NCBI RefSeq assembly: GCF_004912275.1
Contig: NZ_STGY01000056.1
Location: 1 to 64,000, forward strand
Origin: Glycomyces buryatensis
Lineage (GTDB): Bacteria; Actinomycetota; Actinomycetes; Mycobacteriales; Micromonosporaceae
Direction: 5' to 3'
Length of the DNA: 64,000 bases
The position numbers were made by a program, and so were the translations under genes. Below, piece after piece: positions 1 to 64,000 of this stretch. Every line of letters begins with the position of its first letter. The first letter of the stretch is position 1. The notes below the pieces were generated by a model, which saw nothing but the letters and a program-made list of their open reading frames with translations, was not told where the DNA came from and ran no database searches.

Positions 1-237
1 AATTCCCAGAAGGACCCTAAGAAGCGCACCATGGTCTACGCGGACGAGGAAGACCTCGCGATCATCAAGGAAGCCGCGCAGCGGTACGGCGTGTCGGAGG
101 CGGAGATCATCCGCGATGCGATCCATCGAGCCGCCATGTCGAGCCGGATCTGGGACGAGTCGTTTTTCAGGAAGACGTACAGGCGGATTCGCGATGAGAG
201 CGACCAGGAAGCGAACGACGCTGTCTGGGAGGGGTAG
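1..237 (+). CDS. RHH (CopG/VapB-type) antitoxin, 5' end outside window
   Basis: A small ribbon-helix-helix DNA-binding protein, expected to be the antitoxin and autorepressor of a PIN-domain toxin. The frame is open from base 1. The first ATG in the window is at 31, but the codons before it (ending KKRT) look like the usual first beta strand of this family, so the true start probably lies upstream of the window. The strand (residues TMVYADEEDL) is followed by two helices (GVSEAEIIRDAIH). The tail carries the WDESFF stretch typical of VapB proteins paired with PIN toxins. Its toxin partner survives only as a fragment immediately downstream. Family assignment is by motif and is fairly sure; activity of the orphan antitoxin is unknown. 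Confidence 0.7.
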   Translation, partial: NSQKDPKKRTMVYADEEDLAIIKEAAQRYGVSEAEIIRDAIHRAAMSSRIWDESFFRKTYRRIRDESDQEANDAVWEG

Positions 238-345
238 GCCGAGTACGAGACTGACGCGATCCTCACCCTCGACCGTCGTGACTTCCGGGCGATCACGCCA
301 CTGACCCAGTTCAAGGCGTTCCGGCTGCTCCCCGACGACCTCTGA
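238..345 (+). pseudogene. VapC-type PIN toxin, C-terminal remnant
   Basis: Directly after the antitoxin stop codon, in the same frame, 35 codons read as the last part of a PIN-domain ribonuclease: ILTLDRRDFRAITPLTQFKA, then FRLLPDDL and a TGA at 343-345. The LDRRDF segment matches the last core strand of VapC proteins and FRLLPDDL is their usual C terminus. About the first 100 residues, with the acidic catalytic residues, are absent and there is no start codon, so no toxin can be made. The simplest reading is an internal deletion that joined the antitoxin end to the toxin end. Confidence 0.65.
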
Positions 346-406
346 CCGGAAGGCACGGCGAACCACCGGACCGGGCCCTCCGGTCAGGTTTCACCGCCCG
401 CACGAC

Positions 407-1867
407 TCAGCTCGGCCGGTACTCCACCTTCTGCAAACGGCTTCCCGGCCCCGCCGCCTCCACCGCGAGCATCCGTCCGGTGAAGCCGGTGGTGACCTCG
501 GTGGAGAGGTAGCGGCCGTCGAAGCGGCCGAGTTCGCGCGGGCCGTCGCCCGCGTCGAAGGACAGGACGATGTCGTCGGGTCCGATGGTCACCGGAGAGG
601 CGCCCTCGGTCCGGGGATCGACGGCGTCGATTCGCAGCACCACGTCCTCGCCCGGGCAGGGAACGGAGCCGAGTTCGTGGCGCAGGCCGCCGATGACGAC
701 GACGGCGCTGACCTGCCCCTCCGCGTAATTCAGCCCGTAGACGTGGCGGTCGTCCATGAGGACGCCGAGGCGCCCCGATCCGGAGAAGACCGCTTCGGCG
801 CCCCACCGCAGGTCGCGGATGCGCGCGCACAGCGGCCCCGCCCCTTCCTGAAGGGCCACACCGCCATCGGGGTGCCCCACCACGACGGCCTCGGGCTCTG
901 AGCCCGGTGCGACCCACCGCTGGTCGAGGCCGACGCCGGTGAAGTCGTCGGTGAAGGCGGTATCGGTCGCGGGGATCTGGAAGCGGTCCTCGTCGAAGAC
1001 CGGCCAGCCGTCCACCCATTCGATGCCGGCTAGGAACGTCTCGCGGCCGAGCACGTGGAACTGGGGCGTGAATCCTCCCGGACGGACCGCCAGGTACACG
1101 GCGGCCCAGGTGCCGTCCGGGGACTGGACGAGGTCGGCGTGGCCGGTGTTCTGGACCGGCTTCGCGGTGCTGCGGTGGGAGAACACGGGGTTGTCCGGGC
1201 ACGGCTCGAACGGTCCTTCGGGCCGTTCGCCGCGCGCGATGGTGACGGTGTGGCCGCGTTCGGTCCCGCCCTCGGCCAGCATCAGATACCAGTACTCGCC
1301 GATCCGGTACAGGTGCGGCGCTTCGGGAGCGGCCAGGCCCAGGCCCTGCCACACCGGATACGCCTCGCCCTTGAACTCGCCGGTCTCCAGGTCCAGGCGG
1401 GCCTGGAAGATCCCGTCGTTCCCGTCGTTGAAGCCCTTCCACGTCAGGTAGCACTGGCCGCTCTCGTCCCAGCACAGGTCGGGGTCGATGCCGGCGGCTC
1501 CCGGCACGATGACCGGGTCGCTCCAGGGCCCGGATGGGTCCTCGGCGGTGACGATGAGCTGCCCGGCCTCGCCCACATTGGTGGTCACGAAGTAGAAGCG
1601 TCCATCGTGGTGGCGCAGGGTGGAGCCGTAGATTCCGCCCGAGTGCCACCAGTTGTTCCGCAGGAACTGCGAGCGCCGGTCGAGGATGTTCCCGATCTGC
1701 TTCCACGACAACAGGTCGCGGCTGTGGAAGATCGGCGCGCCCGGGAAGTATTCGAAGCTGGAGTTCGCCAGGTAGTAGTCGTCGCCGACCCGGCAGATCG
1801 TGGGGTCCGGGTAAAACCCGGGGATGATCGGGTGCTCGGCCGCCGGCAGCGGCGTCGGGTTCGTCAT
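407..1867 (-). CDS. Glycoside hydrolase family 43 (beta-xylosidase/arabinofuranosidase type)
   Basis: A 486-residue enzyme expected to remove xylose or arabinose from xylo-oligosaccharides. The N-terminal five-bladed propeller starts at once (residues 13-26, with the base Asp21 in GFYPDP), followed by the transition-state Asp in GIDPDLCWDE and the acid Glu in APEAPHLYRI. The C-terminal 200 residues form the beta-sandwich common to longer GH43 enzymes. There is no signal peptide, so it should act in the cytoplasm on imported oligomers. The start at 1867 is chosen because GGAGGAGA lies just upstream; a longer in-frame extension to 2104 has no family similarity and overlaps the next gene. Substrate specificity within GH43 cannot be told from sequence reading alone. 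Confidence 0.85.
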   Translation of the reverse strand: MTNPTPLPAAEHPIIPGFYPDPTICRVGDDYYLANSSFEYFPGAPIFHSRDLLSWKQIGNILDRRSQFLRNNWWHSGGIYGSTLRHHDGRFYFVTTNVGEAGQLIVTAEDPSGPWSDPVIVPGAAGIDPDLCWDESGQCYLTWKGFNDGNDGIFQARLDLETGEFKGEAYPVWQGLGLAAPEAPHLYRIGEYWYLMLAEGGTERGHTVTIARGERPEGPFEPCPDNPVFSHRSTAKPVQNTGHADLVQSPDGTWAAVYLAVRPGGFTPQFHVLGRETFLAGIEWVDGWPVFDEDRFQIPATDTAFTDDFTGVGLDQRWVAPGSEPEAVVVGHPDGGVALQEGAGPLCARIRDLRWGAEAVFSGSGRLGVLMDDRHVYGLNYAEGQVSAVVVIGGLRHELGSVPCPGEDVVLRIDAVDPRTEGASPVTIGPDDIVLSFDAGDGPRELGRFDGRYLSTEVTTGFTGRMLAVEAAGPGSRLQKVEYRPS

Positions 1868-1956
1868 CGGGTCTCCTCCGAGGTCAGGCGGCGATACCGG
1901 GCGCGTCTGCGGGCGCTCCAATGTGACTTCGCGGTCAGACGGCCCGGCACCAAGGA

Positions 1957-3129
1957 TCACATGAGATCCTGGGCGGTCTCCAGGTAGCCCTTCATCTCCT
2001 CCTGCCAGGCGTACGTCTCGTCCTCGATGTCGACGTAGTAGCCCAGCTGCGCCTGCTGCCACGCGTGCTCGGCGGCATCGCGGTAACCAGTCTCGTCGCC
2101 GCATTCGGAGAAGTTGAGGGCCATGTCGGTCTCGAAGGCGAACCAGCCTTCCAGATCGTCGGCGGCGGGCACGTCCTCGGGCGGGTCGGCCCAGGTGCCC
2201 TCCCCGTACGCGATGGATGCCACTGCCGAACCCCAGCCGGCCGCTTCGAGATACTCATTGACGGCCAGTCTGCCGACCGCGAATTCCCAACGGCCCCAAC
2301 CGCGTCCGTCCAGGCAGTCGAGGTAGTCCGGTTCGGCGTCCGCGATACCGTCCAGGTAGCGGGCTTCGATCTCCTCGAAGTCGCCCACGGGAGCGGGCGG
2401 CCGGGCGGTCCACTCGGTCCAACCCTCCTCGTCGTTCTCCGAGGCCGTCACCCCGCCGTAGACCGCCTCGATCATCTCCAGCTCGCAGCCGCCGAGCGGA
2501 GGATTCGTGTAGTCGTCTTCGGAGTGCTCGACGCCGATCAGCTCGCCCCGGTGCTCGGTCGCCCATTCCTCGCCCATATAGGCCGTGTACCAGGCGAACT
2601 GGTCCTCCGCGCTCAAGGCGAAGAACTCGGAATCGGGCTCGTCCGCCTCCCCCAGGAACTCCTCGGCCATCCACCCCATTCCGTCGTCCTCCAGCCCCGC
2701 GACGATGTCCTGGTCGTGCAGGTCCCACAGCTCGTCGCTGAAGAACTCCTCGGCGCCTTCCGCGCTCGTCCACTGCCAGAATCCGCGAACGGCCGCGTCG
2801 TCGGCGGTCAGGAGCCAGCTGTCGTACGGCGGCTGCGAGAGGAACGAATCCCGCTCGTCGCTGGTGGTGTCCGTGAACTCGTCCGGGGAGTGGACGGTGA
2901 AGCCGCGGTCCTCCAGGCAGGTCTGCACGATCCGGTCCCCGGCGGCGTCCAGCTCATTGGTGAGACGGACCGACTCGTTGTACATGTCCGTCAGGCGGTC
3001 TTCGTTCGCGGAGAAGTCGAGCTCCTCCTCGCCCCCGAACAGGGAGCAGCCGGCCGTGGCCGAGGCGGTCGCGAGGGCCAGCAGTGCTATTCGGGCGGTT
3101 CGTTTGCGCGACAAAACGGTTCCCTTCAT
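1957..3129 (-). CDS. Acidic secreted lipoprotein, function unknown
   Basis: A 390-residue protein with a basic N terminus, a hydrophobic stretch and a lipobox ending in Cys (TASATAGC, about residues 21-28), so it should be lipid-anchored on the outer face of the membrane. The mature part is very acidic and Trp/Tyr rich, with scattered Cys (CLED, CELE, CLDG) that could form disulfides. I recognise no enzymatic motif. A TTG at 3114 (LSRKR) with GAAGGGAA upstream is an equally good start and gives a more typical signal peptide. It lies upstream of, and on the same strand as, the GH43 gene with 89 bases between; a binding role for sugar or cell wall is only a guess. Confidence 0.7.
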   Translation of the reverse strand: MKGTVLSRKRTARIALLALATASATAGCSLFGGEEELDFSANEDRLTDMYNESVRLTNELDAAGDRIVQTCLEDRGFTVHSPDEFTDTTSDERDSFLSQPPYDSWLLTADDAAVRGFWQWTSAEGAEEFFSDELWDLHDQDIVAGLEDDGMGWMAEEFLGEADEPDSEFFALSAEDQFAWYTAYMGEEWATEHRGELIGVEHSEDDYTNPPLGGCELEMIEAVYGGVTASENDEEGWTEWTARPPAPVGDFEEIEARYLDGIADAEPDYLDCLDGRGWGRWEFAVGRLAVNEYLEAAGWGSAVASIAYGEGTWADPPEDVPAADDLEGWFAFETDMALNFSECGDETGYRDAAEHAWQQAQLGYYVDIEDETYAWQEEMKGYLETAQDLM

Positions 3130-3386
3130 CGTGGCTTCGACCTACTTACGTCCACCGGCCCGGGTGGGTTGCGGGCGAGTGCGACGCGATCGAGAGTTCA
3201 CCTCCCGTCTAGAGGCCGTGCCGTTGAGAGGCCTTGCCATTTAGAGGAAAGCGACTGAGTTGGACAGGTCTGGGCGCAGGACCTGTTCCGGCCCGCGCCG
3301 ATCGACGAACCGACCGACCCGGCGCAACCGACGGTCTGCATCGAACGCTCCGGCGGCGACACCCGCTGCCCCGGCGGCTGAACACG

Positions 3387-3995
3387 TCAGGCGGCTTCCC
3401 AGACGAATCCGTCCGGGTCGGTGAAGGTCCCGGCATCGCCGCGGATAACGATGCGGTGCGAGCCGGAGCCGTCGGGGGAGACCCCGGCGTTCTTGGCGGC
3501 GGCCTTGCGTCCGTAGAGGGAGAGCTTGATGTGCTTGTCCGCAGTGGCGAACTCGACGTACTTGCTGCCGAAGCTCTTCGAGACCTCCAGTCCCTTGCCG
3601 ACATAGAACTTCTTGGTGGCGGCGACGTCGTCGACGCCGAGCAGGATCACGATGTCGTCGATCTCCCGGGTGGCGAGGCCGGTGTCCTTCTTCGAGGAGC
3701 TGGCGATCGTCCAGATGGTCCCGTCCGGGGCCTGGAGGGCGCTGCCGTAGCCCCAGAAACTCTTCGTGGCTGGCTTGATCTCGGTGGCGCCCGCTTCGAG
3801 GGCGGTGGAGTGGAGGCTGTCGACGGTGCTCGGCTGCGAGACGATGAGCGACATCGTAAACCCGCGGAATCCGGAGGTCGGGGCCTCGGAGGCGCGGAAG
3901 CCGAGCTCGTCGCCGAGCCCGAAAGCGGCGGCGTAGAAGGCCTCGGCGGCCGCGGTGTCGGGGGTTTCGATGATGACGGTTTCGATGGCGGTCAT
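3387..3995 (-). CDS. Tandem-domain VOC (glyoxalase/bleomycin-resistance fold) protein
   Basis: 202 residues forming two vicinal-oxygen-chelate modules in one chain. The first half starts METVIIETPDTAAAEAFYAAA-like (TAIETVIIETPD) and ends APDGTIWTIA; the second half starts IDDIVILLGVDDVAATKKFY and ends TDPDGFVWEAA. The repeated PDG-x-(I/F)-W ending is diagnostic of the fold. Metal ligands are not obvious and the substrate is unknown; relatives include dioxygenases, lyases and drug-binding proteins. Alone between two unrelated genes; the start at 3995 has an AAGGGACC-like site upstream. Family is firm, function open. Confidence 0.8.
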   Translation of the reverse strand: MTAIETVIIETPDTAAAEAFYAAAFGLGDELGFRASEAPTSGFRGFTMSLIVSQPSTVDSLHSTALEAGATEIKPATKSFWGYGSALQAPDGTIWTIASSSKKDTGLATREIDDIVILLGVDDVAATKKFYVGKGLEVSKSFGSKYVEFATADKHIKLSLYGRKAAAKNAGVSPDGSGSHRIVIRGDAGTFTDPDGFVWEAA

Positions 3996-4154
3996 GGCAG
4001 GTCCCTTCGGTGGTCCGGGAGGCTTTTTCCTCCCGCGCTGTTCATATAGACAACGCTATTTCGACCACCGCTGCCTGCGCTTCTTGATTCCTGACCACTC
4101 CGAAAGCGGCTCGATTCGGGCCCGGCCGGCCCGTCGTACCGTCCGGGGCGGTGG

Positions 4155-5654
4155 TCAGCCGCAGCAGCCGCCGGACTGCAGCTGGGGCAGCTCGACGCGT
4201 TCGCCCGCACGTCCATGGAGCACTCCTGTGGACAGGCCGCGTGCGGGAACCGCGACCGGTTCGGGCTCGGTGGTTCCGCAGCCCGACGCTTCGGTGCCGC
4301 AACCGGTCTCGGCGTCGGTGCCGGCCGCGGCGCCGGTGCCGCAGCAACCCGCGTCCTCGGTCGCATCGGCAATGGTCGTGGCGTCCAGGGCCCGACTGGA
4401 GGAGCAGACCCCGGTCTCGGGCAGGTCGAGCTCGACCTTGTCGGCCGCCTCGCGGTCCCCGGCCAGGGCGGCGGCGATGGAGCGGACCTGTTCGTAGCCG
4501 GTCGCGAGCAGGAACGTCGGCGCACGGCCGTAACTCTTGATCCCGGCGATGTAGAAGCCCTCGTCGGGGTGGGCCAGATCGGATTCGCCGTGCGCGGGGA
4601 CGGTCCCGCAGGAGTGGAAGTTCGGGTCGATGAGCGGGGCGAGCTTCGCCGGGGCCTCGACGGCCGCGTCGAGATCGAGGCGGAGTTCGCGCAGGATCTC
4701 CAGGTCGGGCCGGAACCCGGTGGCGGCCGCGACATTGTCGACCTCCAGCTCGACGGCGAGGCTCCCGGTCTTGCCCTGCACCGTCACTGACCCGGCTGGG
4801 CCGGTTATGAATGCGTCGACCGCAAAACCGGTTACCAACTCGACCGCGCCGGACTCGACCAGCGCCTTGAGCCGGGTACCGATCGTGCCGCGCGCCGGGA
4901 GCGCGTCCGCCGACCCGCCACCGTAGACCTTTTCCGCACTGCGACCCCGGATCGCCCAGGTCACCGCGGTGTTCGGCTCCGTCTCCGCCAGTTCAGCCAA
5001 TAGCAGCAGGGTGTTCGCGGCGGAATGCCCGGCGCCGACCACGAGAGTCCGCTTGCCCGCGAAGCGATCTCGTTCTGCCCCGAGCACATCTGGCAGCGGG
5101 CCGACCTGCCACGGCGCGCCCGATTCCTCGCCGGGGGCGGCCAGGCCGTGCGCGCCGAGCGGGTTCAGCCGTCCCCACACACCGGAGGCGTCGATGACCG
5201 CGTCCGCGACTACATCGGACCATTCTCCCCGCTCATTCACGGTGCGCAGCAGGTAGGACCGGCCGTCCCGGCCGAGCGTGCGGGTCTTGTCCGCGCCCAG
5301 TCTCGCCACTCCGGTGACGCGGGTGCCTAGGCGCAGATGGTCGCTCAGGAGCCCGGCGAGGGGCTCGAGGTACTGGGCCACCAGTTCGGCCCCGGTCGGC
5401 AGGCCGTCAGGTTCGGGCTCGGTCCAACCGGTGGGTTGCAGCAAACGCCGTGCGGCGGAGTCGATGTCGTAGCGCCACGGGGAGAACAGCCGGATGTGCC
5501 CCCACTGCCCGATTGAGTCACCGGCCCGCGTCCCCGCTTCGAGCACGATCGGGGTGATGCCGCGTTCGACCAGGTGAGCCGCGGCGGCCAGACCCACGGG
5601 CCCGGCACCGATGACGGCAACCGTCTTGACTTGGCGGCGAATTGGGTTCGACAT
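4155..5654 (-). CDS. ArsO-like FAD-dependent monooxygenase with Cys-rich C-terminal tail
   Basis: 499-residue flavoprotein with the FAD-binding GAGPVG motif at residues 16-21 and a second nucleotide motif (VVGAGHSAAN) in the middle, the arrangement of flavin monooxygenases and thioredoxin-reductase-like enzymes. It is divergent from an ArsR gene, with a likely operator between them, which points to metalloid handling, as for ArsO in arsenic islands. The last about 85 residues are unusual: low complexity with seven Cys in CC and GCG groups, ending GGCCG. That tail could bind arsenite or a metal; this is inference. The start at 5654 has GGAGGG five to six bases upstream, and the 17 codons further upstream look non-coding. 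Confidence 0.75.
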   Translation of the reverse strand: MSNPIRRQVKTVAVIGAGPVGLAAAAHLVERGITPIVLEAGTRAGDSIGQWGHIRLFSPWRYDIDSAARRLLQPTGWTEPEPDGLPTGAELVAQYLEPLAGLLSDHLRLGTRVTGVARLGADKTRTLGRDGRSYLLRTVNERGEWSDVVADAVIDASGVWGRLNPLGAHGLAAPGEESGAPWQVGPLPDVLGAERDRFAGKRTLVVGAGHSAANTLLLLAELAETEPNTAVTWAIRGRSAEKVYGGGSADALPARGTIGTRLKALVESGAVELVTGFAVDAFITGPAGSVTVQGKTGSLAVELEVDNVAAATGFRPDLEILRELRLDLDAAVEAPAKLAPLIDPNFHSCGTVPAHGESDLAHPDEGFYIAGIKSYGRAPTFLLATGYEQVRSIAAALAGDREAADKVELDLPETGVCSSSRALDATTIADATEDAGCCGTGAAAGTDAETGCGTEASGCGTTEPEPVAVPARGLSTGVLHGRAGERVELPQLQSGGCCG

Positions 5655-5718
5655 GATGCCCTCCGGACTCCAGGGTTGCGATCGCGTTCCTCGCGGTCGC
5701 ATCAACTGAAGTAATTAA

Positions 5719-5739
5719 TATCAGCGATTGCTGTTGATA
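5719..5739. promoter_or_regulatory. Probable ArsR operator
   Basis: Imperfect palindrome TATCA-N11-TGATA in an AT-rich patch between the divergent monooxygenase and arsR genes, inside a wider pair ATCAAC (5701-5706) / GTTGAT (5733-5738). ATCA...TGAT half sites are typical of ArsR/SmtB operators. It would let one repressor control both genes. Confidence 0.5.
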
Positions 5740-5764
5740 GCAAGTTCTGTGGTTTACTTGACTC

Positions 5765-6121
5765 ATGACGCGCACGATCGAGATCACGCCGAAGCCGGCC
5801 GCCGCCGAGCCCGACGAAGACCTGATCGACCGCGCCCGAGGCCTGGCCCCCCAGTTCAAGGCCCTCGCCGACGAGAACCGGCTGGCGATCGTCCTGCTCC
5901 TGTCCGAGCGCTCCCGCACCGTCCGCGAACTCACCGAGGCCACCGGCCTCGCTCAAACCCTCGTCTCCCACCACCTCGCCCCGCTGCGAGAACTCGGCCT
6001 GGTCTCGGTCACTCCCAAGGGCCGCAGCAATGTCTACTCCCTGTGCTGCGACGCCTTCACCGCCCCCATGCGAGCCCTCGCCGGACTCACGGGCCCGACC
6101 GAAACCGACTCCGGCTGCTGA
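5765..6121 (+). CDS. ArsR/SmtB family metalloregulator
   Basis: 118-residue winged-helix repressor. The recognition region is TEATGLAQTLVSHHLAPL (residues 57-74), followed by the wing VSVTPKGRSNVYSL. Cys94-Cys95 just after the wing, and a C-terminal Cys118, are candidate As(III)/Sb(III) ligands; the classical CVC pair in the recognition helix is absent, so the sensing site differs from that of E. coli ArsR. Divergent from the flavin monooxygenase across a 110-base gap holding a palindrome, so autorepression and control of the neighbour are likely. Confidence 0.85.
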   Translation: MTRTIEITPKPAAAEPDEDLIDRARGLAPQFKALADENRLAIVLLLSERSRTVRELTEATGLAQTLVSHHLAPLRELGLVSVTPKGRSNVYSLCCDAFTAPMRALAGLTGPTETDSGC

Positions 6122-6192
6122 GCTCGCCCGGGCGATTTCCCGCAAGCGCCCGTTGGGCCCCGGACTCGAACTCAGTCCAGGGCCCTCGTCAG

Positions 6193-7251
6193 TCAGCGGA
6201 ACAGGTCGGCGGGAAGCACTTCCTGGGTCCGCAGTTCGTCGAGCACGAGCCGCGCGAACTCGGTCGCTCCGTGCTCCGAGGTGTGCGTGTTGTCGCCGGC
6301 CTCATTGGTGAGGAACAGGGCCTCGGACCCTTCCGGACCGAGCTCCTCCACCTGCTGCTTGGTGAGCGCGGTCAGGTCGATGAGGTCCACGTCCTCGGCC
6401 GTGGCCAGGCTCCGCATCTCGGCGGGCAGATCGACGCCGAGCCCGTTGACGTGCAGGGCGGTGCCGTTGTTCAGCGTGCCGTCGTCATTGAACCAGCGGC
6501 GGACGATCGGTGTGACGAGGACGGGCGTGCCGCCTTGATCCCGGACGCCGTCGATCAGGCCGGTGAGATTGGAACGGAAGTCCTGGGCGCTCGTCTGCTT
6601 GTCGTTGTGCCCGAACTGGATGAGCACCACGTCTCCGTCGTTGATGAGCGGGCGCATCGTCGGGAAGAGCCGCGAGTTGGCCAGGAAGGATCCGGAGCTT
6701 TCTCCTGAATCGGCGTAGTTCGCGACCGACAGGTCTTGGGTGAAGAACTGCGGGATCTGTTGCCCCCAACCGGTGTACGGGCGCACATGCTGGTCGCAGA
6801 CGGTGGAGTCGGCGGCGAGGAAGAGCTGCTGCTCCTCGCCGGCGGTGACGGTGAGATCGCTCAGTTGCGGCGCCTGGCCGCCGAAGTACAGGTCGAGACC
6901 GGGGCTGCCGGTGTCACCGGTCGGCTGGCCCTCCGGGTCGCGGACGTTGACGGTGAAGCTCTCGGTGACCTGCTCCCCTGCGGCGGTCGCCGTCTCCCCG
7001 AGCATGGCGCGCCGGGCCTCGGCTGTGACGACGGTGGAACCCGCGTCCTCACCGCCGAGGACGGCGGTGACTTGGTAGGTGCCCGGGGCGACGTCGAAGT
7101 GGCAGACGATGGGCGCCGTGCCGGTGCAGCCTTCGACCGCCTGCGAGTCAACTTTCGGCTCGGCCCATGCGGGGCCGCTGGACAGGGCGGGAATCAGGAC
7201 GGCGGCGCAGACGGCCGCCGAAATTGCGGCAGCACGAGGTGTGGGATTCAC
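6193..7251 (-). CDS. Secreted SGNH/GDSL esterase, rhamnogalacturonan acetylesterase type
   Basis: 352-residue exported hydrolase expected to remove acetyl groups from pectic or other plant polysaccharides. It has a signal peptide (residues 1-31, cleaved near GPAWA). An N-terminal beta-sandwich (about residues 35-135) precedes an SGNH domain with ADSTVCD (nucleophile Ser), GWGQ, FGHND (Asn block III) and the C-terminal THTSEHG (Asp/His block V). That order matches the RhgT/YesT family (CE12). Start: GTG at 7251 with GGAGG seven bases upstream, preferred over an in-frame extension that runs through the promoter. A clear promoter and operator lie upstream. Confidence 0.8.
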   Translation of the reverse strand: MNPTPRAAAISAAVCAAVLIPALSSGPAWAEPKVDSQAVEGCTGTAPIVCHFDVAPGTYQVTAVLGGEDAGSTVVTAEARRAMLGETATAAGEQVTESFTVNVRDPEGQPTGDTGSPGLDLYFGGQAPQLSDLTVTAGEEQQLFLAADSTVCDQHVRPYTGWGQQIPQFFTQDLSVANYADSGESSGSFLANSRLFPTMRPLINDGDVVLIQFGHNDKQTSAQDFRSNLTGLIDGVRDQGGTPVLVTPIVRRWFNDDGTLNNGTALHVNGLGVDLPAEMRSLATAEDVDLIDLTALTKQQVEELGPEGSEALFLTNEAGDNTHTSEHGATEFARLVLDELRTQEVLPADLFR

Positions 7252-7327
7252 TGTGAATCCTCCGTTCGGTAGAGATGCCGTACGTGCGCTGGTCGGCCGC
7301 GTGCCGGGGGCGGTGCGACGCTGACAC

Positions 7328-7347
7328 GGCTGTGAACGATCACAGCC
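7328..7347. promoter_or_regulatory. Operator palindrome at the esterase transcription start
   Basis: Perfect inverted repeat GGCTGTGA-ACGA-TCACAGCC, placed right where transcription of the esterase should begin. A repressor bound here would block initiation. The half site TGTGA recalls CRP and GntR sites, but the four-base spacer is not that of CRP; the regulator is unknown. Confidence 0.5.
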
Positions 7348-7353
7348 AGACAA

Positions 7354-7382
7354 AGCATAGACAATCGTCCATTTGTGGTCAA
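7354..7382 (-). promoter_or_regulatory. Promoter of the SGNH esterase gene
   Basis: On the minus strand TTGACC (7382-7377) and TATGCT (7359-7354) are separated by exactly 17 bases, close to the vegetative sigma consensus. The likely transcription start lies near 7347, giving a leader of about 95 bases before the GTG. Confidence 0.6.
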
Positions 7383-7510
7383 GGGGTTCGAACCCCAAGG
7401 GGCCGCTGCCGAATCCGGGAACGAGCGGCCATCGAGACCGCCAGCCGGTCACAAAACGTCCGGCTCATACGTCATAGCGCCAGACAGTCTCTCCCCGAAA
7501 GGAATTCGTC

Positions 7511-8275
7511 ATGAGCGAGCACCTCGCCAACCGCAAGATCGCCCTGGTCACCGGGGCGAACAAGGGAATCGGCCGCGCGGCCGCCGAGCAATTCGCCGCA
7601 CTGGGCATGACCGTCCTCATCGGATCCAGGGATCCGCGGCGGGGCGAAGCTGCCGCCGCCGCAGTGCGGTCGGCCGGGGGCGATGCTGAGGCGCTAGTCC
7701 TGGACGTCACCGACCAGAGCACCGTCCGGGCCGCCGCGAAGCAGATCGAGGACCGCTTCGGGCACCTCGACGTGCTGGTCAACAATGCCGGGATCTCCGG
7801 TTCCGGGCAGGCCTCACCGGCCGACGCCCTCGACCGGGTCCCGAGCGAGGTCGATCTCGATCTGGTCCGAGAAGTGTTCGAGACCAACGTCTTCGGGGTG
7901 ATCGCGGTGACCAATGCGATGCTCCCGCTGCTGCGACGGTCGAAGGCGCCGCGCATTGTCAACCTGACCAGCCACGCCGCTTCGCTGACCCTCTACGCCG
8001 ACCCGGACGGCCCCTTGGCGGGGCTCCCGTCGGCCGCGTATTCGCCGTCCAAGACCGCGCTCAATGCGGTGACCGTGCAGTACGCGAACGAACTGCGCAC
8101 CGAGGGCATCCTCGTCAACGCCTTCGCCCCCGGCTACGTCGACACCGATATCAACGGCCACACCGGGATCCTCACCCCCGCGCAGGCGGCGGCGGGCGTG
8201 GTGCGGCTGGCCGTGCTCGACGCGGACGGACCCACCGGCGCCTTCCACAGCGAAGACGGGCCCATCCCCTGGTAA
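7511..8275 (+). CDS. Short-chain dehydrogenase/reductase (carbonyl-reductase-like)
   Basis: 254-residue NAD(P)-dependent oxidoreductase. Cofactor motif TGANKGIG (near residue 14), NNAGISG in the middle, and the catalytic YSPSK with the Ser of NLTSHA before it. The dinucleotide region GSRDPRRG, with Arg after the second strand, suggests NADP preference. AAAGGA lies seven bases before the ATG. It sits between carbohydrate-active genes but on the opposite strand, so a link to sugar metabolism is not shown. Substrate unknown. Confidence 0.85.
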   Translation: MSEHLANRKIALVTGANKGIGRAAAEQFAALGMTVLIGSRDPRRGEAAAAAVRSAGGDAEALVLDVTDQSTVRAAAKQIEDRFGHLDVLVNNAGISGSGQASPADALDRVPSEVDLDLVREVFETNVFGVIAVTNAMLPLLRRSKAPRIVNLTSHAASLTLYADPDGPLAGLPSAAYSPSKTALNAVTVQYANELRTEGILVNAFAPGYVDTDINGHTGILTPAQAAAGVVRLAVLDADGPTGAFHSEDGPIPW

Positions 8276-8354
8276 TCCCTTCGCGAGCGGGCCGGCCCGT
8301 CGCCGCGCACACCGGCTGACCACGGCGTCCGCTTCGGCATACGCGGGCGCCGTG

Positions 8355-9599
8355 TCAGGCGATGGCGGCCGCCAGGTGGGACTCTCCGGGTTCATCGAGG
8401 TGGAACTCGGCCTTTCGGCCTTGGCAGGTGACGCGGTAATCGCCCAGGAAGCCATTGAAGCGAAGGCGGCCTTCGGCGTCAGTCGCGATCGTCGTGGCCG
8501 GTGTGCCCCATTCGCCGTTGACGAGGTGGTGGAGGCGGTCGTACGAGGGCTTCGGGGTGCCGTCGGCGCGGACGAAACCGCCCGGCGCGCCGAGCCACAT
8601 GCCGGCGTCGCCCATGCCCCAGTAGGTGATCGCCTCGACCAAGGGGTGCGCGAGCAGGGTCTTGTAGTGGCGTTCGATCTCGTCCGCTTGGCGGGCTTCG
8701 CCTTCGGGCGTGGAGGGCCAGGAGTCGATCTGGTAGTCGTTCAGGTCGACGATCTCGGCCGGCATGGGATGTCCTGAGAGGATGGTGGTTTCGGTGAAGT
8801 GGATCGGAAGGCCATAGCGCGAGAAGCGATCGAGGACGGCCTCGGTCTTCTCCTCGCCCCAGTAGCCCTGATGCATGTGGCTCTGCAGGCCCAGCGCGTC
8901 GATCTTGATGCCGGATTCGAGGACGCCTTCGATGAGGCATTCGTAGGCCGCGGACATGTCGAAGTCGTTGAGCAGCAGCGTCGCGTTCGGACTCGCCTCA
9001 CGGGCGGCGTCGAAGACCATGCGCACCATCGGGATGCGGCCGATGTCGCGACACACGCGGGTGATGCCGTTGTCGTACTTGTCGAAGATCGGCATGATGA
9101 CGACCTCGTTGATGACGTCCCACATATCGATGACGCCGGCGAAGTCGCCGACCTCGCGCGTGATGCGCTCGACCTGGGCGCGGGCGATCTCCTCGTTGTC
9201 GAGGTCGAGAAGCCATGGGGCGGTGACGGTGTGCCACGCGAGCGGGTGGCCCTTGACGGGATGGCCGCGGTCGGCGAACCATCGCGCCGTCTGGAGGAGC
9301 CGCTGCGTGTCGGGCTTACCGCGCTCGGGTTCGAAACGGCCCCAATAGAAGGGCAGCGTGGCGAAGTTGAACAGCCCCTCCCATTGCTCGGCGCTGCGCG
9401 CGTCCCGTTCTGGATCCGCGGAGGTGCCGTTGGCGAGGTCGGCGAACTCGAAGCCGGTGCACCCGAAGAGGAACTTGTGGCGCGTCTGCTCCAGCTCGAC
9501 CTCGCGGCCGATGAGGGGCTCGCCGTCGAGGGTGAGCGTGACCGTCGCGTCGGCGGTGCGGTGCCGCTTGATTCTCACGTCTCTGAAAGTTTCGGTCAT
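8355..9599 (-). CDS. Intracellular GH10 endo-beta-1,4-xylanase
   Basis: 414-residue GH10 TIM-barrel enzyme cutting xylan or xylo-oligosaccharides. Acid/base Glu165 lies in WDVINE and nucleophile Glu270 in IHFTETT; GHPLAWHT (about 117-124) is the GH10 strand-3 signature. An N-terminal segment (about 1-45) and a C-terminal sandwich-like segment flank the barrel. There is no signal peptide, so it belongs with the intracellular group that trims imported oligomers, in keeping with the cytoplasmic GH43 nearby. Start 9599 is preferred over an in-frame ATG at 9617. Two GAAAGTTTCG operators lie at and before the start. Confidence 0.85.
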   Translation of the reverse strand: MTETFRDVRIKRHRTADATVTLTLDGEPLIGREVELEQTRHKFLFGCTGFEFADLANGTSADPERDARSAEQWEGLFNFATLPFYWGRFEPERGKPDTQRLLQTARWFADRGHPVKGHPLAWHTVTAPWLLDLDNEEIARAQVERITREVGDFAGVIDMWDVINEVVIMPIFDKYDNGITRVCRDIGRIPMVRMVFDAAREASPNATLLLNDFDMSAAYECLIEGVLESGIKIDALGLQSHMHQGYWGEEKTEAVLDRFSRYGLPIHFTETTILSGHPMPAEIVDLNDYQIDSWPSTPEGEARQADEIERHYKTLLAHPLVEAITYWGMGDAGMWLGAPGGFVRADGTPKPSYDRLHHLVNGEWGTPATTIATDAEGRLRFNGFLGDYRVTCQGRKAEFHLDEPGESHLAAAIA

Positions 9600-9627
9600 T
9601 ATGGGGCCACTTTCCATGAAAGTTTCG
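9585..9627. promoter_or_regulatory. Paired GAAA-N-TTTC operators of the xylanase gene
   Basis: Two copies of GAAAGTTTCG (9585-9594 and 9618-9627), 33 bases apart, one inside codons 2-5 of the xylanase and one upstream of it. CGAAA-N-TTTCG is the known negative element in front of actinomycete xylanase genes. Spacing near three helical turns would place two repressor dimers on one face. Confidence 0.65.
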
Positions 9628-9801
9628 ATGCGTCTGTATTCCAGCAGCTCTGCGGCCTCGGGTCAAGAGCCGCGGGAGGAACGACGGCGAGAACGTGCTG
9701 CCGCATAGTCGGCGCAAGCGGAATCCCTATCAGCGCCATGCGCCTCGCAAGATTGGGTCCGAGGCTGCTCCTGCCCATCCAGGTCGAGAAGCACTTGCGC
9801 G

Positions 9802-10257
9802 GTGATCTGCGAGAACGCGGTGTTGCGCGGGTCTGCGGTCGCCGGCGATCAGCCGGTGCTTGTCGACGACCACGTCTTCGTGGGGCCGCATGCCACGCTC
9901 CTGGGCTGCGAGGTCGGCAGGTGCGTCTATGTGGCGACCGCGGCGACGGTCCTGCAGTGCGCACGGTTGGGGGCCGGCTCGGTTGTCGCTGTCGGCGCGC
10001 TCGTCCATGCGCGCACCGTTCTGCCGGACGAGTACTTCGTGCCGCCGCACACGGTTGCGCTTGACGCGCCGGTGCGGCTGCTGGCCCCTGGCGATCCGGG
10101 CCTGGCCGAGGCCGTCAGGCGGGTGGGCTTCGCGCAGGTGGCATTCGGCGTCGACGCGGAGTGGACCGACCGGATCAGCCGGTACGAGCACATCGCGGAG
10201 GTGCGCGTCGCCGAGTTCGGCACGCACGCGGACGATGAGGTTCTGAATCTCGGCTAG
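9802..10257 (+). pseudogene. Gamma-carbonic-anhydrase/hexapeptide-repeat protein, N-terminally truncated
   Basis: The frame encodes the second half of a left-handed beta-helix protein: hexapeptide turns (VLVDDHVFVGPHATLLGCEV, then VYVATAATVLQCARLGAGSV) and the tail AEVRVAEFG. Relatives are about 170-220 residues and begin with several more turns before ICENAVLRGS. Here the similarity stops abruptly at about 9800; the upstream codons (RSRSTCA) do not match and no ribosome site is seen. A GTG at 9802 could still start a 151-residue product, but it would lack the first part of the helix and probably metal ligands. Most likely a decayed gene. Confidence 0.6.
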
Positions 10258-10264
10258 CGCCGCA

Positions 10265-10996
10265 TCAGCGACCCTTGTACTTGTGGTGAGGTGAGGAGGT
10301 CTTCCTGACGTGCGGTAACGGGCTGTCGATGCCCAGAGCGATGCTGGAACCGTCAGGGAACTCCAAGAGGTGGAAGACGCCCTCCTTGGATCCCTTGGGC
10401 TTCATCTGGTCTCGCCCGCGGTCGTGGTACCTGTCGGCGGTCAGCTCGAATACCGGTACGGTCTTCACCGGGCCGAGCGGCCGGTCCCCCTGATCGGCGG
10501 ACCACTCGTCAGGCAGGTTGCCGAGGTGCAACTTCAGCAGATCGAGGTGCTCCTTGGTCGATGCAGGGGCTGCCTCCCGCTGGTCCTGATCTCGCACCTC
10601 AACGAAGGCGAAACGCTGGTCGGTGAGGACCCAGACGCCGGTCTTGGTTCGCGCGGAGTCGGCCAGCGACGCGGCCCGGCAGTCCGATTGCGAACCTGAG
10701 ACCGTCACCGGCACCACTCCCCTGCCCTCTTCCGGGAAGTCATAATGGTGCAAGAAAAATTCAACCAGCTTGACGATCAGCCTGATCGAAGCGAGCAGTA
10801 TCCACTTCAACGCGGACAGGACGGCAAATCGCTTCGGGTTCCCGTCTCGTTGCCGACCCCGCACATCGTAGGCGGTGTTCGTGGGCGACGTCCCGAACGC
10901 GAACAAGACCTCCTCTTCGGGGCGCAGGAACTGCGAATGCATCACCGGCCGTGTGTCGAGTTCCGGATTGAAACCCCGGTACTGAATCTTCGCCAC
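10265..10996 (-). CDS. LTDxR-motif membrane protein, paralogue of the 42546-43181 gene
   Basis: 243 residues. N-terminal soluble part with FNPELDT and a Y-x-V-R-x-R-x-R-D-G-N-P stretch, then one hydrophobic segment (LKWILLASIRLIVKLVEFFL, about 63-82), then a C-terminal region with WVLTDQRFAFVEV and HLLEFPDGSSIAL. The same order occurs in the WXG-operon protein at 42546. VLTD(Q/R)R followed by beta strands is common in bacterial PH-like domains, so a membrane-linked PH-like module is a reasonable guess. GTG start with AAGGA nine bases upstream. Function unknown. Confidence 0.7.
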   Translation of the reverse strand: MAKIQYRGFNPELDTRPVMHSQFLRPEEEVLFAFGTSPTNTAYDVRGRQRDGNPKRFAVLSALKWILLASIRLIVKLVEFFLHHYDFPEEGRGVVPVTVSGSQSDCRAASLADSARTKTGVWVLTDQRFAFVEVRDQDQREAAPASTKEHLDLLKLHLGNLPDEWSADQGDRPLGPVKTVPVFELTADRYHDRGRDQMKPKGSKEGVFHLLEFPDGSSIALGIDSPLPHVRKTSSPHHKYKGR

Positions 10997-11108
10997 GATA
11001 ATCCGTCCTTATAACTGATTTCAAGATTCTGTCGCGTCAGAACGTGTGAGCAGCGCAAATGTTGGCTCTGAGGTGAACTTCAGTGCCGGGGAAAGCGTCA
11101 AGTCCTTG

Positions 11109-11732
11109 TCAGGCATACGCCTCGAAGCGTTCGAACGCTTGACCGGCCAGCGCCTCGGCGAGGTCGAGCGCGTCGGCCGTGTCGAATTCGCCGAGCTCGG
11201 ACCGCAGGAAGACGCCGATAAACAACTGGTCGCCCGCCCCGTGCAGATTGAAGACCTGCCCCGGCTCCGTCTCGTACGAGAGGGTGTACCCGGCAAGGAC
11301 GCCGTTGTCGAAGTCCTCGACCGTGTGGGACGGGTCGATCTCCCAGAATCGACGACCCTCGTCCAGCACACTCGCCGGGTCATCGGCGGTGTCGGTGGTG
11401 ATGCCGATGCCGGCCCCGATGGTGAGTGTGATGCCGGAGTCCGAGGTGTATTTGCAGTAGAGTTGGCGCGCCTCGGAGTCGGGGAACTTGCCGCCGTCCG
11501 CTTTGGAGAGTTCGACCTCGCCCGCCGAGAACGTCTCGAATTCGGCGAGGTCGAAGTCCTCGCATGTGGCGCTGGAGAAGTCGGCTTCGATGTCGGGAGT
11601 GTCGTCACGGATGAGCTGGACGACCAGGTAGACGGCGGCCAGGGCGACAAGGCCCAGCCCGACAGCCAGGAGGGCGAAGAGCCGCTTCCGGGATCGGCTA
11701 GCTACTTGCGGCTGGTTCGAGGGGACGGTCAA
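11109..11732 (-). CDS. Single-pass membrane protein with extracytoplasmic domain, unknown
   Basis: 207 residues: short cytoplasmic tail with basic SRSRKR, one transmembrane helix (about 18-40), then an acidic outside domain with two Cys (ATCEDFD, LYCKYT) that may pair. The layout resembles DUF3558-like or sensor lipoproteins, without a lipobox. Start is a TTG at 11732, supported by AGGAG seven bases upstream and by the basic N terminus; the next inner starts would cut the membrane helix. It lies 112 bases from the LTDxR gene on the same strand. Confidence 0.65.
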   Translation of the reverse strand: MTVPSNQPQVASRSRKRLFALLAVGLGLVALAAVYLVVQLIRDDTPDIEADFSSATCEDFDLAEFETFSAGEVELSKADGGKFPDSEARQLYCKYTSDSGITLTIGAGIGITTDTADDPASVLDEGRRFWEIDPSHTVEDFDNGVLAGYTLSYETEPGQVFNLHGAGDQLFIGVFLRSELGEFDTADALDLAEALAGQAFERFEAYA

Positions 11733-12154
11733 GTGTTCGCTCCTGAGGGCAGGGCCAGACGTGGTGCGCCGTGCCGCTGTGACCGGGCCGAGGTGGCCCG
11801 CCGCAACCAGGGGGGTGCGGCGATGATGACGCTAGCGGGTCAGCACGTTCCGCGGGGGCCGTTGCGCCGGGCCCGCCATGCACCATCCATGCTTCTTTCA
11901 TTGCGACGCCGACTGTTCTCCCTGCTGCTGAGACCAGTGCTCGCAGCAGCCGGGTGCCCGACCCGGAATCGTTCACAAAACTCCCGCCGGTGTCCCGCCG
12001 GTTCTCTGCCTCGTACCGGGACGGGAACGGTGCTTGACTGGTCCCTAAGTCTCCCAGGGTGATCGAGGCCGGAAGTCGATTCACTGCGCTGAGTCGTGTC
12101 GATGCTTTTGCGCTCGGGACCTCCCTATGCACAACCGCAGGAAGGTCAAGCACC
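11733..12154. other. Non-coding stretch between divergent membrane-protein genes
   Basis: About 420 bases with no convincing gene. TTGACT at about 12032 followed by an AT-poorer patch is a weak promoter candidate for the downstream exported protein. No repeat, tRNA or terminator seen. Confidence 0.4.
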
Positions 12155-14197
12155 ATGACGAACAACGACGACTCCTCGTCGCCCCCAATGCCATCGCGCG
12201 GCGCTGTGAGTCGTCGTCGGCTACTCGCCTTCGTAGCGGGAGGCACCGCCGTGCTGGTCGCGGCGGGCGTCACCGCCATGACCGCCGGTTTCGCCACCGC
12301 ACGGGAGACCGCAAGCGGGCAGACGGTCGCGGATCTGTCTGCCACCCTTGACGCTTCGGAGCAGGCGGCGGAGACGGTCCAGTTGCCGACAGGCGACCAG
12401 GTCCGGATGCTGCCGGACGGCACGATCGGGCTCCTGCCCGCAGAGGGCCGCGACGACGTCGAATTCCTCTCGGTCCCGGCCGCGGACGGCAGCGGCGACA
12501 CGATCATCATCCCCCAAGATCGGGCCGAAGAACTGCGCTCGGGCACCGAAGACGCCCGCCGCTACAACGTCACCCGGCTCATCGCCGACGGCCATACCGA
12601 CGCTGCCGACGTCGAGATGTCCGAGCTGGAGCGGTACGCGGGCCTGCCGCCGACGACCGCCGACACCGACACCGAGGCCGCTCAGACGCTCACTGTCACC
12701 ACCAGAGACCGCTTCGGCGGCGTCCCCGACAACAGCGGCGTCATGTGGTTCGACACCGCCGATTTCGGCCACAACGGGACACTCGAGTTCGACGCCGACG
12801 GCATCGCCACCGCCGACCTCGCCCCCGGCGCCTATCTCCTCACCTACACGATCGGAAGCGACGCCACCGGCACCGAGCCGGGCGAGTCGGCCTACGGCAT
12901 GAGCCATGTCGTGATCGCGGATCAGGGCATGGACCTCCTCCTCGACAGCGCCGAGGCCGAACCCGTCACCGTCGAGGTCGAACGTCCCGACGCGGCACTG
13001 GTCGACGACGCCCTGACGGTAGCCGCCAACGCTCCCGACGGCTCGCGCCTCTCCATCACCAGCTCCGGGGGAGATGGCACCAACCGCTACCTCATGCCGC
13101 AGACCGACGTGCCCGGGTACGACCTCGGCTTCCGATACCAGCAGACGCTGACCGGCTCCGAAGGCGGGCCCTACGAGTACAACCTCACCTTCGCCCAGCA
13201 CGGCGGCCTTCCCGACGACACCGCCTTCAGCGTCGCCGACGACGAACTCGCGGCGGTCCAGACCGACTACCGCGGCTTCGGCGAAGACGTCGACGGCTAC
13301 ACCTGCAATAGCGGCGACCACGTCGAACCCATCGCCCCGCCCCGCTGCCTCCTGATGCCCACGCCGTTCCCCTCCGAACGCCTTCAACTCTTCACCGCCG
13401 ATCCCGCGATCAGTTGGAGCAACTGGGTCGAAGGCGGACGGTACGACGCGGACAACCACCTGATCGACGGCTTCTACGAACTCGCGGACACCACCGTCTT
13501 CGAACCCGGCGAAACCGAACGGACGTTCCCGCATGGCCCCTTGACGTCGGGCGCGAGCGAGATGCTCCTCTACAACGAGGACGGCATCACCCGCATGGAG
13601 ACCGGCGCCAACTTGGGTGCCAGTGTCAACGGCGAACGCGTGAACCTCATCGGTTACACCGGCGATGCGACCCTGTTCCTGGACGGCCAGGAGCTCGACC
13701 AGGTCGCCGACGTCGACCCGTCCGGCGGCTTCGGTTTCGATCTCGCCGAGCCCACTGCCGGCCGCTACACGCTGGCCGTCGACGGGACGCGCGGCACCGC
13801 GACCGGACCGTTCGCCACCGCGTCCGCTGTCGAATGGAACTTCGACCTCGATCCGGCCGCGGTCGACCCTGAGGGCCAGCTGCTGAGCCTCCCGGCGGTC
13901 GGCCTCACCGCCGACGGCGTCGACGGCGGCTGGACCGAGGACCGCGACCAGGAGATCACCCTCGAACTGGCGGACAAGGACGGCCAGGCCGTGACGGCCC
14001 GGGAAATGACCTTCGAAGTGTCCTACAACGACGGACGGACCTGGAAGACGGTCGACATCGATCACGATGGGAGCACCGCCACCGTCGAGCTCGACCACCC
14101 CCGGTACGCCCGGTACGTCTCGACCCGGATGACCGCGACCGACGAAGCGGGCACTGAGGTCGCCCAGACCACGATCCGCGCCTACGGCCTCCGCTGA
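12155..14197 (+). CDS. Exported protein with S8-protease flanking domains but no protease domain
   Basis: 680 residues. N-terminal basic SRRR then a hydrophobic segment (about 20-45) for export. Residues about 65-145 look like the propeptide of actinomycete subtilases: VQLPTGDQV, a PDG turn, IIIPQDRAEEL and RRYNVTRLIADG. The end looks like the C-terminal beta-sandwich of the same proteases: VSYNDGRTW, DHPRYARYVSTRMTATD and QTTIRAYGL. Between them, where the DTG/HGT/GTS catalytic domain should be, are beta-rich segments with none of these motifs. So it keeps the ends of a secreted protease with a different centre. Start at 12155 has GGAAGG nine bases upstream; the longer in-frame extension lacks a site. 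Role may be inhibition, binding or structure; unknown. Confidence 0.65.
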   Translation: MTNNDDSSSPPMPSRGAVSRRRLLAFVAGGTAVLVAAGVTAMTAGFATARETASGQTVADLSATLDASEQAAETVQLPTGDQVRMLPDGTIGLLPAEGRDDVEFLSVPAADGSGDTIIIPQDRAEELRSGTEDARRYNVTRLIADGHTDAADVEMSELERYAGLPPTTADTDTEAAQTLTVTTRDRFGGVPDNSGVMWFDTADFGHNGTLEFDADGIATADLAPGAYLLTYTIGSDATGTEPGESAYGMSHVVIADQGMDLLLDSAEAEPVTVEVERPDAALVDDALTVAANAPDGSRLSITSSGGDGTNRYLMPQTDVPGYDLGFRYQQTLTGSEGGPYEYNLTFAQHGGLPDDTAFSVADDELAAVQTDYRGFGEDVDGYTCNSGDHVEPIAPPRCLLMPTPFPSERLQLFTADPAISWSNWVEGGRYDADNHLIDGFYELADTTVFEPGETERTFPHGPLTSGASEMLLYNEDGITRMETGANLGASVNGERVNLIGYTGDATLFLDGQELDQVADVDPSGGFGFDLAEPTAGRYTLAVDGTRGTATGPFATASAVEWNFDLDPAAVDPEGQLLSLPAVGLTADGVDGGWTEDRDQEITLELADKDGQAVTAREMTFEVSYNDGRTWKTVDIDHDGSTATVELDHPRYARYVSTRMTATDEAGTEVAQTTIRAYGLR

Positions 14198-14228
14198 GAC
14201 ACACCACAAGGCGGAAGTATGATGAGGT

Positions 14229-14375
14229 GTTCCAAGGATCTTGGACGAGCATGCGTCTTCCGCTGTGTCCGTGACGATGGGGGCGGTCTACCGCAAGCAG
14301 TAGCGGCCGGTCATCACCAAGGGCGCGGAATTGCTCGATACGGCATTCGGGGAGGGGCGAATCAAGGTCGAATAA
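14229..14375 (+). pseudogene. Tyrosine integrase, C-terminal remnant with internal stop
   Basis: In one frame the codons read HASSAVSVT, then GAVYRKQ, a TAG at 14301-14303, then RPVITKGAELLDTAFG and a TAA at 14373. This matches the C-terminal tail of actinomycete integrative-element integrases (G-H-A-S-S...V-Y-R-x-x-L-R-P-V-I...G-A-E-x-M-D-x-x-F), with the stop falling on the residue before RPV. Two further TGA codons sit just upstream (14220-14225) and everything N-terminal is missing. Its position, about 70 bases from the 3' end of tRNA-Ala, is where such integrases sit when they use a tRNA as attachment site. Confidence 0.65.
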
Positions 14376-14411
14376 CCCGCCAATGGCCCCGAATATGGCC
14401 CCAATACGAAA

Positions 14412-14435
14412 CGCCCGGGTGCGATCACCCGGGCG
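14412..14435. terminator. Hairpin terminator after tRNA-Ala
   Basis: Perfect 10-bp stem CGCCCGGGTG / CACCCGGGCG with a CGAT loop. On the plus strand five T follow (14436-14440); on the minus strand, the direction of the tRNA, three T follow. It probably ends tRNA transcription and may act both ways. Confidence 0.7.
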
Positions 14436-14442
14436 TTTTTGC

Positions 14443-14518
14443 TGGTGGAGCTTAGGAGATTCGAACTCCTGACCTTTTCCATGCCATGGAAACGCGCTAC
14501 CAACTGCGCCAAAGCCCC
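14443..14518 (-). tRNA. tRNA-Ala(GGC)
   Basis: 76 bases with CCA encoded. On the minus strand: acceptor GGGGCTT pairs with AAGCTCC and includes the G3-U70 wobble that marks alanine tRNAs; anticodon stem TTTCC/GGAAA encloses loop ATGGCAT with anticodon GGC; T arm AGGAG-TTCGAAT-CTCCT. All arms fold. The 3' end faces an integrase remnant, so this gene was probably an attachment site. Confidence 0.95.
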
Positions 14519-14840
14519 TTGATTGGCGTTCCAGAGGTCGTAAAACCTTGGAACCGGGACTAGTTTACACAGTGTTGACGCGCCCCTCCATGGTGGGGCT
14601 GGAGACCCCGGTCACTCTTGATTTGGGGGTGAAGTTGCTGGTCAGAATGGGTATATGGCGGTTGAGTTCGCATGGTGATCCGGCAGGTCTCTGGGAAAGC
14701 CCGAAGCCCGCGCCTCCGAGGCGGGCTTCGGTGCATGCCGGGCCGCTGCGGTGGCACTCGCCACTGCCGACTGTGCGAGCCGTGGAGGACCTGCGAATCT
14801 AGTCTCAAGCGATCCAATGGAACCCGCGGAAGGCCACCGA
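14519..14840. other. Non-coding stretch with one hairpin (14701-14731)
   Basis: About 320 bases. An 11-bp perfect stem CCGAAGCCCGC / GCGGGCTTCGG with a nine-base loop lies at 14701-14731, without a T run; it may be an insulator or weak terminator ahead of the hydrolase gene. No coding sequence or other element recognised. Confidence 0.5.
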
Positions 14841-15608
14841 ATGATTCCTCACCACGTCACCGATGGCGACGGCGAGACCGTCGTCCTCATCAACTCGCTC
14901 GGCACCACGATCGACATGTGGGAGCCGCAGGTCGGCCCGCTGTCCGAGCGGTTCCGTGTCGTCCGCTTCGACACCCGCGGCCACGGGCGCACCCCCACCC
15001 CGCCCGGGGAGTGGACCGTCGACGACCTCGCCGGCGACATCATCGACCTGCTCGACCACCTCGGTGCCCGCAACGCCCACTTGGTCGGCGTCTCCCTCGG
15101 CGGCGCTACCGCGATGGCCCTCGCCGAGCACTACCCCGACCGCGTCGGACGCCTCGCGCTCATCTCCGCCGCCACCCGGATCGGCACCTACGACAGCTGG
15201 CGGGACCGCGCGACCACCGTGCGCGCCAATGGATGCCAGGCCGTGAGCGCGGGCGCGATGGACCGCTGGTTCTCCCCGGCCTTCCACCGGAGCCATCCCG
15301 AGACCGTCGCGGCCTTCCGCGAGCGCTTCGACGCCTGCGACCCCGAGGGCTACGCCGGCTGCTGCGACGCCATCGGCCGGATGGACCTCTCGGGCGCCCT
15401 CGGTCACGTCACGGCCGAAACGCTCATCGTGGTCGGCACCGACGACGAGGTCACCACCGTCGCCGACGCCCGGTTCCTCGCCGAGGGCATCCGCGGCAGC
15501 CGCCTCGTGCCCGTGCCCGGAGGCAAGCACCTCCTGACCGCCGAATTCGCCGACCTCACCAATCGACTCCTCGTCGACTTCCTCACTAGCAGCGCAGCGA
15601 CCGCATGA
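14841..15608 (+). CDS. Alpha/beta hydrolase, 3-oxoadipate enol-lactonase-like
   Basis: 255 residues with nucleophile elbow GVSLGG (about residue 89), oxyanion NSLGTTIDMWEPQ near the start, catalytic Asp in GTDDEVT and His in GGKHLL. The NSLG-T-x-x-M-W and FDTRGHGRT signatures are those of PcaD-like enol-lactonases, which open the lactone ring in the protocatechuate branch of aromatic breakdown. No other pca gene is nearby, so the substrate is uncertain. Start chosen at ATG 14841 with GGAAGG seven bases upstream. The stop overlaps the next start by four bases. Confidence 0.8.
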   Translation: MIPHHVTDGDGETVVLINSLGTTIDMWEPQVGPLSERFRVVRFDTRGHGRTPTPPGEWTVDDLAGDIIDLLDHLGARNAHLVGVSLGGATAMALAEHYPDRVGRLALISAATRIGTYDSWRDRATTVRANGCQAVSAGAMDRWFSPAFHRSHPETVAAFRERFDACDPEGYAGCCDAIGRMDLSGALGHVTAETLIVVGTDDEVTTVADARFLAEGIRGSRLVPVPGGKHLLTAEFADLTNRLLVDFLTSSAATA

Positions 15609-15928
15609 GCGACGACGCGGACGAGGCCGTCACGGACGACCAGGCGGGCCGAGACGTGGGCAAGGGTGGTTTGCGGCGCGCGTTCTCACTGCTCGTGTAC
15701 CGCATCCAGACCGTGTCGATCCTCGGGTACATGGGCGCCGCATCGATCATCGGGATCGAGGCGCTGGCCCTGGTCATCGGGTTCACGACCGCGCTGCCGA
15801 TCGCGATCCCGTTCGTCGTGGTGATCCTGGGTACGGTGTATTTCCTGCGGGAGCGGCTGAAGGCCATATGGTCCGCGGTCCTCGCCCGGCTCGGCGGGTC
15901 CAAGCCGGCCGACGAGCGGGAGCGGTGA
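15605..15928 (+). CDS. Small membrane protein, unknown
   Basis: 107 residues: acidic N terminus (about 1-20), then a hydrophobic region (about 35-82) that can hold two membrane helices, with a basic, charged tail (RERLKAIWSAVLARLG). Translationally coupled to the hydrolase gene through an ATGA overlap. No known motif. Confidence 0.65.
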   Translation: MSDDADEAVTDDQAGRDVGKGGLRRAFSLLVYRIQTVSILGYMGAASIIGIEALALVIGFTTALPIAIPFVVVILGTVYFLRERLKAIWSAVLARLGGSKPADERER

Positions 15929-16005
15929 ACCCGATCCCGTTGCCCGGGCTCGGATCCTGGGATTAGGACTCGCCTCGCGGGTGCCGAATCCGTAGAATCG
16001 CGCGC

Positions 16006-16656
16006 ATGACCTTGCTGATGGCCGACCTCGACAACACCCTCATCGACCGCGACGCGGCGTTTCGGACCGGAGCGGTCGAGTTCCTGCTCGGGCACGACCT
16101 TCCCGAGGAGGACATCGACTGGATCATGCAGGTCGATGCCTCGGGGTACGCGCCGAGAACCGTTGTCGCGCAGGCCATCGTCGAACGCTACGGCAATGGG
16201 CTCGAAGCGGAGCGCATCATCGACTTCCTGCGGCGCGGCGCCAGGGAGCACGCCCGGGTCACTGCCGACACCGTCGCGGCCCTGGCCCGCGCCCGGGAGG
16301 CGGGGCATCGGCTCGTGATCGTCACCAATGGCGTCGTCGCGCAGCAGACCGGGAAGATCGAGTTCTCAGGGCTCCACGAGCTGGTCGACGGGTGGGTGGT
16401 CAGCGAGGGCGTCGGTTCGCGCAAGCCCGAGGCCGGGATCTTCGAGGCGGCGGCCGCCGTGGTCGGAGGGACGCTCGAGGGCGCATGGATGATCGGCGAC
16501 CGCGACGACGCCGACATCCTCGGCGCGCACCGCCTCGGGATCAACAGCGTGTGGCTGCACCTGGATCGAGCCTGGTCGCAGCCGGACTACGCGCCGACCC
16601 ACATCGCGGACACGGTCGCCGACGCGATCGACCACGCCGCCGGGCTCCGGGACTGA
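16006..16656 (+). CDS. HAD-superfamily hydrolase (phosphatase-like)
   Basis: 216 residues with all HAD motifs: DLDNT (motif I, residues 5-9, nucleophile Asp), VTNG (motif II), Lys in SRKPEAG (motif III) and GDRDDAD (motif IV). The long helical cap after motif I marks subfamily I. Likely a small-molecule phosphatase; substrate unknown. Expression is probably leaderless: TAGAAT (15993-15998) lies seven bases before the ATG. Confidence 0.85.
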   Translation: MTLLMADLDNTLIDRDAAFRTGAVEFLLGHDLPEEDIDWIMQVDASGYAPRTVVAQAIVERYGNGLEAERIIDFLRRGAREHARVTADTVAALARAREAGHRLVIVTNGVVAQQTGKIEFSGLHELVDGWVVSEGVGSRKPEAGIFEAAAAVVGGTLEGAWMIGDRDDADILGAHRLGINSVWLHLDRAWSQPDYAPTHIADTVADAIDHAAGLRD

Positions 16657-16678
16657 AATCGCCGCCTAGACGGGCGGA

Positions 16679-17338
16679 TCACCAGGCCGCGGTGGCCGCC
16701 GCGCGCCGCTGCCACTGGCGGACGGCGGGGCCGCCCGAGTCCCGGCGGCGGCAGAACGCTTCGAGCTGGGCGCAGCGGGTGAGCATGGCGGCCTTGCGGA
16801 TCGGCCAATCCGGGACCGGCCCCGCGTAGGCCGCGAAGAATCCGTCAACGGTGTCGATCCGATCCGGATGGTGGGTCCGCACGATCCATTCGCACCAGGC
16901 CAGGTCCTCGACCGGATCGCCGACGTGGGCGAATTCCCAGTCGACCACCGCAGTGACCTCGCACGTGACGGGGTCGAGCAGGAGGTTGTTCGGGCCGAAG
17001 TCCCCGTGAACAAGAACCTGTCCATCCACATCGGATCCGAGTAGGTCGGTGCCCTGGTCGTGAATGCGTCGCAGCACTCGGCCGCACGACCGCATCGCGT
17101 CCGCCGCTCGGTCGGTCTCCATGAGCTCCTGGCCCGGTGTCCCGGCGACGAGCCCGAGTTCGAGTGCGCCGCCGCGCTTCCCGAGCACCGGCGGCACCGG
17201 TACGGCGGCGCGAAGGCCGTCCAGCATCAGCCGTTCGCGTTCCATGCGCGAGTCGGCATCGGGGCCTTCGTAACGCTTCACCACGGTCCGAGCATCGGCG
17301 ACGGTCCGGTTCGTGTAGCCGTGCTTGAGCGGACGCAT
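16679..17338 (-). CDS. Aminoglycoside-phosphotransferase-fold (APH/choline kinase-like) protein
   Basis: 219 residues with the kinase catalytic loop VHGDFGPNN (about 111-119) and the Mg-binding VVDWEFA (about 131-137). The N lobe is short, about 65 residues, with a possible ATP-lysine in VVKRYEG and the following glutamate in MERERL. Typical members are 260-300 residues, so this is a compact form. It may phosphorylate a small metabolite; antibiotic resistance is not implied. Convergent with the HAD gene, 22 bases apart. Confidence 0.75.
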   Translation of the reverse strand: MRPLKHGYTNRTVADARTVVKRYEGPDADSRMERERLMLDGLRAAVPVPPVLGKRGGALELGLVAGTPGQELMETDRAADAMRSCGRVLRRIHDQGTDLLGSDVDGQVLVHGDFGPNNLLLDPVTCEVTAVVDWEFAHVGDPVEDLAWCEWIVRTHHPDRIDTVDGFFAAYAGPVPDWPIRKAAMLTRCAQLEAFCRRRDSGGPAVRQWQRRAAATAAW

Positions 17339-17434
17339 CCGCCCATGCTCCCCGCTCAGGCGGCCGCGGGCACCCGAATTTCGCGGCGGCGGCCGATCGG
17401 GGCCGCCGCTACCAGGTCTTGGGCGATGAGTGTG

Positions 17435-17463
17435 AGGCCGGGAGCGGAATCTCCCGGCCTTTT
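17435..17463. terminator. Hairpin terminator
   Basis: Stem AGGCCGGGAG / CTCCCGGCCT with a six-base loop, followed on the plus strand by TTTTCT. It lies 25 bases beyond the end of the minus-strand amidase gene, so it may serve that gene, although the T run is on the plus side. Confidence 0.6.
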
Positions 17464-17487
17464 CTGCTGCGGTTCAACGGATCCTGG

Positions 17488-18924
17488 TCAGTCCCAGGTG
17501 AGGCTCGGGGCGTAGCGGCGGGGGCGGAGCTTCGCCACCAGCTGGGCCGCGACGTCGAAGAGCCGTCCGGTCGATCCGGGAGGGCCAACGAGCTGCACCG
17601 TTGCCGGGGCTCCGTCACCCCTCGTCCCCACCGGGACCACCAGGGCCGGGAGACCGGCGAGGCTGAACGGCGCCGTGAAGGTCGCGCTTCCGGCCAGGTG
17701 GGTGACGTTGGAGCGCAAGGTCTGTCCCGACCACTCCTGTGCGGCCGGGGGCGGTCCCGGCATTCCGGGGGTGATGAGGAGGTCGAAGTCCTCGGTGTCG
17801 AACCAGTCCTCCAGGTGCCCGCGCACGCGCCGGCCGTCGCCGAGGACGCCGCCGAAGAGCCCCTTGAGGTAGGTCTTCTCGCCCACCGAGACCAGCCGCT
17901 TCGTTCTGCGCTGCAAGCCGTCCGGGCCGCACTTGAGGCTGCGCAGGTAGGCCGCGCACGACCAGGCGCCCGACGACGCCGACGTCAGCCGCGTCCCGAA
18001 CTTGGGGCGGGAGCGGAACGTGTCGTGCCCCAGGTCGGTCAGGGCCCGCACGGCCTTCAGCAGCGACTTCGTCGCCTCGTCGTCGACCCTGGCGGGCAGG
18101 GGCGCCGAGTTGGAGGCGGCGATGCGCAGCCGTCCGGGGTCGCCGGTCTGGCGCGGGATGCGGTGGGTCAGTGCGGCGTACGCCAGCGCGGCGTCGTCCA
18201 CTGTGGTGGCGAGGACGCCGACGTGGCCGCTGAGCCATTGGTCGGGGTCGGCGTCGATGTCGGCGGGGACGTGGTCGGGGCTGTAGGCGATGATGCCGCA
18301 GGCGGCGGCCGCGGTGCGGACGCCGCCGGCGGAGCCGGGGCCGTCGAGGCCGATGCCGATCGCGGCGGCGCCGGTTGCGACGGCCAGGGCGGTGCCGCCC
18401 GAGGGGCCGCCGACGCCGCGGTCGGGGCGCCAGGGGTTGGCCGGGACGTTGCCGTCGTCTTCGGTGGCGGGCCACAGTCCGAGTTCGGAGGAGCGTCCGA
18501 GGCCGACGACGACTGCGCCGGCGCCGCGGATGCGTTGCACGGCTTGGTGGTCGGATTCGGCGATGGGTAGGACGGCGGCGTTGGAGCCGAGTCTGGGGGC
18601 GTGTCCGGTGACGGGGAGTTGCTCGCAGACGGCGACGGGGACTCCCGCGGCGGGTAGGGCCTCGCGGGTGGCGTTGGATCCCGTGCGGGCGAAGACGTCC
18701 CCGGCTTCATCCCCGGCCGGGCCGGAGGTGGGCTGGGGGTCGACTGCGTCGACGGCGGCGGCCTCGGCTCGGGCCTCGACCTTGCGGACGCTGGTGAGGG
18801 CGCCTTCGGTTTCGCGGTGGTCCTCGATGTGGCGCAGGTGATGGTCCACGACGAAGGCGGCGTCGGCGTCGCCTCGCCTGACCGCCTTGGCTATCTGCTG
18901 CGCGGTGCTTCCCGACCAGCTCAC
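17488..18924 (-). CDS. Amidase-signature-family protein lacking the catalytic lysine
   Basis: 478 residues of the amidase signature (GatA/fatty-acid-amide-hydrolase) fold. The Gly/Ser region GGPSGGTALAV carries the usual cis-Ser (Ser175), and DGPGS carries a Ser at the nucleophile position (Ser198). The catalytic Lys, which normally lies in G-x-P-x-x-x-K about 75 residues before the cis-Ser, is Cys100 here (GVPVAVCEQLPV). The sequence after Ser198 (AGGVRTAAA) also departs from the usual GGSIRIPAA. So the classical Ser-Ser-Lys triad is broken; the protein is either inactive, differently active, or a binding protein. It lies 97 bases downstream of metB on the same strand. Confidence 0.75.
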   Translation of the reverse strand: MSWSGSTAQQIAKAVRRGDADAAFVVDHHLRHIEDHRETEGALTSVRKVEARAEAAAVDAVDPQPTSGPAGDEAGDVFARTGSNATREALPAAGVPVAVCEQLPVTGHAPRLGSNAAVLPIAESDHQAVQRIRGAGAVVVGLGRSSELGLWPATEDDGNVPANPWRPDRGVGGPSGGTALAVATGAAAIGIGLDGPGSAGGVRTAAAACGIIAYSPDHVPADIDADPDQWLSGHVGVLATTVDDAALAYAALTHRIPRQTGDPGRLRIAASNSAPLPARVDDEATKSLLKAVRALTDLGHDTFRSRPKFGTRLTSASSGAWSCAAYLRSLKCGPDGLQRRTKRLVSVGEKTYLKGLFGGVLGDGRRVRGHLEDWFDTEDFDLLITPGMPGPPPAAQEWSGQTLRSNVTHLAGSATFTAPFSLAGLPALVVPVGTRGDGAPATVQLVGPPGSTGRLFDVAAQLVAKLRPRRYAPSLTWD

Positions 18925-19021
18925 TGCTCGTCCTTTCGCTGCGCCCGAAGGCTATTGGGGGATATGGGGTTCTGGGTCCGGCGTCGGTTCAGGTGCCGGT
19001 CGTCGTCGGACTCGGTGCGGG

Positions 19022-20167
19022 TCAGTCGAGGGCCTGGCGCAGGTCGGCCAGGAGGTCATCGCGGTCTTCGATGCCGACGGAGAGCCTGACGAGGTCGGAT
19101 GGGACCTCGAGGGGGCTGCCGGCGGCGGAGGCGTGGGTCATGCGTCCGGGGTGCTCTACGAGCGATTCGACGCCGCCGAGCGATTCGCCGAGGGTGAAGA
19201 CCTCAGTGCGGTCGCAGAAGGCGACGGCGGCTTCCTCTCCGTCTTTGTGGCGGAAGGAGATCATGCCGCCGTAGCGCTTCATCTGCTTGCCGGCGATGTC
19301 GTGTCCGGGGTGGCTGACGAGTCCGGGGTAGCGGACGTCGGCGACCTTGTCGTGTCCGACGAGGTATTCGGCGATGGCTTCGGCGTTGTCGCAGTGGCGG
19401 TCCATGCGGGCGGCGAGGGTTTTGATGCCGCGCAGGGTGAGCCAGGCGTCGAAGGGGCCGGCGACGGCGCCCATGGAGTTGTGGTGGAAGGCGATCGGTT
19501 CGGCGTGTTCATCGGTGGCGGTGATGACGGCGCCGCCGACGACGTCGGAGTGGCCGCCGAGGTATTTGGTGGTGGAGTGGACGACGATGTCGGCGCCGAG
19601 TGCGAGCGGCTGCTGGAGGTAGGGGCTGGCGAAGGTGTTGTCCACGACCAGGATCGAGTCGTGTTGGTGCGCGAGGTCGGCGAGGCCGGCGATGTCGGCG
19701 ACGTTGAGCAGGGGGTTGGTGGGGGTCTCGACCCAGATCATGCGGGTGCCCTCGCTCATGCAGGCGGTGACGGCGGCGAGGTCGGTGATGGGGGTGGCGG
19801 TGTAGTGCAGACCCCAGCGGGAGGCGACTTTGTCGAAGAGGCGAAAGGTGCCGCCGTAGGCGTCGTCGGGGATGACGACGTGGTCGCCGGGGGCGAGGAG
19901 GGCGCGGAGCACGGTGTCCTCGGCGGCGAGGCCGGAGGCGAATGCGAAGGCGCGGTTGCCGCCTTCGAGGGAGGCGAGGCAGGTTTCGAGGGCGGTGCGG
20001 GTGGGGTTGCCGGAGCGGGAGTACTCGTAGCCGCCGCGCAGGCCGCCGACGCCGTCCTGCTTGTAGGTGGAGGTCGCGTAGATCGGTACCGCGACCGCGC
20101 CGGTGAGCGGGTCGGGCTCCTGCCCGGCGTGGATGGCGCGTGTGGAAAACCCATAGCCCTCGTGCAT
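19022..20167 (-). CDS. metB: Cystathionine gamma-synthase (trans-sulfuration PLP enzyme)
   Basis: 381 residues of the Cys/Met-metabolism PLP family. It joins cysteine to an activated homoserine to give cystathionine, or runs as a gamma-lyase in some actinobacteria. PLP lysine in HSTTKYLGGHSD; phosphate-binding ASGLAAEDT; EYSRSGNPTR near the N terminus and the ESLGGVESLVEHP substrate loop are typical. The start looks leaderless: TAGCGT lies six bases before the ATG. metE and cbs are also in the window, so the cysteine/homocysteine/methionine cycle is well covered. Confidence 0.88.
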   Translation of the reverse strand: MHEGYGFSTRAIHAGQEPDPLTGAVAVPIYATSTYKQDGVGGLRGGYEYSRSGNPTRTALETCLASLEGGNRAFAFASGLAAEDTVLRALLAPGDHVVIPDDAYGGTFRLFDKVASRWGLHYTATPITDLAAVTACMSEGTRMIWVETPTNPLLNVADIAGLADLAHQHDSILVVDNTFASPYLQQPLALGADIVVHSTTKYLGGHSDVVGGAVITATDEHAEPIAFHHNSMGAVAGPFDAWLTLRGIKTLAARMDRHCDNAEAIAEYLVGHDKVADVRYPGLVSHPGHDIAGKQMKRYGGMISFRHKDGEEAAVAFCDRTEVFTLGESLGGVESLVEHPGRMTHASAAGSPLEVPSDLVRLSVGIEDRDDLLADLRQALD

Positions 20168-20259
20168 AGCCCTACGCTAACCGACGCGCATGGGGTCAGC
20201 GAGGGATAGGCACGCTATCGTGCAGTGAACACGTACCTACTTCTCTTAGGGGATCCCTC

Positions 20260-20523
20260 ATGGGCTTCGACGAAGTACACAAGATGGACATCACCGGTGA
20301 CGGCGTCGACGAGACGGTCGGCGTGCGGCGCAACGATGACGGCTCGGTCGAGTACCACGTGGACGTCGACGGTGACGGCGTTGCGGACATGCTCGCGACC
20401 GACAAGGACGGCGACGGGGTCATCGACTCGGTCCTGCTCGACCACGACGGCGACGGCAAGTTCGACGCCGCAGCGGTCGACGCCGACGGGGACGGCAACC
20501 TCGACGCCATGGTCGAGAAGTAA
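20260..20523 (+). CDS. Small cytoplasmic protein of DxxGDGxxD calcium-binding-like repeats
   Basis: 87 residues made almost wholly of five repeats of D-x-x-G-D-G-x-x-D (DITGDGVDE, DVDGDGVAD, DKDGDGVID, DHDGDGKFD, DADGDGNLD). Such loops bind calcium in dockerins, EF-hands and thrombospondin-3 repeats, but those are extracytoplasmic or much larger; no signal peptide is present here. AGGGGA lies six bases before the ATG and a terminator follows, so it is a single-gene unit. Possible calcium buffer or signal protein; this is inference. Confidence 0.75.
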   Translation: MGFDEVHKMDITGDGVDETVGVRRNDDGSVEYHVDVDGDGVADMLATDKDGDGVIDSVLLDHDGDGKFDAAAVDADGDGNLDAMVEK

Positions 20524-20543
20524 GACACCCCATGCGAACTTTC

Positions 20544-20580
20544 CCGTAGGCGTCCCGGTTTCGGGGCGCCTACGGTTGTT
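20544..20580 (+). terminator. Terminator after the repeat protein
   Basis: Stem CCGTAGGCG (20544-20552) / CGCCTACGG (20567-20575), whose loop can pair further (CCCG/CGGG), followed by TTGTTT. Confidence 0.8.
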
Positions 20581-20704
20581 TCAGGGGGTTGGGTTTCGGA
20601 TTTGGCGTGCGCGTGGGGGACGGGGTTGTCGTACCTGGCGGGGATCGTTGAGCTCGGGGGGTCCCCGGTGCCCGTTTTGAAGGCTGATGCCCTCATTTAC
20701 AGCT

Positions 20705-21091
20705 TTAGCCGTCTTTGCGTTCGGCGTCGGAGCGTTCGATGCAGAACTCGTTGCCTTCGGGGTCGGCCAGGACGACCCAGCCTTTGCCGTCGTCGGTGCG
20801 GTGGTCGGCAACGAGGTGGGCGCCGATGCCGATGAGCCGCTCGACCTCTTCGTTGCGGGTGGTGTCGGGGCCCAGATCGAGATGGACTCGATTTTTAAGT
20901 TGCTTCGACTCGGGCACGTTGATGAAGAGCAGGTTGACGTGCCCTGAAGGGTCGACCAGGAGGTTGTCCTCCTCGTCGGGCCCGTTCGGATATTCGGGGT
21001 CCTCGGCGAAGCCGGTGACCTGCTCCCAGAATTTCGAGAGCGCGTGGGAGTCGCGGGCGTCGAAGGTGATCTGTCGAATACGTGAAACCAT
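20705..21091 (-). CDS. VOC family protein (glyoxalase-like)
   Basis: About 128 residues with the VOC pattern [13 protein letters not shown]-x-x-V-T-G, HLDLG and [11 protein letters not shown], the last being the typical final strand. Function unknown; the common actinobacterial annotation is glyoxalase-like. The second ATG (21091) is chosen because TAGCGT lies six bases before it, the leaderless arrangement seen repeatedly in this window; the first ATG (21097) would overlap that -10. Divergent from msrA. Confidence 0.8.
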
Positions 21092-21178
21092 GCGCATACG
21101 CTAACGGAATGCGCGGGACTGGTCGATCGTTATTCAGGCGTGACAGGCTTGCGTGATGCCGACCGAACGGAGCACACC

Positions 21179-21802
21179 ATGACAGCGATGACCCATCCTG
21201 TTCTGAAACACCCCATCGAAGGCGCTCCCGACGGGCGCAGCGCCATCGCCTACTTCGGCATGGGCTGCTTCTGGGGCGCGGAGCGGCTGTTCTGGCAGAC
21301 GCCGGGAGTGTGGACGACGTCCGTCGGCTACATGGGCGGCAATACGGAGAGCCCCACCTACGACGAGGTGTGTTCGGGCCGGACCGGCCACGCCGAGGTC
21401 GTGCGGGTCGTCTACGAACCCGACAAGGTCGGCTACAACCAGCTCCTCAAGGTGTTCTGGGAGAACCACGACCCGACGCAGGGCATGCGCCAGGGCAATG
21501 ACATCGGCACGCAGTACCGGTCGGTCATCTACACGACCACGTCGGAGCAGCAGGAGGCCGCCGAGACGAGCAAGACCGCGTTCGAGCCGGTCGTACGCGG
21601 GGCCGGGTTCGGCCCGATCACCACGAACATCCTCCCGGCCGGCGCGTACTGGCTCGCCGAGGACTACCACCAGCAGTACCTGCACCACAACCCGAACGGC
21701 TACTGCAACCACGGGCCCAACGGGCTGTCGTGCCCCGTCGGGATCGCCCGCCAGGACGAGCTCCCGGCCCAGCAGGGGATTCGCCGGCCGTCGGGTTCCT
21801 GA
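21179..21802 (+). CDS. msrA: Peptide-methionine (S)-S-oxide reductase MsrA
   Basis: 207 residues. Repairs oxidised methionine, the S-sulfoxide form, with thioredoxin as reductant. The catalytic Cys is in GMGCFWGAE (near residue 28); GYMGG, TGHAEVV and DYHQQYL are further family signatures. A likely resolving Cys lies in the C-terminal YCNHG or LSCPVG. The ATG at 21179 is preceded by GGAG six bases away; the 13 codons upstream show no family similarity. Confidence 0.93.
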
Positions 21803-21889
21803 CCCGGACGCCGCGCGGCCTCCGCAACCGGCGCTCGCACCTGAGCGTGCGCCGGGCGGCCCCGCCGCGGCCCTTACGCCGGAGCCGCG

Positions 21890-21976
21890 GAGTAAGGGCG
21901 GGTAAGGGCACTCAGTGCCGAATCGGCGGGAAGTAAGGGCGCTCAGGCCCGCAGCGGGCAGAAGTAAGGCACCTGA
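21890..21976. repeat. Short GTAAGGGC-type direct repeats
   Basis: Four copies of (A/G)GTAAGG(G)C at about 21891, 21901, 21931 and 21963; three of them are followed by a CTCAG/CTGAG-like word, and one inverted GCCCTTAC lies at 21870-21877. The non-coding interval between msrA and the next gene is 270 bases. Could be operators for the downstream small gene or merely decayed tandem sequence. Confidence 0.45.
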
Positions 21977-22072
21977 GCGCCGCCTCGACGCGAAGTACCG
22001 ATGTGCATCCCGGCGCCTCAGCCGAAGAATTGGTGTCACAAGCAAGAACGACACCAAATCAAAGGATTCATC

Positions 22073-22366
22073 GTGAACGACTTCGAACTCCACTACCTGC
22101 ACCACTCCCGCTCCACCGACCTCATCGCCGAAGCCGAGGGCGAGCGTCAGGCCCGCCGGCTCATCAAGGACGCCAAGCGGACCCGCTCCGCCGCCGCGCA
22201 CCGAGGCGAGAAGGCCACCACCAGCGGCCACTCCGCTTCGGGCGGCGAGGCCAAGGAGAGCCGGACCCTCGCCGCTCGCGTGGCGAAGGCGCTGCACCGC
22301 AGCGCCGGCCAGAAGGGATCCGGTGCCGCCACGGGCGGCGCCGGGCAATTCCAGCCCGCGAAATAG
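22073..22366 (+). CDS. Small basic protein, unknown
   Basis: 97 residues, starting at a GTG with AAAGGA six bases upstream. The N terminus (NDFELHYLHHSRSTDLIAEA) is an amphipathic helix rich in His and Glu followed by Arg-rich helices, similar in style to short actinobacterial proteins of unknown role. The C-terminal half is Ala/Gly/Ser rich and probably disordered. A leader hairpin TTGGTGTC / GACACCAA (22030-22057) lies just before the start. Ends 10 bases before the start of the LuxR gene, so the two may be co-transcribed. Confidence 0.6.
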   Translation: MNDFELHYLHHSRSTDLIAEAEGERQARRLIKDAKRTRSAAAHRGEKATTSGHSASGGEAKESRTLAARVAKALHRSAGQKGSGAATGGAGQFQPAK

Positions 22367-22376
22367 GCGCAGCGTC

Positions 22377-25300
22377 ATGTCACCCGAACGTGCCATGATT
22401 GCGGACATGCCGCGCCTAGGTTCCGACCTTCCACTTTTCGCCCGAGACTCAGAGCTCAGGGCGCTGGGCGACGCCCTCGCCGCCGCAGGCGAGGGCCGCC
22501 CGGCGACCGTCCTCGTGTCCGGGGACGCCGGTGTCGGCAAATCCCGTCTCCTGCACGACTTCCTCTCAGGAGCCACTGAAGGCGCGGACGTCATCGCCGT
22601 CACCGGCCACTGCCTCGACACCGCCGAATCCGTCCTCCCCTACCTCCCCTTCGCCGAAGCCGTCGGCGAACTCGCCCGCCGCCGCCCCGAACTCGTCGCC
22701 GCCCACCCCGGCCTGCGGCCCCTCGTGCCCGGCCACGCCCAGCACCCCGACTCGGACCATGGCCGCCTCGGCCTGTTCGAGGCCCTGCACGCCGCGCTGG
22801 TCGACCTCGCCGCCGACGCCACCCTGATCCTCGCCCTCGAAGACCTCCACTGGGCCGACCGCTCCAGCCGCGACCTCCTCGCCTTCCTCACCTCGCGCCT
22901 CTCCGGCCAGAAGGTGCTCATCCTCGGCACCTACCGGTCCGACGCCATCCACCGCGCCCACCCCCTGCGGCCCCTGCTGGCCGAACTCGTGCGCCTGCCC
23001 GCCGTCCAGCGCCTCCAGATCGATCCGTTCAACGCCGCCAACGCCGCCGACTTCGTGCGCGAGCTCAATGGCGGACTCGACGAGGAATCGATCGCGAAGA
23101 TCGCCGCCGCCTCCGAGGGCAACGCGTTCCTCGCCGAGGAACTGGCGGCCGCCGAGACCCACACCGTCACGTTCGAACTCGCCGAAGTGCTCATCGCCCG
23201 GCTCGAACGGCTCCCCGAATCCGCGCAGCAGGTCATCCGGCTCGCCTCCGTCATGGGCCGCCACTTCACTTACAAGCGCCTCAATGCCGCTGTGTGGTCG
23301 CTGCTGGACGAGACCGGCATCAAGCACGAGCGCGAGCTCGACACGGCGCTGCGCGCGGCGATCTCGCACGGCATCATCGTGCAGAAGAGCGCCAGCACCT
23401 ACGCCTTCCGGCACGCGCTCCTCGGTGAGGCCGTCTACAACGACCTCCTCCCGGGTGAGCGGACCCGTTACCACGAGCGCATCGCCGCTTCTCTCGCCGC
23501 AGACACCCATCCGGGTGCGGCCGCCGAGCTCGCCCACCACGCCGACGCCGCCGGTGACTGCCCCACCGCGTTGGCCGCGTCCGTCACCGCCGCATGGGAA
23601 GCCGACGACCTGGCCGCTCCCGCCGAGTCCCTGCTCCACCTCGAACGCGCGCTGCTGCTGTGGAAGCGCGTCCCCGAAGCCGATCGGCCCGGGGGGTTCT
23701 CGGAGCTGCGTCTGACGCAGATGGCCGGTGCCCAGGCCGAGGCCTCCGGTGAATACAAACGGGGCCTTGCGTATTCGAGCGCGGCCGTCACGCTGGCCGA
23801 CCGGGAGGACGGCCCCGTGCAGTCCGCCGCCACGCGCCGCAAGTACGCCAAGCACCTGTTGAACGTCGAGGGCAATGAGCGCGAGGCGCATCGGATCGCC
23901 GTCGAGGCTTGGGAACTGGTCAAGGACGACGAGCCGCACCCGACCAAGGCCTGGACGCAGGCGATCCTCGCCCGCACCTTCTCGCATCTGCGCGACTACC
24001 CGGCCGCCGCCGACTGGGCTCGGCAGGCCATCGCCACGGCCGACGCGATCGACCTCGCCGGGACGGGCCGTTCCGCCTCGCACCCGGCGGCGAGGGCCGA
24101 CTCCATGCTCGCCTCGCACCGCGCGGCGAAGGCCGACGCCATGCTGACGGTCTCGTCGGTGGTGTACCGCCAGGGCGGCGATCTCGACGAGCAGATCGCC
24201 ATCCACGCCCAGGTCCTGGAACTGGTGCAGGGCACCGGCTGGCACGAGGTCGAGCTGCGGGCGCACTTCACGTCCGGCCTGTTCCACGTCGAGTCCGCCC
24301 GCATCCCCGAGGCGCTCGAACACTTCGACCGGGGCATGGACATGGCCCGCCGGACCGGGCACAAGTGGAGCGGTTACGGCCTCGAAACCGCAGTGCGCCA
24401 AGTCATCTGCAACTACATGGTCGGCCGGTGGGACGCGGCCGACGCCGCCGGCGAGATGGCCTCCAGCGTCATGCCCGGCGTGGTGCTCACGCGACTGGCG
24501 GCCGCGATGCTGCTGTTGGACGTGGCCCGGGGCCGCTTCGAGGCGGCCGACCGGCGCCTGGACTACCTCGCGGACCGGTGGCAGGTCGACGGGCAGGTGC
24601 TGGCCCTGGCCGGCCAGTCCGGGACCGAGCTCGACCGCTGGCGGGGGAAGCCGGCCCAGGCCTACTCGACCGCGCTGCGGACGGTCGAGCGGATCAAGGA
24701 CATGGACGGCTACCAGCTGGCGGGCGTCGCCGTCTGCGTGGTCGGCATCGGCGCGGCGGCGGACCTGGCGCAGCTGCGGCGGCGCGAGGGCGACGCCGAG
24801 GGCGCGAAGGACGCTGCCGGAGCCGGGGAACGGCTCGCCGAACAGGCACGGCTGTTCGTGAAGGGCGGGCGTCCGCTCTCCGGTTCGATGGGCCCGGAGG
24901 GCCTGGCCTGGATCGCGCAGCTCGACGCGGAGGAATCGCGGCTGTCCGGCGACGGCGACCCGGTGCTGTGGCGGCGCGTGATCGAGGCGTTCGGATACGA
25001 GACTTCGAGGCCGGCGACGAACGGAACCTCGGTTCTGAAGCAGCGGGCGATCGACGCATCGGGCCTGTTCGGCGACGGCGAAACCCTTGGTGCGAAGGCG
25101 ATGCCCGGCACTGAAATCGGGGAACCGTACCGGCGGGCCTATGCGCAGTGGCGGCTCGCCGAGGCGCTGCTGTCCGGCAGCGGCGGTGGTAGCAGCACTG
25201 ACGAGCGCACCGAGGCGGCCGAGGTCCTGCGCGAGGCGAAGACGACCGCCATGCGGCTGGGTGCCGCCCCGCTCAGCGCGGAACTGTGCGCCCTTGGCGA

Positions 25301-25535
25301 GCGGTCCCGGCTCGACGTGGCCGTGCCGACGTCCAGCCCGCTGACCCCGCGCGAACTGGCGGTGTTGCGGCTGGTAGCGCGCGGATTGACGAACCGTCAG
25401 ATCGGCGCCGAGCTGTTCATCTCCGAGAAGACGGTCAGCGTGCACCTGTCGCGGGCGATGTCGAAATTGAAGGCCGCCAACCGGACCGAGGCCGTGAACG
25501 TCGCGCACCTGCGGGGCTACCTGACGGAGGTCTGA
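22377..25535 (+). CDS. Large ATP-binding LuxR-family regulator (LAL/MalT type)
   Basis: 1052 residues. N-terminal AAA/NTPase with Walker A GDAGVGKS and Walker B LILALEDLHWAD, a long helical TPR-like middle (about 350-950) and a C-terminal LuxR helix-turn-helix (LTPRELAVLRLVARGLTNRQ, then SEKTVSVHL). Such proteins are signal-integrating activators, often of catabolic or secondary-metabolite genes. The start is uncertain: ATG at 22377, 22395 or 22407 are all possible and none has a strong site; the first was used. Target genes are unknown. Confidence 0.85.
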   Translation: MSPERAMIADMPRLGSDLPLFARDSELRALGDALAAAGEGRPATVLVSGDAGVGKSRLLHDFLSGATEGADVIAVTGHCLDTAESVLPYLPFAEAVGELARRRPELVAAHPGLRPLVPGHAQHPDSDHGRLGLFEALHAALVDLAADATLILALEDLHWADRSSRDLLAFLTSRLSGQKVLILGTYRSDAIHRAHPLRPLLAELVRLPAVQRLQIDPFNAANAADFVRELNGGLDEESIAKIAAASEGNAFLAEELAAAETHTVTFELAEVLIARLERLPESAQQVIRLASVMGRHFTYKRLNAAVWSLLDETGIKHERELDTALRAAISHGIIVQKSASTYAFRHALLGEAVYNDLLPGERTRYHERIAASLAADTHPGAAAELAHHADAAGDCPTALAASVTAAWEADDLAAPAESLLHLERALLLWKRVPEADRPGGFSELRLTQMAGAQAEASGEYKRGLAYSSAAVTLADREDGPVQSAATRRKYAKHLLNVEGNEREAHRIAVEAWELVKDDEPHPTKAWTQAILARTFSHLRDYPAAADWARQAIATADAIDLAGTGRSASHPAARADSMLASHRAAKADAMLTVSSVVYRQGGDLDEQIAIHAQVLELVQGTGWHEVELRAHFTSGLFHVESARIPEALEHFDRGMDMARRTGHKWSGYGLETAVRQVICNYMVGRWDAADAAGEMASSVMPGVVLTRLAAAMLLLDVARGRFEAADRRLDYLADRWQVDGQVLALAGQSGTELDRWRGKPAQAYSTALRTVERIKDMDGYQLAGVAVCVVGIGAAADLAQLRRREGDAEGAKDAAGAGERLAEQARLFVKGGRPLSGSMGPEGLAWIAQLDAEESRLSGDGDPVLWRRVIEAFGYETSRPATNGTSVLKQRAIDASGLFGDGETLGAKAMPGTEIGEPYRRAYAQWRLAEALLSGSGGGSSTDERTEAAEVLREAKTTAMRLGAAPLSAELCALGERSRLDVAVPTSSPLTPRELAVLRLVARGLTNRQIGAELFISEKTVSVHLSRAMSKLKAANRTEAVNVAHLRGYLTEV

Positions 25536-25642
25536 GCGCTACCCCGGGAGCAGTGCGAGGCGAGGCGTAATCCCTGGGTGGTATCCCCTTTGCTCACTTC
25601 GGCCCGATGCGGCGGCGCCGCCCGCCGCCCAGAATTGTCCTC

Positions 25643-27172
25643 ATGAAACGTCGCAAGGCTTTGAAGTGGACCCTCATCGGCACCGGGATCGGTGTCGGCA
25701 CGCTGGCGCTCGGCGGCGCGGGCACCCTCGCATATCTCTGGAACGCCTCGAAGCTCGACACGGTCGGGGAGGTCGGCTTCGACTCCCCGCTGGCGATCCC
25801 GCCGCTGGCCGAGTCCGAATCGGACTCCTCTGGGGCGCGAGTGTTCAACCTGGAGATCCAGGCCGGCGAGACGCAGTTCAAGTCCGGGCGCGCGACCGAG
25901 ACCTGGGGCGTCAACGGCACCTACCTGGGGCCGACGATCCGGGCGCGGCGCGGCGAAGAGGTCGCGTTCGCGATCCGCAACACCCTCGACGAGGAGACGT
26001 CGATCCACTGGCACGGCATGCACCTGCCGGCCGTGATGGACGGCGGTCCGCACCAGGCGGTCTCACCCGGCGAGGAATGGGCTCCGCAGTGGACGGTCAA
26101 TCAGCCGGCGTCGACGCTGTGGTACCACCCGCACCCGCACGGGCAGACCGGACGGCACGTCTACCAGGGCCTGGCGGGGATGTTCATCATCGACGACGAG
26201 GAGTCGGAGGGAATGAACCTGCCGTCGGAGTACGGCGTGGACGACGTCCCGATGGTGGTGCAGGACAAGAAGTTCGACGGCGACAACCAGCTGGACGACC
26301 GGGCCGCCTTCATGAGCATGCAGGGCATTCTCGGCGACGAGATCCTGGTGAACGGGACCTTGGGGCCGTACTTCGAGGTGACGACCCGGCTGGTGCGGCT
26401 GCGGCTGCTCAACGGGTCGAACTCGCGGCTGTACAACTTCGGTTTCGCCGACGACCGCGAGTTCTCGCTGATCGCGACGGACGGCGGGCTGCTGCCCGGG
26501 CCTTGGGAGACCGACCGGTTGCAGCTGTCGCCGGGCGAGCGGGCCGAGATCGTGGTGGCGTTCGAGCCGGGCGAGACGATCGACCTGCGGTCCCATCCCG
26601 CGGATGAGGGCTACTCGGGCCCGCTGGGGCGGCTGAACGGGGCGGAGGACCGGCTCGACGTGTGCCGGTTCCAGGCCGCTGAGTCGCTGGCCGACGAGAC
26701 CGAGGTCCCGTCAGAGCTCGGGACGGCGCCGGATCTGGACGGGGAGGACGTCGCCGAGGAGCGCTCGTTCAAGCTGTCCGGGTTCAACTCGATCAACGGC
26801 GACCAGATGGACATGGCGCGCATCGACTTCGGCGTCCGCGAGGGCACCGTGGAGGTGTGGGAGGTGACGAACGCCGACGGCTACATGCACAACTTCCACG
26901 TGCACGACGTGCAGTACCAGGTGCTCACGGTCGACGGCGAGGCTCCGCCGCCGCAGCTTGCCGGCTGGAAGGACACGGTGCAGCTGGTGCCGCAGCGGAA
27001 GTACCGGTTGGCGATGCGCTTCAGCGACTACACCGACCCGAACCTGCCGTACATGTACCACTGCCACATCCTGATGCACGAGGACTCAGGCATGATGGGC
27101 CAGTTCGTGGTGCTGGGCGAGGGCGAGGAAATCGGCCAGGTCCCGGCTACGTCGGCGGGCCACGACCACTGA
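25643..27172 (+). CDS. Multicopper oxidase (CotA/bilirubin-oxidase/CueO type)
   Basis: 509 residues. Copper ligands are complete: HWHG and HPHPHG (T2/T3), HNFHVHD, and HCHILMHEDSGM with the T1 Cys-His and axial Met. Three cupredoxin domains follow an N-terminal export signal with RRKALK, close to the twin-arginine pattern, then a hydrophobic segment (about 8-32). It oxidises phenols, bilirubin-like compounds or metal ions while reducing oxygen to water, outside the membrane. A His-rich GHDH end may bind copper. Start at 25643 is supported by the signal sequence; the ribosome site is weak. Confidence 0.9.
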   Translation: MKRRKALKWTLIGTGIGVGTLALGGAGTLAYLWNASKLDTVGEVGFDSPLAIPPLAESESDSSGARVFNLEIQAGETQFKSGRATETWGVNGTYLGPTIRARRGEEVAFAIRNTLDEETSIHWHGMHLPAVMDGGPHQAVSPGEEWAPQWTVNQPASTLWYHPHPHGQTGRHVYQGLAGMFIIDDEESEGMNLPSEYGVDDVPMVVQDKKFDGDNQLDDRAAFMSMQGILGDEILVNGTLGPYFEVTTRLVRLRLLNGSNSRLYNFGFADDREFSLIATDGGLLPGPWETDRLQLSPGERAEIVVAFEPGETIDLRSHPADEGYSGPLGRLNGAEDRLDVCRFQAAESLADETEVPSELGTAPDLDGEDVAEERSFKLSGFNSINGDQMDMARIDFGVREGTVEVWEVTNADGYMHNFHVHDVQYQVLTVDGEAPPPQLAGWKDTVQLVPQRKYRLAMRFSDYTDPNLPYMYHCHILMHEDSGMMGQFVVLGEGEEIGQVPATSAGHDH

Positions 27173-27272
27173 GGGAGTGTCGGACCCCTGAGGCATCGTT
27201 GAAATCGGGGGTCGTCGGAAGTCCGATTTGAAGGCTAGCGCCGAAAATATCCCGGTTCGTTCGCTATTCGGT

Positions 27273-28529
27273 TCAATACCTGGTCGCGGCCTGGGCCGTT
27301 GCCTGAGCCATGACCACCTTCAACGGTCGAGCAAGCGCGGCCGCCGCCGCTACCGCGTCCTCGTATTCAACCGAGACGTTCACGACCTCACCGCCCTCCC
27401 TTGCGATCTTGATGCCGATGCGGTGACCGTCGACCTCGACGTGGTCGTACTCGCGCTCCAGCGCGTACTTCTCAATCTCGTACGAGCGCATCCCGATCGT
27501 CGTCGTGTGCCGGACCAGGGCCGAGCGCACCCTCCCGATCACCTCCGGGCGGCACAGCACGTGGAGCGTGTGGGCCGGGCGGCCCTTCTTCATCAGGATC
27601 GGACTGAGCCAGGCGTCGGATGCTCCCGCTTCGAGCAGTGCGGCGAGGACCGGCGGCCAGAGCCGGGGATCCATGTCATCCACATTGGTCTCAATGACCA
27701 CGGGCCGCGCCGACCCGCCCGCGTTCCCATGCGGCTCAGCCGTACCGTGCCCGGCCTCGTGCACGTGGCCCGGTGCTCCGGCGGATGGCCGCGCTTCGCT
27801 GCCGATCACTATGCGCAGCAGGTTCGCCCGTTCCTTCGGGTCCCGTCCTCCCGCGCCGACGCCGATCCGCTCCACGACCATCTCCGGCATCGCGCCGAAT
27901 CCGCCGCCCGAGGTCGCCTCCATCGCGGCCGCCGCGACAATGGCCGCCCCGGTCGGCGTGCACGCCTCGTACGGCACCGCGCCCACCACCGGCGCGCCCG
28001 CGTCCGCCAGCACCCGCAGCACCGCCGGGGCCGGCAAAGGGATCGAGCCGTGGGAACCGCGCGTCGTCCCTCCTCCGACGGTCACCGTCGAGGCGGTCAC
28101 CGAGGCCGCTCCCAGCGATGCCAAACCCGCTGCGGCGCCGACGATGTCGGCGATCGAGTCGAGGGCGCCGACCTCGTGGAAGTGCACGTCCTCGACATCG
28201 ATTCCGTGCGAGGCCGACTCGGCCGCCGCCAGGCGCGCGAAGGTGTCCAAGGACCGGGCCTTGACCTCGTCGCCCAAGCGCGAGTCCTCGATCATGGCGC
28301 GGATCGCCCGCCAGCGCCGGTCAACCGACACCTCGGGCACCGCCACGTCCACTTTGGTTCCGGTGAGGCCGTGGCGCTTGACGGTCTTGGCGCTCAAGCG
28401 GATCGGTTCGGTCGCGAGGGCGCAGGCCGCGTCCTGCATGAGCGCCAGGTCGACGCCCGCGTCCGCGAGTGCACCCAGGAACATGTCTCCGCTGGCGCCT
28501 GCCGAGCAGTCAATCCACGCTTTCGTCAC
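27273..28529 (-). CDS. larC: LarC, nickel insertion for the nickel-pincer cofactor
   Basis: 418 residues. LarC is a CTP-dependent cyclometallase that inserts nickel into the pincer nucleotide used by lactate racemase and related enzymes. Signatures: IDCSAGASGDMFLGAL at the N terminus, DVHFHEVGALDSIADI and the C-terminal IETNVDDMDP. A His-rich stretch (GHVHEAGHGTAEPHG) in the middle can hold nickel. Start at the GTG 28529 with GAAGG seven bases upstream; it overlaps the larB stop by four bases (GTGA), so the two are translationally coupled. Confidence 0.9.
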   Translation of the reverse strand: MTKAWIDCSAGASGDMFLGALADAGVDLALMQDAACALATEPIRLSAKTVKRHGLTGTKVDVAVPEVSVDRRWRAIRAMIEDSRLGDEVKARSLDTFARLAAAESASHGIDVEDVHFHEVGALDSIADIVGAAAGLASLGAASVTASTVTVGGGTTRGSHGSIPLPAPAVLRVLADAGAPVVGAVPYEACTPTGAAIVAAAAMEATSGGGFGAMPEMVVERIGVGAGGRDPKERANLLRIVIGSEARPSAGAPGHVHEAGHGTAEPHGNAGGSARPVVIETNVDDMDPRLWPPVLAALLEAGASDAWLSPILMKKGRPAHTLHVLCRPEVIGRVRSALVRHTTTIGMRSYEIEKYALEREYDHVEVDGHRIGIKIAREGGEVVNVSVEYEDAVAAAAALARPLKVVMAQATAQAATRY

Positions 28530-29212
28530 CGCTGTGCCTTCACTCCCATGATGCGCGCGGCGGCCATCGCCGCGCCGAATCCGTTGTCGATGTTCACCAC
28601 GGTCACGCCCGGCGAGCACGAGTTGAGCATGGTCAGCAGTGGCGCGATTCCGCCGAACGCGGCCCCGTAGCCGACGGACGTGGGCACCGCGATGACCGGC
28701 GCGGATACCAGGCCCGCGACGACCGACGGCAGTGCTCCGTCCATGCCGGCGACGACGATGACGCAGGCCGCCTCGCGGAGTGCGCCGACGCGGTCGAGCA
28801 GTCGGTGGAGCCCGGCGACGCCGACGTCGGCGATGAGGCGGGTGTCGAGTCCGTTCGCGCGGGCGACGAGTTCGGCCTCGGTCGCCACCGGCAGGTCGGA
28901 GGTGCCGGCGCAGACAACGGCGACGGGTCCGTTCTCCGGGTCGGGGAAGTCGCCGACCGCGCAGACGCCGGCCTCGCAGTGGGCCTCGTCCCCGAAGGCG
29001 GCTTGCACCTGCTCGGTGCAGGCGTCGTCGCAGCGGGTGGCGATGGCGACGCGTCCCGGGTGCGCTTCGCGTAGCGTCCGGAGGACGCCGACTACCTGCT
29101 CAGGGGTTTTTCCGGCCGCGTAGACGGCCTCGGCGGCGCCGGTCCGCGCGGGCCGGCCGGTGTCGATCTTGGCCCAGCCCAGGTCGGTGTAGGCCTGCTC
29201 CTCGTACTGCAC
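28526..29212 (-). CDS. larB: LarB, nickel-pincer cofactor biosynthesis carboxylase
   Basis: 228 residues. LarB carboxylates and hydrolyses nicotinic-acid adenine dinucleotide in the first step to the pincer cofactor. It resembles PurE: VCAGTSDLPVATEAEL, ADVGVAGLHRLL and VAGMDGALPSVV, then PTSVGYGA and NIDNGFGAA. Start at the GTG 29212 with GAGGA seven bases upstream. First gene of a larB-larC pair; larE and larA are not in this window. Confidence 0.9.
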   Translation of the reverse strand: MQYEEQAYTDLGWAKIDTGRPARTGAAEAVYAAGKTPEQVVGVLRTLREAHPGRVAIATRCDDACTEQVQAAFGDEAHCEAGVCAVGDFPDPENGPVAVVCAGTSDLPVATEAELVARANGLDTRLIADVGVAGLHRLLDRVGALREAACVIVVAGMDGALPSVVAGLVSAPVIAVPTSVGYGAAFGGIAPLLTMLNSCSPGVTVVNIDNGFGAAMAAARIMGVKAQR

Positions 29213-29408
29213 TGGTCGATCCTCGCACTCTCGGCACGTGGACGGCCACCGCGGCAGGTGGGGGGTGGCGCGGCGCCACGTCGTTTCGCGGGCGGGCGGG
29301 GCCGGTCTGTTTCGCGTGACCGTTTGTTCCGTTTCTGGACGGGTCCCGTTCGTGTGCCGAACCGGCGCGCGGCACCGCGTCTGCGGGCTCACGGACTATC
29401 GTCATAGT

Positions 29409-30140
29409 GTGTCGCATCCGCTGATCGCCGCCCATCGCGGCGCGAACGAATTCCTTCCTGAGCACTCGTTGGCCGCGTTCCGGCAGGCGATCGTGGAGGG
29501 CGCCGACGGGTTCGAGTTCGACATCCGGCTCACCGCCGACGGGCAGCTGGTGCTCCACCACGACCGCACCGTCAAGCGCACCGCCGGCGCGAAGGGTTCG
29601 ATAGCCGACCTCACCCTTCCCCAGCTGCGCGAACTCAATTTCGCGCACCGCCACCCCGACTGTGTCGACAATCCCGAGGCCTCCCGGATAGCCACCCTCG
29701 AGGAGCTTTTCGCGCTCGTGGTCGACTCCGGCAAGGACATCAAGCTCCTCATCGAGGCCAAGCACCCCTCCCGGTTCGGGCCCAGGTTGGAGCTTCGACT
29801 TTGGGAGACGCTGCGGCGTTGGCCGGGCCTGGACGTGACGGTCATGTCCTTCTCTCGGGCCGCGCTGGCGACCTGGCGGGGGCTGGACACCGACACGCCG
29901 CTGGTGTGGATCTTCGAATACCCGTTCCGGCGGCCGCCGGAGGGCGTCCAGGTCCTGAGCTCGCGGGTCGACTACATCGAGTCCACGCCATCGTTCGTGG
30001 AACGCGCGCACGCACAGGGCTATGAGGTCTACGTTTGGACCGTCAATGACGCCGAAACCGCGCATCGGATGGCCGCACTCGAAGTCGACCTCATCTTCAC
30101 GGACCGTCCGGCAGCGATACGGGAATCGCTCACATCGTGA
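29409..30140 (+). CDS. Glycerophosphodiester phosphodiesterase
   Basis: 243 residues. Hydrolyses glycerophosphodiesters to glycerol-3-phosphate and an alcohol. Signatures: AHRGANEFLPEHSLAAF with the catalytic His/Arg and Glu, EFDIRLTADGQLVLHHD, and EAKHPSRFG later; the C terminus has VWTVND and TDRP. No signal peptide, so cytosolic (UgpQ-like). Probably leaderless: TATCGT (29397-29402) lies six bases before the GTG. Confidence 0.88.
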   Translation: MSHPLIAAHRGANEFLPEHSLAAFRQAIVEGADGFEFDIRLTADGQLVLHHDRTVKRTAGAKGSIADLTLPQLRELNFAHRHPDCVDNPEASRIATLEELFALVVDSGKDIKLLIEAKHPSRFGPRLELRLWETLRRWPGLDVTVMSFSRAALATWRGLDTDTPLVWIFEYPFRRPPEGVQVLSSRVDYIESTPSFVERAHAQGYEVYVWTVNDAETAHRMAALEVDLIFTDRPAAIRESLTS

Positions 30141-30255
30141 CTGCGAAGCAGATTGCAAGGCGCACTCGGGGTCCGTCGGTAATGCTGGCGCGGGCGATCG
30201 CCAACAGGTAGTTTCTGTATAGCTTTCGACCGGTAGCGAAAGGGAGGGAGGGGCA

Positions 30256-30657
30256 ATGGCAGCGGCGACACCGGCACCCGAGCGATTGCGCGTCCCCCAT
30301 CAAGCCGGGGCCCCGAATCTGGTGCGGCGCTGGCTGCGCGAGTCCCTCCCGGACCTGACCGACGATATCCGCGACGACCTGTTGGTGGTCGCGACCGAAC
30401 TGGTCTCCAATGCCGTCCGGCATGCACGGCCGCTCCCCGGTGGGGAGGTGTCGGTATCGCTCGTCGCCGGGCATGGCGACGTGGAGGTGCGGGTGGTCGA
30501 CGGCGGTTCGCTGACCCACCCGCACGTGCTGTCGATCAACCTCGATTCGGCTCATGGACGGGGCATGTTCATCGTGTCCAAACTGTCCACGGGTTGGGGC
30601 GCAAGGACGCTCGGCGACGGAACGCAAGAGGTCTGGGCGCGCATCCCCGTGCGCTGA
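30256..30657 (+). CDS. HATPase domain protein (RsbW/anti-sigma-kinase-like)
   Basis: 133 residues forming a GHKL ATPase: N box ATELVSNAVRHA, G1 box VVDGGS and G2 box AHGRGMFIVSKL. This is the stand-alone serine-kinase/anti-sigma type common in streptomycetes and relatives, which binds a sigma factor or an anti-anti-sigma partner. No partner gene is adjacent. GGGAGG precedes the ATG. Confidence 0.85.
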   Translation: MAAATPAPERLRVPHQAGAPNLVRRWLRESLPDLTDDIRDDLLVVATELVSNAVRHARPLPGGEVSVSLVAGHGDVEVRVVDGGSLTHPHVLSINLDSAHGRGMFIVSKLSTGWGARTLGDGTQEVWARIPVR

Positions 30658-30786
30658 ATGGAAGCCCGCTCTCCTGGCGTCGCTGTGGCGGCATTGCCGC
30701 GATCCGGTCCGCTGACCCGCTGCGGTGCCCGGTGACCGGCGGCTCGCCGATTCTCGACGGTGTGCGGGCCCCCGTACCCTGGGCGG

Positions 30787-32244
30787 GTGTCCAAGCGTCC
30801 GCTCGTCATCGACCTCGCTCTCTACGGCCTGGCCGCACTCTTCGCGGCCGCTACCTGGCTGTGGACGACCTTGCCCTCGCACTCGAACTGGGGCGCCATC
30901 GCGCTCGGCGGATACGCGCCCGCCGCGCTGTGCATCCTGATCCTGCTGGCCTCGCCGGGTGTGTCGTGGTTCAAGCGCAGCCTGATCGCCGGGGCGACCG
31001 CCGCCGCAGTGGTTGCGATACCCGTACTGTCGCAAGCGTTCGAGCGCGCGAACGGGGTGGCGAATCGGGCTCAGGAAGAGGTCATTGTCGTCGAGCATTC
31101 GGGGCGGCGGCTGCTGGAGACCGGCAGCCCGTATCTCCACGCCGACGCGATCGCGGCATTGACCGAACCGATCATGGGCTACAACCCCTATCAGCCGGGC
31201 ATGGCGGTCTTCGGCCTGCCGTCGGCGCTGTTCGGCGAGCACTGGTGGACCGACGCGCGGCTGTACTTCCTGCTGGTCTCCGCGGCCTGCATGGTCGGGG
31301 CGATGCGGCTCTTGGCGGGCAGGGCCGGGAAGGGCCTGCTGCTGCGGGCGTTCCAGGCGAGCTTCATCTTCCCGGTGTGCGCCTTGACATTCTCGACCGG
31401 CGGAGACGACATGCCGGTGGTCGCGCTCATGGTGCTGGGACTCGCGTTCGCCTCCCGCGGACGGTGGACGGGCGCGGGCCTGGCGCTCGGCGCGGCCGGG
31501 GCGCTCAAGCTGTTCGCATGGCCGGTGGCGGTGGTGCTGGCGGTCCTGGCATTGCGCAGCATGCTCAACTCGAGGGTGGAGGCCCGGGCCGAGGAGCGGC
31601 CGGCAAGCGACGGTTCGAGTGATGCGATGCGATCGCTCGATGATGAAGCACCCAAAGCCGATACGACGGACGGCTCCACACCCGAGGCGGATGCGCCGGG
31701 CAGCGGCACCTTCGCGGCGGAGACGACCGGTGGTAGCACCCGTGTCGTGGATTCGACGGCCGATGGCGCATTGCGGCGCCTTTCGATCGGGTTCCTCGCA
31801 CCGGTGGCGCTCACGATGGTGCCGGTGCTGCTGGTGGACGCGCGCGGGTTCTTCGACAATGTGCTCGCGTTCGGTCTCGGCCACGGCGTGGTCGAGTCGC
31901 CGGCGCAGTCACCGCTGCCGGGCTTCCTTGTGGCCCAGCATGTTCCCGGTGGGGAACTCATCGCACCCGCCCTGTTGGGCGCCTGCGCGATCGTGATCGC
32001 AATGCTGTTGTGGACGCGTCCGCCCGCGACAGCCGCGTCCGCGGCGCTGTGGTCGGCGGCGGGGTTGTCGGCGGCGTTCTTGTTGATGCCGTCGACGCGG
32101 TTCGGGTACCTCCTTTATCCGATCGTCCTGCTGGGCTGGTGGCTGCCGCTGCGGGATGCGGCGGCGACCGCGCCCGAGCAGATGCTGGACGAGTCCGACA
32201 GCCCGAGCCCCGGGCCGTCACTGGCCGTCGAATGGTGGCGCTGA
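30787..32244 (+). CDS. Polytopic membrane protein, GT87/DUF2029-like
   Basis: 485 residues with about ten hydrophobic segments and the pattern of actinobacterial membrane mannosyltransferases (GYNPYQPGMAVFGLP, STGGDDMPVVALMVLGLAF, ALKLFAWPVA). The usual lipid-dependent Asp motif is not clear. A long, acidic, low-complexity loop (about residues 268-335) splits the membrane part, which is unusual. Probably leaderless: TACCCT (30775-30780) lies six bases before the GTG. Envelope glycosylation is a plausible role, not shown. Confidence 0.65.
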   Translation: MSKRPLVIDLALYGLAALFAAATWLWTTLPSHSNWGAIALGGYAPAALCILILLASPGVSWFKRSLIAGATAAAVVAIPVLSQAFERANGVANRAQEEVIVVEHSGRRLLETGSPYLHADAIAALTEPIMGYNPYQPGMAVFGLPSALFGEHWWTDARLYFLLVSAACMVGAMRLLAGRAGKGLLLRAFQASFIFPVCALTFSTGGDDMPVVALMVLGLAFASRGRWTGAGLALGAAGALKLFAWPVAVVLAVLALRSMLNSRVEARAEERPASDGSSDAMRSLDDEAPKADTTDGSTPEADAPGSGTFAAETTGGSTRVVDSTADGALRRLSIGFLAPVALTMVPVLLVDARGFFDNVLAFGLGHGVVESPAQSPLPGFLVAQHVPGGELIAPALLGACAIVIAMLLWTRPPATAASAALWSAAGLSAAFLLMPSTRFGYLLYPIVLLGWWLPLRDAAATAPEQMLDESDSPSPGPSLAVEWWR

Positions 32245-32513
32245 GCCGGTCGGTCCGAACGCTCGAGTGCGGACCGTCCTTCGCCGTCCGGTGCGGCGGC
32301 GATCCGGGCGGCCGGAATGCCCGGCGGGCCTTCGCTCGCCGTCGCCTCCGGCACGGCTGCGCCGAGTTCGGCGGTGCCGTTTCGGTATTTCGACGGCCGT
32401 CACTCGCCGTCACTGTCCATCACCGATACTGCTCGTCCTGAGTCGTTGCGGCGGTGCCGATCCGAGTGCGGTCGGTTCAGCGTTGAGAACGGCTCGCGTG
32501 TACGGTGACGATC

Positions 32514-32786
32514 ATGCAACTCACTTGCCCCAAGTGCGATGCGCTCATGCGCCGGTATGAGCGCAACGGCATCGTCGTTGACCAGTGCTCGGCCTGCAAA
32601 GGTGTCTTCCTCGACCGAGGCGAACTGGAGCATCTCATCGATACCGAGAAGTGGGTCAGCGGGACGAAGCCGGGCGATTCAATGCCCGAGTTCCACGAAC
32701 CTCCTTCCCCTAGCTCTACCCCCGACGCCACCCCGGAAAAGACCTTGCAGCGGCGGACGCTGATGTCAGTACTCTTCGGAGACTAG
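32514..32786 (+). CDS. Zinc-ribbon (TFIIB-type) protein
   Basis: 90 residues. CPKC (residues 4-7) and CSAC (about 25-28) form a zinc ribbon, followed by GVFLDRGELEHL, the hallmark of this family. Pro/Ser-rich middle and a short hydrophobic C-terminal end. Role unknown; members are small proteins found widely in bacteria. Start at ATG 32514 rather than GTG 32505 because TACGGT (32501-32506) sits seven bases before it as a leaderless -10. Confidence 0.8.
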   Translation: MQLTCPKCDALMRRYERNGIVVDQCSACKGVFLDRGELEHLIDTEKWVSGTKPGDSMPEFHEPPSPSSTPDATPEKTLQRRTLMSVLFGD

Positions 32787-32832
32787 CCGGGCGAACCTGA
32801 AGGGGAGCTGAACCGCCTGTGGCGCAGCGGAA

Positions 32833-32868
32833 GTCGGGCCGATATCGGCACTGATACCGCGGCCCGAC
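32833..32868. terminator. Possible terminator between convergent genes
   Basis: Stem GTCGGGCC / GGCCCGAC with a 20-base loop and no T run, between the zinc-ribbon gene and dnaB, which converge. Confidence 0.35.
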
Positions 32869-32919
32869 GCACCGGCTTCCGCACGGCCGCCGGTTCCTAT
32901 CGGGCGTTGAAGAGAGCCC

Positions 32920-34371
32920 CTAGACCGCCATGTCCACGAAGCGCGACAGGTGCAGTTGGGCGGCCACCGTGATCGTGTCCGTGGCACCGTTACGGTGCTT
33001 GGCGACGATGAAGTCGGCCTCTCCCGCGCGCGGGGACTCCTTGTCGTAGTAGTCCTCGCGGTGCAGCAGCAGCACCACGTCGGCATCCTGCTCGAGGCTG
33101 CCGCTTTCGCGCAGGTCGGACAACTGCGGGCGCTTGTCCGTCCGCTGCTCCGGGCCACGGTTCAGCTGCGCGACCGCGATGACCGGGCACTGGACCTCCT
33201 TGGCCAACAGCTTGAGCCCACGGGAGATCTCCGAGACCTCCTGCTGGCGCGACTCGGTCTTCTTCGGCGAGGTCATCAGCTGGAGATAGTCGACCACGAT
33301 GAGTTTGAGGTCGTGGCGCTGCTTGAGGCGGCGGGCCTTGGCGCGGATCTCCATCATCGTCATCGATGCCGTGTCGTCCACGAACAGCGGCGCCTCGGAG
33401 ATGTCGCCCATGCGCTTGGCCAGGCGCGTCCAGTCGTCGTCGGACAAATCGCCCGAGCGCAGGACGTGCATCGGCACGCGGGTCTCGGCGGACAGGAGCC
33501 GCATGACGATCTCGAGCTTGCTCATCTCCAGGCTGAACAGCGCGGCGGCGTGCCGGTGGTGCAGCGACGCGTGTCGCATGAAGTCCATGGCGGCCGTCGA
33601 TTTGCCCGCACCGGGACGCCCGGCGACGATGATCAGCTGGCCGGCCTGGAGTCCCGACAGCAGCCGGTCCAGGTCGGCGAAGCCGGTGGGGATGCCCGTC
33701 ATGACGCCCTGGTTGGCGCCGATCGCCTCGATCTCGTCCATCGCGGGCTGGAGCAGGTCCGACAGGATCGAGAAGTCTTCGCTCTGGCGCTTGTCGGTGA
33801 CCTCGTAGACGGCCTGCTGGGACAGGTCGACGAGGTCGTCGATGTCCCTGCCGCCCTGGCCGCCGCCGTAGCCGTACTGGACGACCTTCGTGCCGGCCTC
33901 GATGAGGCGGCGCAGGATCGCCTTGTCCTTGACGATGCGGGCGTAGTAACCGGCGTTCGCGGCGGTGGGGACGGCGTTGAGCAGGTCGTGCAGGTACGGG
34001 CCGCCGCCGATCTTCGCCAGGTCGCCGGAGTCGGCCAGCGCGGCCGCGATGGTGACCGCGTCGGCGGGCTCGCCGTTGGCGAACTTGTCGGTGATGGCGT
34101 CGAAGATGATGCCGTGGCTGGGCTTGTAGAAGTCGCCCGAGCCGAGGTTCTCCACGACGTCGGCGATGGCGTCCTTGCTCATGAGCATGCCGCCGAGGAC
34201 GGACTGCTCGGCCACCAGGTCCTGCGGCGGGGTGCGTTCGAAGGCACGTGCCGAGCCGCCGCCGAAGGGGTCCTCGGGCGGGTTGTCGAAGTACGATCCG
34301 CCCGATCCGTTGGTGCCGTTCGCGCCGTTCTGGCCGCGCGAGTAGGCGCCTTCTGTGGACACGTCGGTCAT
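32920..34371 (-). CDS. dnaB: Replicative DNA helicase DnaB
   Basis: 483 residues. Hexameric helicase that unwinds DNA at the fork. N-terminal DnaB domain (about 48-150), linker, then a RecA-type ATPase with Walker A GRPGAGKST (251-259), LIVVDYLQLM and SDLRESGSLEQDADVVL. A Gly/Asn-rich disordered N terminus (about 1-45) precedes it. No intein interrupts the ATPase. ATG 34371 was used, with GGGGGTG upstream; an in-frame ATG at 34392 is possible. A DnaA-box cluster lies just upstream. Confidence 0.95.
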   Translation of the reverse strand: MTDVSTEGAYSRGQNGANGTNGSGGSYFDNPPEDPFGGGSARAFERTPPQDLVAEQSVLGGMLMSKDAIADVVENLGSGDFYKPSHGIIFDAITDKFANGEPADAVTIAAALADSGDLAKIGGGPYLHDLLNAVPTAANAGYYARIVKDKAILRRLIEAGTKVVQYGYGGGQGGRDIDDLVDLSQQAVYEVTDKRQSEDFSILSDLLQPAMDEIEAIGANQGVMTGIPTGFADLDRLLSGLQAGQLIIVAGRPGAGKSTAAMDFMRHASLHHRHAAALFSLEMSKLEIVMRLLSAETRVPMHVLRSGDLSDDDWTRLAKRMGDISEAPLFVDDTASMTMMEIRAKARRLKQRHDLKLIVVDYLQLMTSPKKTESRQQEVSEISRGLKLLAKEVQCPVIAVAQLNRGPEQRTDKRPQLSDLRESGSLEQDADVVLLLHREDYYDKESPRAGEADFIVAKHRNGATDTITVAAQLHLSRFVDMAV

Positions 34372-34482
34372 AACGCCCACCCCCTTGGTCACCGTGCGTT
34401 CATGGAGAATGTACCGCCCGCGTACGACACTACGGGGGTCCCGACGACGCTATGTCGCTTCCGACACCGAAGCAAACGCCCC

Positions 34483-34558
34483 TGTGGACAAACCTGTGGA
34501 CAAGTCTGTGGATAACCTGTGGATAACTGGGGCCGGGCTGTGGACAACCTGTGGACAA
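34483..34558. promoter_or_regulatory. Cluster of six DnaA boxes upstream of dnaB
   Basis: Six perfect nine-base boxes in one orientation: TGTGGACAA at 34483, 34495, 34539 and 34550, and TGTGGATAA at 34507 and 34518 (reverse complements TTGTCCACA and TTATCCACA). Start-to-start spacing is 12, 12, 11, 21 and 11 bases, so they lie on about one helix face. A degenerate copy TGTGGACGG is at 34615 and a GGTGGA-GTTT-TCCACC hairpin at 34596-34611. The surrounding 320 bases hold no gene. It may control dnaB by DnaA, titrate DnaA or be part of an origin. Confidence 0.8.
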
Positions 34559-34693
34559 CAACCGGATTCTGGCTCATTTAGCGGCTCTGACCTGTGGTGG
34601 AGTTTTCCACCGGCTGTGGACGGCAAATAGTTTGTGCCATCTTTCGACTATGGTGAGGACGACCCGGCACCTCGCAGTGAAAGCAGTTCCGTC

Positions 34694-35083
34694 ATGAGCG
34701 CACCCCAGCGGCCCGATCCACCGAACCGTCTCGACACCGATGGCGACGACCGGCCCGGGGAGCGCGCGTTCACCCCGACGTTGCTGGTGACGCTGGCCTG
34801 GTACGTGGTGCCGATGGCGGTTTACCTGATGTGGGTGGTGTCGCAGCCGGCAGTGGAGGCGAACTGCGCGGACACCGGCTGCACCGCGGCGGCGCGGGTC
34901 GGGACCGCGATCGGCGGCGCCTGGGCCTGGACGGGCTCCTCGCTGACTGCGAGCCTGCTGGTGGCGGTCATGTTGCGGCTGCCCCGCGCGGGCTGGCGCG
35001 CCGGAGTGGCGGGGACGGCGGCGGCGATTCTCGGCGCGGGCCTGGTGACGGTCGTGCTGCGCACCGCTGGCTGGGTGATCTGA
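34694..35083 (+). CDS. Small membrane protein, unknown
   Basis: 129 residues with a charged N terminus (about 1-27) and three or four hydrophobic segments (about 30-50, 70-92, 100-127). Two Cys (NCADTGC) sit in the first outside loop. No recognised motif. The start at 34694 (MSAPQRP) is preferred to an upstream ATG because the added residues look non-coding; no strong ribosome site. Confidence 0.55.
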   Translation: MSAPQRPDPPNRLDTDGDDRPGERAFTPTLLVTLAWYVVPMAVYLMWVVSQPAVEANCADTGCTAAARVGTAIGGAWAWTGSSLTASLLVAVMLRLPRAGWRAGVAGTAAAILGAGLVTVVLRTAGWVI

Positions 35084-35150
35084 ACCCGGCCGATCCGAGT
35101 CCGCGCTCGACATTCGCGGGATTCAGAGTTTCACCCGAACGACGCAAAGA

Positions 35151-35185
35151 AAATGACCCGCGGTCACTCAGACCGCGGGTCATTT
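35151..35185. terminator. Bidirectional terminator
   Basis: Perfect 15-bp stem AAATGACCCGCGGTC / GACCGCGGGTCATTT with a five-base loop, between the convergent membrane-protein gene and rplI. T-rich on both sides, so it can stop transcription from either strand. Confidence 0.9.
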
Positions 35186-35197
35186 CGCTTGCTATGC

Positions 35198-35665
35198 CTA
35201 CTTCTTGGCGGTGCGGCGCTTGGCCGGGGTGACCTGAAGCTTGAACTTCGCGGTCACGTCCGGGTGCAGCTTCACCTTGATGTCGTAGGTGCCGATCGAC
35301 TTGATCGTCCCGGGCAGCTCGACGCGGCGGCGGTCGATCTTCGGACCACCGGATTCGGTCAGAGCAGCCGCGACGTCGGCCGCGGTGATGGAGCCGAACA
35401 GACGCCCGGCGTCGCCCACGCGGGCGACGATGTGCGCGTCGGTCTTCTTCAGCTGCTCCGAGAGCGCACGAGCCTGGTCCAGGTCGTGGATCTGACGGGC
35501 CGCGCGGGCGCGCTGGATCGAGTCGACCTGCTTCTGGCCGCCCTTCGTCCAGGCGATCGCAAGGCCCTGCGGGAGCAGGTAGTTGCGGCCGTAGCCGGGC
35601 TTGACCTCGACGACGTCACCGGCCGAACCGAGGTTGGGCACCTCATGAGTCAGGATGATCTTCAT
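35198..35665 (-). CDS. rplI: 50S ribosomal protein L9
   Basis: 155 residues with the family start MKIILTHEVPNLGSAGD and VKPGYGRNYLLPQGLA; the C-terminal domain has ARVGDAGRLFGSIT. L9 binds domain V of 23S rRNA near the L1 stalk. Last gene of the rpsF-ssb-rpsR-rplI operon, 14 bases after rpsR. Confidence 0.97.
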   Translation of the reverse strand: MKIILTHEVPNLGSAGDVVEVKPGYGRNYLLPQGLAIAWTKGGQKQVDSIQRARAARQIHDLDQARALSEQLKKTDAHIVARVGDAGRLFGSITAADVAAALTESGGPKIDRRRVELPGTIKSIGTYDIKVKLHPDVTAKFKLQVTPAKRRTAKK

Positions 35666-35679
35666 AAGTGCGCTCCTTC

Positions 35680-35925
35680 CTATCGGGTCTGGCTGGTGTA
35701 CGGGAGCAGGGCCATTTCGCGGGCGTTCTTGACGGCCGCCGCGATCTGGCGCTGCTGCTGCGAGGTCACCCCGGTGACTCGGCGGGCACGGATCTTGCCG
35801 CGGTCGGAGATGAACTTCCGCAGCAGCGCCGTGTCCTTGTAGTCGACGTAGGTGATTCCCTCTTTCTCAAGAGGGTTGGGCTTCTTTTTCGGCTTCCGCA
35901 GGGGAGCCGCTTTCGTATTGGCCAT
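35680..35925 (-). CDS. rpsR: 30S ribosomal protein S18
   Basis: 81 residues. Core [18 protein letters not shown] and [20 protein letters not shown] are S18 signatures. No CxxC, so the zinc-free form. Preceded by ssb, 42 bases. Confidence 0.96.
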
Positions 35926-35967
35926 ACGTGTCTTGCCTTATCTGAGATCGATCCGGGTCGAGCCCGG

Positions 35968-36477
35968 TTAGAACGGCGGGTCTTCGTCGAAGCCCTGGCC
36001 TGGTGCGGAACCGCCCGCGCCGGCCGGGGCCGCAGAGGCCCAAGGGTCGTCCGGTGCGGAACCGCCCGCGTTGCCGCCGCCCCCGAAGGAGCGACCGCCG
36101 CCGCCTGCGCCGCCACTGGACTTGTTGACTTTCGCCGTGGCGAACTTGAGCGCCGGTCCGACTTCTTCGACGTCGAGCTCGTACACCGTGCGCTTCTCGC
36201 CCTCGCGGGTGTCGAAGGTGCGCTGCTTGAGCTTGCCCTGCACGATCACGCGGGTACCGCGCGACAGGGACTCGGCGACGTTCTCGGCGTACTGGCGCCA
36301 GACGCTGCACGTCAGGAACAACGCCTCACCGTCGCGCCACTGATTCGACTCACGGTCGAACGTGCGCGGCGTCGAGGCGATCCGGAACTTCGCGACGGCG
36401 GCACCGGACGGCGTGTAACGCAGTTCGGGGTCGTCGACGAGGTTGCCGATAACCGTGATGACTGTTTCTCCTGCCAT
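35968..36477 (-). CDS. ssb: Single-stranded DNA-binding protein
   Basis: 169 residues: an OB fold (about 1-110) starting [20 protein letters not shown], with [16 protein letters not shown] and the strand ending [12 protein letters not shown] Gly-rich linker (about 118-155) leads to the acidic end FDEDPPF, which recruits replication and repair proteins. This is the main SSB, located with ribosomal genes as usual in actinobacteria. Confidence 0.96.
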
Positions 36478-36516
36478 GACCTCTTCTCCCTAAGGTCTCG
36501 CAGTTGCAATGTCGGG

Positions 36517-36807
36517 TTACCGAAGCTCCGGCCGCAGCACCTTGGTCCGCAGCACCGACTCGTTGAGTCGCATCTGCCGGTCCATCTCCGCCACGGGAGC
36601 GGGCTCGGATTGCAGGTCGACGACGGCGTAGATGCCTTCGCTGTTCTTGTTGATCTCATAGGCGAGACGACGACGTCCCCAGACATCGGTCTTGTCGACC
36701 GAGCCGCCGGCGTCCTTGACGCCTTTCAGGAACTTGTCGAGCGTCGGGCCGATCTGGGTCTCTTCGATGTTGGGTTCGAAGATCACCATGAGTTCGTAAT
36801 GCCGCAA
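36517..36807 (-). CDS. rpsF: 30S ribosomal protein S6
   Basis: 96 residues, starting [26 protein letters not shown] and [16 protein letters not shown] are S6 signatures. S6 pairs with S18 on 16S rRNA. First gene of the operon. Confidence 0.97.
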
Positions 36808-37010
36808 GATCAGTCCACCTCCTCTGGTCTCATCGGCCGCGGAATCTCCGCGGCAGGAGGGTCACTTGCTTTGCCGTCCGCCGTCATTTGACGGACAACC
36901 GAGCAATCGTACCTGCGTATACGCGGTCCGGGCGAGCCGCACCACGTGTGTGTGACGCTACCCGCGGGCACCGACAATTCCGGGTCGGGCACCGCGCTAG
37001 GTTTGAACGC

Positions 37011-38672
<1,662 letters not shown>

Positions 38673-38697
38673 ATGCCCGACCGCTGAACGACGTGAG

Positions 38698-38732
38698 GCG
38701 AGGGGCGCGGGCGGTCTGCCCGCGCCCCTCGC
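38698..38732 (+). terminator. Terminator after fumarase
   Basis: Perfect 15-bp stem GCGAGGGGCGCGGGC / GCCCGCGCCCCTCGC with a five-base loop, 25 bases after the stop codon; T-poor tail (TGCTAT), as usual in GC-rich actinobacteria. Confidence 0.8.
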
Positions 38733-38849
38733 TGCTATCCGTCGCGTTCGCGGACGATGCTCAGCGCGAACTGTCTGACTGGTAAGGGCCCGTTACCATG
38801 TGCGCTGTTCCCCGAAAGAATCCTTTTAGCCCGGAAGGTCCCCTCCCCT

Positions 38850-39563
38850 GTGCCCCAAATGAAACGCGCCCTTGCCAAGACTTTCGCGGCCTCGGCCGCC
38901 GCCGCGCTGCTCCTGTCCGGTTGCAGCCTGCTCGAAGGCGACGACGACACCGAGGACGGCGCCATCGACGACCCCATCTACAACGAGATCGCGACCTGGG
39001 ACGCCTGCGAAGTTCTCGACTACCTCAAACCCATCGAAGAGAAGATGGGCATCGTCGGCTGGGGCAGCAGCAGCTCCGAAGGCGGCGAACCCGGCAACTC
39101 GGAACTCGGCAATACCTGGGATCCCGGCGCCATCGGATGCAACGACCTGATCTACCTCGGCAATCTCGAAGGGATGGGGATGAGCGGCGAGATCAAGGTC
39201 AAGATCGTCCCCACCCCGAACATGGACGACTCCGACATGATCTATGAGGACCGTGTCTCGGTGGCCGAGGCGAAAGCGGCGGAAAACGAGAACGCGAACA
39301 CCGAGGAGTTCACCGGCTCCTGGGACCGGGGGGCCGTGGTCTCCTGGACCGGCAGTTCCGAGCAGCCGCATGTCTGGGTCGTCGCGCAGAGCGGCCAGTG
39401 GGTCTTCCACATCGATCTCTACTACTCCAGTGACTTCGGGGTCCGTAACAATGGGGATCCGGCGCTGCTCTTCACCGAGGACGAGCTGAACCAGTGGTTC
39501 GTCGACACCTATCTCCCCGAGGTGAACCAGACCGTCAACGACCGGCTCGCGGAGCTGTTGTGA
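38850..39563 (+). CDS. DUF3558-like secreted lipoprotein
   Basis: 237 residues with a basic start (KRALAK), hydrophobic core and lipobox LLLSGC (Cys near 23). The mature part has two Cys (WDACEVL, IGCNDL), the usual DUF3558 disulfide pair, and a final WFVDTYLPEVNQTV. These lipoproteins sit on the outer membrane face; no function is settled. Start is either GTG 38850 (GGAAGG 11 bases upstream) or ATG 38859. Confidence 0.65.
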   Translation: MPQMKRALAKTFAASAAAALLLSGCSLLEGDDDTEDGAIDDPIYNEIATWDACEVLDYLKPIEEKMGIVGWGSSSSEGGEPGNSELGNTWDPGAIGCNDLIYLGNLEGMGMSGEIKVKIVPTPNMDDSDMIYEDRVSVAEAKAAENENANTEEFTGSWDRGAVVSWTGSSEQPHVWVVAQSGQWVFHIDLYYSSDFGVRNNGDPALLFTEDELNQWFVDTYLPEVNQTVNDRLAELL

Positions 39564-39602
39564 CCGTGAGCGACGGCGTCGACCTCCACTGACGCAGTGA
39601 AA

Positions 39603-39637
39603 GACGGTGGCCGCGGGCATTGCCCGCGGCCACCGTC
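39603..39637. terminator. Bidirectional terminator between convergent genes
   Basis: Perfect 16-bp stem GACGGTGGCCGCGGGC / GCCCGCGGCCACCGTC, three-base loop, between the lipoprotein and the 311-residue gene. Confidence 0.85.
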
Positions 39638-39651
39638 GTGTTCGAGCGGTC

Positions 39652-40587
39652 CTAGTACTCGATCTGCTTGCGGCCGTTCTCCCTGCGGGCCAGCAGCGCC
39701 GCCTGCTTGTCCCGCAGCCAGGCGGTGCGATTCTGGGCGTTCTCCAAGCTCGTCGAGGGCGCCGCCTCGATCGCGACGCCGTGGCGCTGCGCCTCTGCGC
39801 GGAACACCTCGTCGAGACCGGGCACCAGGGCCATGCACGGACCGGTGAAGTACCCGGTGACGGCCTCCTTGGTGCGGATCCAGCCCTTGTACTCGATCTC
39901 GCAGACGTATTGGCGGCGAGCGGCCTCGGGGTCGCGCATCGCCATCTCGGTCACCATCATACCGATCGTGAAGATGATGCTCGTGACCTTGTCTGCGGCC
40001 CAACCCTTTCCGGGAATACCGGGCAATGAGGCGCTGATGGTGTCCGCGACGCCTTCGGCGGTGAGCATCTCGATGATGCCGTCCAGCGAACGGGTCCGGA
40101 TCGCCTTCACCTTGGGCCACTTGGCGGTCGTGTCGTCGAAGCCGACCTCGTCAGGGCCGATGTCGATGGCGCCGAACCGGTCCAGCTGCTTGAGCAGCAG
40201 CCCGGTCCCCTTCGGGGGCTTCTCGCCTTCGGTGATCAGCTTCGAGACGCTGAACCGCCACGGCGCGGCGACCGGCGCCGTCGGGACCGGGAGGCGATCG
40301 AAGAACTGGGCAAAGTTCATCTCCTCCAGGGAGGCCTTGACGTCGCCCATGTAGCCCGAGGCCAACTCCTTCCCGGCCACAGCCCGGTCGGTCACCGCCC
40401 CGGCGCCCAACGCTGCCGCGCCCTTGGCCGAGTCGACCCGCGCCTGCGTCGACTGGCGTACCGCGCCGACGCGGTCGCCGGCGGCGGAGACCGCCTCCGC
40501 CTTCGCCCCAGCGGCCTCTTCTTTGACTTGCGTCCCTGCGTCTTTGGCGCTCTGAGCGATCCGCCCGAGTCGATCCTTCATGCCCAT
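39652..40587 (-). CDS. Unknown protein with helical N terminus
   Basis: 311 residues. Residues 1-75 are a highly charged Ala-rich helix, like a LEA or coiled-coil segment (RIAQSAKDAGTQVKEEAAGA). Residues about 85-250 look folded, with one hydrophobic stretch (VTSIIFTIGMMVTEMAM, about 202-218) and strands such as AIDIGPDEVGFDD. C-terminal residues are charged and helical (LRDKQAALLARRENGRK). I recognise no family. Divergent from the WXG-type operon next door, across 107 bases. Confidence 0.65.
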   Translation of the reverse strand: MGMKDRLGRIAQSAKDAGTQVKEEAAGAKAEAVSAAGDRVGAVRQSTQARVDSAKGAAALGAGAVTDRAVAGKELASGYMGDVKASLEEMNFAQFFDRLPVPTAPVAAPWRFSVSKLITEGEKPPKGTGLLLKQLDRFGAIDIGPDEVGFDDTTAKWPKVKAIRTRSLDGIIEMLTAEGVADTISASLPGIPGKGWAADKVTSIIFTIGMMVTEMAMRDPEAARRQYVCEIEYKGWIRTKEAVTGYFTGPCMALVPGLDEVFRAEAQRHGVAIEAAPSTSLENAQNRTAWLRDKQAALLARRENGRKQIEY

Positions 40588-40694
40588 GTCGAGACCCTAC
40601 ACATCTGCGACACAGCCCCTATTTGAAGGGATCTCAACTGGTTTGGCCGCTCTAAACTGAATTCTTCGAATCCAATCCCCCAACAGGAGTACGT

Positions 40695-41075
40695 ATGTCA
40701 GATCTCCCGTCCAGGCTGGAGGCGATTCTTGGCAGCTTCGAAGAGAAGGTTTCGAAGCTCAACGAAGCCCAAGGCTCCCTCCAGGAGACGACCGGATACG
40801 CCCGCAGCAGAGACGGAGCCGTCGAGGTGAGGGTCGCACCCTCCGGAGCGGTCATCGACCTGAAACTCGGTCCCCGGGCCCAGGGTTACTCGCCCCAGTC
40901 ACTTCAATACCTGATCATGGAGGCCCTCCAGACGGCCACCCATGACGCCGCCCAGCAGATGCAGGACACCCTCGGCCCGATCCTGGGGGACCAGATGGAC
41001 CAGTTCACCGAGGGCGTCAAAGGCAGCTCCATCAAACCGTGGCAACCCGAAACCGGTAAGGACGACCTGCGATGA
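40695..41075 (+). CDS. YbaB/EbfC-like small protein of a WXG operon
   Basis: 126 residues. The pattern is YbaB/EbfC: N-terminal helix, then strands (AVEVRVAPSGAVIDLKL) and a long C-terminal helix (AALQTATHDAAQQM). In mycobacteria and relatives, such proteins lie at the head of type VII (ESX-like) substrate operons. Ends by overlapping the EspC-like gene by four bases (ATGA). Confidence 0.75.
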   Translation: MSDLPSRLEAILGSFEEKVSKLNEAQGSLQETTGYARSRDGAVEVRVAPSGAVIDLKLGPRAQGYSPQSLQYLIMEALQTATHDAAQQMQDTLGPILGDQMDQFTEGVKGSSIKPWQPETGKDDLR

Positions 41076-41398
41076 CGGAAATCTTGGTCGACCCCGAGGG
41101 CATGCAGTCGTGGGCCGACGGGTCCACCTCCCTCGCCGAGAAGTTCGGCGACCTCGCCACGCTCCTGGAGCAGGCGCGCGTGAACGACGAATGCTTCGGC
41201 CCGATAGGAGAGGCGGTCGGCCTCGCAGGCGGCTACTTCGAATCGCTCGACAGCTGCCAGGAAATGGCCGAGACCGCCCAATCGTTCCTCGAATTCGGTT
41301 CGGAAGCGGTCTCCTTGTGCGCCGCCGAATACGGCGTCACCGACGACGCGATGGCAAAGGTGTTCGACACCCTTTCCGAGATGCTGGGAGAAGGCTGA
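41072..41398 (+). CDS. EspC-like (WXG100-superfamily) protein
   Basis: 108 residues, helical, with the start ILVDPEGMQSWADGSTSLAE typical of the EspC/DUF2580 group of ESX substrates. Two Cys (ECFGP, DSCQE) and a third (SLCAA) may bridge helices. Translationally coupled on both sides. Expected to be exported, perhaps as a partner of the next product. Confidence 0.7.
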   Translation: MTEILVDPEGMQSWADGSTSLAEKFGDLATLLEQARVNDECFGPIGEAVGLAGGYFESLDSCQEMAETAQSFLEFGSEAVSLCAAEYGVTDDAMAKVFDTLSEMLGEG

Positions 41399-42528
41399 TG
41401 ACCATGGACGGACCCGGGACCCTCGAGGACCTCAACTCGACAGGGGACCAGAAGAACTGGTTCGAGCAGGCCGCCGGGCGCGGCAGCTCATGGGTCAAGA
41501 CCAGCCAGAACTTCGATGACGCCTCCTCCCCTCCCGAGATGACCGCCGCGACCATCAACGGGCGGCTCGACCTGCTCACCACGATCGCGATGCCGGGCCA
41601 GGCTCTGATGAGCAACGGGCTGGGATTCCTGGTCTCCCTGGCGCTCAGCCCTATCATCGAGATCCTCGAATGGGGAGTCGGCGACCCCGAGCAGATGCGC
41701 GCGACCGGCCAGGGCTGGGCGCAGATCGCCGACTGGCTCGACGGCATCGCCGAGCAGGAGGGGCCGCGCGCCGAGGCCACCGCCGACGTGTGGCGGGGTG
41801 AGGACGCCGACGCCTTCCGCGAGGGCATGGCGGAGTTCCCCGACGGCGTGACCGCCTTGGCCTCCGAGATCCGCGGCCTGCAGAGCACCCTCAACACCAT
41901 CGCCGACCTGTTCGACATGTTTGTCGAATTCGCGGTCACCATGATCACGGAGTTCGTCATCGGTCTCATCGTGCAGTGGCTCGCCGCGCTCGCCGCCTCC
42001 TGGATCACTGGCGGCGCGTCCGTGGCCGCTGCGCAGGCGGGCACCGTCACCCAGACCGCCGTGACCGGCGGGCGAGCGGCGAACGCCCTCCGCAAACTAC
42101 AGGGGATGCTCCGCAGCGCGTTCAAGATGCTCGAGAAGTGCTTCCAGGCCATCCGGAAGCTCACCGGCAAGCTGATGGATCGCTTCAAGCTCCTCAAAGC
42201 TGCTGGCAAGGTCGGCGGGTTCGTGTTCCCGAAGTCGAAGCTGCTCCTTCCCGGCAAGGGCGGCAGCCTCGCGACCACGGCCAGATTCGCGCCCGATGGG
42301 GCCGAGGCACTGGCCGCAAGGATGTCGGGCATGGTGCTGAGCGGCATCCTCGGCGGCAAGGGCACCTGGGGCCGGGCTGCGTTCGAGGCCGCCACGAACG
42401 TGGGCACCGGCGCGGCGATCGAGTACGCCTCGGACAAGGCGTACGCGGAGGGCGAAGGCGCGCTGACGGGCGACAACCGAAGTTCCGAGGAGCGACAGTC
42501 CGATATGGACGACGGATTCAAATGGTAG
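41398..42528 (+). CDS. Large WXG-type ESX-like substrate or effector
   Basis: 376 residues. Four-helix region with the variant WXG turn VWRGEDADAF (131-140), preceded by helices (about 48-130) and followed by a hydrophobic region (about 165-205) and a basic helical part (about 220-270). The C-terminal 100 residues carry no nuclease, ADP-ribosyl or deaminase motif I can see. Layout resembles the mycobacterial EspA/EspE style rather than a toxin. The ATG overlaps the preceding stop (ATGA). Confidence 0.65.
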   Translation: MTMDGPGTLEDLNSTGDQKNWFEQAAGRGSSWVKTSQNFDDASSPPEMTAATINGRLDLLTTIAMPGQALMSNGLGFLVSLALSPIIEILEWGVGDPEQMRATGQGWAQIADWLDGIAEQEGPRAEATADVWRGEDADAFREGMAEFPDGVTALASEIRGLQSTLNTIADLFDMFVEFAVTMITEFVIGLIVQWLAALAASWITGGASVAAAQAGTVTQTAVTGGRAANALRKLQGMLRSAFKMLEKCFQAIRKLTGKLMDRFKLLKAAGKVGGFVFPKSKLLLPGKGGSLATTARFAPDGAEALAARMSGMVLSGILGGKGTWGRAAFEAATNVGTGAAIEYASDKAYAEGEGALTGDNRSSEERQSDMDDGFKW

Positions 42529-42545
42529 ACGAGATCGGCTGACAT

Positions 42546-43181
42546 ATGGGACATCGGAATTTCGATCCCGCCCGCGATACCCCGGCTCTGGCTGCGGCGA
42601 CGTGGTTGGCGCCCGGCGAGCGAATCACCGGGCTCTACGCGCAGGCCTCGGGCGGACCGTACTTCAAGGTTCCCCGGCGTCGCCGCAACGGCGACCCCGC
42701 GATCAATCGGGTCCTCAATGCGGTCCTGTGGATTCTGTTCCTTCCGATCCGGATCGTCATCGAGATCTTGCATGCGCTGGCCGACACCTGGGATCCGGCC
42801 GACGGCACGGGGACCGCCGGTCTGATCGTGTTCAGCACCGGACCAACGGGACAGGCCGTCGGTTTGGCCGACGCGATTCGCGGCCGTCAGGCCGCGATCA
42901 TCCTCACGGACAGGCGCATCGCGGCTCTGGAGCTCGTCTCCGAAGGCGGGCCGAGTCCGTCCCAGTCCTTCCGAGACATGTTGAAGGAAGCGAAGCGGGA
43001 CATCGCGGCGAGCGAGAACTCCCCTCACGTGCCGACGGAGATCAAACCGGTCGGCGAAGTCCCGGCCGGGCACTTCAGGTACGAGGGGCGGCAGAGCCAG
43101 AAGCCCCGCGGCTGTAAGAAAGCCGACTACCACCGGGTGGTTCTCGCCGACGGTTCCGGGTTCTATCTGCAGATTCGATGA
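42546..43181 (+). CDS. LTDxR-motif membrane protein, last gene of the WXG operon
   Basis: 211 residues. FDPARDT near the start, RRRRNGDP, one hydrophobic segment (VLWILFLPIRIVIEILHAL, about 58-78), then IILTDRRIAALEL and a last strand VVLADGSGFYLQI. Same order of motifs as the gene at 10265-10996. Seventeen bases after the WXG gene, so probably in the operon. It may be a membrane-anchored PH-like protein that works with the secretion substrates; the paralogue lies outside any WXG operon. Confidence 0.65.
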   Translation: MGHRNFDPARDTPALAAATWLAPGERITGLYAQASGGPYFKVPRRRRNGDPAINRVLNAVLWILFLPIRIVIEILHALADTWDPADGTGTAGLIVFSTGPTGQAVGLADAIRGRQAAIILTDRRIAALELVSEGGPSPSQSFRDMLKEAKRDIAASENSPHVPTEIKPVGEVPAGHFRYEGRQSQKPRGCKKADYHRVVLADGSGFYLQIR

Positions 43182-43280
43182 CGTCACCGCTGCCTCCACC
43201 AACTTCGTGAAAGGCATCTGCGAGAACTGGTCAAGTCAGCGAAGTTCCCCGCACCGCAGCAGTTCTGAATATCGTCACGT

Positions 43281-43314
43281 CGGCGCCCCACCTGCGGTTG
43301 CGGGTGGGGCGCCG
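43281..43314. terminator. Terminator of the WXG operon
   Basis: Perfect 12-bp stem CGGCGCCCCACC / GGTGGGGCGCCG with a ten-base loop, 100 bases after the last operon gene. Confidence 0.75.
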
Positions 43315-43412
43315 GTTCATGTGACGGGTGGGCCGGGAGCGATGGGGGGACCGGTCCGGGACAAGGTCGAATACCATTGAGGAAGTTCCGTCTGCCCCGG
43401 AAGGACACCCCC

Positions 43413-44036
43413 ATGACCAACCAACCGCCCCACTACAACTTCGGCGGCTCCGACGACTACCGGCCGCAGCAGCCTCCGCAGCCGCCGCAGAGCCCCGCAC
43501 CCGGGGCGTACTCGCCGATGCAGCCTCAGTTCAGCGGCTCGCCCGTGTCGCAGCCGATGCAGCAGCAGCCGCCCATTCCGCAGCAGCCCGGGCCTCCTCC
43601 GACCGGTCCGATGAACATGGCGCCGACCGCACCTCCGGGCATGGCGCCCACGGGGTTCCTGCCCGCGCAGCCGCAGCGCCAGAAGCAACCGCCCACGATG
43701 ATCCTGGTCGTGCTGCTGGTCTTGGCCGTCATCGGCGCGGGTGTCTTCGGCGTACTGTGGGGAACCACCTCCGGCGACCTCAGCGACAGCGAGGAGCAGG
43801 TCAGCGGGTTGGAGGACGACCTCGACGACGCCCGATCCGAGAGGGACGACTTCGAAGAGTCGATCGTCGAACTGGAGCTGCAGATCGGCGAACTGGAGGA
43901 CGCCGCGGCCGACTTCGAGGAGGAGCAGGAGTGCCTCGACGCCCTCACCGCCTTCTGGCAGACCGAGGAGGGCTCTTCCGCGGAGGAGTCAGCCTGGGCC
44001 GAGGTGTCCAGCACCTGCAACGGCATCATCTTCTAG
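43413..44036 (+). CDS. Proline/glutamine-rich membrane protein with coiled coil
   Basis: 207 residues: a disordered Pro/Gln/Met-rich cytoplasmic part (about 1-92), one membrane helix (MILVVLLVLAVIGAGVFGVL, about 95-114), then an acidic coiled coil (EEQVSGLEDDLDDARSER and on) and a short end with two Cys (QECLDAL, STCNGI) that may pair. GGAAGGA lies seven bases upstream of the ATG. The form recalls spacer or sensor proteins next to secretion operons; function unknown. Confidence 0.65.
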   Translation: MTNQPPHYNFGGSDDYRPQQPPQPPQSPAPGAYSPMQPQFSGSPVSQPMQQQPPIPQQPGPPPTGPMNMAPTAPPGMAPTGFLPAQPQRQKQPPTMILVVLLVLAVIGAGVFGVLWGTTSGDLSDSEEQVSGLEDDLDDARSERDDFEESIVELELQIGELEDAAADFEEEQECLDALTAFWQTEEGSSAEESAWAEVSSTCNGIIF

Positions 44037-44148
44037 TCCGCCAACGAATTCATTTGCGCCCGCGAGCGGGGTCCTCCGGCTCTATGAACCGGTGGACCCC
44101 GCTCGGCCGGGCGCTCTCGTCGGGGGAGACGGTATGAGCGCCTTGGTG

Positions 44149-45399
44149 TTACGGCAGTTCCGCGAAGTGGCCGGAGACGGTTTTCGCGAAGTTGTAGCCG
44201 TTGGTGGCGTCCCAGTTGATCGACCAGGTCATGGCCCCGCCGATGCCGGGGTAGGCCTGGTCGGGGGTGAAGTCGCCGCAGTTGGCCAGGGTCGCCAGGC
44301 AGTCGAGGGCGTCGTTGACCATGGTCGGGTCGACGTAGCCGGAACCGGCGGCGGAGGACACGGCCGGGAGGCCGAGGCCCACCTGGCTCGGGTCGAGACC
44401 GGCCTCGAGCTGGATGCAGGCCAGGGACGTCAGGAAGTCGACGTCGCCCTGGGCGTAGACCTGGCCGTCGCAGCCGAGCATGGAGCCCGAGTTGTAGTAC
44501 TGCATGTTGACGATGGTCAGGATGTCCTTGGTATTGATCGCCAGCTTGGCGTATTCGGTTCCCGTGGACTGGAAGTCGATGGTCTGCGGGGCCATCGTGT
44601 AGACCAGGCCGTCGCCGGCCTCGGCGGAGATGGCGCGCAGGGCGGTCTCCATCGCGGCGGCGTTGATGCCGTGTTCGAGGTCGATGTCGACGCCGTCGAA
44701 GCTGTACTCGGCCATGAGGGCGAGCACCGAGCTGGAGAAGGCGGAGGCGGTGGCGTCGTCGTTGACGGTGACATTGCCCTTCTCGCCGCCGACCGAGATG
44801 ACGACCTGGCGGCCCTCGGCCTGGACCTGGGCGATGTCGGCCTTGAACTGGTCATCGGTGTATCCCGAGCCGGTGAGGCTGGAGTCGAGCGCGAAGTCGA
44901 CCTGGCCCGCGGTGGCGGTGGATTCGGCGAAGGCGACGGCGACGATGTCGTATTCGGCCGGGACCTCGGACAGGGGCATGACGCCCGAGCCGTTGTCGAA
45001 GTTATGCCAGTAGCCGGTCAGGTGCTCGTCGCCGGCTGCGGGGGTGCCGGGGTCCTCGGTCGGGTCTTCCGTCGGGTCCGCGGTGGGGTCTTCAGTGGGG
45101 TCTTCGCTGGGTTCGTCGGTCGGGGCCGGGTCGCCGTCGCAGGCTCCCAGGTCCTCCCATACGCCCCATTCGCCGGTGGTGCCGGGTTCTTCACCGGTGG
45201 TCCACCACTTGGCGCGGTACTCGGTGCCGGAGAAGCTGACGGTGTCGCCGCCGACGTACACGGCGCCGGAGTCCCACGCCGACCCCGCGCAGGCGGCCTC
45301 GGCGGATGCATTGGTGGCAAAGGCGATCGGGACGGCTATGGCCGCACCGGTCACGAGTGTCGAGGCGGCGATGATCGCCGCTTTGCGGATACGTCGCAA
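44149..45399 (-). CDS. Secreted GH18 chitinase with carbohydrate-binding module
   Basis: 416 residues. Signal peptide (about 1-34), a CBM5/12-like chitin-binding module (Trp/Tyr rich, about 37-88), an acidic PTEDPTADPTEDP linker (about 91-120) and a GH18 barrel. The catalytic DxxDxDxE is complete: Asp235, Asp238, Asp240, Glu242 (DGVDIDLEHG). Substrate Tyr/Trp side chains such as MQYYNSG and the final MTWSINWD match ChiC/ChiD-type chitinases. Function: hydrolysis of chitin outside the cell. Confidence 0.9.
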   Translation of the reverse strand: MRRIRKAAIIAASTLVTGAAIAVPIAFATNASAEAACAGSAWDSGAVYVGGDTVSFSGTEYRAKWWTTGEEPGTTGEWGVWEDLGACDGDPAPTDEPSEDPTEDPTADPTEDPTEDPGTPAAGDEHLTGYWHNFDNGSGVMPLSEVPAEYDIVAVAFAESTATAGQVDFALDSSLTGSGYTDDQFKADIAQVQAEGRQVVISVGGEKGNVTVNDDATASAFSSSVLALMAEYSFDGVDIDLEHGINAAAMETALRAISAEAGDGLVYTMAPQTIDFQSTGTEYAKLAINTKDILTIVNMQYYNSGSMLGCDGQVYAQGDVDFLTSLACIQLEAGLDPSQVGLGLPAVSSAAGSGYVDPTMVNDALDCLATLANCGDFTPDQAYPGIGGAMTWSINWDATNGYNFAKTVSGHFAELP

Positions 45400-45560
45400 G
45401 TGGCCTCCATGATTGGTTAATATTCCTAATAGAAATCACCATCATGGTGGCCGAAATGTGAAGCCATGTCAAGGATCAAGGCACGGAAAAATCCGACTCC
45501 GCCCGGTTTGGACACCCGGAGAGCCACGGCCCGGGCGATTCAGAACACGAAGTTTCCGGT

Positions 45561-46928
45561 TTATCGCTCCACGTAACCGAGCAGGTCCTGCCTGGTCAGG
45601 ACCCCGGTCGGCTTGCCCTCGGTGAAGACCATGAGCGCGTCGTGGTTCTCCAACACCTCCACGGCCCGCTCGACCCGCTCCAGCGAACCGATCGTGGGCA
45701 GCCCCTTGCCGATGTGCCGCTCGATCGGATCGTGCAGGGTCGCCTCACCCTTGAACAGGGCGTCCATCAGGTCCCGCTCGGCGACCGCGCCGGCCACCTC
45801 GCCGCTCATCACCGGCGGTTCGGCCTTGAGCACCGGCATCTGGCTGACCCCGAACTGGCGCATGATGTCGATCGCCTCGCGCACCGTGTCGGTCGGGTGC
45901 ACGTGGACCATCTCCGGGATCACGCCGTCCTTGCCCCGCAGCACCTCCGCGACCGTCGTATCGCCCGTGCCGGCGCCCATGAACCCGAACTCGGTCATCC
46001 ACGTGTCGTTGAAGATCTTCGACAGGTAGCCACGGCCGCCGTCGGGCAGGATCACCACGATCACGTCCTCGGGTTCGGCCCGGCGCGCGACATCGAGCGC
46101 GCCGACGACCGCCATGCCCGCCGAACCGCCGACCAGCAGGCCCTCCTCGCGGGCCAGGCGACGCGTCATCTCGAACGCCTCGGCATCGGTCACCTCGACG
46201 ATCTCGTCGGGCAGCCCCGCCTCGTAGTTCGCCGGCCAGAAGTCCTCACCGACGCCCTCGACCAGGTACGGACGCCCCGTCCCGCCCGAGTAGACCGAGC
46301 CCTCCGGGTCGGCCCCGACGACCTTGACCCGGCCGTTCGAGACCTCCTTGAGGTACTTGCCCGTCCCGGTGATCGTGCCGCCCGTGCCGATTCCGGCTAC
46401 GAAGTGGGTCAGGCCGCCGCCGGTCTGCTCCCACAGCTCCGGACCGGTCTGGTGGTAGTGCGAGGCCGGGTTCGCCGGGTTCGAATACTGGTCCGGCTTC
46501 CAGGCGCCCTCGATCTCGGAGAGCAGCCGGTCGGACACCTTGTAATAGGAGCGCGGGTCTTCCGGCTCCACCGCCGTCGGGCAAACCACCACCTCCGCTC
46601 CGTACGCCTTGAGCACGTTCCGCTTGTCCTCGGAGACCTTGTCCGGGCAGACGAACACGCACTTGTAGCCGCGCTGCTGCGCCACCATCGCCAGGCCGAC
46701 ACCAGTGTTGCCGCTGGTCGGCTCCACGATAGTCCCGCCAACCTGAAGCGCACCTGAAGCTTCCGCCTCGTCGATCATGCGCTGGGCGATGCGGTCCTTG
46801 ATGGAACCGCCCGGATTGAGGTATTCCACCTTGGCGAGGACGGTCGCGGCCACCCCGTCGGTCACGGAGTTCAGCTTCACCAGCGGGGTGTTGCCGATGA
46901 GGTCGAGTACGGAGTTGTAAAACTGCAT
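45561..46928 (-). CDS. Cystathionine beta-synthase with C-terminal CBS pair
   Basis: 455 residues. N-terminal fold-type II PLP domain with PGGSIKDRIA (PLP lysine), TSGNTGVGLA and GIGTGGTITG; C-terminal pair of CBS modules (about 330-455), a regulatory region missing in plain cysteine synthases. It condenses serine with homocysteine. With metB it allows sulfur exchange between cysteine and homocysteine. ATG 46928 is chosen: TAGGCT lies six bases before it, a leaderless start. Divergent from gnd. Confidence 0.9.
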   Translation of the reverse strand: MQFYNSVLDLIGNTPLVKLNSVTDGVAATVLAKVEYLNPGGSIKDRIAQRMIDEAEASGALQVGGTIVEPTSGNTGVGLAMVAQQRGYKCVFVCPDKVSEDKRNVLKAYGAEVVVCPTAVEPEDPRSYYKVSDRLLSEIEGAWKPDQYSNPANPASHYHQTGPELWEQTGGGLTHFVAGIGTGGTITGTGKYLKEVSNGRVKVVGADPEGSVYSGGTGRPYLVEGVGEDFWPANYEAGLPDEIVEVTDAEAFEMTRRLAREEGLLVGGSAGMAVVGALDVARRAEPEDVIVVILPDGGRGYLSKIFNDTWMTEFGFMGAGTGDTTVAEVLRGKDGVIPEMVHVHPTDTVREAIDIMRQFGVSQMPVLKAEPPVMSGEVAGAVAERDLMDALFKGEATLHDPIERHIGKGLPTIGSLERVERAVEVLENHDALMVFTEGKPTGVLTRQDLLGYVER

Positions 46929-47096
46929 GACCACAGCCTAAGCCCGCACGATGCGCGGCCACAGCAGTGCGCGATCGTGTCACCGCCGCCCCGCGCGTCC
47001 CGCTGCGTGGATACGATCGGCGGCAATGGCCCCGCCGCAGGCCGGCTGGGCGAGAATCAGACCAGTACACCCACTCGAAACACTAGGGAGACGAGC

Positions 47097-48527
47097 ATGA
47101 GCACCGCCGACATCGGAGTGGTCGGGCTGGCCGTCATGGGCTCCAATCTCGCCCGCAACTTCGCCCGCCACGGATTCACCGTCGCCGTCTACAACCGCAC
47201 GTACGCCAAGACCGAAGAGATGATGTCCGCGCACGGCGACGAGGGCAACTTCGTTCCCTCCCAAGAACTCAGCGATTTCGTCGCCTCCCTCGCCCGGCCC
47301 CGCAAGGCCATGATCATGGTCCAGGCGGGCAAGGCCACCGACGCCGTCATCGACCAGCTCGCCGAGCTCATGGAACCCGGCGACATGATCATCGACGGCG
47401 GCAACGCCCACTTCGACAACACCCGCCGCCGCGAGGCCGCGCTGCGCGAAAGGGGCCTCCACTTCGTCGGCACCGGCGTCTCCGGCGGCGAGGAGGGCGC
47501 CCTCCTCGGCCCGGCGATCATGCCCGGCGGCTCCGCCGAGTCCTACGAGAGCCTCGGCCCGATCCTCGAAGCGATCGCCGCCAAGGCCCCCGACGGCACC
47601 CCGTGCTGCACCCGGCTCGGCCCCGACGGCGCCGGCCACTTCGTCAAGATGGTGCACAACGGCATCGAATACTCCGACATGCAGCTCATCGGCGAGGCCT
47701 ACGACCTGCTGCGGCGCGGCGCCGGCATCGAACCCGCCGAGCTTTCCAAGCTCTTCGGCGAGTGGAACGCCGGCGAGCTCGACTCCTACCTCATCGAGGT
47801 CACCGCCGAAGTCCTCGGCCACACCGACGCCGCCACCGGCAAGCCCTTTGTGGACGTCGTCCTCGACCGGGCCGGTCAGAAGGGCACCGGACGCTGGACC
47901 GTCCAGAACGCCCTCGACCTCGGCGTCCCCGTCACCGGCATCGCCGAAGCCACCTTCGCCCGCGCCCTCTCCTCGGGCGTCAAGCAGCGCGAAGGCACCG
48001 TCGACCTACTCACCGGCCCGACCGAGAAGACCGAACTGCCCGAGACCTTCGTGGAGGACGTGCGCCAGGCGCTCTACGCCTCCAAGATCGTCGCCTACGC
48101 GCAGGGCTTCGACCAGATCGCCGCCGCCAGCGCCGAATACGACTGGGGCATCGACCTGGGCGCGTGCTCGGCGCTGTGGCGCGCCGGCTGCATCATCCGG
48201 GCCGGCTTCCTCGACAAGATCACCACCGCGTGGCGCGAGAACCCGGAACTGCCGAGCCTGCTGGCCGCGCCCGAGTTCACCAAGATCGTGACCGACGCCC
48301 AGTCCGCTTGGCGCCGTGTCGTTTCGACCGCCGCCCTGGCCGGAATCCCGACGCCGGGCTTCTCGTCGGCGCTGGCCTACTACGACGGCCTGCGCTCCCG
48401 GCGCCTGCCGGCCGCGGTGATCCAGGGGCAGCGCGACTTCTTCGGCTCCCACACCTACAAGCGCGTGGACCGCGAGGGCACCTTCCACACCGACTGGTCG
48501 GGCGACCGCACCGAGCACGAGATGTAA
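47097..48527 (+). CDS. gnd: 6-Phosphogluconate dehydrogenase, decarboxylating
   Basis: 476 residues, the usual length of the long homodimeric form. It oxidises 6-phosphogluconate to ribulose-5-phosphate with NADP in the pentose-phosphate path. GLAVMGSNLARNF, VSGGEEGALLGPAIMPGG and the catalytic HFVKMVHNGIEY with the Lys/Glu pair are present. AGGGAG upstream of the ATG. A terminator follows directly. Confidence 0.96.
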   Translation: MSTADIGVVGLAVMGSNLARNFARHGFTVAVYNRTYAKTEEMMSAHGDEGNFVPSQELSDFVASLARPRKAMIMVQAGKATDAVIDQLAELMEPGDMIIDGGNAHFDNTRRREAALRERGLHFVGTGVSGGEEGALLGPAIMPGGSAESYESLGPILEAIAAKAPDGTPCCTRLGPDGAGHFVKMVHNGIEYSDMQLIGEAYDLLRRGAGIEPAELSKLFGEWNAGELDSYLIEVTAEVLGHTDAATGKPFVDVVLDRAGQKGTGRWTVQNALDLGVPVTGIAEATFARALSSGVKQREGTVDLLTGPTEKTELPETFVEDVRQALYASKIVAYAQGFDQIAAASAEYDWGIDLGACSALWRAGCIIRAGFLDKITTAWRENPELPSLLAAPEFTKIVTDAQSAWRRVVSTAALAGIPTPGFSSALAYYDGLRSRRLPAAVIQGQRDFFGSHTYKRVDREGTFHTDWSGDRTEHEM

Positions 48528-48537
48528 AACGACGCTG

Positions 48538-48566
48538 AAGGGCGGCGAAGTCTCTTCGCCGCCCTT
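48538..48566 (+). terminator. Terminator after gnd
   Basis: Perfect 13-bp stem AAGGGCGGCGAAG / CTTCGCCGCCCTT with a three-base loop, followed by TGG; begins ten bases after the stop codon. Confidence 0.85.
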
Positions 48567-48619
48567 TGGCGTTCTACCGTCGAGTGTCCAGGGGACGTAT
48601 CCGGATCGGCCAGGCCGTT

Positions 48620-49168
48620 CTACTCCGGGACGGGGCAGCGCTTGTCCACCCCTGTCCAGTTCACCCAGGTGAGTTCGACGGGTTCGGTCGGAAGGTCCCC
48701 GCCGATCAGTTGCTTGACGAGGGTCGCGATCGGCACCGGGAACACCGCGTGGTCGATGGTGTCGAGCTGGCTGACGGTGAGCCACTCCGCGCTGGTGATC
48801 GAGCGGCGCTCGCCTTCCTCCATATAGTCGAAGGTCGGTGTGAAGTGGGGCGTGCGGAGGAAGAAGTAGGTGTCGTCCTGGTAGATGCGCGTGGTCGGGC
48901 CCGCCCACCATTCGCCGGCGGTGTGGGCGACGACCGGGCCGAGGTCGGCGGGTTCGACGCGCAGACCGGTCTCTTCGAACAGTTCCCGTGCGGCGGCTTC
49001 AGGCGGAGTCTCGTCCGCGTCGATGCCGCCGCCGATGGTGTCGAAGAACTGCGATTCGGGGCTTACCGCCCCGGAGCTGAAGTTGAAGAGGACACGGTCG
49101 TCTTCGTCGGCGACCAGCACTCGGGCGCAGCGGCGGAGGACCAACGGGGGAGGTTCGGCAGCGTTCAT
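48620..49168 (-). CDS. NUDIX hydrolase 1
   Basis: 182 residues. NUDIX box: GGIDADE, then EAAARELFEETGL (metal-binding Glu in REL-x-EE). N-terminal RRCARVLVADEDDRVLLF is shared with other members in this cluster. Hydrolyses a nucleoside diphosphate linked to another moiety; substrate unknown. Start ATG 49168, because GATACT lies exactly six bases before it; an in-frame ATG 15 bases earlier overlaps that -10. Confidence 0.88.
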   Translation of the reverse strand: MNAAEPPPLVLRRCARVLVADEDDRVLFNFSSGAVSPESQFFDTIGGGIDADETPPEAAARELFEETGLRVEPADLGPVVAHTAGEWWAGPTTRIYQDDTYFFLRTPHFTPTFDYMEEGERRSITSAEWLTVSQLDTIDHAVFPVPIATLVKQLIGGDLPTEPVELTWVNWTGVDKRCPVPE

Positions 49169-49266
49169 CGGTCGAGTATCCATGCCCGACAGCCGAATTG
49201 GTAGTCAATGTGTGACGCAAGATGGTGAACTCGCGACAATGTCCACCCAAGGCGGCCCTATGGGTC

Positions 49267-49785
49267 TCAGTTAACGAAGCGCGGTGAGAAGGCCCCGCCG
49301 ATATTGACCGGCTCGTCTGGGGTGTCGCCATCGCGGAGCCGCTTGACGAAGTCGATGAGGAGGTCGGGACGGACCGTGCCGTCGGAGGTGCCGCACTGAT
49401 CGATGGGGAACCATTCGAAGGTGAAGTCCTGCTCGTAGGCGATGTCGCTGTTCAGCCGCGGCTCGAAGCGCTCGGTGCGGTGGAAGAAGAGCCAGTTCTT
49501 CTGGACGAACAGGCGGCCTTCGGGGAACCCGACGAAGGTCCCGTAGCCGACCGGGTCCCCGAGCGCTACGGGATCGATCCGGAGCCCGGTCTCCTCCACG
49601 AGTTCCCGCGCCGCCGCGACCGCGATCGCTTCGTCGGGATCGACGCCGCCGCCGGGGAGGAACCAGCGGGTGATCCCGTCGAGGCATTTGCCGCCGCCCA
49701 CATGGAGGACGGTGTCGTGCTGGTCGAGGAGGATGACGCGGGCGGCGATGCGGAGGGTCGCGCCGGTTTCGGTCTCGATGCTCAT
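49267..49785 (-). CDS. NUDIX hydrolase 2
   Basis: 172 residues. NUDIX box GGGVDPDEAIAVAAARELVE followed by ETGL. No promoter-like -10 close upstream; eleven bases after the end of NUDIX 3, so probably in one transcript with it. The sequence resembles NUDIX 3 most closely. Confidence 0.85.
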   Translation of the reverse strand: MSIETETGATLRIAARVILLDQHDTVLHVGGGKCLDGITRWFLPGGGVDPDEAIAVAAARELVEETGLRIDPVALGDPVGYGTFVGFPEGRLFVQKNWLFFHRTERFEPRLNSDIAYEQDFTFEWFPIDQCGTSDGTVRPDLLIDFVKRLRDGDTPDEPVNIGGAFSPRFVN

Positions 49786-49796
49786 GGAGGGGTCTC

Positions 49797-50345
49797 TCAG
49801 TGCTGGTCGGGCCGGGAGGCGGCGCCGAGCGGGGGGTGGTTGCCGCGGCTGGTGGGTTCGAGTTGGACGGGTTCGGCGGGGACCTCGCCGTCCAACAGCC
49901 GCTTGATGAGGCCGAGCATCAGGTCGATGCGCTCGAGTCCGTCGGTGGCAAGGAGGTCGTCCACCGCGATCCAATTGAATTCGAGATCCTGCTCGTAGGC
50001 GTCGCCTCCCGAGACGCGCGGCGAGAACCGTTCGGCGCGAACGAAGAAGAAGTGGTTCTCCTGCGTCCAGGGCTTGTCGTCCCGCACGGTGTGGAAGCAC
50101 TGGCGGGCGACCGGCCCGGCCAGGTCGGCGGGGGCGACGTGCAGGCCCGTCTCCTCGAGCAGTTCGCGGGCGGCGGCCTCGGCCATCGACTCGCCGTGGT
50201 CGATGCCGCCGCCGGGGAGGATCCATCTGGCGGGGCGGTCGGGGGTGGCGTGCCGGCCGATGAACAGGATGCAGTCCTGCTCGTCCGCGATGATGCCGCG
50301 GGCGCCGCGACGGTCTATATGGGTGCTTTCATCCATCGGGTTCAC
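49797..50345 (-). CDS. NUDIX hydrolase 3
   Basis: 182 residues. NUDIX box GGGIDHGESMAEAAARELLE followed by ETGL. Starts with GTG 50345, which overlaps the stop of NUDIX 4 by three bases but also has its own GATACT six bases upstream, so it may be transcribed alone or with NUDIX 4. Confidence 0.88.
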   Translation of the reverse strand: MNPMDESTHIDRRGARGIIADEQDCILFIGRHATPDRPARWILPGGGIDHGESMAEAAARELLEETGLHVAPADLAGPVARQCFHTVRDDKPWTQENHFFFVRAERFSPRVSGGDAYEQDLEFNWIAVDDLLATDGLERIDLMLGLIKRLLDGEVPAEPVQLEPTSRGNHPPLGAASRPDQH

Positions 50346-50905
50346 CGTTCAAGTATCGAGGGACGCTCCGTGGCTGTCCAACCTCTATCCGTGTCCCAGC
50401 ACCAGGCTCCCCAGGGGATGTCAAGGGGCGCAATGGGAATCGTCCCATCTAGGAGCTGGGAGAGCAAGTCGGCGACGCGGCCGGGGAAGACGAGGGCGTC
50501 GGCGGCCCGGAGCTGGTCGAGCGTGAGCCACCGCGCCTCGGTGAACTCGGCGCCCTCGGTGCCGACGAGGCGGTCCCGGATCGGTTCGAAGTGCGGTACG
50601 CGCGCGAAGAAGTAGGCGTCGCGGGAGTAGATGAGCAGGTCGGGGGAATCGGACCAGTACCCCTCGGTTCTGGCGGCCACGGGCCCGAGCTCGTCGGTTC
50701 GCAGGCGCAGGCCGGTCTCCTCGAACACCTCCCGGACGGCGGCCTCGGCGAGCGTCTCGCCGTCCTCGATCCCGCCGCCGACCGTGACGTAGTACTGGAC
50801 GCCGGGCGCGACGAACCCGTCGCTGAAGAACAGCAGCAGCCGGTCGTCCTCGTCAACGAGCAGCACCCGGGCGCAGCGGCGCCGTATCGGTTCCGGTTCG
50901 ATCAT
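50342..50905 (-). CDS. NUDIX hydrolase 4
   Basis: 187 residues. NUDIX box GGGIEDGETLAEAAVREVFE followed by ETGL, with RRCARVLLVDEDDRLLLFF before it. Start ATG 50905 with GATACT six bases upstream (50912-50917), as for NUDIX 1 and 3. A long in-frame extension to 51166 reads through the neighbouring gene and was not used. Confidence 0.88.
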   Translation of the reverse strand: MIEPEPIRRRCARVLLVDEDDRLLLFFSDGFVAPGVQYYVTVGGGIEDGETLAEAAVREVFEETGLRLRTDELGPVAARTEGYWSDSPDLLIYSRDAYFFARVPHFEPIRDRLVGTEGAEFTEARWLTLDQLRAADALVFPGRVADLLSQLLDGTIPIAPLDIPWGAWCWDTDRGWTATERPSILER

Positions 50906-50946
50906 GCCCCGAGTATCCGCACCAGACCCGCCATCGCCCACCCGCG

Positions 50947-51444
50947 CTACCGAATTTCCCGGTCCGCCAGCCATTCGTCGAGGAACGCCTTGGCCTCGGG
51001 TTCCGGCCAGAGCTTCGAGCGGCCTCCAAGATCGGAGATCGGCGTCGGAAAGCCGGGTTTGCTGACGATCTTCTGGCTGACCTGTTGCGTGGATCTGCCG
51101 GTGTAGCGGGCAATGTCGGCCCCGGACATGTAGACGCCCGGGATGCCCGGCGCCTGCTCGTCCCATCGGTCGAATGTGGTCACCTCAACGGTCTCGACCG
51201 TGAAGTCCAGTGCGGCCGACTCGCCGAACAAGACCGCGGCCCGTCTGGAAAGCTCGTTCTTCGCGGTCTGATATACAGCCTCAGCACTGCCGCCCTCGCA
51301 GAAACCGTTGAGGGCGATGCTCCGCTCCGACATGTCGAGAACGGTCCGCAGCGAGCTGTCACCTCTTGCGGCCAGAACAGTCTCCTCATCGGGTTCGGTC
51401 AGCGGTGCGGCCGAGACGGCCAGTATGTAGACGCGGAATCGCAT
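50947..51444 (-). CDS. Sensor-HTH regulator, antitoxin-like half of cassette A
   Basis: 165 residues. N-terminal alpha/beta region beginning RFRVYILAVSAAPL (ferredoxin-like look, about 1-95) and a C-terminal helix-turn-helix: SGADIARYTGRSTQQVSQKI, then FPTPISDLGGRSKLWPEPEA, the MerR/AlpA-type wing. The same two-part plan is seen in the 51878-52414 gene. Each lies just downstream of a tiny HicA-like gene, so these look like antitoxin/repressors of a two-gene system. AGGAGGAG precedes the ATG. Confidence 0.6.
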   Translation of the reverse strand: MRFRVYILAVSAAPLTEPDEETVLAARGDSSLRTVLDMSERSIALNGFCEGGSAEAVYQTAKNELSRRAAVLFGESAALDFTVETVEVTTFDRWDEQAPGIPGVYMSGADIARYTGRSTQQVSQKIVSKPGFPTPISDLGGRSKLWPEPEAKAFLDEWLADREIR

Positions 51445-51518
51445 TGTGGCTCCTCCTGGTCTCAATTCGTCAAGGAGGGGGGTTTCGGCCCGGACGGGCC
51501 GGGACTTGTGGCGATGAC

Positions 51519-51707
51519 CTACAGGTCGCGGTACTCTTCGAACAGTTTCCTAATCTCTTCGCGAGTCGCCGGTATCGCCCGGTACTCGCGTACCGTTCCG
51601 GCGCGATCGAGGATGATCCAATGGTGGTCCGCACCTGGTTCGATGCGGAATCCCAGACTCTCGATCGCCGCTGCGAGGCTTTCTAGAATCGCCTCGGCGT
51701 CGGTCAT
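51519..51707 (-). CDS. HicA-like small protein, cassette A
   Basis: 62 residues: AIESLGFRIEPGADHHWIIL, then REYRAIPATREEIRKLFEEY. The order helix, strand, G-x-H-H/W, strand, P-x-T-x-x-E-I/R-x-L is that of small double-stranded-RNA-binding-like HicA toxins. The catalytic-type His (HH at about 28-29) is present. Excellent ribosome site (AGGAGGTGACGA before the ATG). It lies 74 bases upstream of the regulator gene. Lower GC than neighbours. HicA resemblance is by eye only. Confidence 0.5.
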   Translation of the reverse strand: MTDAEAILESLAAAIESLGFRIEPGADHHWIILDRAGTVREYRAIPATREEIRKLFEEYRDL

Positions 51708-51767
51708 TCGTCACCTCCTCTCGTCCTTGATCGGAGGCGGCGCCACCCCCTCAGCGGCGCCATTCAA

Positions 51768-51795
51768 ATGTTAACACATGTGGTTTATATTTCAA
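51768..51795 (-). promoter_or_regulatory. Promoter and operator of cassette A
   Basis: On the minus strand TTGAAA (51795-51790) and TAACAT (51773-51768) are 16 bases apart, a good vegetative promoter in an AT-rich patch. TGTTAACA, a perfect eight-base palindrome (51769-51776), overlaps the -10 and is a natural place for autorepression by the HTH regulator. Confidence 0.55.
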
Positions 51796-51877
51796 ACCTT
51801 CATCGCTCACTCGCCCACCCAGGGCATTTCGATCGGTCTGGCGAGTGCTTCCCCGGCTATGAGGCGCTTCAGGAACT

Positions 51878-52414
51878 TCAGGCGACCGCCTGGGTCAGTG
51901 CCTTTCGGTGTTCGGCCGACAGCCGCCGTTGCAGCCGCCTGGCACGGAGCGTCGCGTCGGCGACCTCGCAGAGCTGGGCGATCTCCACATCGGCTGGCGA
52001 CACCTCGGCCAGGTTGTGCTCTTCCAGCCAGATGGACACCTCGGCCCATGAATACAGGCTGACTCGTGGTCGCGGCACTCGCGGCTCAGGAAAGCCGCCA
52101 GGTCCACGCCTACCGGTCACCCAGTGGTCCACCGCGGCGACGGTTCGGTTGGTCCTCTCGGCAATCTGGGAGATGGCGACAAGGTCTTCAGCGACTCCGA
52201 GGAGTTCGACTCCGGCCTTGCGTCCTTGTCGGATCGCGGACACCACCGCCTGCACCGCCGACGGCGCTTCCCGGTTGAAGGTTGCCCACCCTTCGCCTCC
52301 CGCGACAGGGTCAAAGGAGACCAAAGCGTCGTCCCATCCCGCCTCATACATCGCATCGATGATGCGCTCGCCAGGCGGAGCGGAAAAATGCAGCTCAAAT
52401 GCGTAGACGGTCAT
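51878..52414 (-). CDS. Sensor-HTH regulator, antitoxin-like half of cassette B
   Basis: 178 residues. N-terminal TVYAFELHFSAPPGERIID (ferredoxin-like alpha/beta, about 1-80), then an HTH: ISQIAERTNRTVAAVDHWV and GGFPEPRVPRPRVSLYSWAE. Its plan matches the cassette A regulator: a short N-terminal sensor, HTH and a FP-x-P wing with a final W. Starts four bases after the stop of the HicA-like gene, so the two are coupled. Confidence 0.6.
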   Translation of the reverse strand: MTVYAFELHFSAPPGERIIDAMYEAGWDDALVSFDPVAGGEGWATFNREAPSAVQAVVSAIRQGRKAGVELLGVAEDLVAISQIAERTNRTVAAVDHWVTGRRGPGGFPEPRVPRPRVSLYSWAEVSIWLEEHNLAEVSPADVEIAQLCEVADATLRARRLQRRLSAEHRKALTQAVA

Positions 52415-52418
52415 CGTC

Positions 52419-52667
52419 TCATGCTCCCTTCTTGATGTCTGTTTCCAAACCGTGGGGACACTCGTCCGCAACCTTTCGCAGTTGCTTGGCGAAGTCTTCG
52501 GGCGACCGCGGCGTTGACCAGATCGATCTCGGTGGCCGACATCCGGTCCCACCACCGGGGCAGAAAGCCCGCCCCCATGCATGCCCTCCTGAGGTCTCGA
52601 TCTTCCAGCCCTTCTCCTCCATGTACTCGATCGCGGCGCGGATATGCTTGTTGGGGTGTCTCGGCAT
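52419..52667 (-). CDS. HicA-like small protein, cassette B
   Basis: 82 residues. HIRAAIEYMEEKGWKIETSG followed by GHAWGRAFCP: helix, strand, SGGHAWG with a His where HicA has its active His, then strands and a final helix (PEDFAKQLRKVADE). Longer than cassette A by a C-terminal Cys-containing part (DECPHG). Precedes its regulator by four bases. A possible promoter lies in the AT-rich bases just upstream (TAGCAT at about 52679). Confidence 0.5.
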   Translation of the reverse strand: MPRHPNKHIRAAIEYMEEKGWKIETSGGHAWGRAFCPGGGTGCRPPRSIWSTPRSPEDFAKQLRKVADECPHGLETDIKKGA

Positions 52668-52751
52668 GTATGAATAATGCTACATTCGCCAGCCGGATTC
52701 GCGCAACGACACGCACCGACTCGACGTTTTTGACGGACGTGGCGCTGCGAG

Positions 52752-53288
52752 CTACTGGACGTTGCGGTCGGACCAGAGGTTGATCCATTCGAGTTCTATC
52801 GGGCTCGTCAGGGTCTCCCCGGACAAAAGTCGCCCTAGCACTCCGGCCAGGCCGATGGGGAAGATGTAGTCGGTCTCGGAGGCGGCGAGCTCTTCAAGGG
52901 TGAGCCAGGCGGCGTGGTCGATCTCCTTTTCTTCGCCCTCCTCAAGGCCGTCGAAGACGGGCTCGAAGTGCTTGGTGCGCAGGAAGAAGAAGTTGTCGTC
53001 GGAGTAGAAGCGGGTGCCGGTGTGGGTGGTCCAGGCGCCTTCGAGGTGGGCGACGAGCGGGCCGAGCTCGTCGGGGGTGACGCGCAGGCCGGTCTCCTCG
53101 AACACCTCGCGGGCGGCCGCCTCGGCAAGGGACTCGCCGTCCTCGACGCCGCCGCCGACGGTGAAGTAGTAGTCGCCGTCCTGGACGATCAGGCCGCTGC
53201 CGTAGAACAGCAGGACCCGGTCGTCCTCGTCCACGATGAGGACGCGAGCGGCGCGGCGGAAGATGAGGCCTTCGGGGTTGGTTGCCAT
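52752..53288 (-). CDS. NUDIX hydrolase 5
   Basis: 178 residues. NUDIX box GGGVEDGESLAEAAAREVFE followed by ETGL; RRAARVLIVDEDDRVLLFY before it. Close to NUDIX 1 and 4. Leaderless: TAGGCT (53296-53301) lies seven bases before the ATG. Separated from the other four by the two cassettes. Confidence 0.88.
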   Translation of the reverse strand: MATNPEGLIFRRAARVLIVDEDDRVLLFYGSGLIVQDGDYYFTVGGGVEDGESLAEAAAREVFEETGLRVTPDELGPLVAHLEGAWTTHTGTRFYSDDNFFFLRTKHFEPVFDGLEEGEEKEIDHAAWLTLEELAASETDYIFPIGLAGVLGRLLSGETLTSPIELEWINLWSDRNVQ

Positions 53289-53553
53289 GTGCCCCAGCCT
53301 AACTTGGTGGCGGTTCGCGGCGAAGGTTCGCGAGCCGGCCTGGACGTGCGGGCTTGTTCGGGCCGCCGCGTTCTCCTGCTCGTCTCGGATGTGGCTCTGG
53401 CGTTCGGGGGCAGCGCCTGGGGGCTCTCCCTGTTAGGTTGGTCGCGAACGGGATCGATCCGGTCCGCCGAGTTGAGCGGGCCGGGGTGGTCACACCCCAC
53501 CGGTCATGCTCGCGGAGTGGATCGGTTGAGCCCCATAGAAAGAGGTGGCGCCA

Positions 53554-53811
53554 GTGTCGGTCGCAGAGATCAGGGCCCAGGTGCAGGCGGCTTCGGAGCA
53601 GGGTAATGAGGCGATGGGAAGCTGCGAGGCGGTCAAGCAGCAGTTGGAGGCGGCGATCGGGACGATTGCCGGTGCCACGCAGGAGACCAGTAATCAGTTG
53701 CCCGGTGAGGCGATGGGTCAGTGGCAGCAGGCCTCCGAGAAGATCGAGGAGGCCGTGGCGCTGATTCAGGCGGGTCAGCAGACGGCAGAGCAGTACACCA
53801 GCGCGATCTGA
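53554..53811 (+). CDS. DUF6244-like helical protein (WXG100-type length)
   Basis: 85 residues, all helix: AEIRAQVQAASEQGNEAMGS, GTIAGATQE, and QWQQASEKIEEAVALIQAGQ. The length and heptads fit small exported helical hairpins. Start GTG 53554 with AGAGG eight bases upstream; GTG 53545 is possible but too close to the ribosome site. Its stop overlaps the next start. Confidence 0.65.
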   Translation: MSVAEIRAQVQAASEQGNEAMGSCEAVKQQLEAAIGTIAGATQETSNQLPGEAMGQWQQASEKIEEAVALIQAGQQTAEQYTSAI

Positions 53812-54620
53812 TGACGTCGATCGGTGATGTCGCCGCGACGCTTCGCGGTGCGATGCAGGTGATCGATGAGGCGATCAAGTCCGCGCAGGCGGCCGAGAGC
53901 GAAATGGGCCAGGCGGAGTCCACACTGCGGGGTCAGTTGGAGGGCTCCTCCAATGAGCTTGTCGGCCAGGGCTTCAGCCAGCTGGAGCAGGCGAGGGCGA
54001 AGCTGGAGGAGGGCCTGAAGGCGTACCACGCCGGGAACAAGGCGATGGGCGACTATGTAGCGTCCATCGCCGGAGGAGGTGGAGGAGGAGGTGGCCTGAC
54101 TTCGTCTGTAGCTTCCTCCGCCCGCATCAAGGCTCCCGCCTTGCCAGACGATCCCAGCGGGATGATCGGCCAACCTGTCACGCCCGACTTCATGAACTTC
54201 AGCGAGGTCAACCGAATCCTTGGCTTCGATCCCGCCGAGCCCGAGTCGGCTCGAAATAACGACCTGGTGCCAGGCATATCCGAGCGGATCGAGATTGAGG
54301 AGGATCGCAACCAGGATGAATCGCTTGGACGGCCCCGGCAATTCGGGCGCAACATGGTCCGCGGGGCCGAGGACCTCGGGAACTTCGCGGGGACAATGGA
54401 AAAGGGCGCCAAGGTGCCCCACGACGCATGGGAACCTCCGCCGGACCCGCATAGCTACAATACGGGTACGGCGGTGCCAGAACCTGTGCGCACAGTATCG
54501 ACTGCAACGTCCGACACCAGTGGCAGCATTCCGGATGTGATGGTGACGGTCGTGATGACATCAGCCGTGCTGGCGGAAGGCATATCGCGCATGGCCCATC
54601 GAAGGAAGGACTCAAAATGA
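53811..54620 (+). CDS. DUF6244-like protein with Gly linker and C-terminal domain
   Basis: 269 residues. Residues 1-80 repeat the helical plan of the previous product (SIGDVAATLRGAMQVIDEAI). A Gly-rich linker (about 84-91) leads to a C-terminal region (about 100-235) of unknown fold and a hydrophobic end (PDVMVTVVMTSAVLAEGIS, about 240-258). No toxin motif. TGATG overlap with the previous gene and ATGA overlap with the next suggest one operon. Confidence 0.6.
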   Translation: MTSIGDVAATLRGAMQVIDEAIKSAQAAESEMGQAESTLRGQLEGSSNELVGQGFSQLEQARAKLEEGLKAYHAGNKAMGDYVASIAGGGGGGGGLTSSVASSARIKAPALPDDPSGMIGQPVTPDFMNFSEVNRILGFDPAEPESARNNDLVPGISERIEIEEDRNQDESLGRPRQFGRNMVRGAEDLGNFAGTMEKGAKVPHDAWEPPPDPHSYNTGTAVPEPVRTVSTATSDTSGSIPDVMVTVVMTSAVLAEGISRMAHRRKDSK

Positions 54621-55054
54621 GCTCAAAGTATCGCGACCTTCTGCGGGCGCAGACACTTCGAGAACGGGATAAGTCCGAGCAGCTGAGCGAAGGCTTCACC
54701 CCCGAAGACCGGCGAGAATACTACTTCCTAACGATGGCGTTCTTCGCCAGCATCGTCGGCACGCGCCTCGGGGACCACCCGAAGCGAGCGGATATCGATT
54801 CACTGGTAAGTGAACTGCGGTACGACTACCGCAAGGCCGGGACCGCAATCAACTATCTCCACATCGAAGCTCTGCTCCGCGCTCTCTATGGCGAAGAACA
54901 CTTGATGGATGACATCGGCTTTGAAGATCAAGTGAAGGCGTATCTGCCGGTTGTCATCAAGATCGTCGCCCAGAACGACGAGGTGCGTGAAAAGCTTGAT
55001 GCGTACCTTACCGATGCTGAGAACGTCGCGGCTTCCTGGCGGCAAGGCGGATAA
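54617..55054 (+). CDS. Helical protein, third gene of the DUF6244-like operon
   Basis: 145 residues, mostly helix (EDRREYYFLTMAFFASIVGT, SELRYDYRKAGTAINYLHIE). No Cys and no membrane segment. It might be an immunity or chaperone partner; inference only. Its GC and codon use are visibly lower than the genes around it. A 33-bp hairpin follows ten bases after the stop. Confidence 0.6.
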   Translation: MSSKYRDLLRAQTLRERDKSEQLSEGFTPEDRREYYFLTMAFFASIVGTRLGDHPKRADIDSLVSELRYDYRKAGTAINYLHIEALLRALYGEEHLMDDIGFEDQVKAYLPVVIKIVAQNDEVREKLDAYLTDAENVAASWRQGG

Positions 55055-55063
55055 CGCAATACT

Positions 55064-55132
55064 GAAGAACTTTGAGACTGTTTGGGGGACAAGGCCAAAG
55101 GCCTTGTCCCCCAAACAGTCTCAAAGTTCTTC
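55064..55132. repeat. Perfect 33-bp inverted repeat (long hairpin)
   Basis: Arms 55064-55096 and 55100-55132 are exact reverse complements, separated by the three-base loop AAA. The arms begin GAAGAACTTTGAGACTG and end ACAAGGCC. It starts ten bases after a stop codon, so it can act as a terminator, but 33 paired bases with no mismatch is far more than needed; it lacks a T run outside the stem. Confidence 0.9.
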
Positions 55133-55363
55133 TAGACGATTATGCGTCGTAAGTTGACAATGCTTGCATCCGTGAGTCATCATCGGACACACGCCCGCAT
55201 CATTGCAGGGCAAGCCATTCGCTTACGTATCGAACGGGGATTCTTACGAAGCAACCAGATTCCATCGGCCTTTATCGATAGGCCAGAATGTAAACGCCGC
55301 CCGGCGGTCCCAGACCGCTAAATCAGTGCCCGCCGGGCGGCCAACACAAGAAGGAGTACTTCC
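55133..55363. other. Leader region of the unknown cassette
   Basis: TTGACA (55154-55159) followed 17 bases on by TCATCA is a possible promoter. Downstream, GCCGCCCGGCGG (55296-55307) and CCGCCGGGCGGC (55330-55341) form a 12-bp stem with a 22-base loop, ten bases before the AAGGAG ribosome site of the next gene. It could attenuate or set translation. No gene seen here. Confidence 0.55.
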
Positions 55364-56428
55364 GTGTCGTTTACGACGATACGCTATTCCAGCGTTCCTG
55401 AAAACAACCACTCGTTTACCTCGGACACCACCGCCTACGCCGGTCGGGCCGGTGAATCCGAGGCGGTTGTGGGGTTCCTTCCTGACGGGTCACCGGACCC
55501 GATGGTGCCCGGCGCGTACCGGTATCGCGCCCGCCCTGACCTGTGCGACCCGTCCGCGCCCGAGTCCGACCCGGCCAACCCGCACTACGAACCCCCACAC
55601 CTGCGCCACCGGCCCGGCGACACGTGGATCATCGACCGGGACCGGCCGTATGACCCCGACGACCTGGGACCGTACGGCTCCCCGGACTGGAAGCCCGACC
55701 CCCGCACCGGCCGCCACCGCCGCAGCGAACTGCCCGACCCGCTCCCGCCCGAGGAGCGCGAAGCCGTGCCCGAACCCGAAGCGGCCGATGCCGAACCGTC
55801 ACCGCCGAGGCGAAGGCCGCCCACGGCTGGGTCCACCGGCGGCCCCGCGGCCGAGTCCGTCCCGTCCGGCCGACCGAGCCCCGGTCCGCGCCACCCCGGG
55901 CGGTTCTGGCCCGGCACCGACCACGCTGGTATGGGACCGGATCCCGATGAGTCGCACCGGTTCTCATCAATGCGGGAGGCGGCGTTCGACCGGTTCATGC
56001 ACGGCTCCGAAGCGTTCGCCCGCGCCCACGACTCCGAGATGGAACCGGGCCGGTGGGAACGGGCCTGGACGAAGACAACCGGCTGGTGCAAGGACCTGAT
56101 CCGTCCGGCGATCCGCAGACGCGCCCCCGAAGCGCCTGCACCTCAGATGAACCAGCCCACGCCACAGCGCCAGAGGCCGACACCGCAGATCCCGCAGCAA
56201 CGCCCGCGCCAGGACCGGCCCCGGCCCTGCCCGGTGCCGACCTGGAACGGGCGCGCGGCCTCACACCAGGCCCGCACCGCCCGATTCGCGACCGCCTTGC
56301 GCGGCGCCAGGCGAGCCAGAAGCGAACCGCCGCAAGCTCCGTCGTTCATAGACGCGTGGGAACACGCCTTCGACGCCGGGCACCGCTTCGGGATCGGCAC
56401 CCACTACTTCGGAAGGGCCACAGCATGA
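55364..56428 (+). CDS. Pro/Arg-rich protein, first gene of an unknown cassette
   Basis: 354 residues, GTG start with AAGGAG seven bases upstream. Mostly disordered: acidic/Pro-rich segments (about 35-150), a basic Pro-rich part (about 150-195) and Gln/Pro/Arg repeats (about 260-300). Possibly folded bits are residues about 205-250 (MREAAFDRFMHGSEAFARAH) and the end SFIDAWEHAFDAGHRFGIGT. No known motif. Ends by overlapping the next gene (ATGA). Confidence 0.55.
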   Translation: MSFTTIRYSSVPENNHSFTSDTTAYAGRAGESEAVVGFLPDGSPDPMVPGAYRYRARPDLCDPSAPESDPANPHYEPPHLRHRPGDTWIIDRDRPYDPDDLGPYGSPDWKPDPRTGRHRRSELPDPLPPEEREAVPEPEAADAEPSPPRRRPPTAGSTGGPAAESVPSGRPSPGPRHPGRFWPGTDHAGMGPDPDESHRFSSMREAAFDRFMHGSEAFARAHDSEMEPGRWERAWTKTTGWCKDLIRPAIRRRAPEAPAPQMNQPTPQRQRPTPQIPQQRPRQDRPRPCPVPTWNGRAASHQARTARFATALRGARRARSEPPQAPSFIDAWEHAFDAGHRFGIGTHYFGRATA

Positions 56429-56796
56429 ACCGCCCCGTCCCTACCCGAAACGCGAATGGCCGCATCAAGAAGGCCCTGCGACTGCACTTCCTCGCCGCCG
56501 CCTGGATCGAGGGCCGCCGCCTCCGATTTGAACCCGTCGGCGAACAAGCCCGGCTGCGGATCGTCATCACCATCGCCGCCGACACCGCCGCCAGCGCCGC
56601 CGCCGACTCCGACTCAGGGACCGGGACCGGCGCGAAACCCGAAGTGCTCGGCTCCGTCACCGGACTCGACACCGAAACGCCGCGCCTGACCGTCTCGGCC
56701 CCGCTCCACACCGAATGGGCCACCGAACACCGCGACGCCATCACCACCGAAGCCGCCCGCATCTGGGCCGCCATCACCCGCGAATGCGAAGGCTGA
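56425..56796 (+). CDS. Small alpha/beta protein, second gene of the cassette
   Basis: 123 residues with a basic start (RIKKALRLHFLAAAWIEGRR), an alternating beta region (RLRIVITIAAD) and a helical end (TEAARIWAAITRECEG). A low-complexity Ala/Asp/Thr part lies in between. No recognised family. ATGA overlap upstream; two bases separate its stop from the next ATG. Confidence 0.55.
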   Translation: MNRPVPTRNANGRIKKALRLHFLAAAWIEGRRLRFEPVGEQARLRIVITIAADTAASAAADSDSGTGTGAKPEVLGSVTGLDTETPRLTVSAPLHTEWATEHRDAITTEAARIWAAITRECEG

Positions 56797-56798
56797 CC

Positions 56799-57410
56799 AT
56801 GAACCAAGAAAGCATGAACCGCACCAAGACCCGACCCGACACCCTCGGAGGTGAGGTCACGGCCGATATCCCCGCGATCGAGGCCACGACCGAGGCCACG
56901 ACCGAGGCGACCGCCGACCCGACCACTGAGGCCATCGGAGAGGCCGACCGAGAGCTCAATGCCGAGGTGACCGGCGAGGTGACCGGCGAGGTGACCGGCG
57001 AGGCCACCGGTCCCGTCGGACGCAAGATCGCCGAGATCACCGTGGACGACCGGACCCTGGAGTTCTTCCTGCCCGACGGCGCTGAAGACAAGGTCTACGT
57101 CGCCGCCGTCGAACGCAAGTTCCAGCCCATCGGCGCGGTCATCCGACTGCACCACATCCAGCCGTCCTACGCGACCCTCCTGGACGAGGAGGCCTGGGCC
57201 GCCGCCAACGACCGCGCCGACCGCATCGTCCAGCTCGCCGTCGCCTGCTACTGGAACTGCCTCGATCACGAGATCATCCGCGAGTTCCGTTCCAAAGGCG
57301 AAGCCCCCCAATGGCTCCGCCGCTTCACCCCGAGGAAGACCGAACCGCCCACCGAGCCGCCGACCGAGCCGCCCACCGCTCCGCAGAGCAGCACCGAACC
57401 ACCCGCCTGA
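56799..57410 (+). CDS. Third gene of the cassette, low-complexity ends
   Basis: 203 residues. N-terminal Thr/Glu repeats (TTEATTEATADPTTEA; EVTG repeated three times), then a folded middle (about 74-175: AEITVDDRTLEFFLPDGAED, RLHHIQPSYATLLDEEAWAA, a helical YWNCLDHEIIREF), and a Thr/Glu/Pro tail. The DNA carries the matching 12-base tandem repeats (56881-56912, 56964-57011). No known motif; it may be structural or an assembly factor. Confidence 0.55.
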   Translation: MNQESMNRTKTRPDTLGGEVTADIPAIEATTEATTEATADPTTEAIGEADRELNAEVTGEVTGEVTGEATGPVGRKIAEITVDDRTLEFFLPDGAEDKVYVAAVERKFQPIGAVIRLHHIQPSYATLLDEEAWAAANDRADRIVQLAVACYWNCLDHEIIREFRSKGEAPQWLRRFTPRKTEPPTEPPTEPPTAPQSSTEPPA

Positions 57411-57422
57411 CCACACCCGAAC

Positions 57423-57460
57423 GCCGGGCCGGTCGATCGGTGGGGATCGACCGGCCCGGC
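57423..57460. terminator. Convergent terminator
   Basis: Perfect 16-bp stem GCCGGGCCGGTCGATC / GATCGACCGGCCCGGC, six-base loop, between the cassette and tsaD. Confidence 0.85.
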
Positions 57461-57478
57461 CTGGCGTTGGATCGCCGC

Positions 57479-58537
57479 TCAGGCCAAGTCGTTGGCGAGG
57501 CTGACGATGGTGACGTCCATTGAGGAGTTCGCCGGGAAGTGGAGCTCCGAAGGGGAGGCCCCCGCCGCCACGAGGTGGGAGCCCAGGGCCGCGACCATCG
57601 CGCCATTGTCGGTGCAGAGCTTCGGCCTCGGGTAGCGGAGGTTGATGCCCGCCTGGGCGGCCCGTTCGGTCGCCATGGCGCGGAGCCGGGAGTTGGCCGC
57701 CACGCCGCCGCCGAGCAGCAGGGTCTCGACCCCGTGCTCCTTCGCGGCGAGGAGGGCCTTCTTCGTCAGGACGTCGCAGACCGCTTCCTGGAAGGCGGCG
57801 GCCACGTCATTGACGGGGATGTTGTTCCCTTCGGCCTGCTGGTTCTCGATCCAGCGGGCGACGGCGGTCTTGAGTCCGGAGAAGGAGAAGTCGTAGCGGT
57901 GCTTCTCCTGGTCCTTCGCATTGCTCAATCCGCGCGGGAAGTCCACATAGGTGCGGTCGCCTTCCTGAGCGGCCTTGTCGATGTAGGGCCCGCCGGGGAA
58001 CGGCAGGCCGAGGAGGCGGGCGACCTTGTCGAAAGCCTCGCCGGCGGCGTCGTCAATGCTGGCGCCAAGCTGGCTCACCTTCCCGGCCAGGTCCTCGACC
58101 ATCATGATGGTCGAGTGCCCGCCGGAGACCAGCAGACCGATCGCCGGCTGCGGAATCGGGCCGTTCTCGAGGGTGTCCACCGCGATGTGCGCCGACAGGT
58201 GGTTGACGCCGTACAGCGGGATGCCCGTGGCGATCGAGTACGCCTTGGCGGCGCCGACGCCGACCATGAGCGCCCCGGCCAGGCCCGGGCCCGCCGTGAC
58301 GGCGATGCCGTCGAGGTCGGCGAGTCGCACTCCCGCGTCGTCGAGTGCCCGCTGCACGGTGGGGACCATGGCCTCCAGGTGCGCGCGGCTGGCGACCTCG
58401 GGTACGATGCCGCCGAACCGGGCCTGCTCCTCGACCGAGGACGCGATCGCGTCGGCGAGCAGCTCGGTGCCGCGCACGATGCCGACCCCGGTCTCGTCGC
58501 ACGAGGTCTCGATGCCCATCACCAGTGGTTCGCTCAT
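57479..58537 (-). CDS. tsaD: tRNA threonylcarbamoyladenosine transferase TsaD
   Basis: 352 residues. ASKHA fold with metal-binding GVNHLSAH (H-x-x-x-H) and [10 protein letters not shown]; it transfers the threonylcarbamoyl group to A37 of ANN-decoding tRNAs, working with TsaB and Tsa[11 protein letters not shown] at the start is typical. First base of rimI abuts its start. Confidence 0.96.
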
Positions 58538-59011
58538 TTAAAGATCCATCCTCATCACCGCCGCGTCGGTGCCCGTGGTTTGGTAGTAGTTCTTGCGCAA
58601 GCCGATGCCGTAGAAGCCGAAGTTGTCGTAGAGCCGTTGCGCCGCACCGTTGTCGACTGCGACCTCCAGGAACACCGACTTCACCCCGGAGGCGCGGGCG
58701 CGCGCGATCGCGTCCTCCATGAGACGTGTGCCCACGCCCCGGCGGCGGGCGGCCGGGTCGACGGCAATGTTATTGATCCAGGCCTCGTGGTCGTTCAGCG
58801 CCACCCCGGCGTAGCCGACGATGCGGTCAGGGCCGTCACCGGCGCAGTCGAAGACGGCTCGGTAGTCGTGCCCGGCGGCGAGCTCGGTCCACAGCAGTCC
58901 CTCGCTCCATGCCTCGGGCCCGAAGATCGCACGTTCCATCTCGGCCACGGCCGGCAGGTGCCACCACCGCAGCCGGTCCGTTCGCAACTCGCGGTTCAAA
59001 GGATCCAGCAC
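58538..59011 (-). CDS. rimI: Ribosomal-protein-alanine N-acetyltransferase RimI-like
   Basis: 157 residues. GNAT fold with the acetyl-CoA loop RRRGVGTRLM (Q/R-x-x-G-x-G pattern), INNIAVDPAA and FLEVAVDNGAAQRLYDNFGF. RimI acetylates the N terminus of S18, whose gene lies elsewhere in this window. Position between tsaB and tsaD is typical. Confidence 0.9.
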   Translation of the reverse strand: MLDPLNRELRTDRLRWWHLPAVAEMERAIFGPEAWSEGLLWTELAAGHDYRAVFDCAGDGPDRIVGYAGVALNDHEAWINNIAVDPAARRRGVGTRLMEDAIARARASGVKSVFLEVAVDNGAAQRLYDNFGFYGIGLRKNYYQTTGTDAAVMRMDL

Positions 59012-59062
59012 AGTTACAGCTTTACCACGGTGAGCCGGACCGGCCCAGGAACCGGGCGCAGT

Positions 59063-59731
59063 TCACCGCTGGTCCACCGGCTTGGCGTCGGGTCGGCGCA
59101 GGTACAGCGGCGTCAGCTGCTCGGTCGGCGCCCCGGCGCGGATGCGCGGCGCGGCCAGCTCGACCAGCTTCACCGGGTCGGGATAGACCGCGTCGGGTTC
59201 GGCCGGGATCTTGAGCTCGGCGGCGTACTTCGCCGCGCCCTCGCCGAGCGCGTAGTCGGCACCGGTGTCGGGCAGCTCGGCCGGCTTGCCGACCTGCGGT
59301 TCGCCGACGCGTTCGCCGTTTTGGTATACGGCCCAGTAGATCTCCTTGCGCCGCGCGTCGGTCGCGACCAGGGCGGTCCCCCGAGTATTGCCGCCGATCC
59401 CGTCGAGCGAGCAGACCCCGTAGACGGGGATGCCGGCGCCGTCGGCGTAGGCGGCGGCGGTGACCATGCCGACGCGCAGGCCGGTGAACGGCCCGGGGCC
59501 GACCCCGGCGACGACGGCACCGATGTCGGCGCGGGTCTTTCCGGCTTCGGCCAGGCATTCCTCGATGAACGGGGCGAGGCGCTCGACGTGCCCGCGTCCG
59601 TCGATGAGGCGGCGGAAGGAGGCGAGGAAGAGTTCATCGCCGTCGATCTCGACAACTGCGGCCTGGACGGCGCTGGTGGCGGTGTCGACGGCCAGCACGA
59701 AGCGGGCGCCTGCGTCGAACGGGGAGGTCAT
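59063..59731 (-). CDS. tsaB: TsaB, t6A-synthesis partner of TsaD
   Basis: 222 residues. DTATSAVQAAVVE and GVGPGPFTGLRVGM are TsaB signatures; it lacks the TsaD metal motif. It dimerises with TsaD. Start overlaps the tsaE stop (GTGA/ATGA). Confidence 0.94.
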   Translation of the reverse strand: MTSPFDAGARFVLAVDTATSAVQAAVVEIDGDELFLASFRRLIDGRGHVERLAPFIEECLAEAGKTRADIGAVVAGVGPGPFTGLRVGMVTAAAYADGAGIPVYGVCSLDGIGGNTRGTALVATDARRKEIYWAVYQNGERVGEPQVGKPAELPDTGADYALGEGAAKYAAELKIPAEPDAVYPDPVKLVELAAPRIRAGAPTEQLTPLYLRRPDAKPVDQR

Positions 59732-60219
59732 ACGGCTGCCACCTGCCGGGCGTCAAGGGCGGCAAGGCGTTCGGCCCAGTCGCCGCCGTGGCCCGAGAGG
59801 GCGAGCTCGCGGGTCTCACCGGCGCCGTCGACACCCGTGCGGCGCTCGATCGCGATCTCCAGGTGGGACTCGGCCAGGCGCTCGGCCAGGCCCGCACCCC
59901 ACTCGACCACGGTCACCGAGGCGGCCACGTCGGTGTCAAGGTCGAGGTCGTCGAGTTCGTCCAGGGTTTCGAGGCGGTAGGCGTCGGCGTGCACCAGCGG
60001 CAGTCCGGCGGTCCCGGCGCGGTGGGTGCGGGCGATGACGAAGGTGGGGCTGGTGATGCGTCCGTCGACGCCGAGGCCGGCGCCGATGCCCTGGGTGAGG
60101 GCGGTCTTGCCGGCACCGAGCGGGCCGGTGAGAATCAAGAGGTCGCCCGCGCGCAGGGCGCCGGCGAGGCGGACGCCGAACTCGTGGGTGTCGGCGGCTG
60201 TGGCCAGGTTCAGCCTCAC
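59728..60219 (-). CDS. tsaE: TsaE, t6A-synthesis ATPase
   Basis: 163 residues with P loop GPLGAGKTALTQGIGAGLGV and HADAYRLE. It powers the TsaBDE cycle. The GTG/ATG start at 60219 is followed by the typical short N-terminal helix. Confidence 0.94.
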   Translation of the reverse strand: MRLNLATAADTHEFGVRLAGALRAGDLLILTGPLGAGKTALTQGIGAGLGVDGRITSPTFVIARTHRAGTAGLPLVHADAYRLETLDELDDLDLDTDVAASVTVVEWGAGLAERLAESHLEIAIERRTGVDGAGETRELALSGHGGDWAERLAALDARQVAAV

Positions 60220-60281
60220 GTTGTCACTCCTCTGTCAGTGTTCCGATGCGGCGGCGGGAGTGCCGCAGGGCGGTGTGCCCG

Positions 60282-61478
60282 TCAGCCGGCCGATGAATGC
60301 CGGGAGAACGGGGTCCAGCGTCGCCGCGGACGGACGTCGTTCGGGCCCGAGTGGCCTCTGGCCTGCGCTTCCGGGGCGACCGGGGCGCCGACCGCCGATT
60401 CGATGCCGACCGCGGCTTTATCGATCATCTCCAACAATAGTTGTGAGATCTCTCCAGGATACTCAAGCTGCGGCGAGTGGGCCGCCTCGGCAATGAGGGC
60501 GAATCGCGATCCCTCGATGGCGTCGGCGAGCCGCCGCGAATGCTGCGGCGGCGTCAGGTCGTCCGAGTCGCCGACGGCCACGAGTACCGGGAGTCCGGCG
60601 AAGCTCGGCAGCACCGCCGTCTCGTCGTGATCCAAGATAGCGCGCACGTAGCCGACGACGCTCTGCACGGGCGTGTGACGGTTCATGCGTTCGACCAGGG
60701 TGATCAGGGAGTGCGGCGGGTCGGCGACGCCGAAGGCGTTGCGGCGCGTCACCAGGTAGCCGATGTCGCCCGACAAGAGGCGCGCCCGGTCGATCAGCTG
60801 CGGGGTCCAGGAGGTGATCTGCTGGAGCATCGGCAGGACGGTGCGCCGCAGCCGGCGCAGCGCCCGCATCGGCTTGGTCTCGACGGTGTCGAGCCCGGCG
60901 GCGGTGGTCGCGAGGAACGCGATGCCCTTCACCCGTTCGCGGAACTCCTCGGGATGCAGGCGCGTCCAGGCCTGGATGGTCATGCCGCCCATGGAGTGCC
61001 CGACGAAGAACAGCGGGCCCGTCGGGGCGGTGGCGGCCAGGACGTCATCGAGGGTGGCGGCGAGGTCGTCGATCGAGTACTCGGTGCGCGGAAGGGGGCC
61101 ACTTCGCCCGTGCCCGGGCTGGTCGTAGAAGACCGCGCGCAGCGACGCCCCGTTCGCGGCGGCCTCGGCGATGGCCTTGCGCTGGAAATAGAAGGTGGCC
61201 GAGTCCTGGAGGTAGCCGTGGGCGAACACGACGGTGAGGGCGGCGTCATCGGGCCCGGCGGTCTCGACGTGGATGTGGACGTCGTCGTGCGAGTTGACGG
61301 TCAGCACCGAGTTCGTCGGCGGCAGCTCGAACGGCTCGCTCGCGTACGGGTCGCCGTGGGCGCCCCTAGAGCGGCGGGCCAGGTAGCGGGGGACGCCGAT
61401 GGCCAGGGCGGCTCCGGCGGCCACGCCCCCGGCGACGCCGCCCGCGATGGCCAGTCCGCGCCCGCCCCGGCGGCTCAT
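60282..61478 (-). CDS. Alpha/beta hydrolase with N-terminal membrane anchor
   Basis: 398 residues. N-terminal hydrophobic segment (about 8-28), then the fold: FAHGYLQDS (oxyanion), YDQPGHGRSG, nucleophile elbow GHSMGG, Asp in VGDSDDLTPP and His in AEAAHSPQ. Lipase or ester-hydrolase like. Its ATG overlaps the alr stop (ATGA), so it is coupled to alanine racemase. The disordered Arg/Pro end (about 365-398) is unusual. GGAGG precedes it. Confidence 0.85.
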   Translation of the reverse strand: MSRRGGRGLAIAGGVAGGVAAGAALAIGVPRYLARRSRGAHGDPYASEPFELPPTNSVLTVNSHDDVHIHVETAGPDDAALTVVFAHGYLQDSATFYFQRKAIAEAAANGASLRAVFYDQPGHGRSGPLPRTEYSIDDLAATLDDVLAATAPTGPLFFVGHSMGGMTIQAWTRLHPEEFRERVKGIAFLATTAAGLDTVETKPMRALRRLRRTVLPMLQQITSWTPQLIDRARLLSGDIGYLVTRRNAFGVADPPHSLITLVERMNRHTPVQSVVGYVRAILDHDETAVLPSFAGLPVLVAVGDSDDLTPPQHSRRLADAIEGSRFALIAEAAHSPQLEYPGEISQLLLEMIDKAAVGIESAVGAPVAPEAQARGHSGPNDVRPRRRWTPFSRHSSAG

Positions 61479-62656
61479 TTTTCGCCTCCGACGCCCCGGT
61501 TCCAGTAACGGGGGACGCGGGAGCCGATGCCGGTGAGGATCTCGTTGGGGATGGTGCCGGCCCACTCGGCCCAGTCGTCGGCGTCGGGATGGTGGTCGGC
61601 GGCGCCGATGAGGACGGCGTTCTCGCCCGGCGGGACGAGGTCGTCGCCGAGGTCGACCACGAACTGGTCCATGCAGATCCGGCCCAGGACGCGGCGGCGC
61701 TTCCCGGCCAGGTAGACCTCGGCCTTGCCGGAGGCGGCGCGGGGGATGCCGTCGGCGTAGCCCAGCGGCACCAGCGCCACGTTCGAGTCGCGCTCCAGGT
61801 GGTAGGTGTGGCCGTAGGAGATGCCGGTCCCGGCCCGCAGGAGCTTGACGGTCATGACCTTGGCGCGCAGCTCCATCACCGGCAGCAGGTCGACCGGGAT
61901 CCGCGGCAGCGGGTTGTAGCCGTAGAGCGCGATCCCGGGACGGACCAGGTCGTAGTGGGTTTCGGGGTCGTTGATGAGCGCGGCCGAGTTGGCCAGGTGC
62001 CGCACCTCGGGTTCGAGCCCGGCCGCGGCGACCGCGGCGAGGTAGCGCTCGAACGCGGCCTTCTGCAGCGCATTGGCGGGGTGGTCCGGTTCGTCGGCGC
62101 AGGCCAGGTGGCTCCAGGCGCCGACGACGGTGATCGCCCCGGCGGCGCGGTACTTGGCGGCGTTCTCGCAGAACTCGGCCCAGTCGTGCTCGCCGATGCC
62201 GCCCCGCGATATCCCGGTGTCGCCCTTGAGGTGCACGCGGGCGGGCCGTCCGGCCTTCTCGGATGCGGCACTGATCGCCTCGAGCTGCGCCAGCGACGAC
62301 ACCCCGATCTCGATGCCCGCCTCGATGCACTCGGCGAGGCCGGACTGCCCGGGCTCGTAGAGGAAGGCCATGACCGGCACGTCGGCCAGGTCGGGCAGCT
62401 GCTTGAGCTGCCAGGCCTCGCGGAGGGTCGCGGTGCCGAGCCGCGCGGCGCCGGCCTCGGCCGCCACGCGGGCGGCCGGAATCATCCCGTGCCCGTAGGC
62501 GTCGGCCTTGACCATCGCCATGAGCGGGACCGAGGTGAGGCCGGCCAGGGTCTCGACATTGTGCGCCAGACGGCGCCAGTCCATGCCGGCTTTCGCCAGG
62601 CCGGACATGCCGCCGTGAACCGGGGCCGACATGATGCGGTAGTTGTCCATCGCCAC
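61475..62656 (-). CDS. alr: Alanine racemase
   Basis: 393 residues. PLP enzyme making D-alanine for the cell wall. MVKADAYGHG carries the PLP lysine; the catalytic Tyr is in GISYGHTYHL; RICMDQFVVDL is a further signature. Leaderless GTG start: TACGCT lies exactly six bases before it. An inner ATG six bases on is also possible. Confidence 0.93.
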   Translation of the reverse strand: MAMDNYRIMSAPVHGGMSGLAKAGMDWRRLAHNVETLAGLTSVPLMAMVKADAYGHGMIPAARVAAEAGAARLGTATLREAWQLKQLPDLADVPVMAFLYEPGQSGLAECIEAGIEIGVSSLAQLEAISAASEKAGRPARVHLKGDTGISRGGIGEHDWAEFCENAAKYRAAGAITVVGAWSHLACADEPDHPANALQKAAFERYLAAVAAAGLEPEVRHLANSAALINDPETHYDLVRPGIALYGYNPLPRIPVDLLPVMELRAKVMTVKLLRAGTGISYGHTYHLERDSNVALVPLGYADGIPRAASGKAEVYLAGKRRRVLGRICMDQFVVDLGDDLVPPGENAVLIGAADHHPDADDWAEWAGTIPNEILTGIGSRVPRYWNRGVGGEK

Positions 62657-62739
62657 GCTTCAAGCGTACGTGCCCCCACGGCACACCCCGATGAACCTCA
62701 CGTGTCATCGCAGGACGTGCTGTGGGGGCACCGTCTCGC

Positions 62740-64000
62740 TCAGGAGTGTTCGGCCCTCACGATCCGGGCGGCCTCGACCAGGTTCGCCAGCGCGGGACGG
62801 ACCTCCTCGTAGCGGCGGGTCTTGAGTCCGCAGTCCGGGTTCGCCCAAAGGCGCGAGGGGCCTGTGGCGCGGGCGGCGAGCCGCAGCGCTTCGGCCATTT
62901 CCTCGACCTGGGGGACGCGCGGGGAGTGGATGTCCCACACGCCCGGTCCGACGCCGCGGTGGTAATGGACGCGGTCCAGGTCGGCCAGGACTTCCATCTT
63001 GGAACGGGAGGCCTCGATGGAGGTCACGTCGGCGTCGAGTTCGGCGATGGCGTCGATGATCTCGCCGAACTCGGAGTAGCAGAGGTGGGTGTGGATGGCG
63101 GTGCCCGGCGCGGCCCCGGCGGTGGCGAGGCGGAACGCGCGGGTGGCCCACCGGCGGTAGGCCTCGCGTCCGGCGGCGCGGACGGGCAGGAGTTCCCGCA
63201 GGGCGGGCTCGTCGACCTGGATGACCCGAGTCCCGGCCGCCTCGAGGTCGGCGACCTCGCCGCGCAGGGCGAGGGCGACCTGGTCGGCGGTGTCGGCCAG
63301 CGGCTGGTCGTCGCGGACGAACGACCAGGCCAGGATGGTGACGGGGCCGGTGAGCATGCCCTTGACGGGCTTGTCGGTGATGGACTGGGCGTAGCCGGTC
63401 CATTCGACGGTCATGGGCGCGGTGCGGGCGACGTCGGCGTAGAGGATCGGCGGGCGCACGCACCGCGAGCCGTAGGACTGGACCCAGCCGGCGTCGGTGG
63501 TGGCGAAGCCGGTGAGCTGTTCGGCGAAGTACTGGACCATGTCATTGCGCTCGGGTTCGCCGTGCACGAGGACGTCCAGGCCGAGTTTTTCCTGTTCGGC
63601 GATGACGGCGGCGACTTCGGCCTTCATGCGGGCGCGGTAGTCGGCGTCGATCATCAGCCCGCGCCGGTGCGCGGAGCGGGCCTGGCGCAGCTCGGCGGTC
63701 TGGGGGAAGGAACCGATGGTGGTGGTCGGCAGGAGGCCCAGGTCCGGCTGCTGCTTGACGCGTTCGTCGTAGTCGGCGCGGCGGTCGGCCCCGGTGGGGA
63801 GGTCGGCGAGGCGGGCGCGGACGATCTCGTCGCGCCAGGACTCGGGGGAGGCGGGTCGGCCGGGGCGGCCCGTTCCGGGGGTGGCGAGGCTCGTGATCTC
63901 GCGCAGCTTCTGGCGGGCGAAGGCGAGCCGCTCGGTCAGGAGTGGATCGAGACCGGACTCGGCCTCGAGATCGATCGGGACGTGCAGGAGCGAGCACGAG
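62740..64000 (-). CDS. metE: Cobalamin-independent methionine synthase MetE, C-terminal part (5' end outside window)
   Basis: The open frame runs from the stop at 62740 to the window edge, 420 codons, about the second half of a 750-residue protein. MetE methylates homocysteine to methionine with methyltetrahydrofolate. [10 protein letters not shown] starts the C-terminal barrel; zinc ligands are the His and Cys of HTHLCYSEF, a Glu further on, and the Cys of [29 protein letters not shown] is another signature. No riboswitch can be seen because the 5' end is missing. Confidence 0.92.

Follow-up and report, generated by a model that had tools for sequence, protein, structure and literature searches.

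Paired small genes in a NUDIX array of Glycomyces buryatensis are candidate HicA-like toxin–antitoxin modules with a non-HicB antitoxin

In the Class 3 HicAB modules described by Gerdes, hicA is followed by a hicB gene whose product carries a C-terminal helix-turn-helix (HTH; PMC10865869). In the part of that survey accessible to us, none of the 14 HicA classes has a ferredoxin-like antitoxin and the word ferredoxin is absent; nor was a HicA class with such an antitoxin found in print within the literature searched, bioRxiv preprints being outside its scope. Two other descriptions concern relatives of a gene pair analysed here. PADLOC lists an anonymous candidate defence system, PDC-M06, in rows that give no mechanism, and we found no literature on it by name within the same scope. 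The record of the phage Cyrano annotates the pair CYRAN_51/50 as HicA toxin and putative antitoxin HicB. The authors call this pair HicA–HicB in the accessible part of their paper, where a table with notes on local background expression gives the values 30 and 14 for CYRAN_51/50 (PMC9928086).

Here we analysed two tandem two-gene cassettes, A and B, in the window, a stretch of 64,000 nucleotides from G. buryatensis. The explanation that we favour, and consider probable, is that each cassette is a two-gene type II toxin–antitoxin module consisting of a HicA-like toxin and a ferredoxin-like/HTH antitoxin. It draws on the predicted folds of the cassette B proteins, the links between sequence profiles, an invariant histidine, the homology of the A and B regulators, gene adjacency, asymmetric decay and the promoter elements. 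The features, in the direction of transcription, are as follows.

52752..53288, minus strand: NUDIX gene upstream of B1, given as context (Pfam NUDIX, E 1.4e-18).
52665..52684, minus strand: conserved element TGTAGnnTTATnnnTACATG, overlapping the B1 start codon; putative operator and/or leaderless-mRNA promoter.
52419..52667, minus strand: B1, 82 amino acids; PDC-M06A, HicA-like small protein, putative toxin.
51878..52414, minus strand: B2, 178 amino acids; PDC-M06B, with a ferredoxin-like domain, an HTH and a long C-terminal helix; putative antitoxin and autoregulator.
About 51807..51893, minus strand: probable C-terminal remnant of a NUDIX gene, between B2 and A1 (from tblastn and reading of open reading frames).
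51768..51795, minus strand: putative cassette A promoter, TTGAAA-16-TAACAT, with the palindrome TGTTAACA over its -10 box.
51519..51707, minus strand: A1, 62 amino acids; putative diverged HicA-like toxin, with His28-His29 at the motif position.
50947..51444, minus strand: A2, 165 amino acids; regulator with an FP-type HTH, putative antitoxin and autoregulator of cassette A.
50342..50905, minus strand: NUDIX gene downstream of A2, given as context (Pfam NUDIX, E 5.9e-18).

All four open reading frames of the preliminary description are present at these coordinates on the minus strand. The small gene precedes the regulator gene in both cassettes, with a gap of 74 bp between A1 and A2 and of 4 bp between B1 and B2. 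Conservation rules out chance reading frames, since homologues of the B pair occur in many genomes and a remnant 84% identical to the last 25 residues of A1 survives in the genus relative G003. The placement of the cassettes among NUDIX genes was confirmed by Pfam matches of five neighbours (E 1.5e-14 to 1.4e-18), and the probable remnant between B2 and A1 aligns in tblastn with the C-terminus of the 52752–53288 NUDIX protein (46% over 26 residues, E 0.007). The GC content of all four genes (A1 0.598, A2 0.637, B1 0.610, B2 0.654) is, as had been claimed, below that of the five NUDIX neighbours (0.663–0.698) and of the whole window (0.681), the difference being slight for B2.

Cassette B matches both PDC-M06 models, adjacent and in the same order: PADLOC assigned B1 to PDC-M06A (E 6.8e-25) and B2 to PDC-M06B (E 5.5e-19), and PHROGs assigned them to phrog_5923 (E 7.7e-18) and phrog_2620 (E 8.6e-18), respectively. 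The B pair is thus already known, both as the PADLOC candidate PDC-M06 and as the HicA/HicB pair of Cyrano. M06A was detected in 23 and M06B in 47 of 151 genomes, G. buryatensis included; among the 22 genomes of the genus (G000–G021) the counts are 10 and 12, the latter taking in one genome (G017) that is matched over the HTH part only. At 8 of the 10 other genus loci the fetched flanks include NUDIX genes, the exceptions being L064, on a short contig, and L066. The pair therefore appears to have resided in this NUDIX locus for a long time; the synteny across the genus argues against a recent mobile insertion, and the earlier view that cassette B had been inserted into the array was not upheld.

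Beyond the genus, the two genes travel together. In a scan of viral contigs with the M06A alignment, M06B lay directly downstream on the same strand in 51 of 52 loci (L211 being the exception), although many of these loci are near-identical and they do not amount to 52 independent cases. Each of the 12 phage or plasmid loci that were fetched has both genes, and the pair is intact in 13 of 20 actinobacterial regions. For the B type, these data bear out the predicted co-occurrence and show the gene adjacency of a toxin–antitoxin module. M06A-like genes also occur on 229 plasmid records, 81 from Enterobacter and 80 from Escherichia among them, and phages contribute three records, two of SSU5 and one of Cyrano. 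In PADLOC, the pairs of these phages (SSU5_055/054 and CYRAN_51/50) match both PDC-M06 models, and they are adjacent homologues of B1 and B2 in the same order, although the SSU5-type small protein is about 42% identical to B1 and the intergenic gap in such pairs is 52–87 bp (L092, L093, L095, L103), compared with 4 bp in cassette B. On SSU5-type phage-plasmids, the B-type pair is probably an addiction or exclusion module.

That phage-plasmids and viral contigs themselves carry relatives of the pair argues against a dedicated role in anti-phage defence by abortive infection, a reading that is compatible with a toxin–antitoxin module and competes with it only over role, as defence instead of stability. 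The location in a NUDIX array points the same way, and most PDCs lack experimental validation according to the accessible part of one study (PMC12988326). Arguing for a defence role, PADLOC lists both genes as candidate PDC-M06, HicA domains have been proposed to act in defence (PMC10865869) and a HicA interferase is among the newly validated defence domains of the DefensePredictor paper (PMC13092281), the last two statements resting on the accessible parts of those papers. We regard dedicated defence as a tentative possibility; the chromosomal B copy may act in phage or plasmid defence.

We next considered whether the small protein resembles HicA in structure. The preliminary description had proposed structure prediction as a check, and the AlphaFold2 model of B1 (28 sequences, pLDDT 82) has the alpha-beta-beta-beta-alpha, dsRBD-like topology of HicA, with helices at residues 7–18 and 56–69 flanking strands at 22–25, 30–35 and 47–50. 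In a second-look structure alignment against 133 chains, the HicA structures 6g26, 4p78 and 6hpb took ranks 1–3 (Z 4.4, 4.0 and 3.9; rmsd 3.5, 3.1 and 2.9), the top alignment (VIA; Z 4.4, rmsd 3.5) covering 59 residues; a Holliday-junction nuclease tied with HicA at Z 3.9, and the tool itself warns that values of Z below 8 may reflect merely a common arrangement. The Foldseek result was weak, with a KH-domain protein at the top, a HicA chain second (E 1.9, probability 0.38) and another fourth (E 2.5, probability 0.33). In BFVD, two matches with E up to 0.001 carried no function name, and 6 of the best 50 were named HicA-like (E 0.23–1.5).

Sequences and profiles were compared as well. His29 of B1, at the start of strand 2 as in HicA, is invariant in 23 of 23 M06A sequences, the HicA histidine is invariant in 20 of 20, and hhalign aligns the two. 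We take this conserved histidine of HicA and B1 to be catalytic. M06A aligned with HicA at only 34.8% (E 4e-4), with the histidine in register, compared with 0.2% in a control of HicA against the regulator, each profile link being a single hhalign comparison; B1 alone scored above all 200 shuffles against HicA. Neither B1 nor A1 matched the Pfam family HicA_toxin (PF07927). The idea that the small proteins are HicA-like thus holds for B1, through its topology and the leading rank of HicA chains at modest Z, and weakly for A1.

The AlphaFold2 model of B2 (26 sequences, pLDDT 90.9) begins with a beta-alpha-beta-beta-alpha-beta domain, followed by an HTH region, which provides a DNA-binding domain, and a 38-residue C-terminal helix. 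Among the matches listed, this N-terminus resembles ferredoxin-like metallochaperones and S6 permutants with Z up to 8.4 (63 residues, rmsd 2.0), in agreement with the ferredoxin-like domain that had been read from the sequence. The topology differs from the partial RNase H fold of HicB as given in the accessible part of Gerdes' survey (PMC10865869), so the proposal that the partner is unlike classical HicB stands for B2. That conclusion rests on the topology of the model; HicB structures were not among the best 50 matches listed, an absence that alone excludes nothing, and a PDB sequence search returned no match for B2. The Cyrano partner bears the name HicB even though it is homologous to B2, whose model lacks the HicB shape.

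Cassette B therefore shares with Class 3 HicAB a small toxin gene in first position, the HicA topology, the conserved histidine and an HTH after the N-terminal domain of the partner, and differs from it in the ferredoxin-like N-terminal domain of the B2 model and in the missing Pfam HicA match. We consider it very likely to be a toxin–antitoxin module of HicA type whose antitoxin is not HicB. We infer that it works like HicAB, although the modelled fold of its antitoxin places it outside that family.

Partners without an HTH indicate which part of the antitoxin might act on the toxin. The M06B homologues of L161 and L163 are about 82–85 residues long and end before the HTH, although premature stops could also lie behind their shortness. 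The open reading frames that follow the HicA-like genes of L050, L052 and L222 are likewise HTH-less, and together they align with the N-terminal domain of cassette A-type regulators (hhalign 95%, E 3.4e-8). Because some relatives dispense with the HTH, the comparison points to the ferredoxin-like domain as the constant, toxin-neutralising part and to the HTH as an optional regulator. The label 'sensor-like' given to this domain in the preliminary description is unproven. We think it highly improbable that the domain, besides neutralising the toxin, senses a nucleotide-type signal, for instance one raised by phage infection and normally cleared by the neighbouring NUDIX hydrolases, that would loosen the antitoxin and so free the HicA-like RNase; if that were true, the two cassettes would form a pair of toxins gated by a signal and connected to the NUDIX array of the genus.

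Decay of the pair is asymmetric. The 20 fetched actinobacterial regions, which were chosen from M06A and M06B genome matches and are not a random sample, comprise 13 intact pairs, 5 with the regulator only and 2 distant-subfamily pairs (L071, L077). In the five (L060, L061, L074, L078, L079), the regulator is intact and the small gene is missing, truncated or frameshifted; an intact small gene with a broken regulator was seen in none of the 20. Frameshifts in draft genomes may be sequencing errors. Outside this set, L007 and L023 hold a regulator without the small gene, and L028–L030, L033 and L034 hold lone divergent regulators; both genes are broken in L026, L027 and L032 have distant pairs, no partner was seen for the small HicA-like gene of L055, and L050 and L052 have the HTH-less partners described above.

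These observations also bear on whether the pair might be a regulatory switch, in which the HTH protein is excisionase- or AlpA-like and the small protein is its RNA- or DNA-binding cofactor. Annotation lends this some support: phrog_2620 is named 'excisionase and transcriptional regulator', SSU5_054 is annotated likewise and has a weak match to Pfam Phage_AlpA (E 0.084), and Polymorphobacter and Photobacterium plasmids carry tyrosine recombinase genes close to the pair. A pure regulator would need its HTH, however, which some partners lack; the gene that decays is the small one, and the small protein has a HicA-like fold in the model together with the invariant histidine. We therefore consider a switch unlikely and prefer the toxin–antitoxin reading.

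Both cassettes have candidate control elements. Of 10 aligned genus loci, 9 retain the element TGTAGnnTTATnnnTACATG at the start of B1, and in the remaining one (L061) B1 is truncated. Across the nine loci, identity is 0.88 in the 17 bases before the ATG and 0.55 at positions -80 to -21; random expectation is 0.46, so that the upstream flank is near background. The whole genome holds one perfect match to TGTAGnnTTATnnnTACATG, and a second match, at two mismatches, is no more than a reversed-pattern control gives. The element could serve as an operator, as a leaderless promoter or in both roles. In phage-type loci, a palindrome (arms of at least 7, spacer 0–2) lies within 120 bases before M06A in 7 of 19 cases, for example TGTTGACAATTGTCAACA in L168, and no palindrome with arms of at least 6 was found there in 4 of 19, counts that were made without a shuffle control on loci some of which are near-identical. 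For cassette A, the promoter-like site and the palindrome that had been reported both exist, and they overlap. The site TTGAAA-16-TAACAT scores 9/12, and 3.1 kb contain three such sites where 0.3 would be expected; TGTTAACA has a single occurrence in the window, at 51769–51776, against 0.04 expected.

Cassette A is harder to place. In Pfam, NCBIfam, PADLOC and PHROGs, A1 had no family match over threshold and A2 had nothing firm except phrog_4996 at its C-terminus (E 3.7e-6). Unlike cassette B, cassette A falls outside PDC-M06, since A1 has no M06A match and A2 matches M06B weakly (E 0.05). A PDC-M05B match on A1 (E 0.01) was dropped; M05 is a nucleotidyltransferase/HEPN pair. Single-sequence searches of 151 genomes found A2 in its own genome only and A1 in two, the second being the remnant in G003, which retains the last 25 residues and is flanked by an intact B2 and a NUDIX gene at a locus that has lost B1.

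With A1 lacking a family match and showing a weak HicA signal, A2 confined to one of 151 genomes, and A1 decayed in G003, where A2 was not found, cassette B could be a toxin–antitoxin module and cassette A a decaying or unrelated small open reading frame beside a lone regulator. Against this, the 84% identity over 25 residues in G003 indicates that the A1 frame was probably under selection, and a promoter-like site with a palindrome precedes A1.

Relatives of A2 also bear on the question. A search of the phylum at E 0.01 gave matches in 7 of 296 genomes, all weak except its own, of which L084 and L086 have an A-type N-terminus. A profile of A2 with these two matched 61 of 396 genomes, mostly over the HTH only. 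Among the 27 loci L104–L130, five are A-type (L104, L105, L106, L107, L109) and the other 22, which have little in common with A2 beyond the HTH, were left out of the count, so that reading of the sequences gave seven A-type relatives with L084 and L086. The gene upstream matches the PADLOC 'HicA-like' model in L104, L105 and L107 (E 7.5e-11 to 3.7e-8) and has no PADLOC match in L084, in a scan that left out L086, L106 and L109; against PF07927, L105 reaches 17.8 where the cut-off is 27. The small gene has an intact frame in L084, L104 and L107 and a disrupted one in L105, L106 and L109; in L086 most of it is deleted. L104 and L107 thus pair an A-type regulator with an intact 'HicA-like' gene directly upstream, and L084 has an intact small gene as well, though without such a match, all of which argues against a lone regulator. 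We consider the lone-regulator reading of cassette A fairly unlikely.

Profile comparisons link the cassettes through their regulators. A profile of A2 and six relatives aligned with M06B by hhalign at probability 98 (E 1.9e-13, 127 columns); A2 alone reached 93.8% over the HTH. Five A-type small proteins aligned with HicA at 72.3% (E 3.3e-5) and with M06A at 77.8% (E 1.9e-5). A wider set of eleven rows gave 87.7% (E 3.4e-6) and 97.8% (E 6.7e-13), figures that are partly circular because L050, L052 and L055 were found with M06A and L219, L220 and L222 with the 'HicA-like' model. A1 by itself gave 5.8% against HicA, 5.3% against the five-row set, 9.6% against M06A and 4.9% against the wider set, and its scores were equalled by 2 of 200 shuffles against HicA and by 1 of 200 against the wider set. 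His28-His29 of A1 falls at the position of the HicA histidine in a weak, in-register hhalign alignment. Of the plan that the two cassettes were said to share, the regulator half is supported by the homology of A2 to M06B, and the toxin half weakly by the sequence of A1 itself, which on this basis is weakly HicA-like. Cassette A is likely to be a diverged module that follows the plan of cassette B.

Wider searches returned little else. The PADLOC 'HicA-like' model matched 7 of 296 genomes and canonical HicA (PF07927) 43 of 119 phylum genomes, that of G. buryatensis (G000) being among neither. No relative could be confirmed when viral contigs were scanned with the single sequences of A2, A1 and B1; A2 had no match at E 0.01 in the plasmid collection, and its PDB sequence search returned one unrelated chain (E 0.25). 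Three Bacillales loci from a scan of genome contigs with A2 were rejected, the match lying inside a larger unrelated gene.

Under the toxin–antitoxin reading, the first gene of each cassette would encode a HicA-like RNA-binding protein of helix, three strands and helix that has its conserved histidine at strand 2, a fold that for A1 is presumed. When free, this protein would cleave RNA; the ferredoxin-like N-terminal domain of the antitoxin would bind and block it, and the antitoxin HTH would repress the cassette through a palindrome over the promoter or the start codon. This scheme proposes, for the anonymous candidate defence system PDC-M06, a mechanism based on a HicA-like toxin and a ferredoxin-like antitoxin. 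It would widen the HicA toxin superfamily to modules with a non-HicB antitoxin, and it links a chromosomal pair of an actinobacterium with a module of the SSU5-type phage-plasmids of E. coli and its relatives.

The two cassettes lie in an array of five NUDIX paralogues (window 48620-53288), which also holds a probable C-terminal NUDIX remnant at about 51807-51893. NUDIX genes likewise flank the B pair, the HicA-like gene B1 and its partner B2 encoding a ferredoxin-like domain and an HTH, in 8 of the 10 other loci from the genus. Within cassette A, the gap between the putative HicA-like gene A1 and the regulator gene A2 (window 51445-51518) contains a sequence that reads as a perfect hairpin, CGGCCCG-TC-CGGGCCG, and precedes the A2 ribosome-binding site.

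Adjoining the array, on the opposite strand to it, window 53545-54620 encodes small proteins, for which 53545-53811 gave only sub-threshold matches to WXG100 and DUF6244. Directly past a gene end at 55054 is a perfect inverted repeat (55064-55132; arms of 33 bases, loop AAA), which, as read from the sequence, could be a strong terminator.

At L050, L052, L222, L161 and L163, loci fetched from other genomes or viral contigs, HicA-like small genes are paired with a protein that consists of the ferredoxin-like domain only and lacks an HTH. Among loci examined as possible relatives of A2, the proteins of L113, L115, L118, L120-L123 and L128-L130 carry what looks like a HicB-type N terminus, fused to the same FP-type HTH; in five of these loci (L113, L123, L128, L129 and L130), a related ORF beginning MPR(K/R)(N/H)RR lies upstream.
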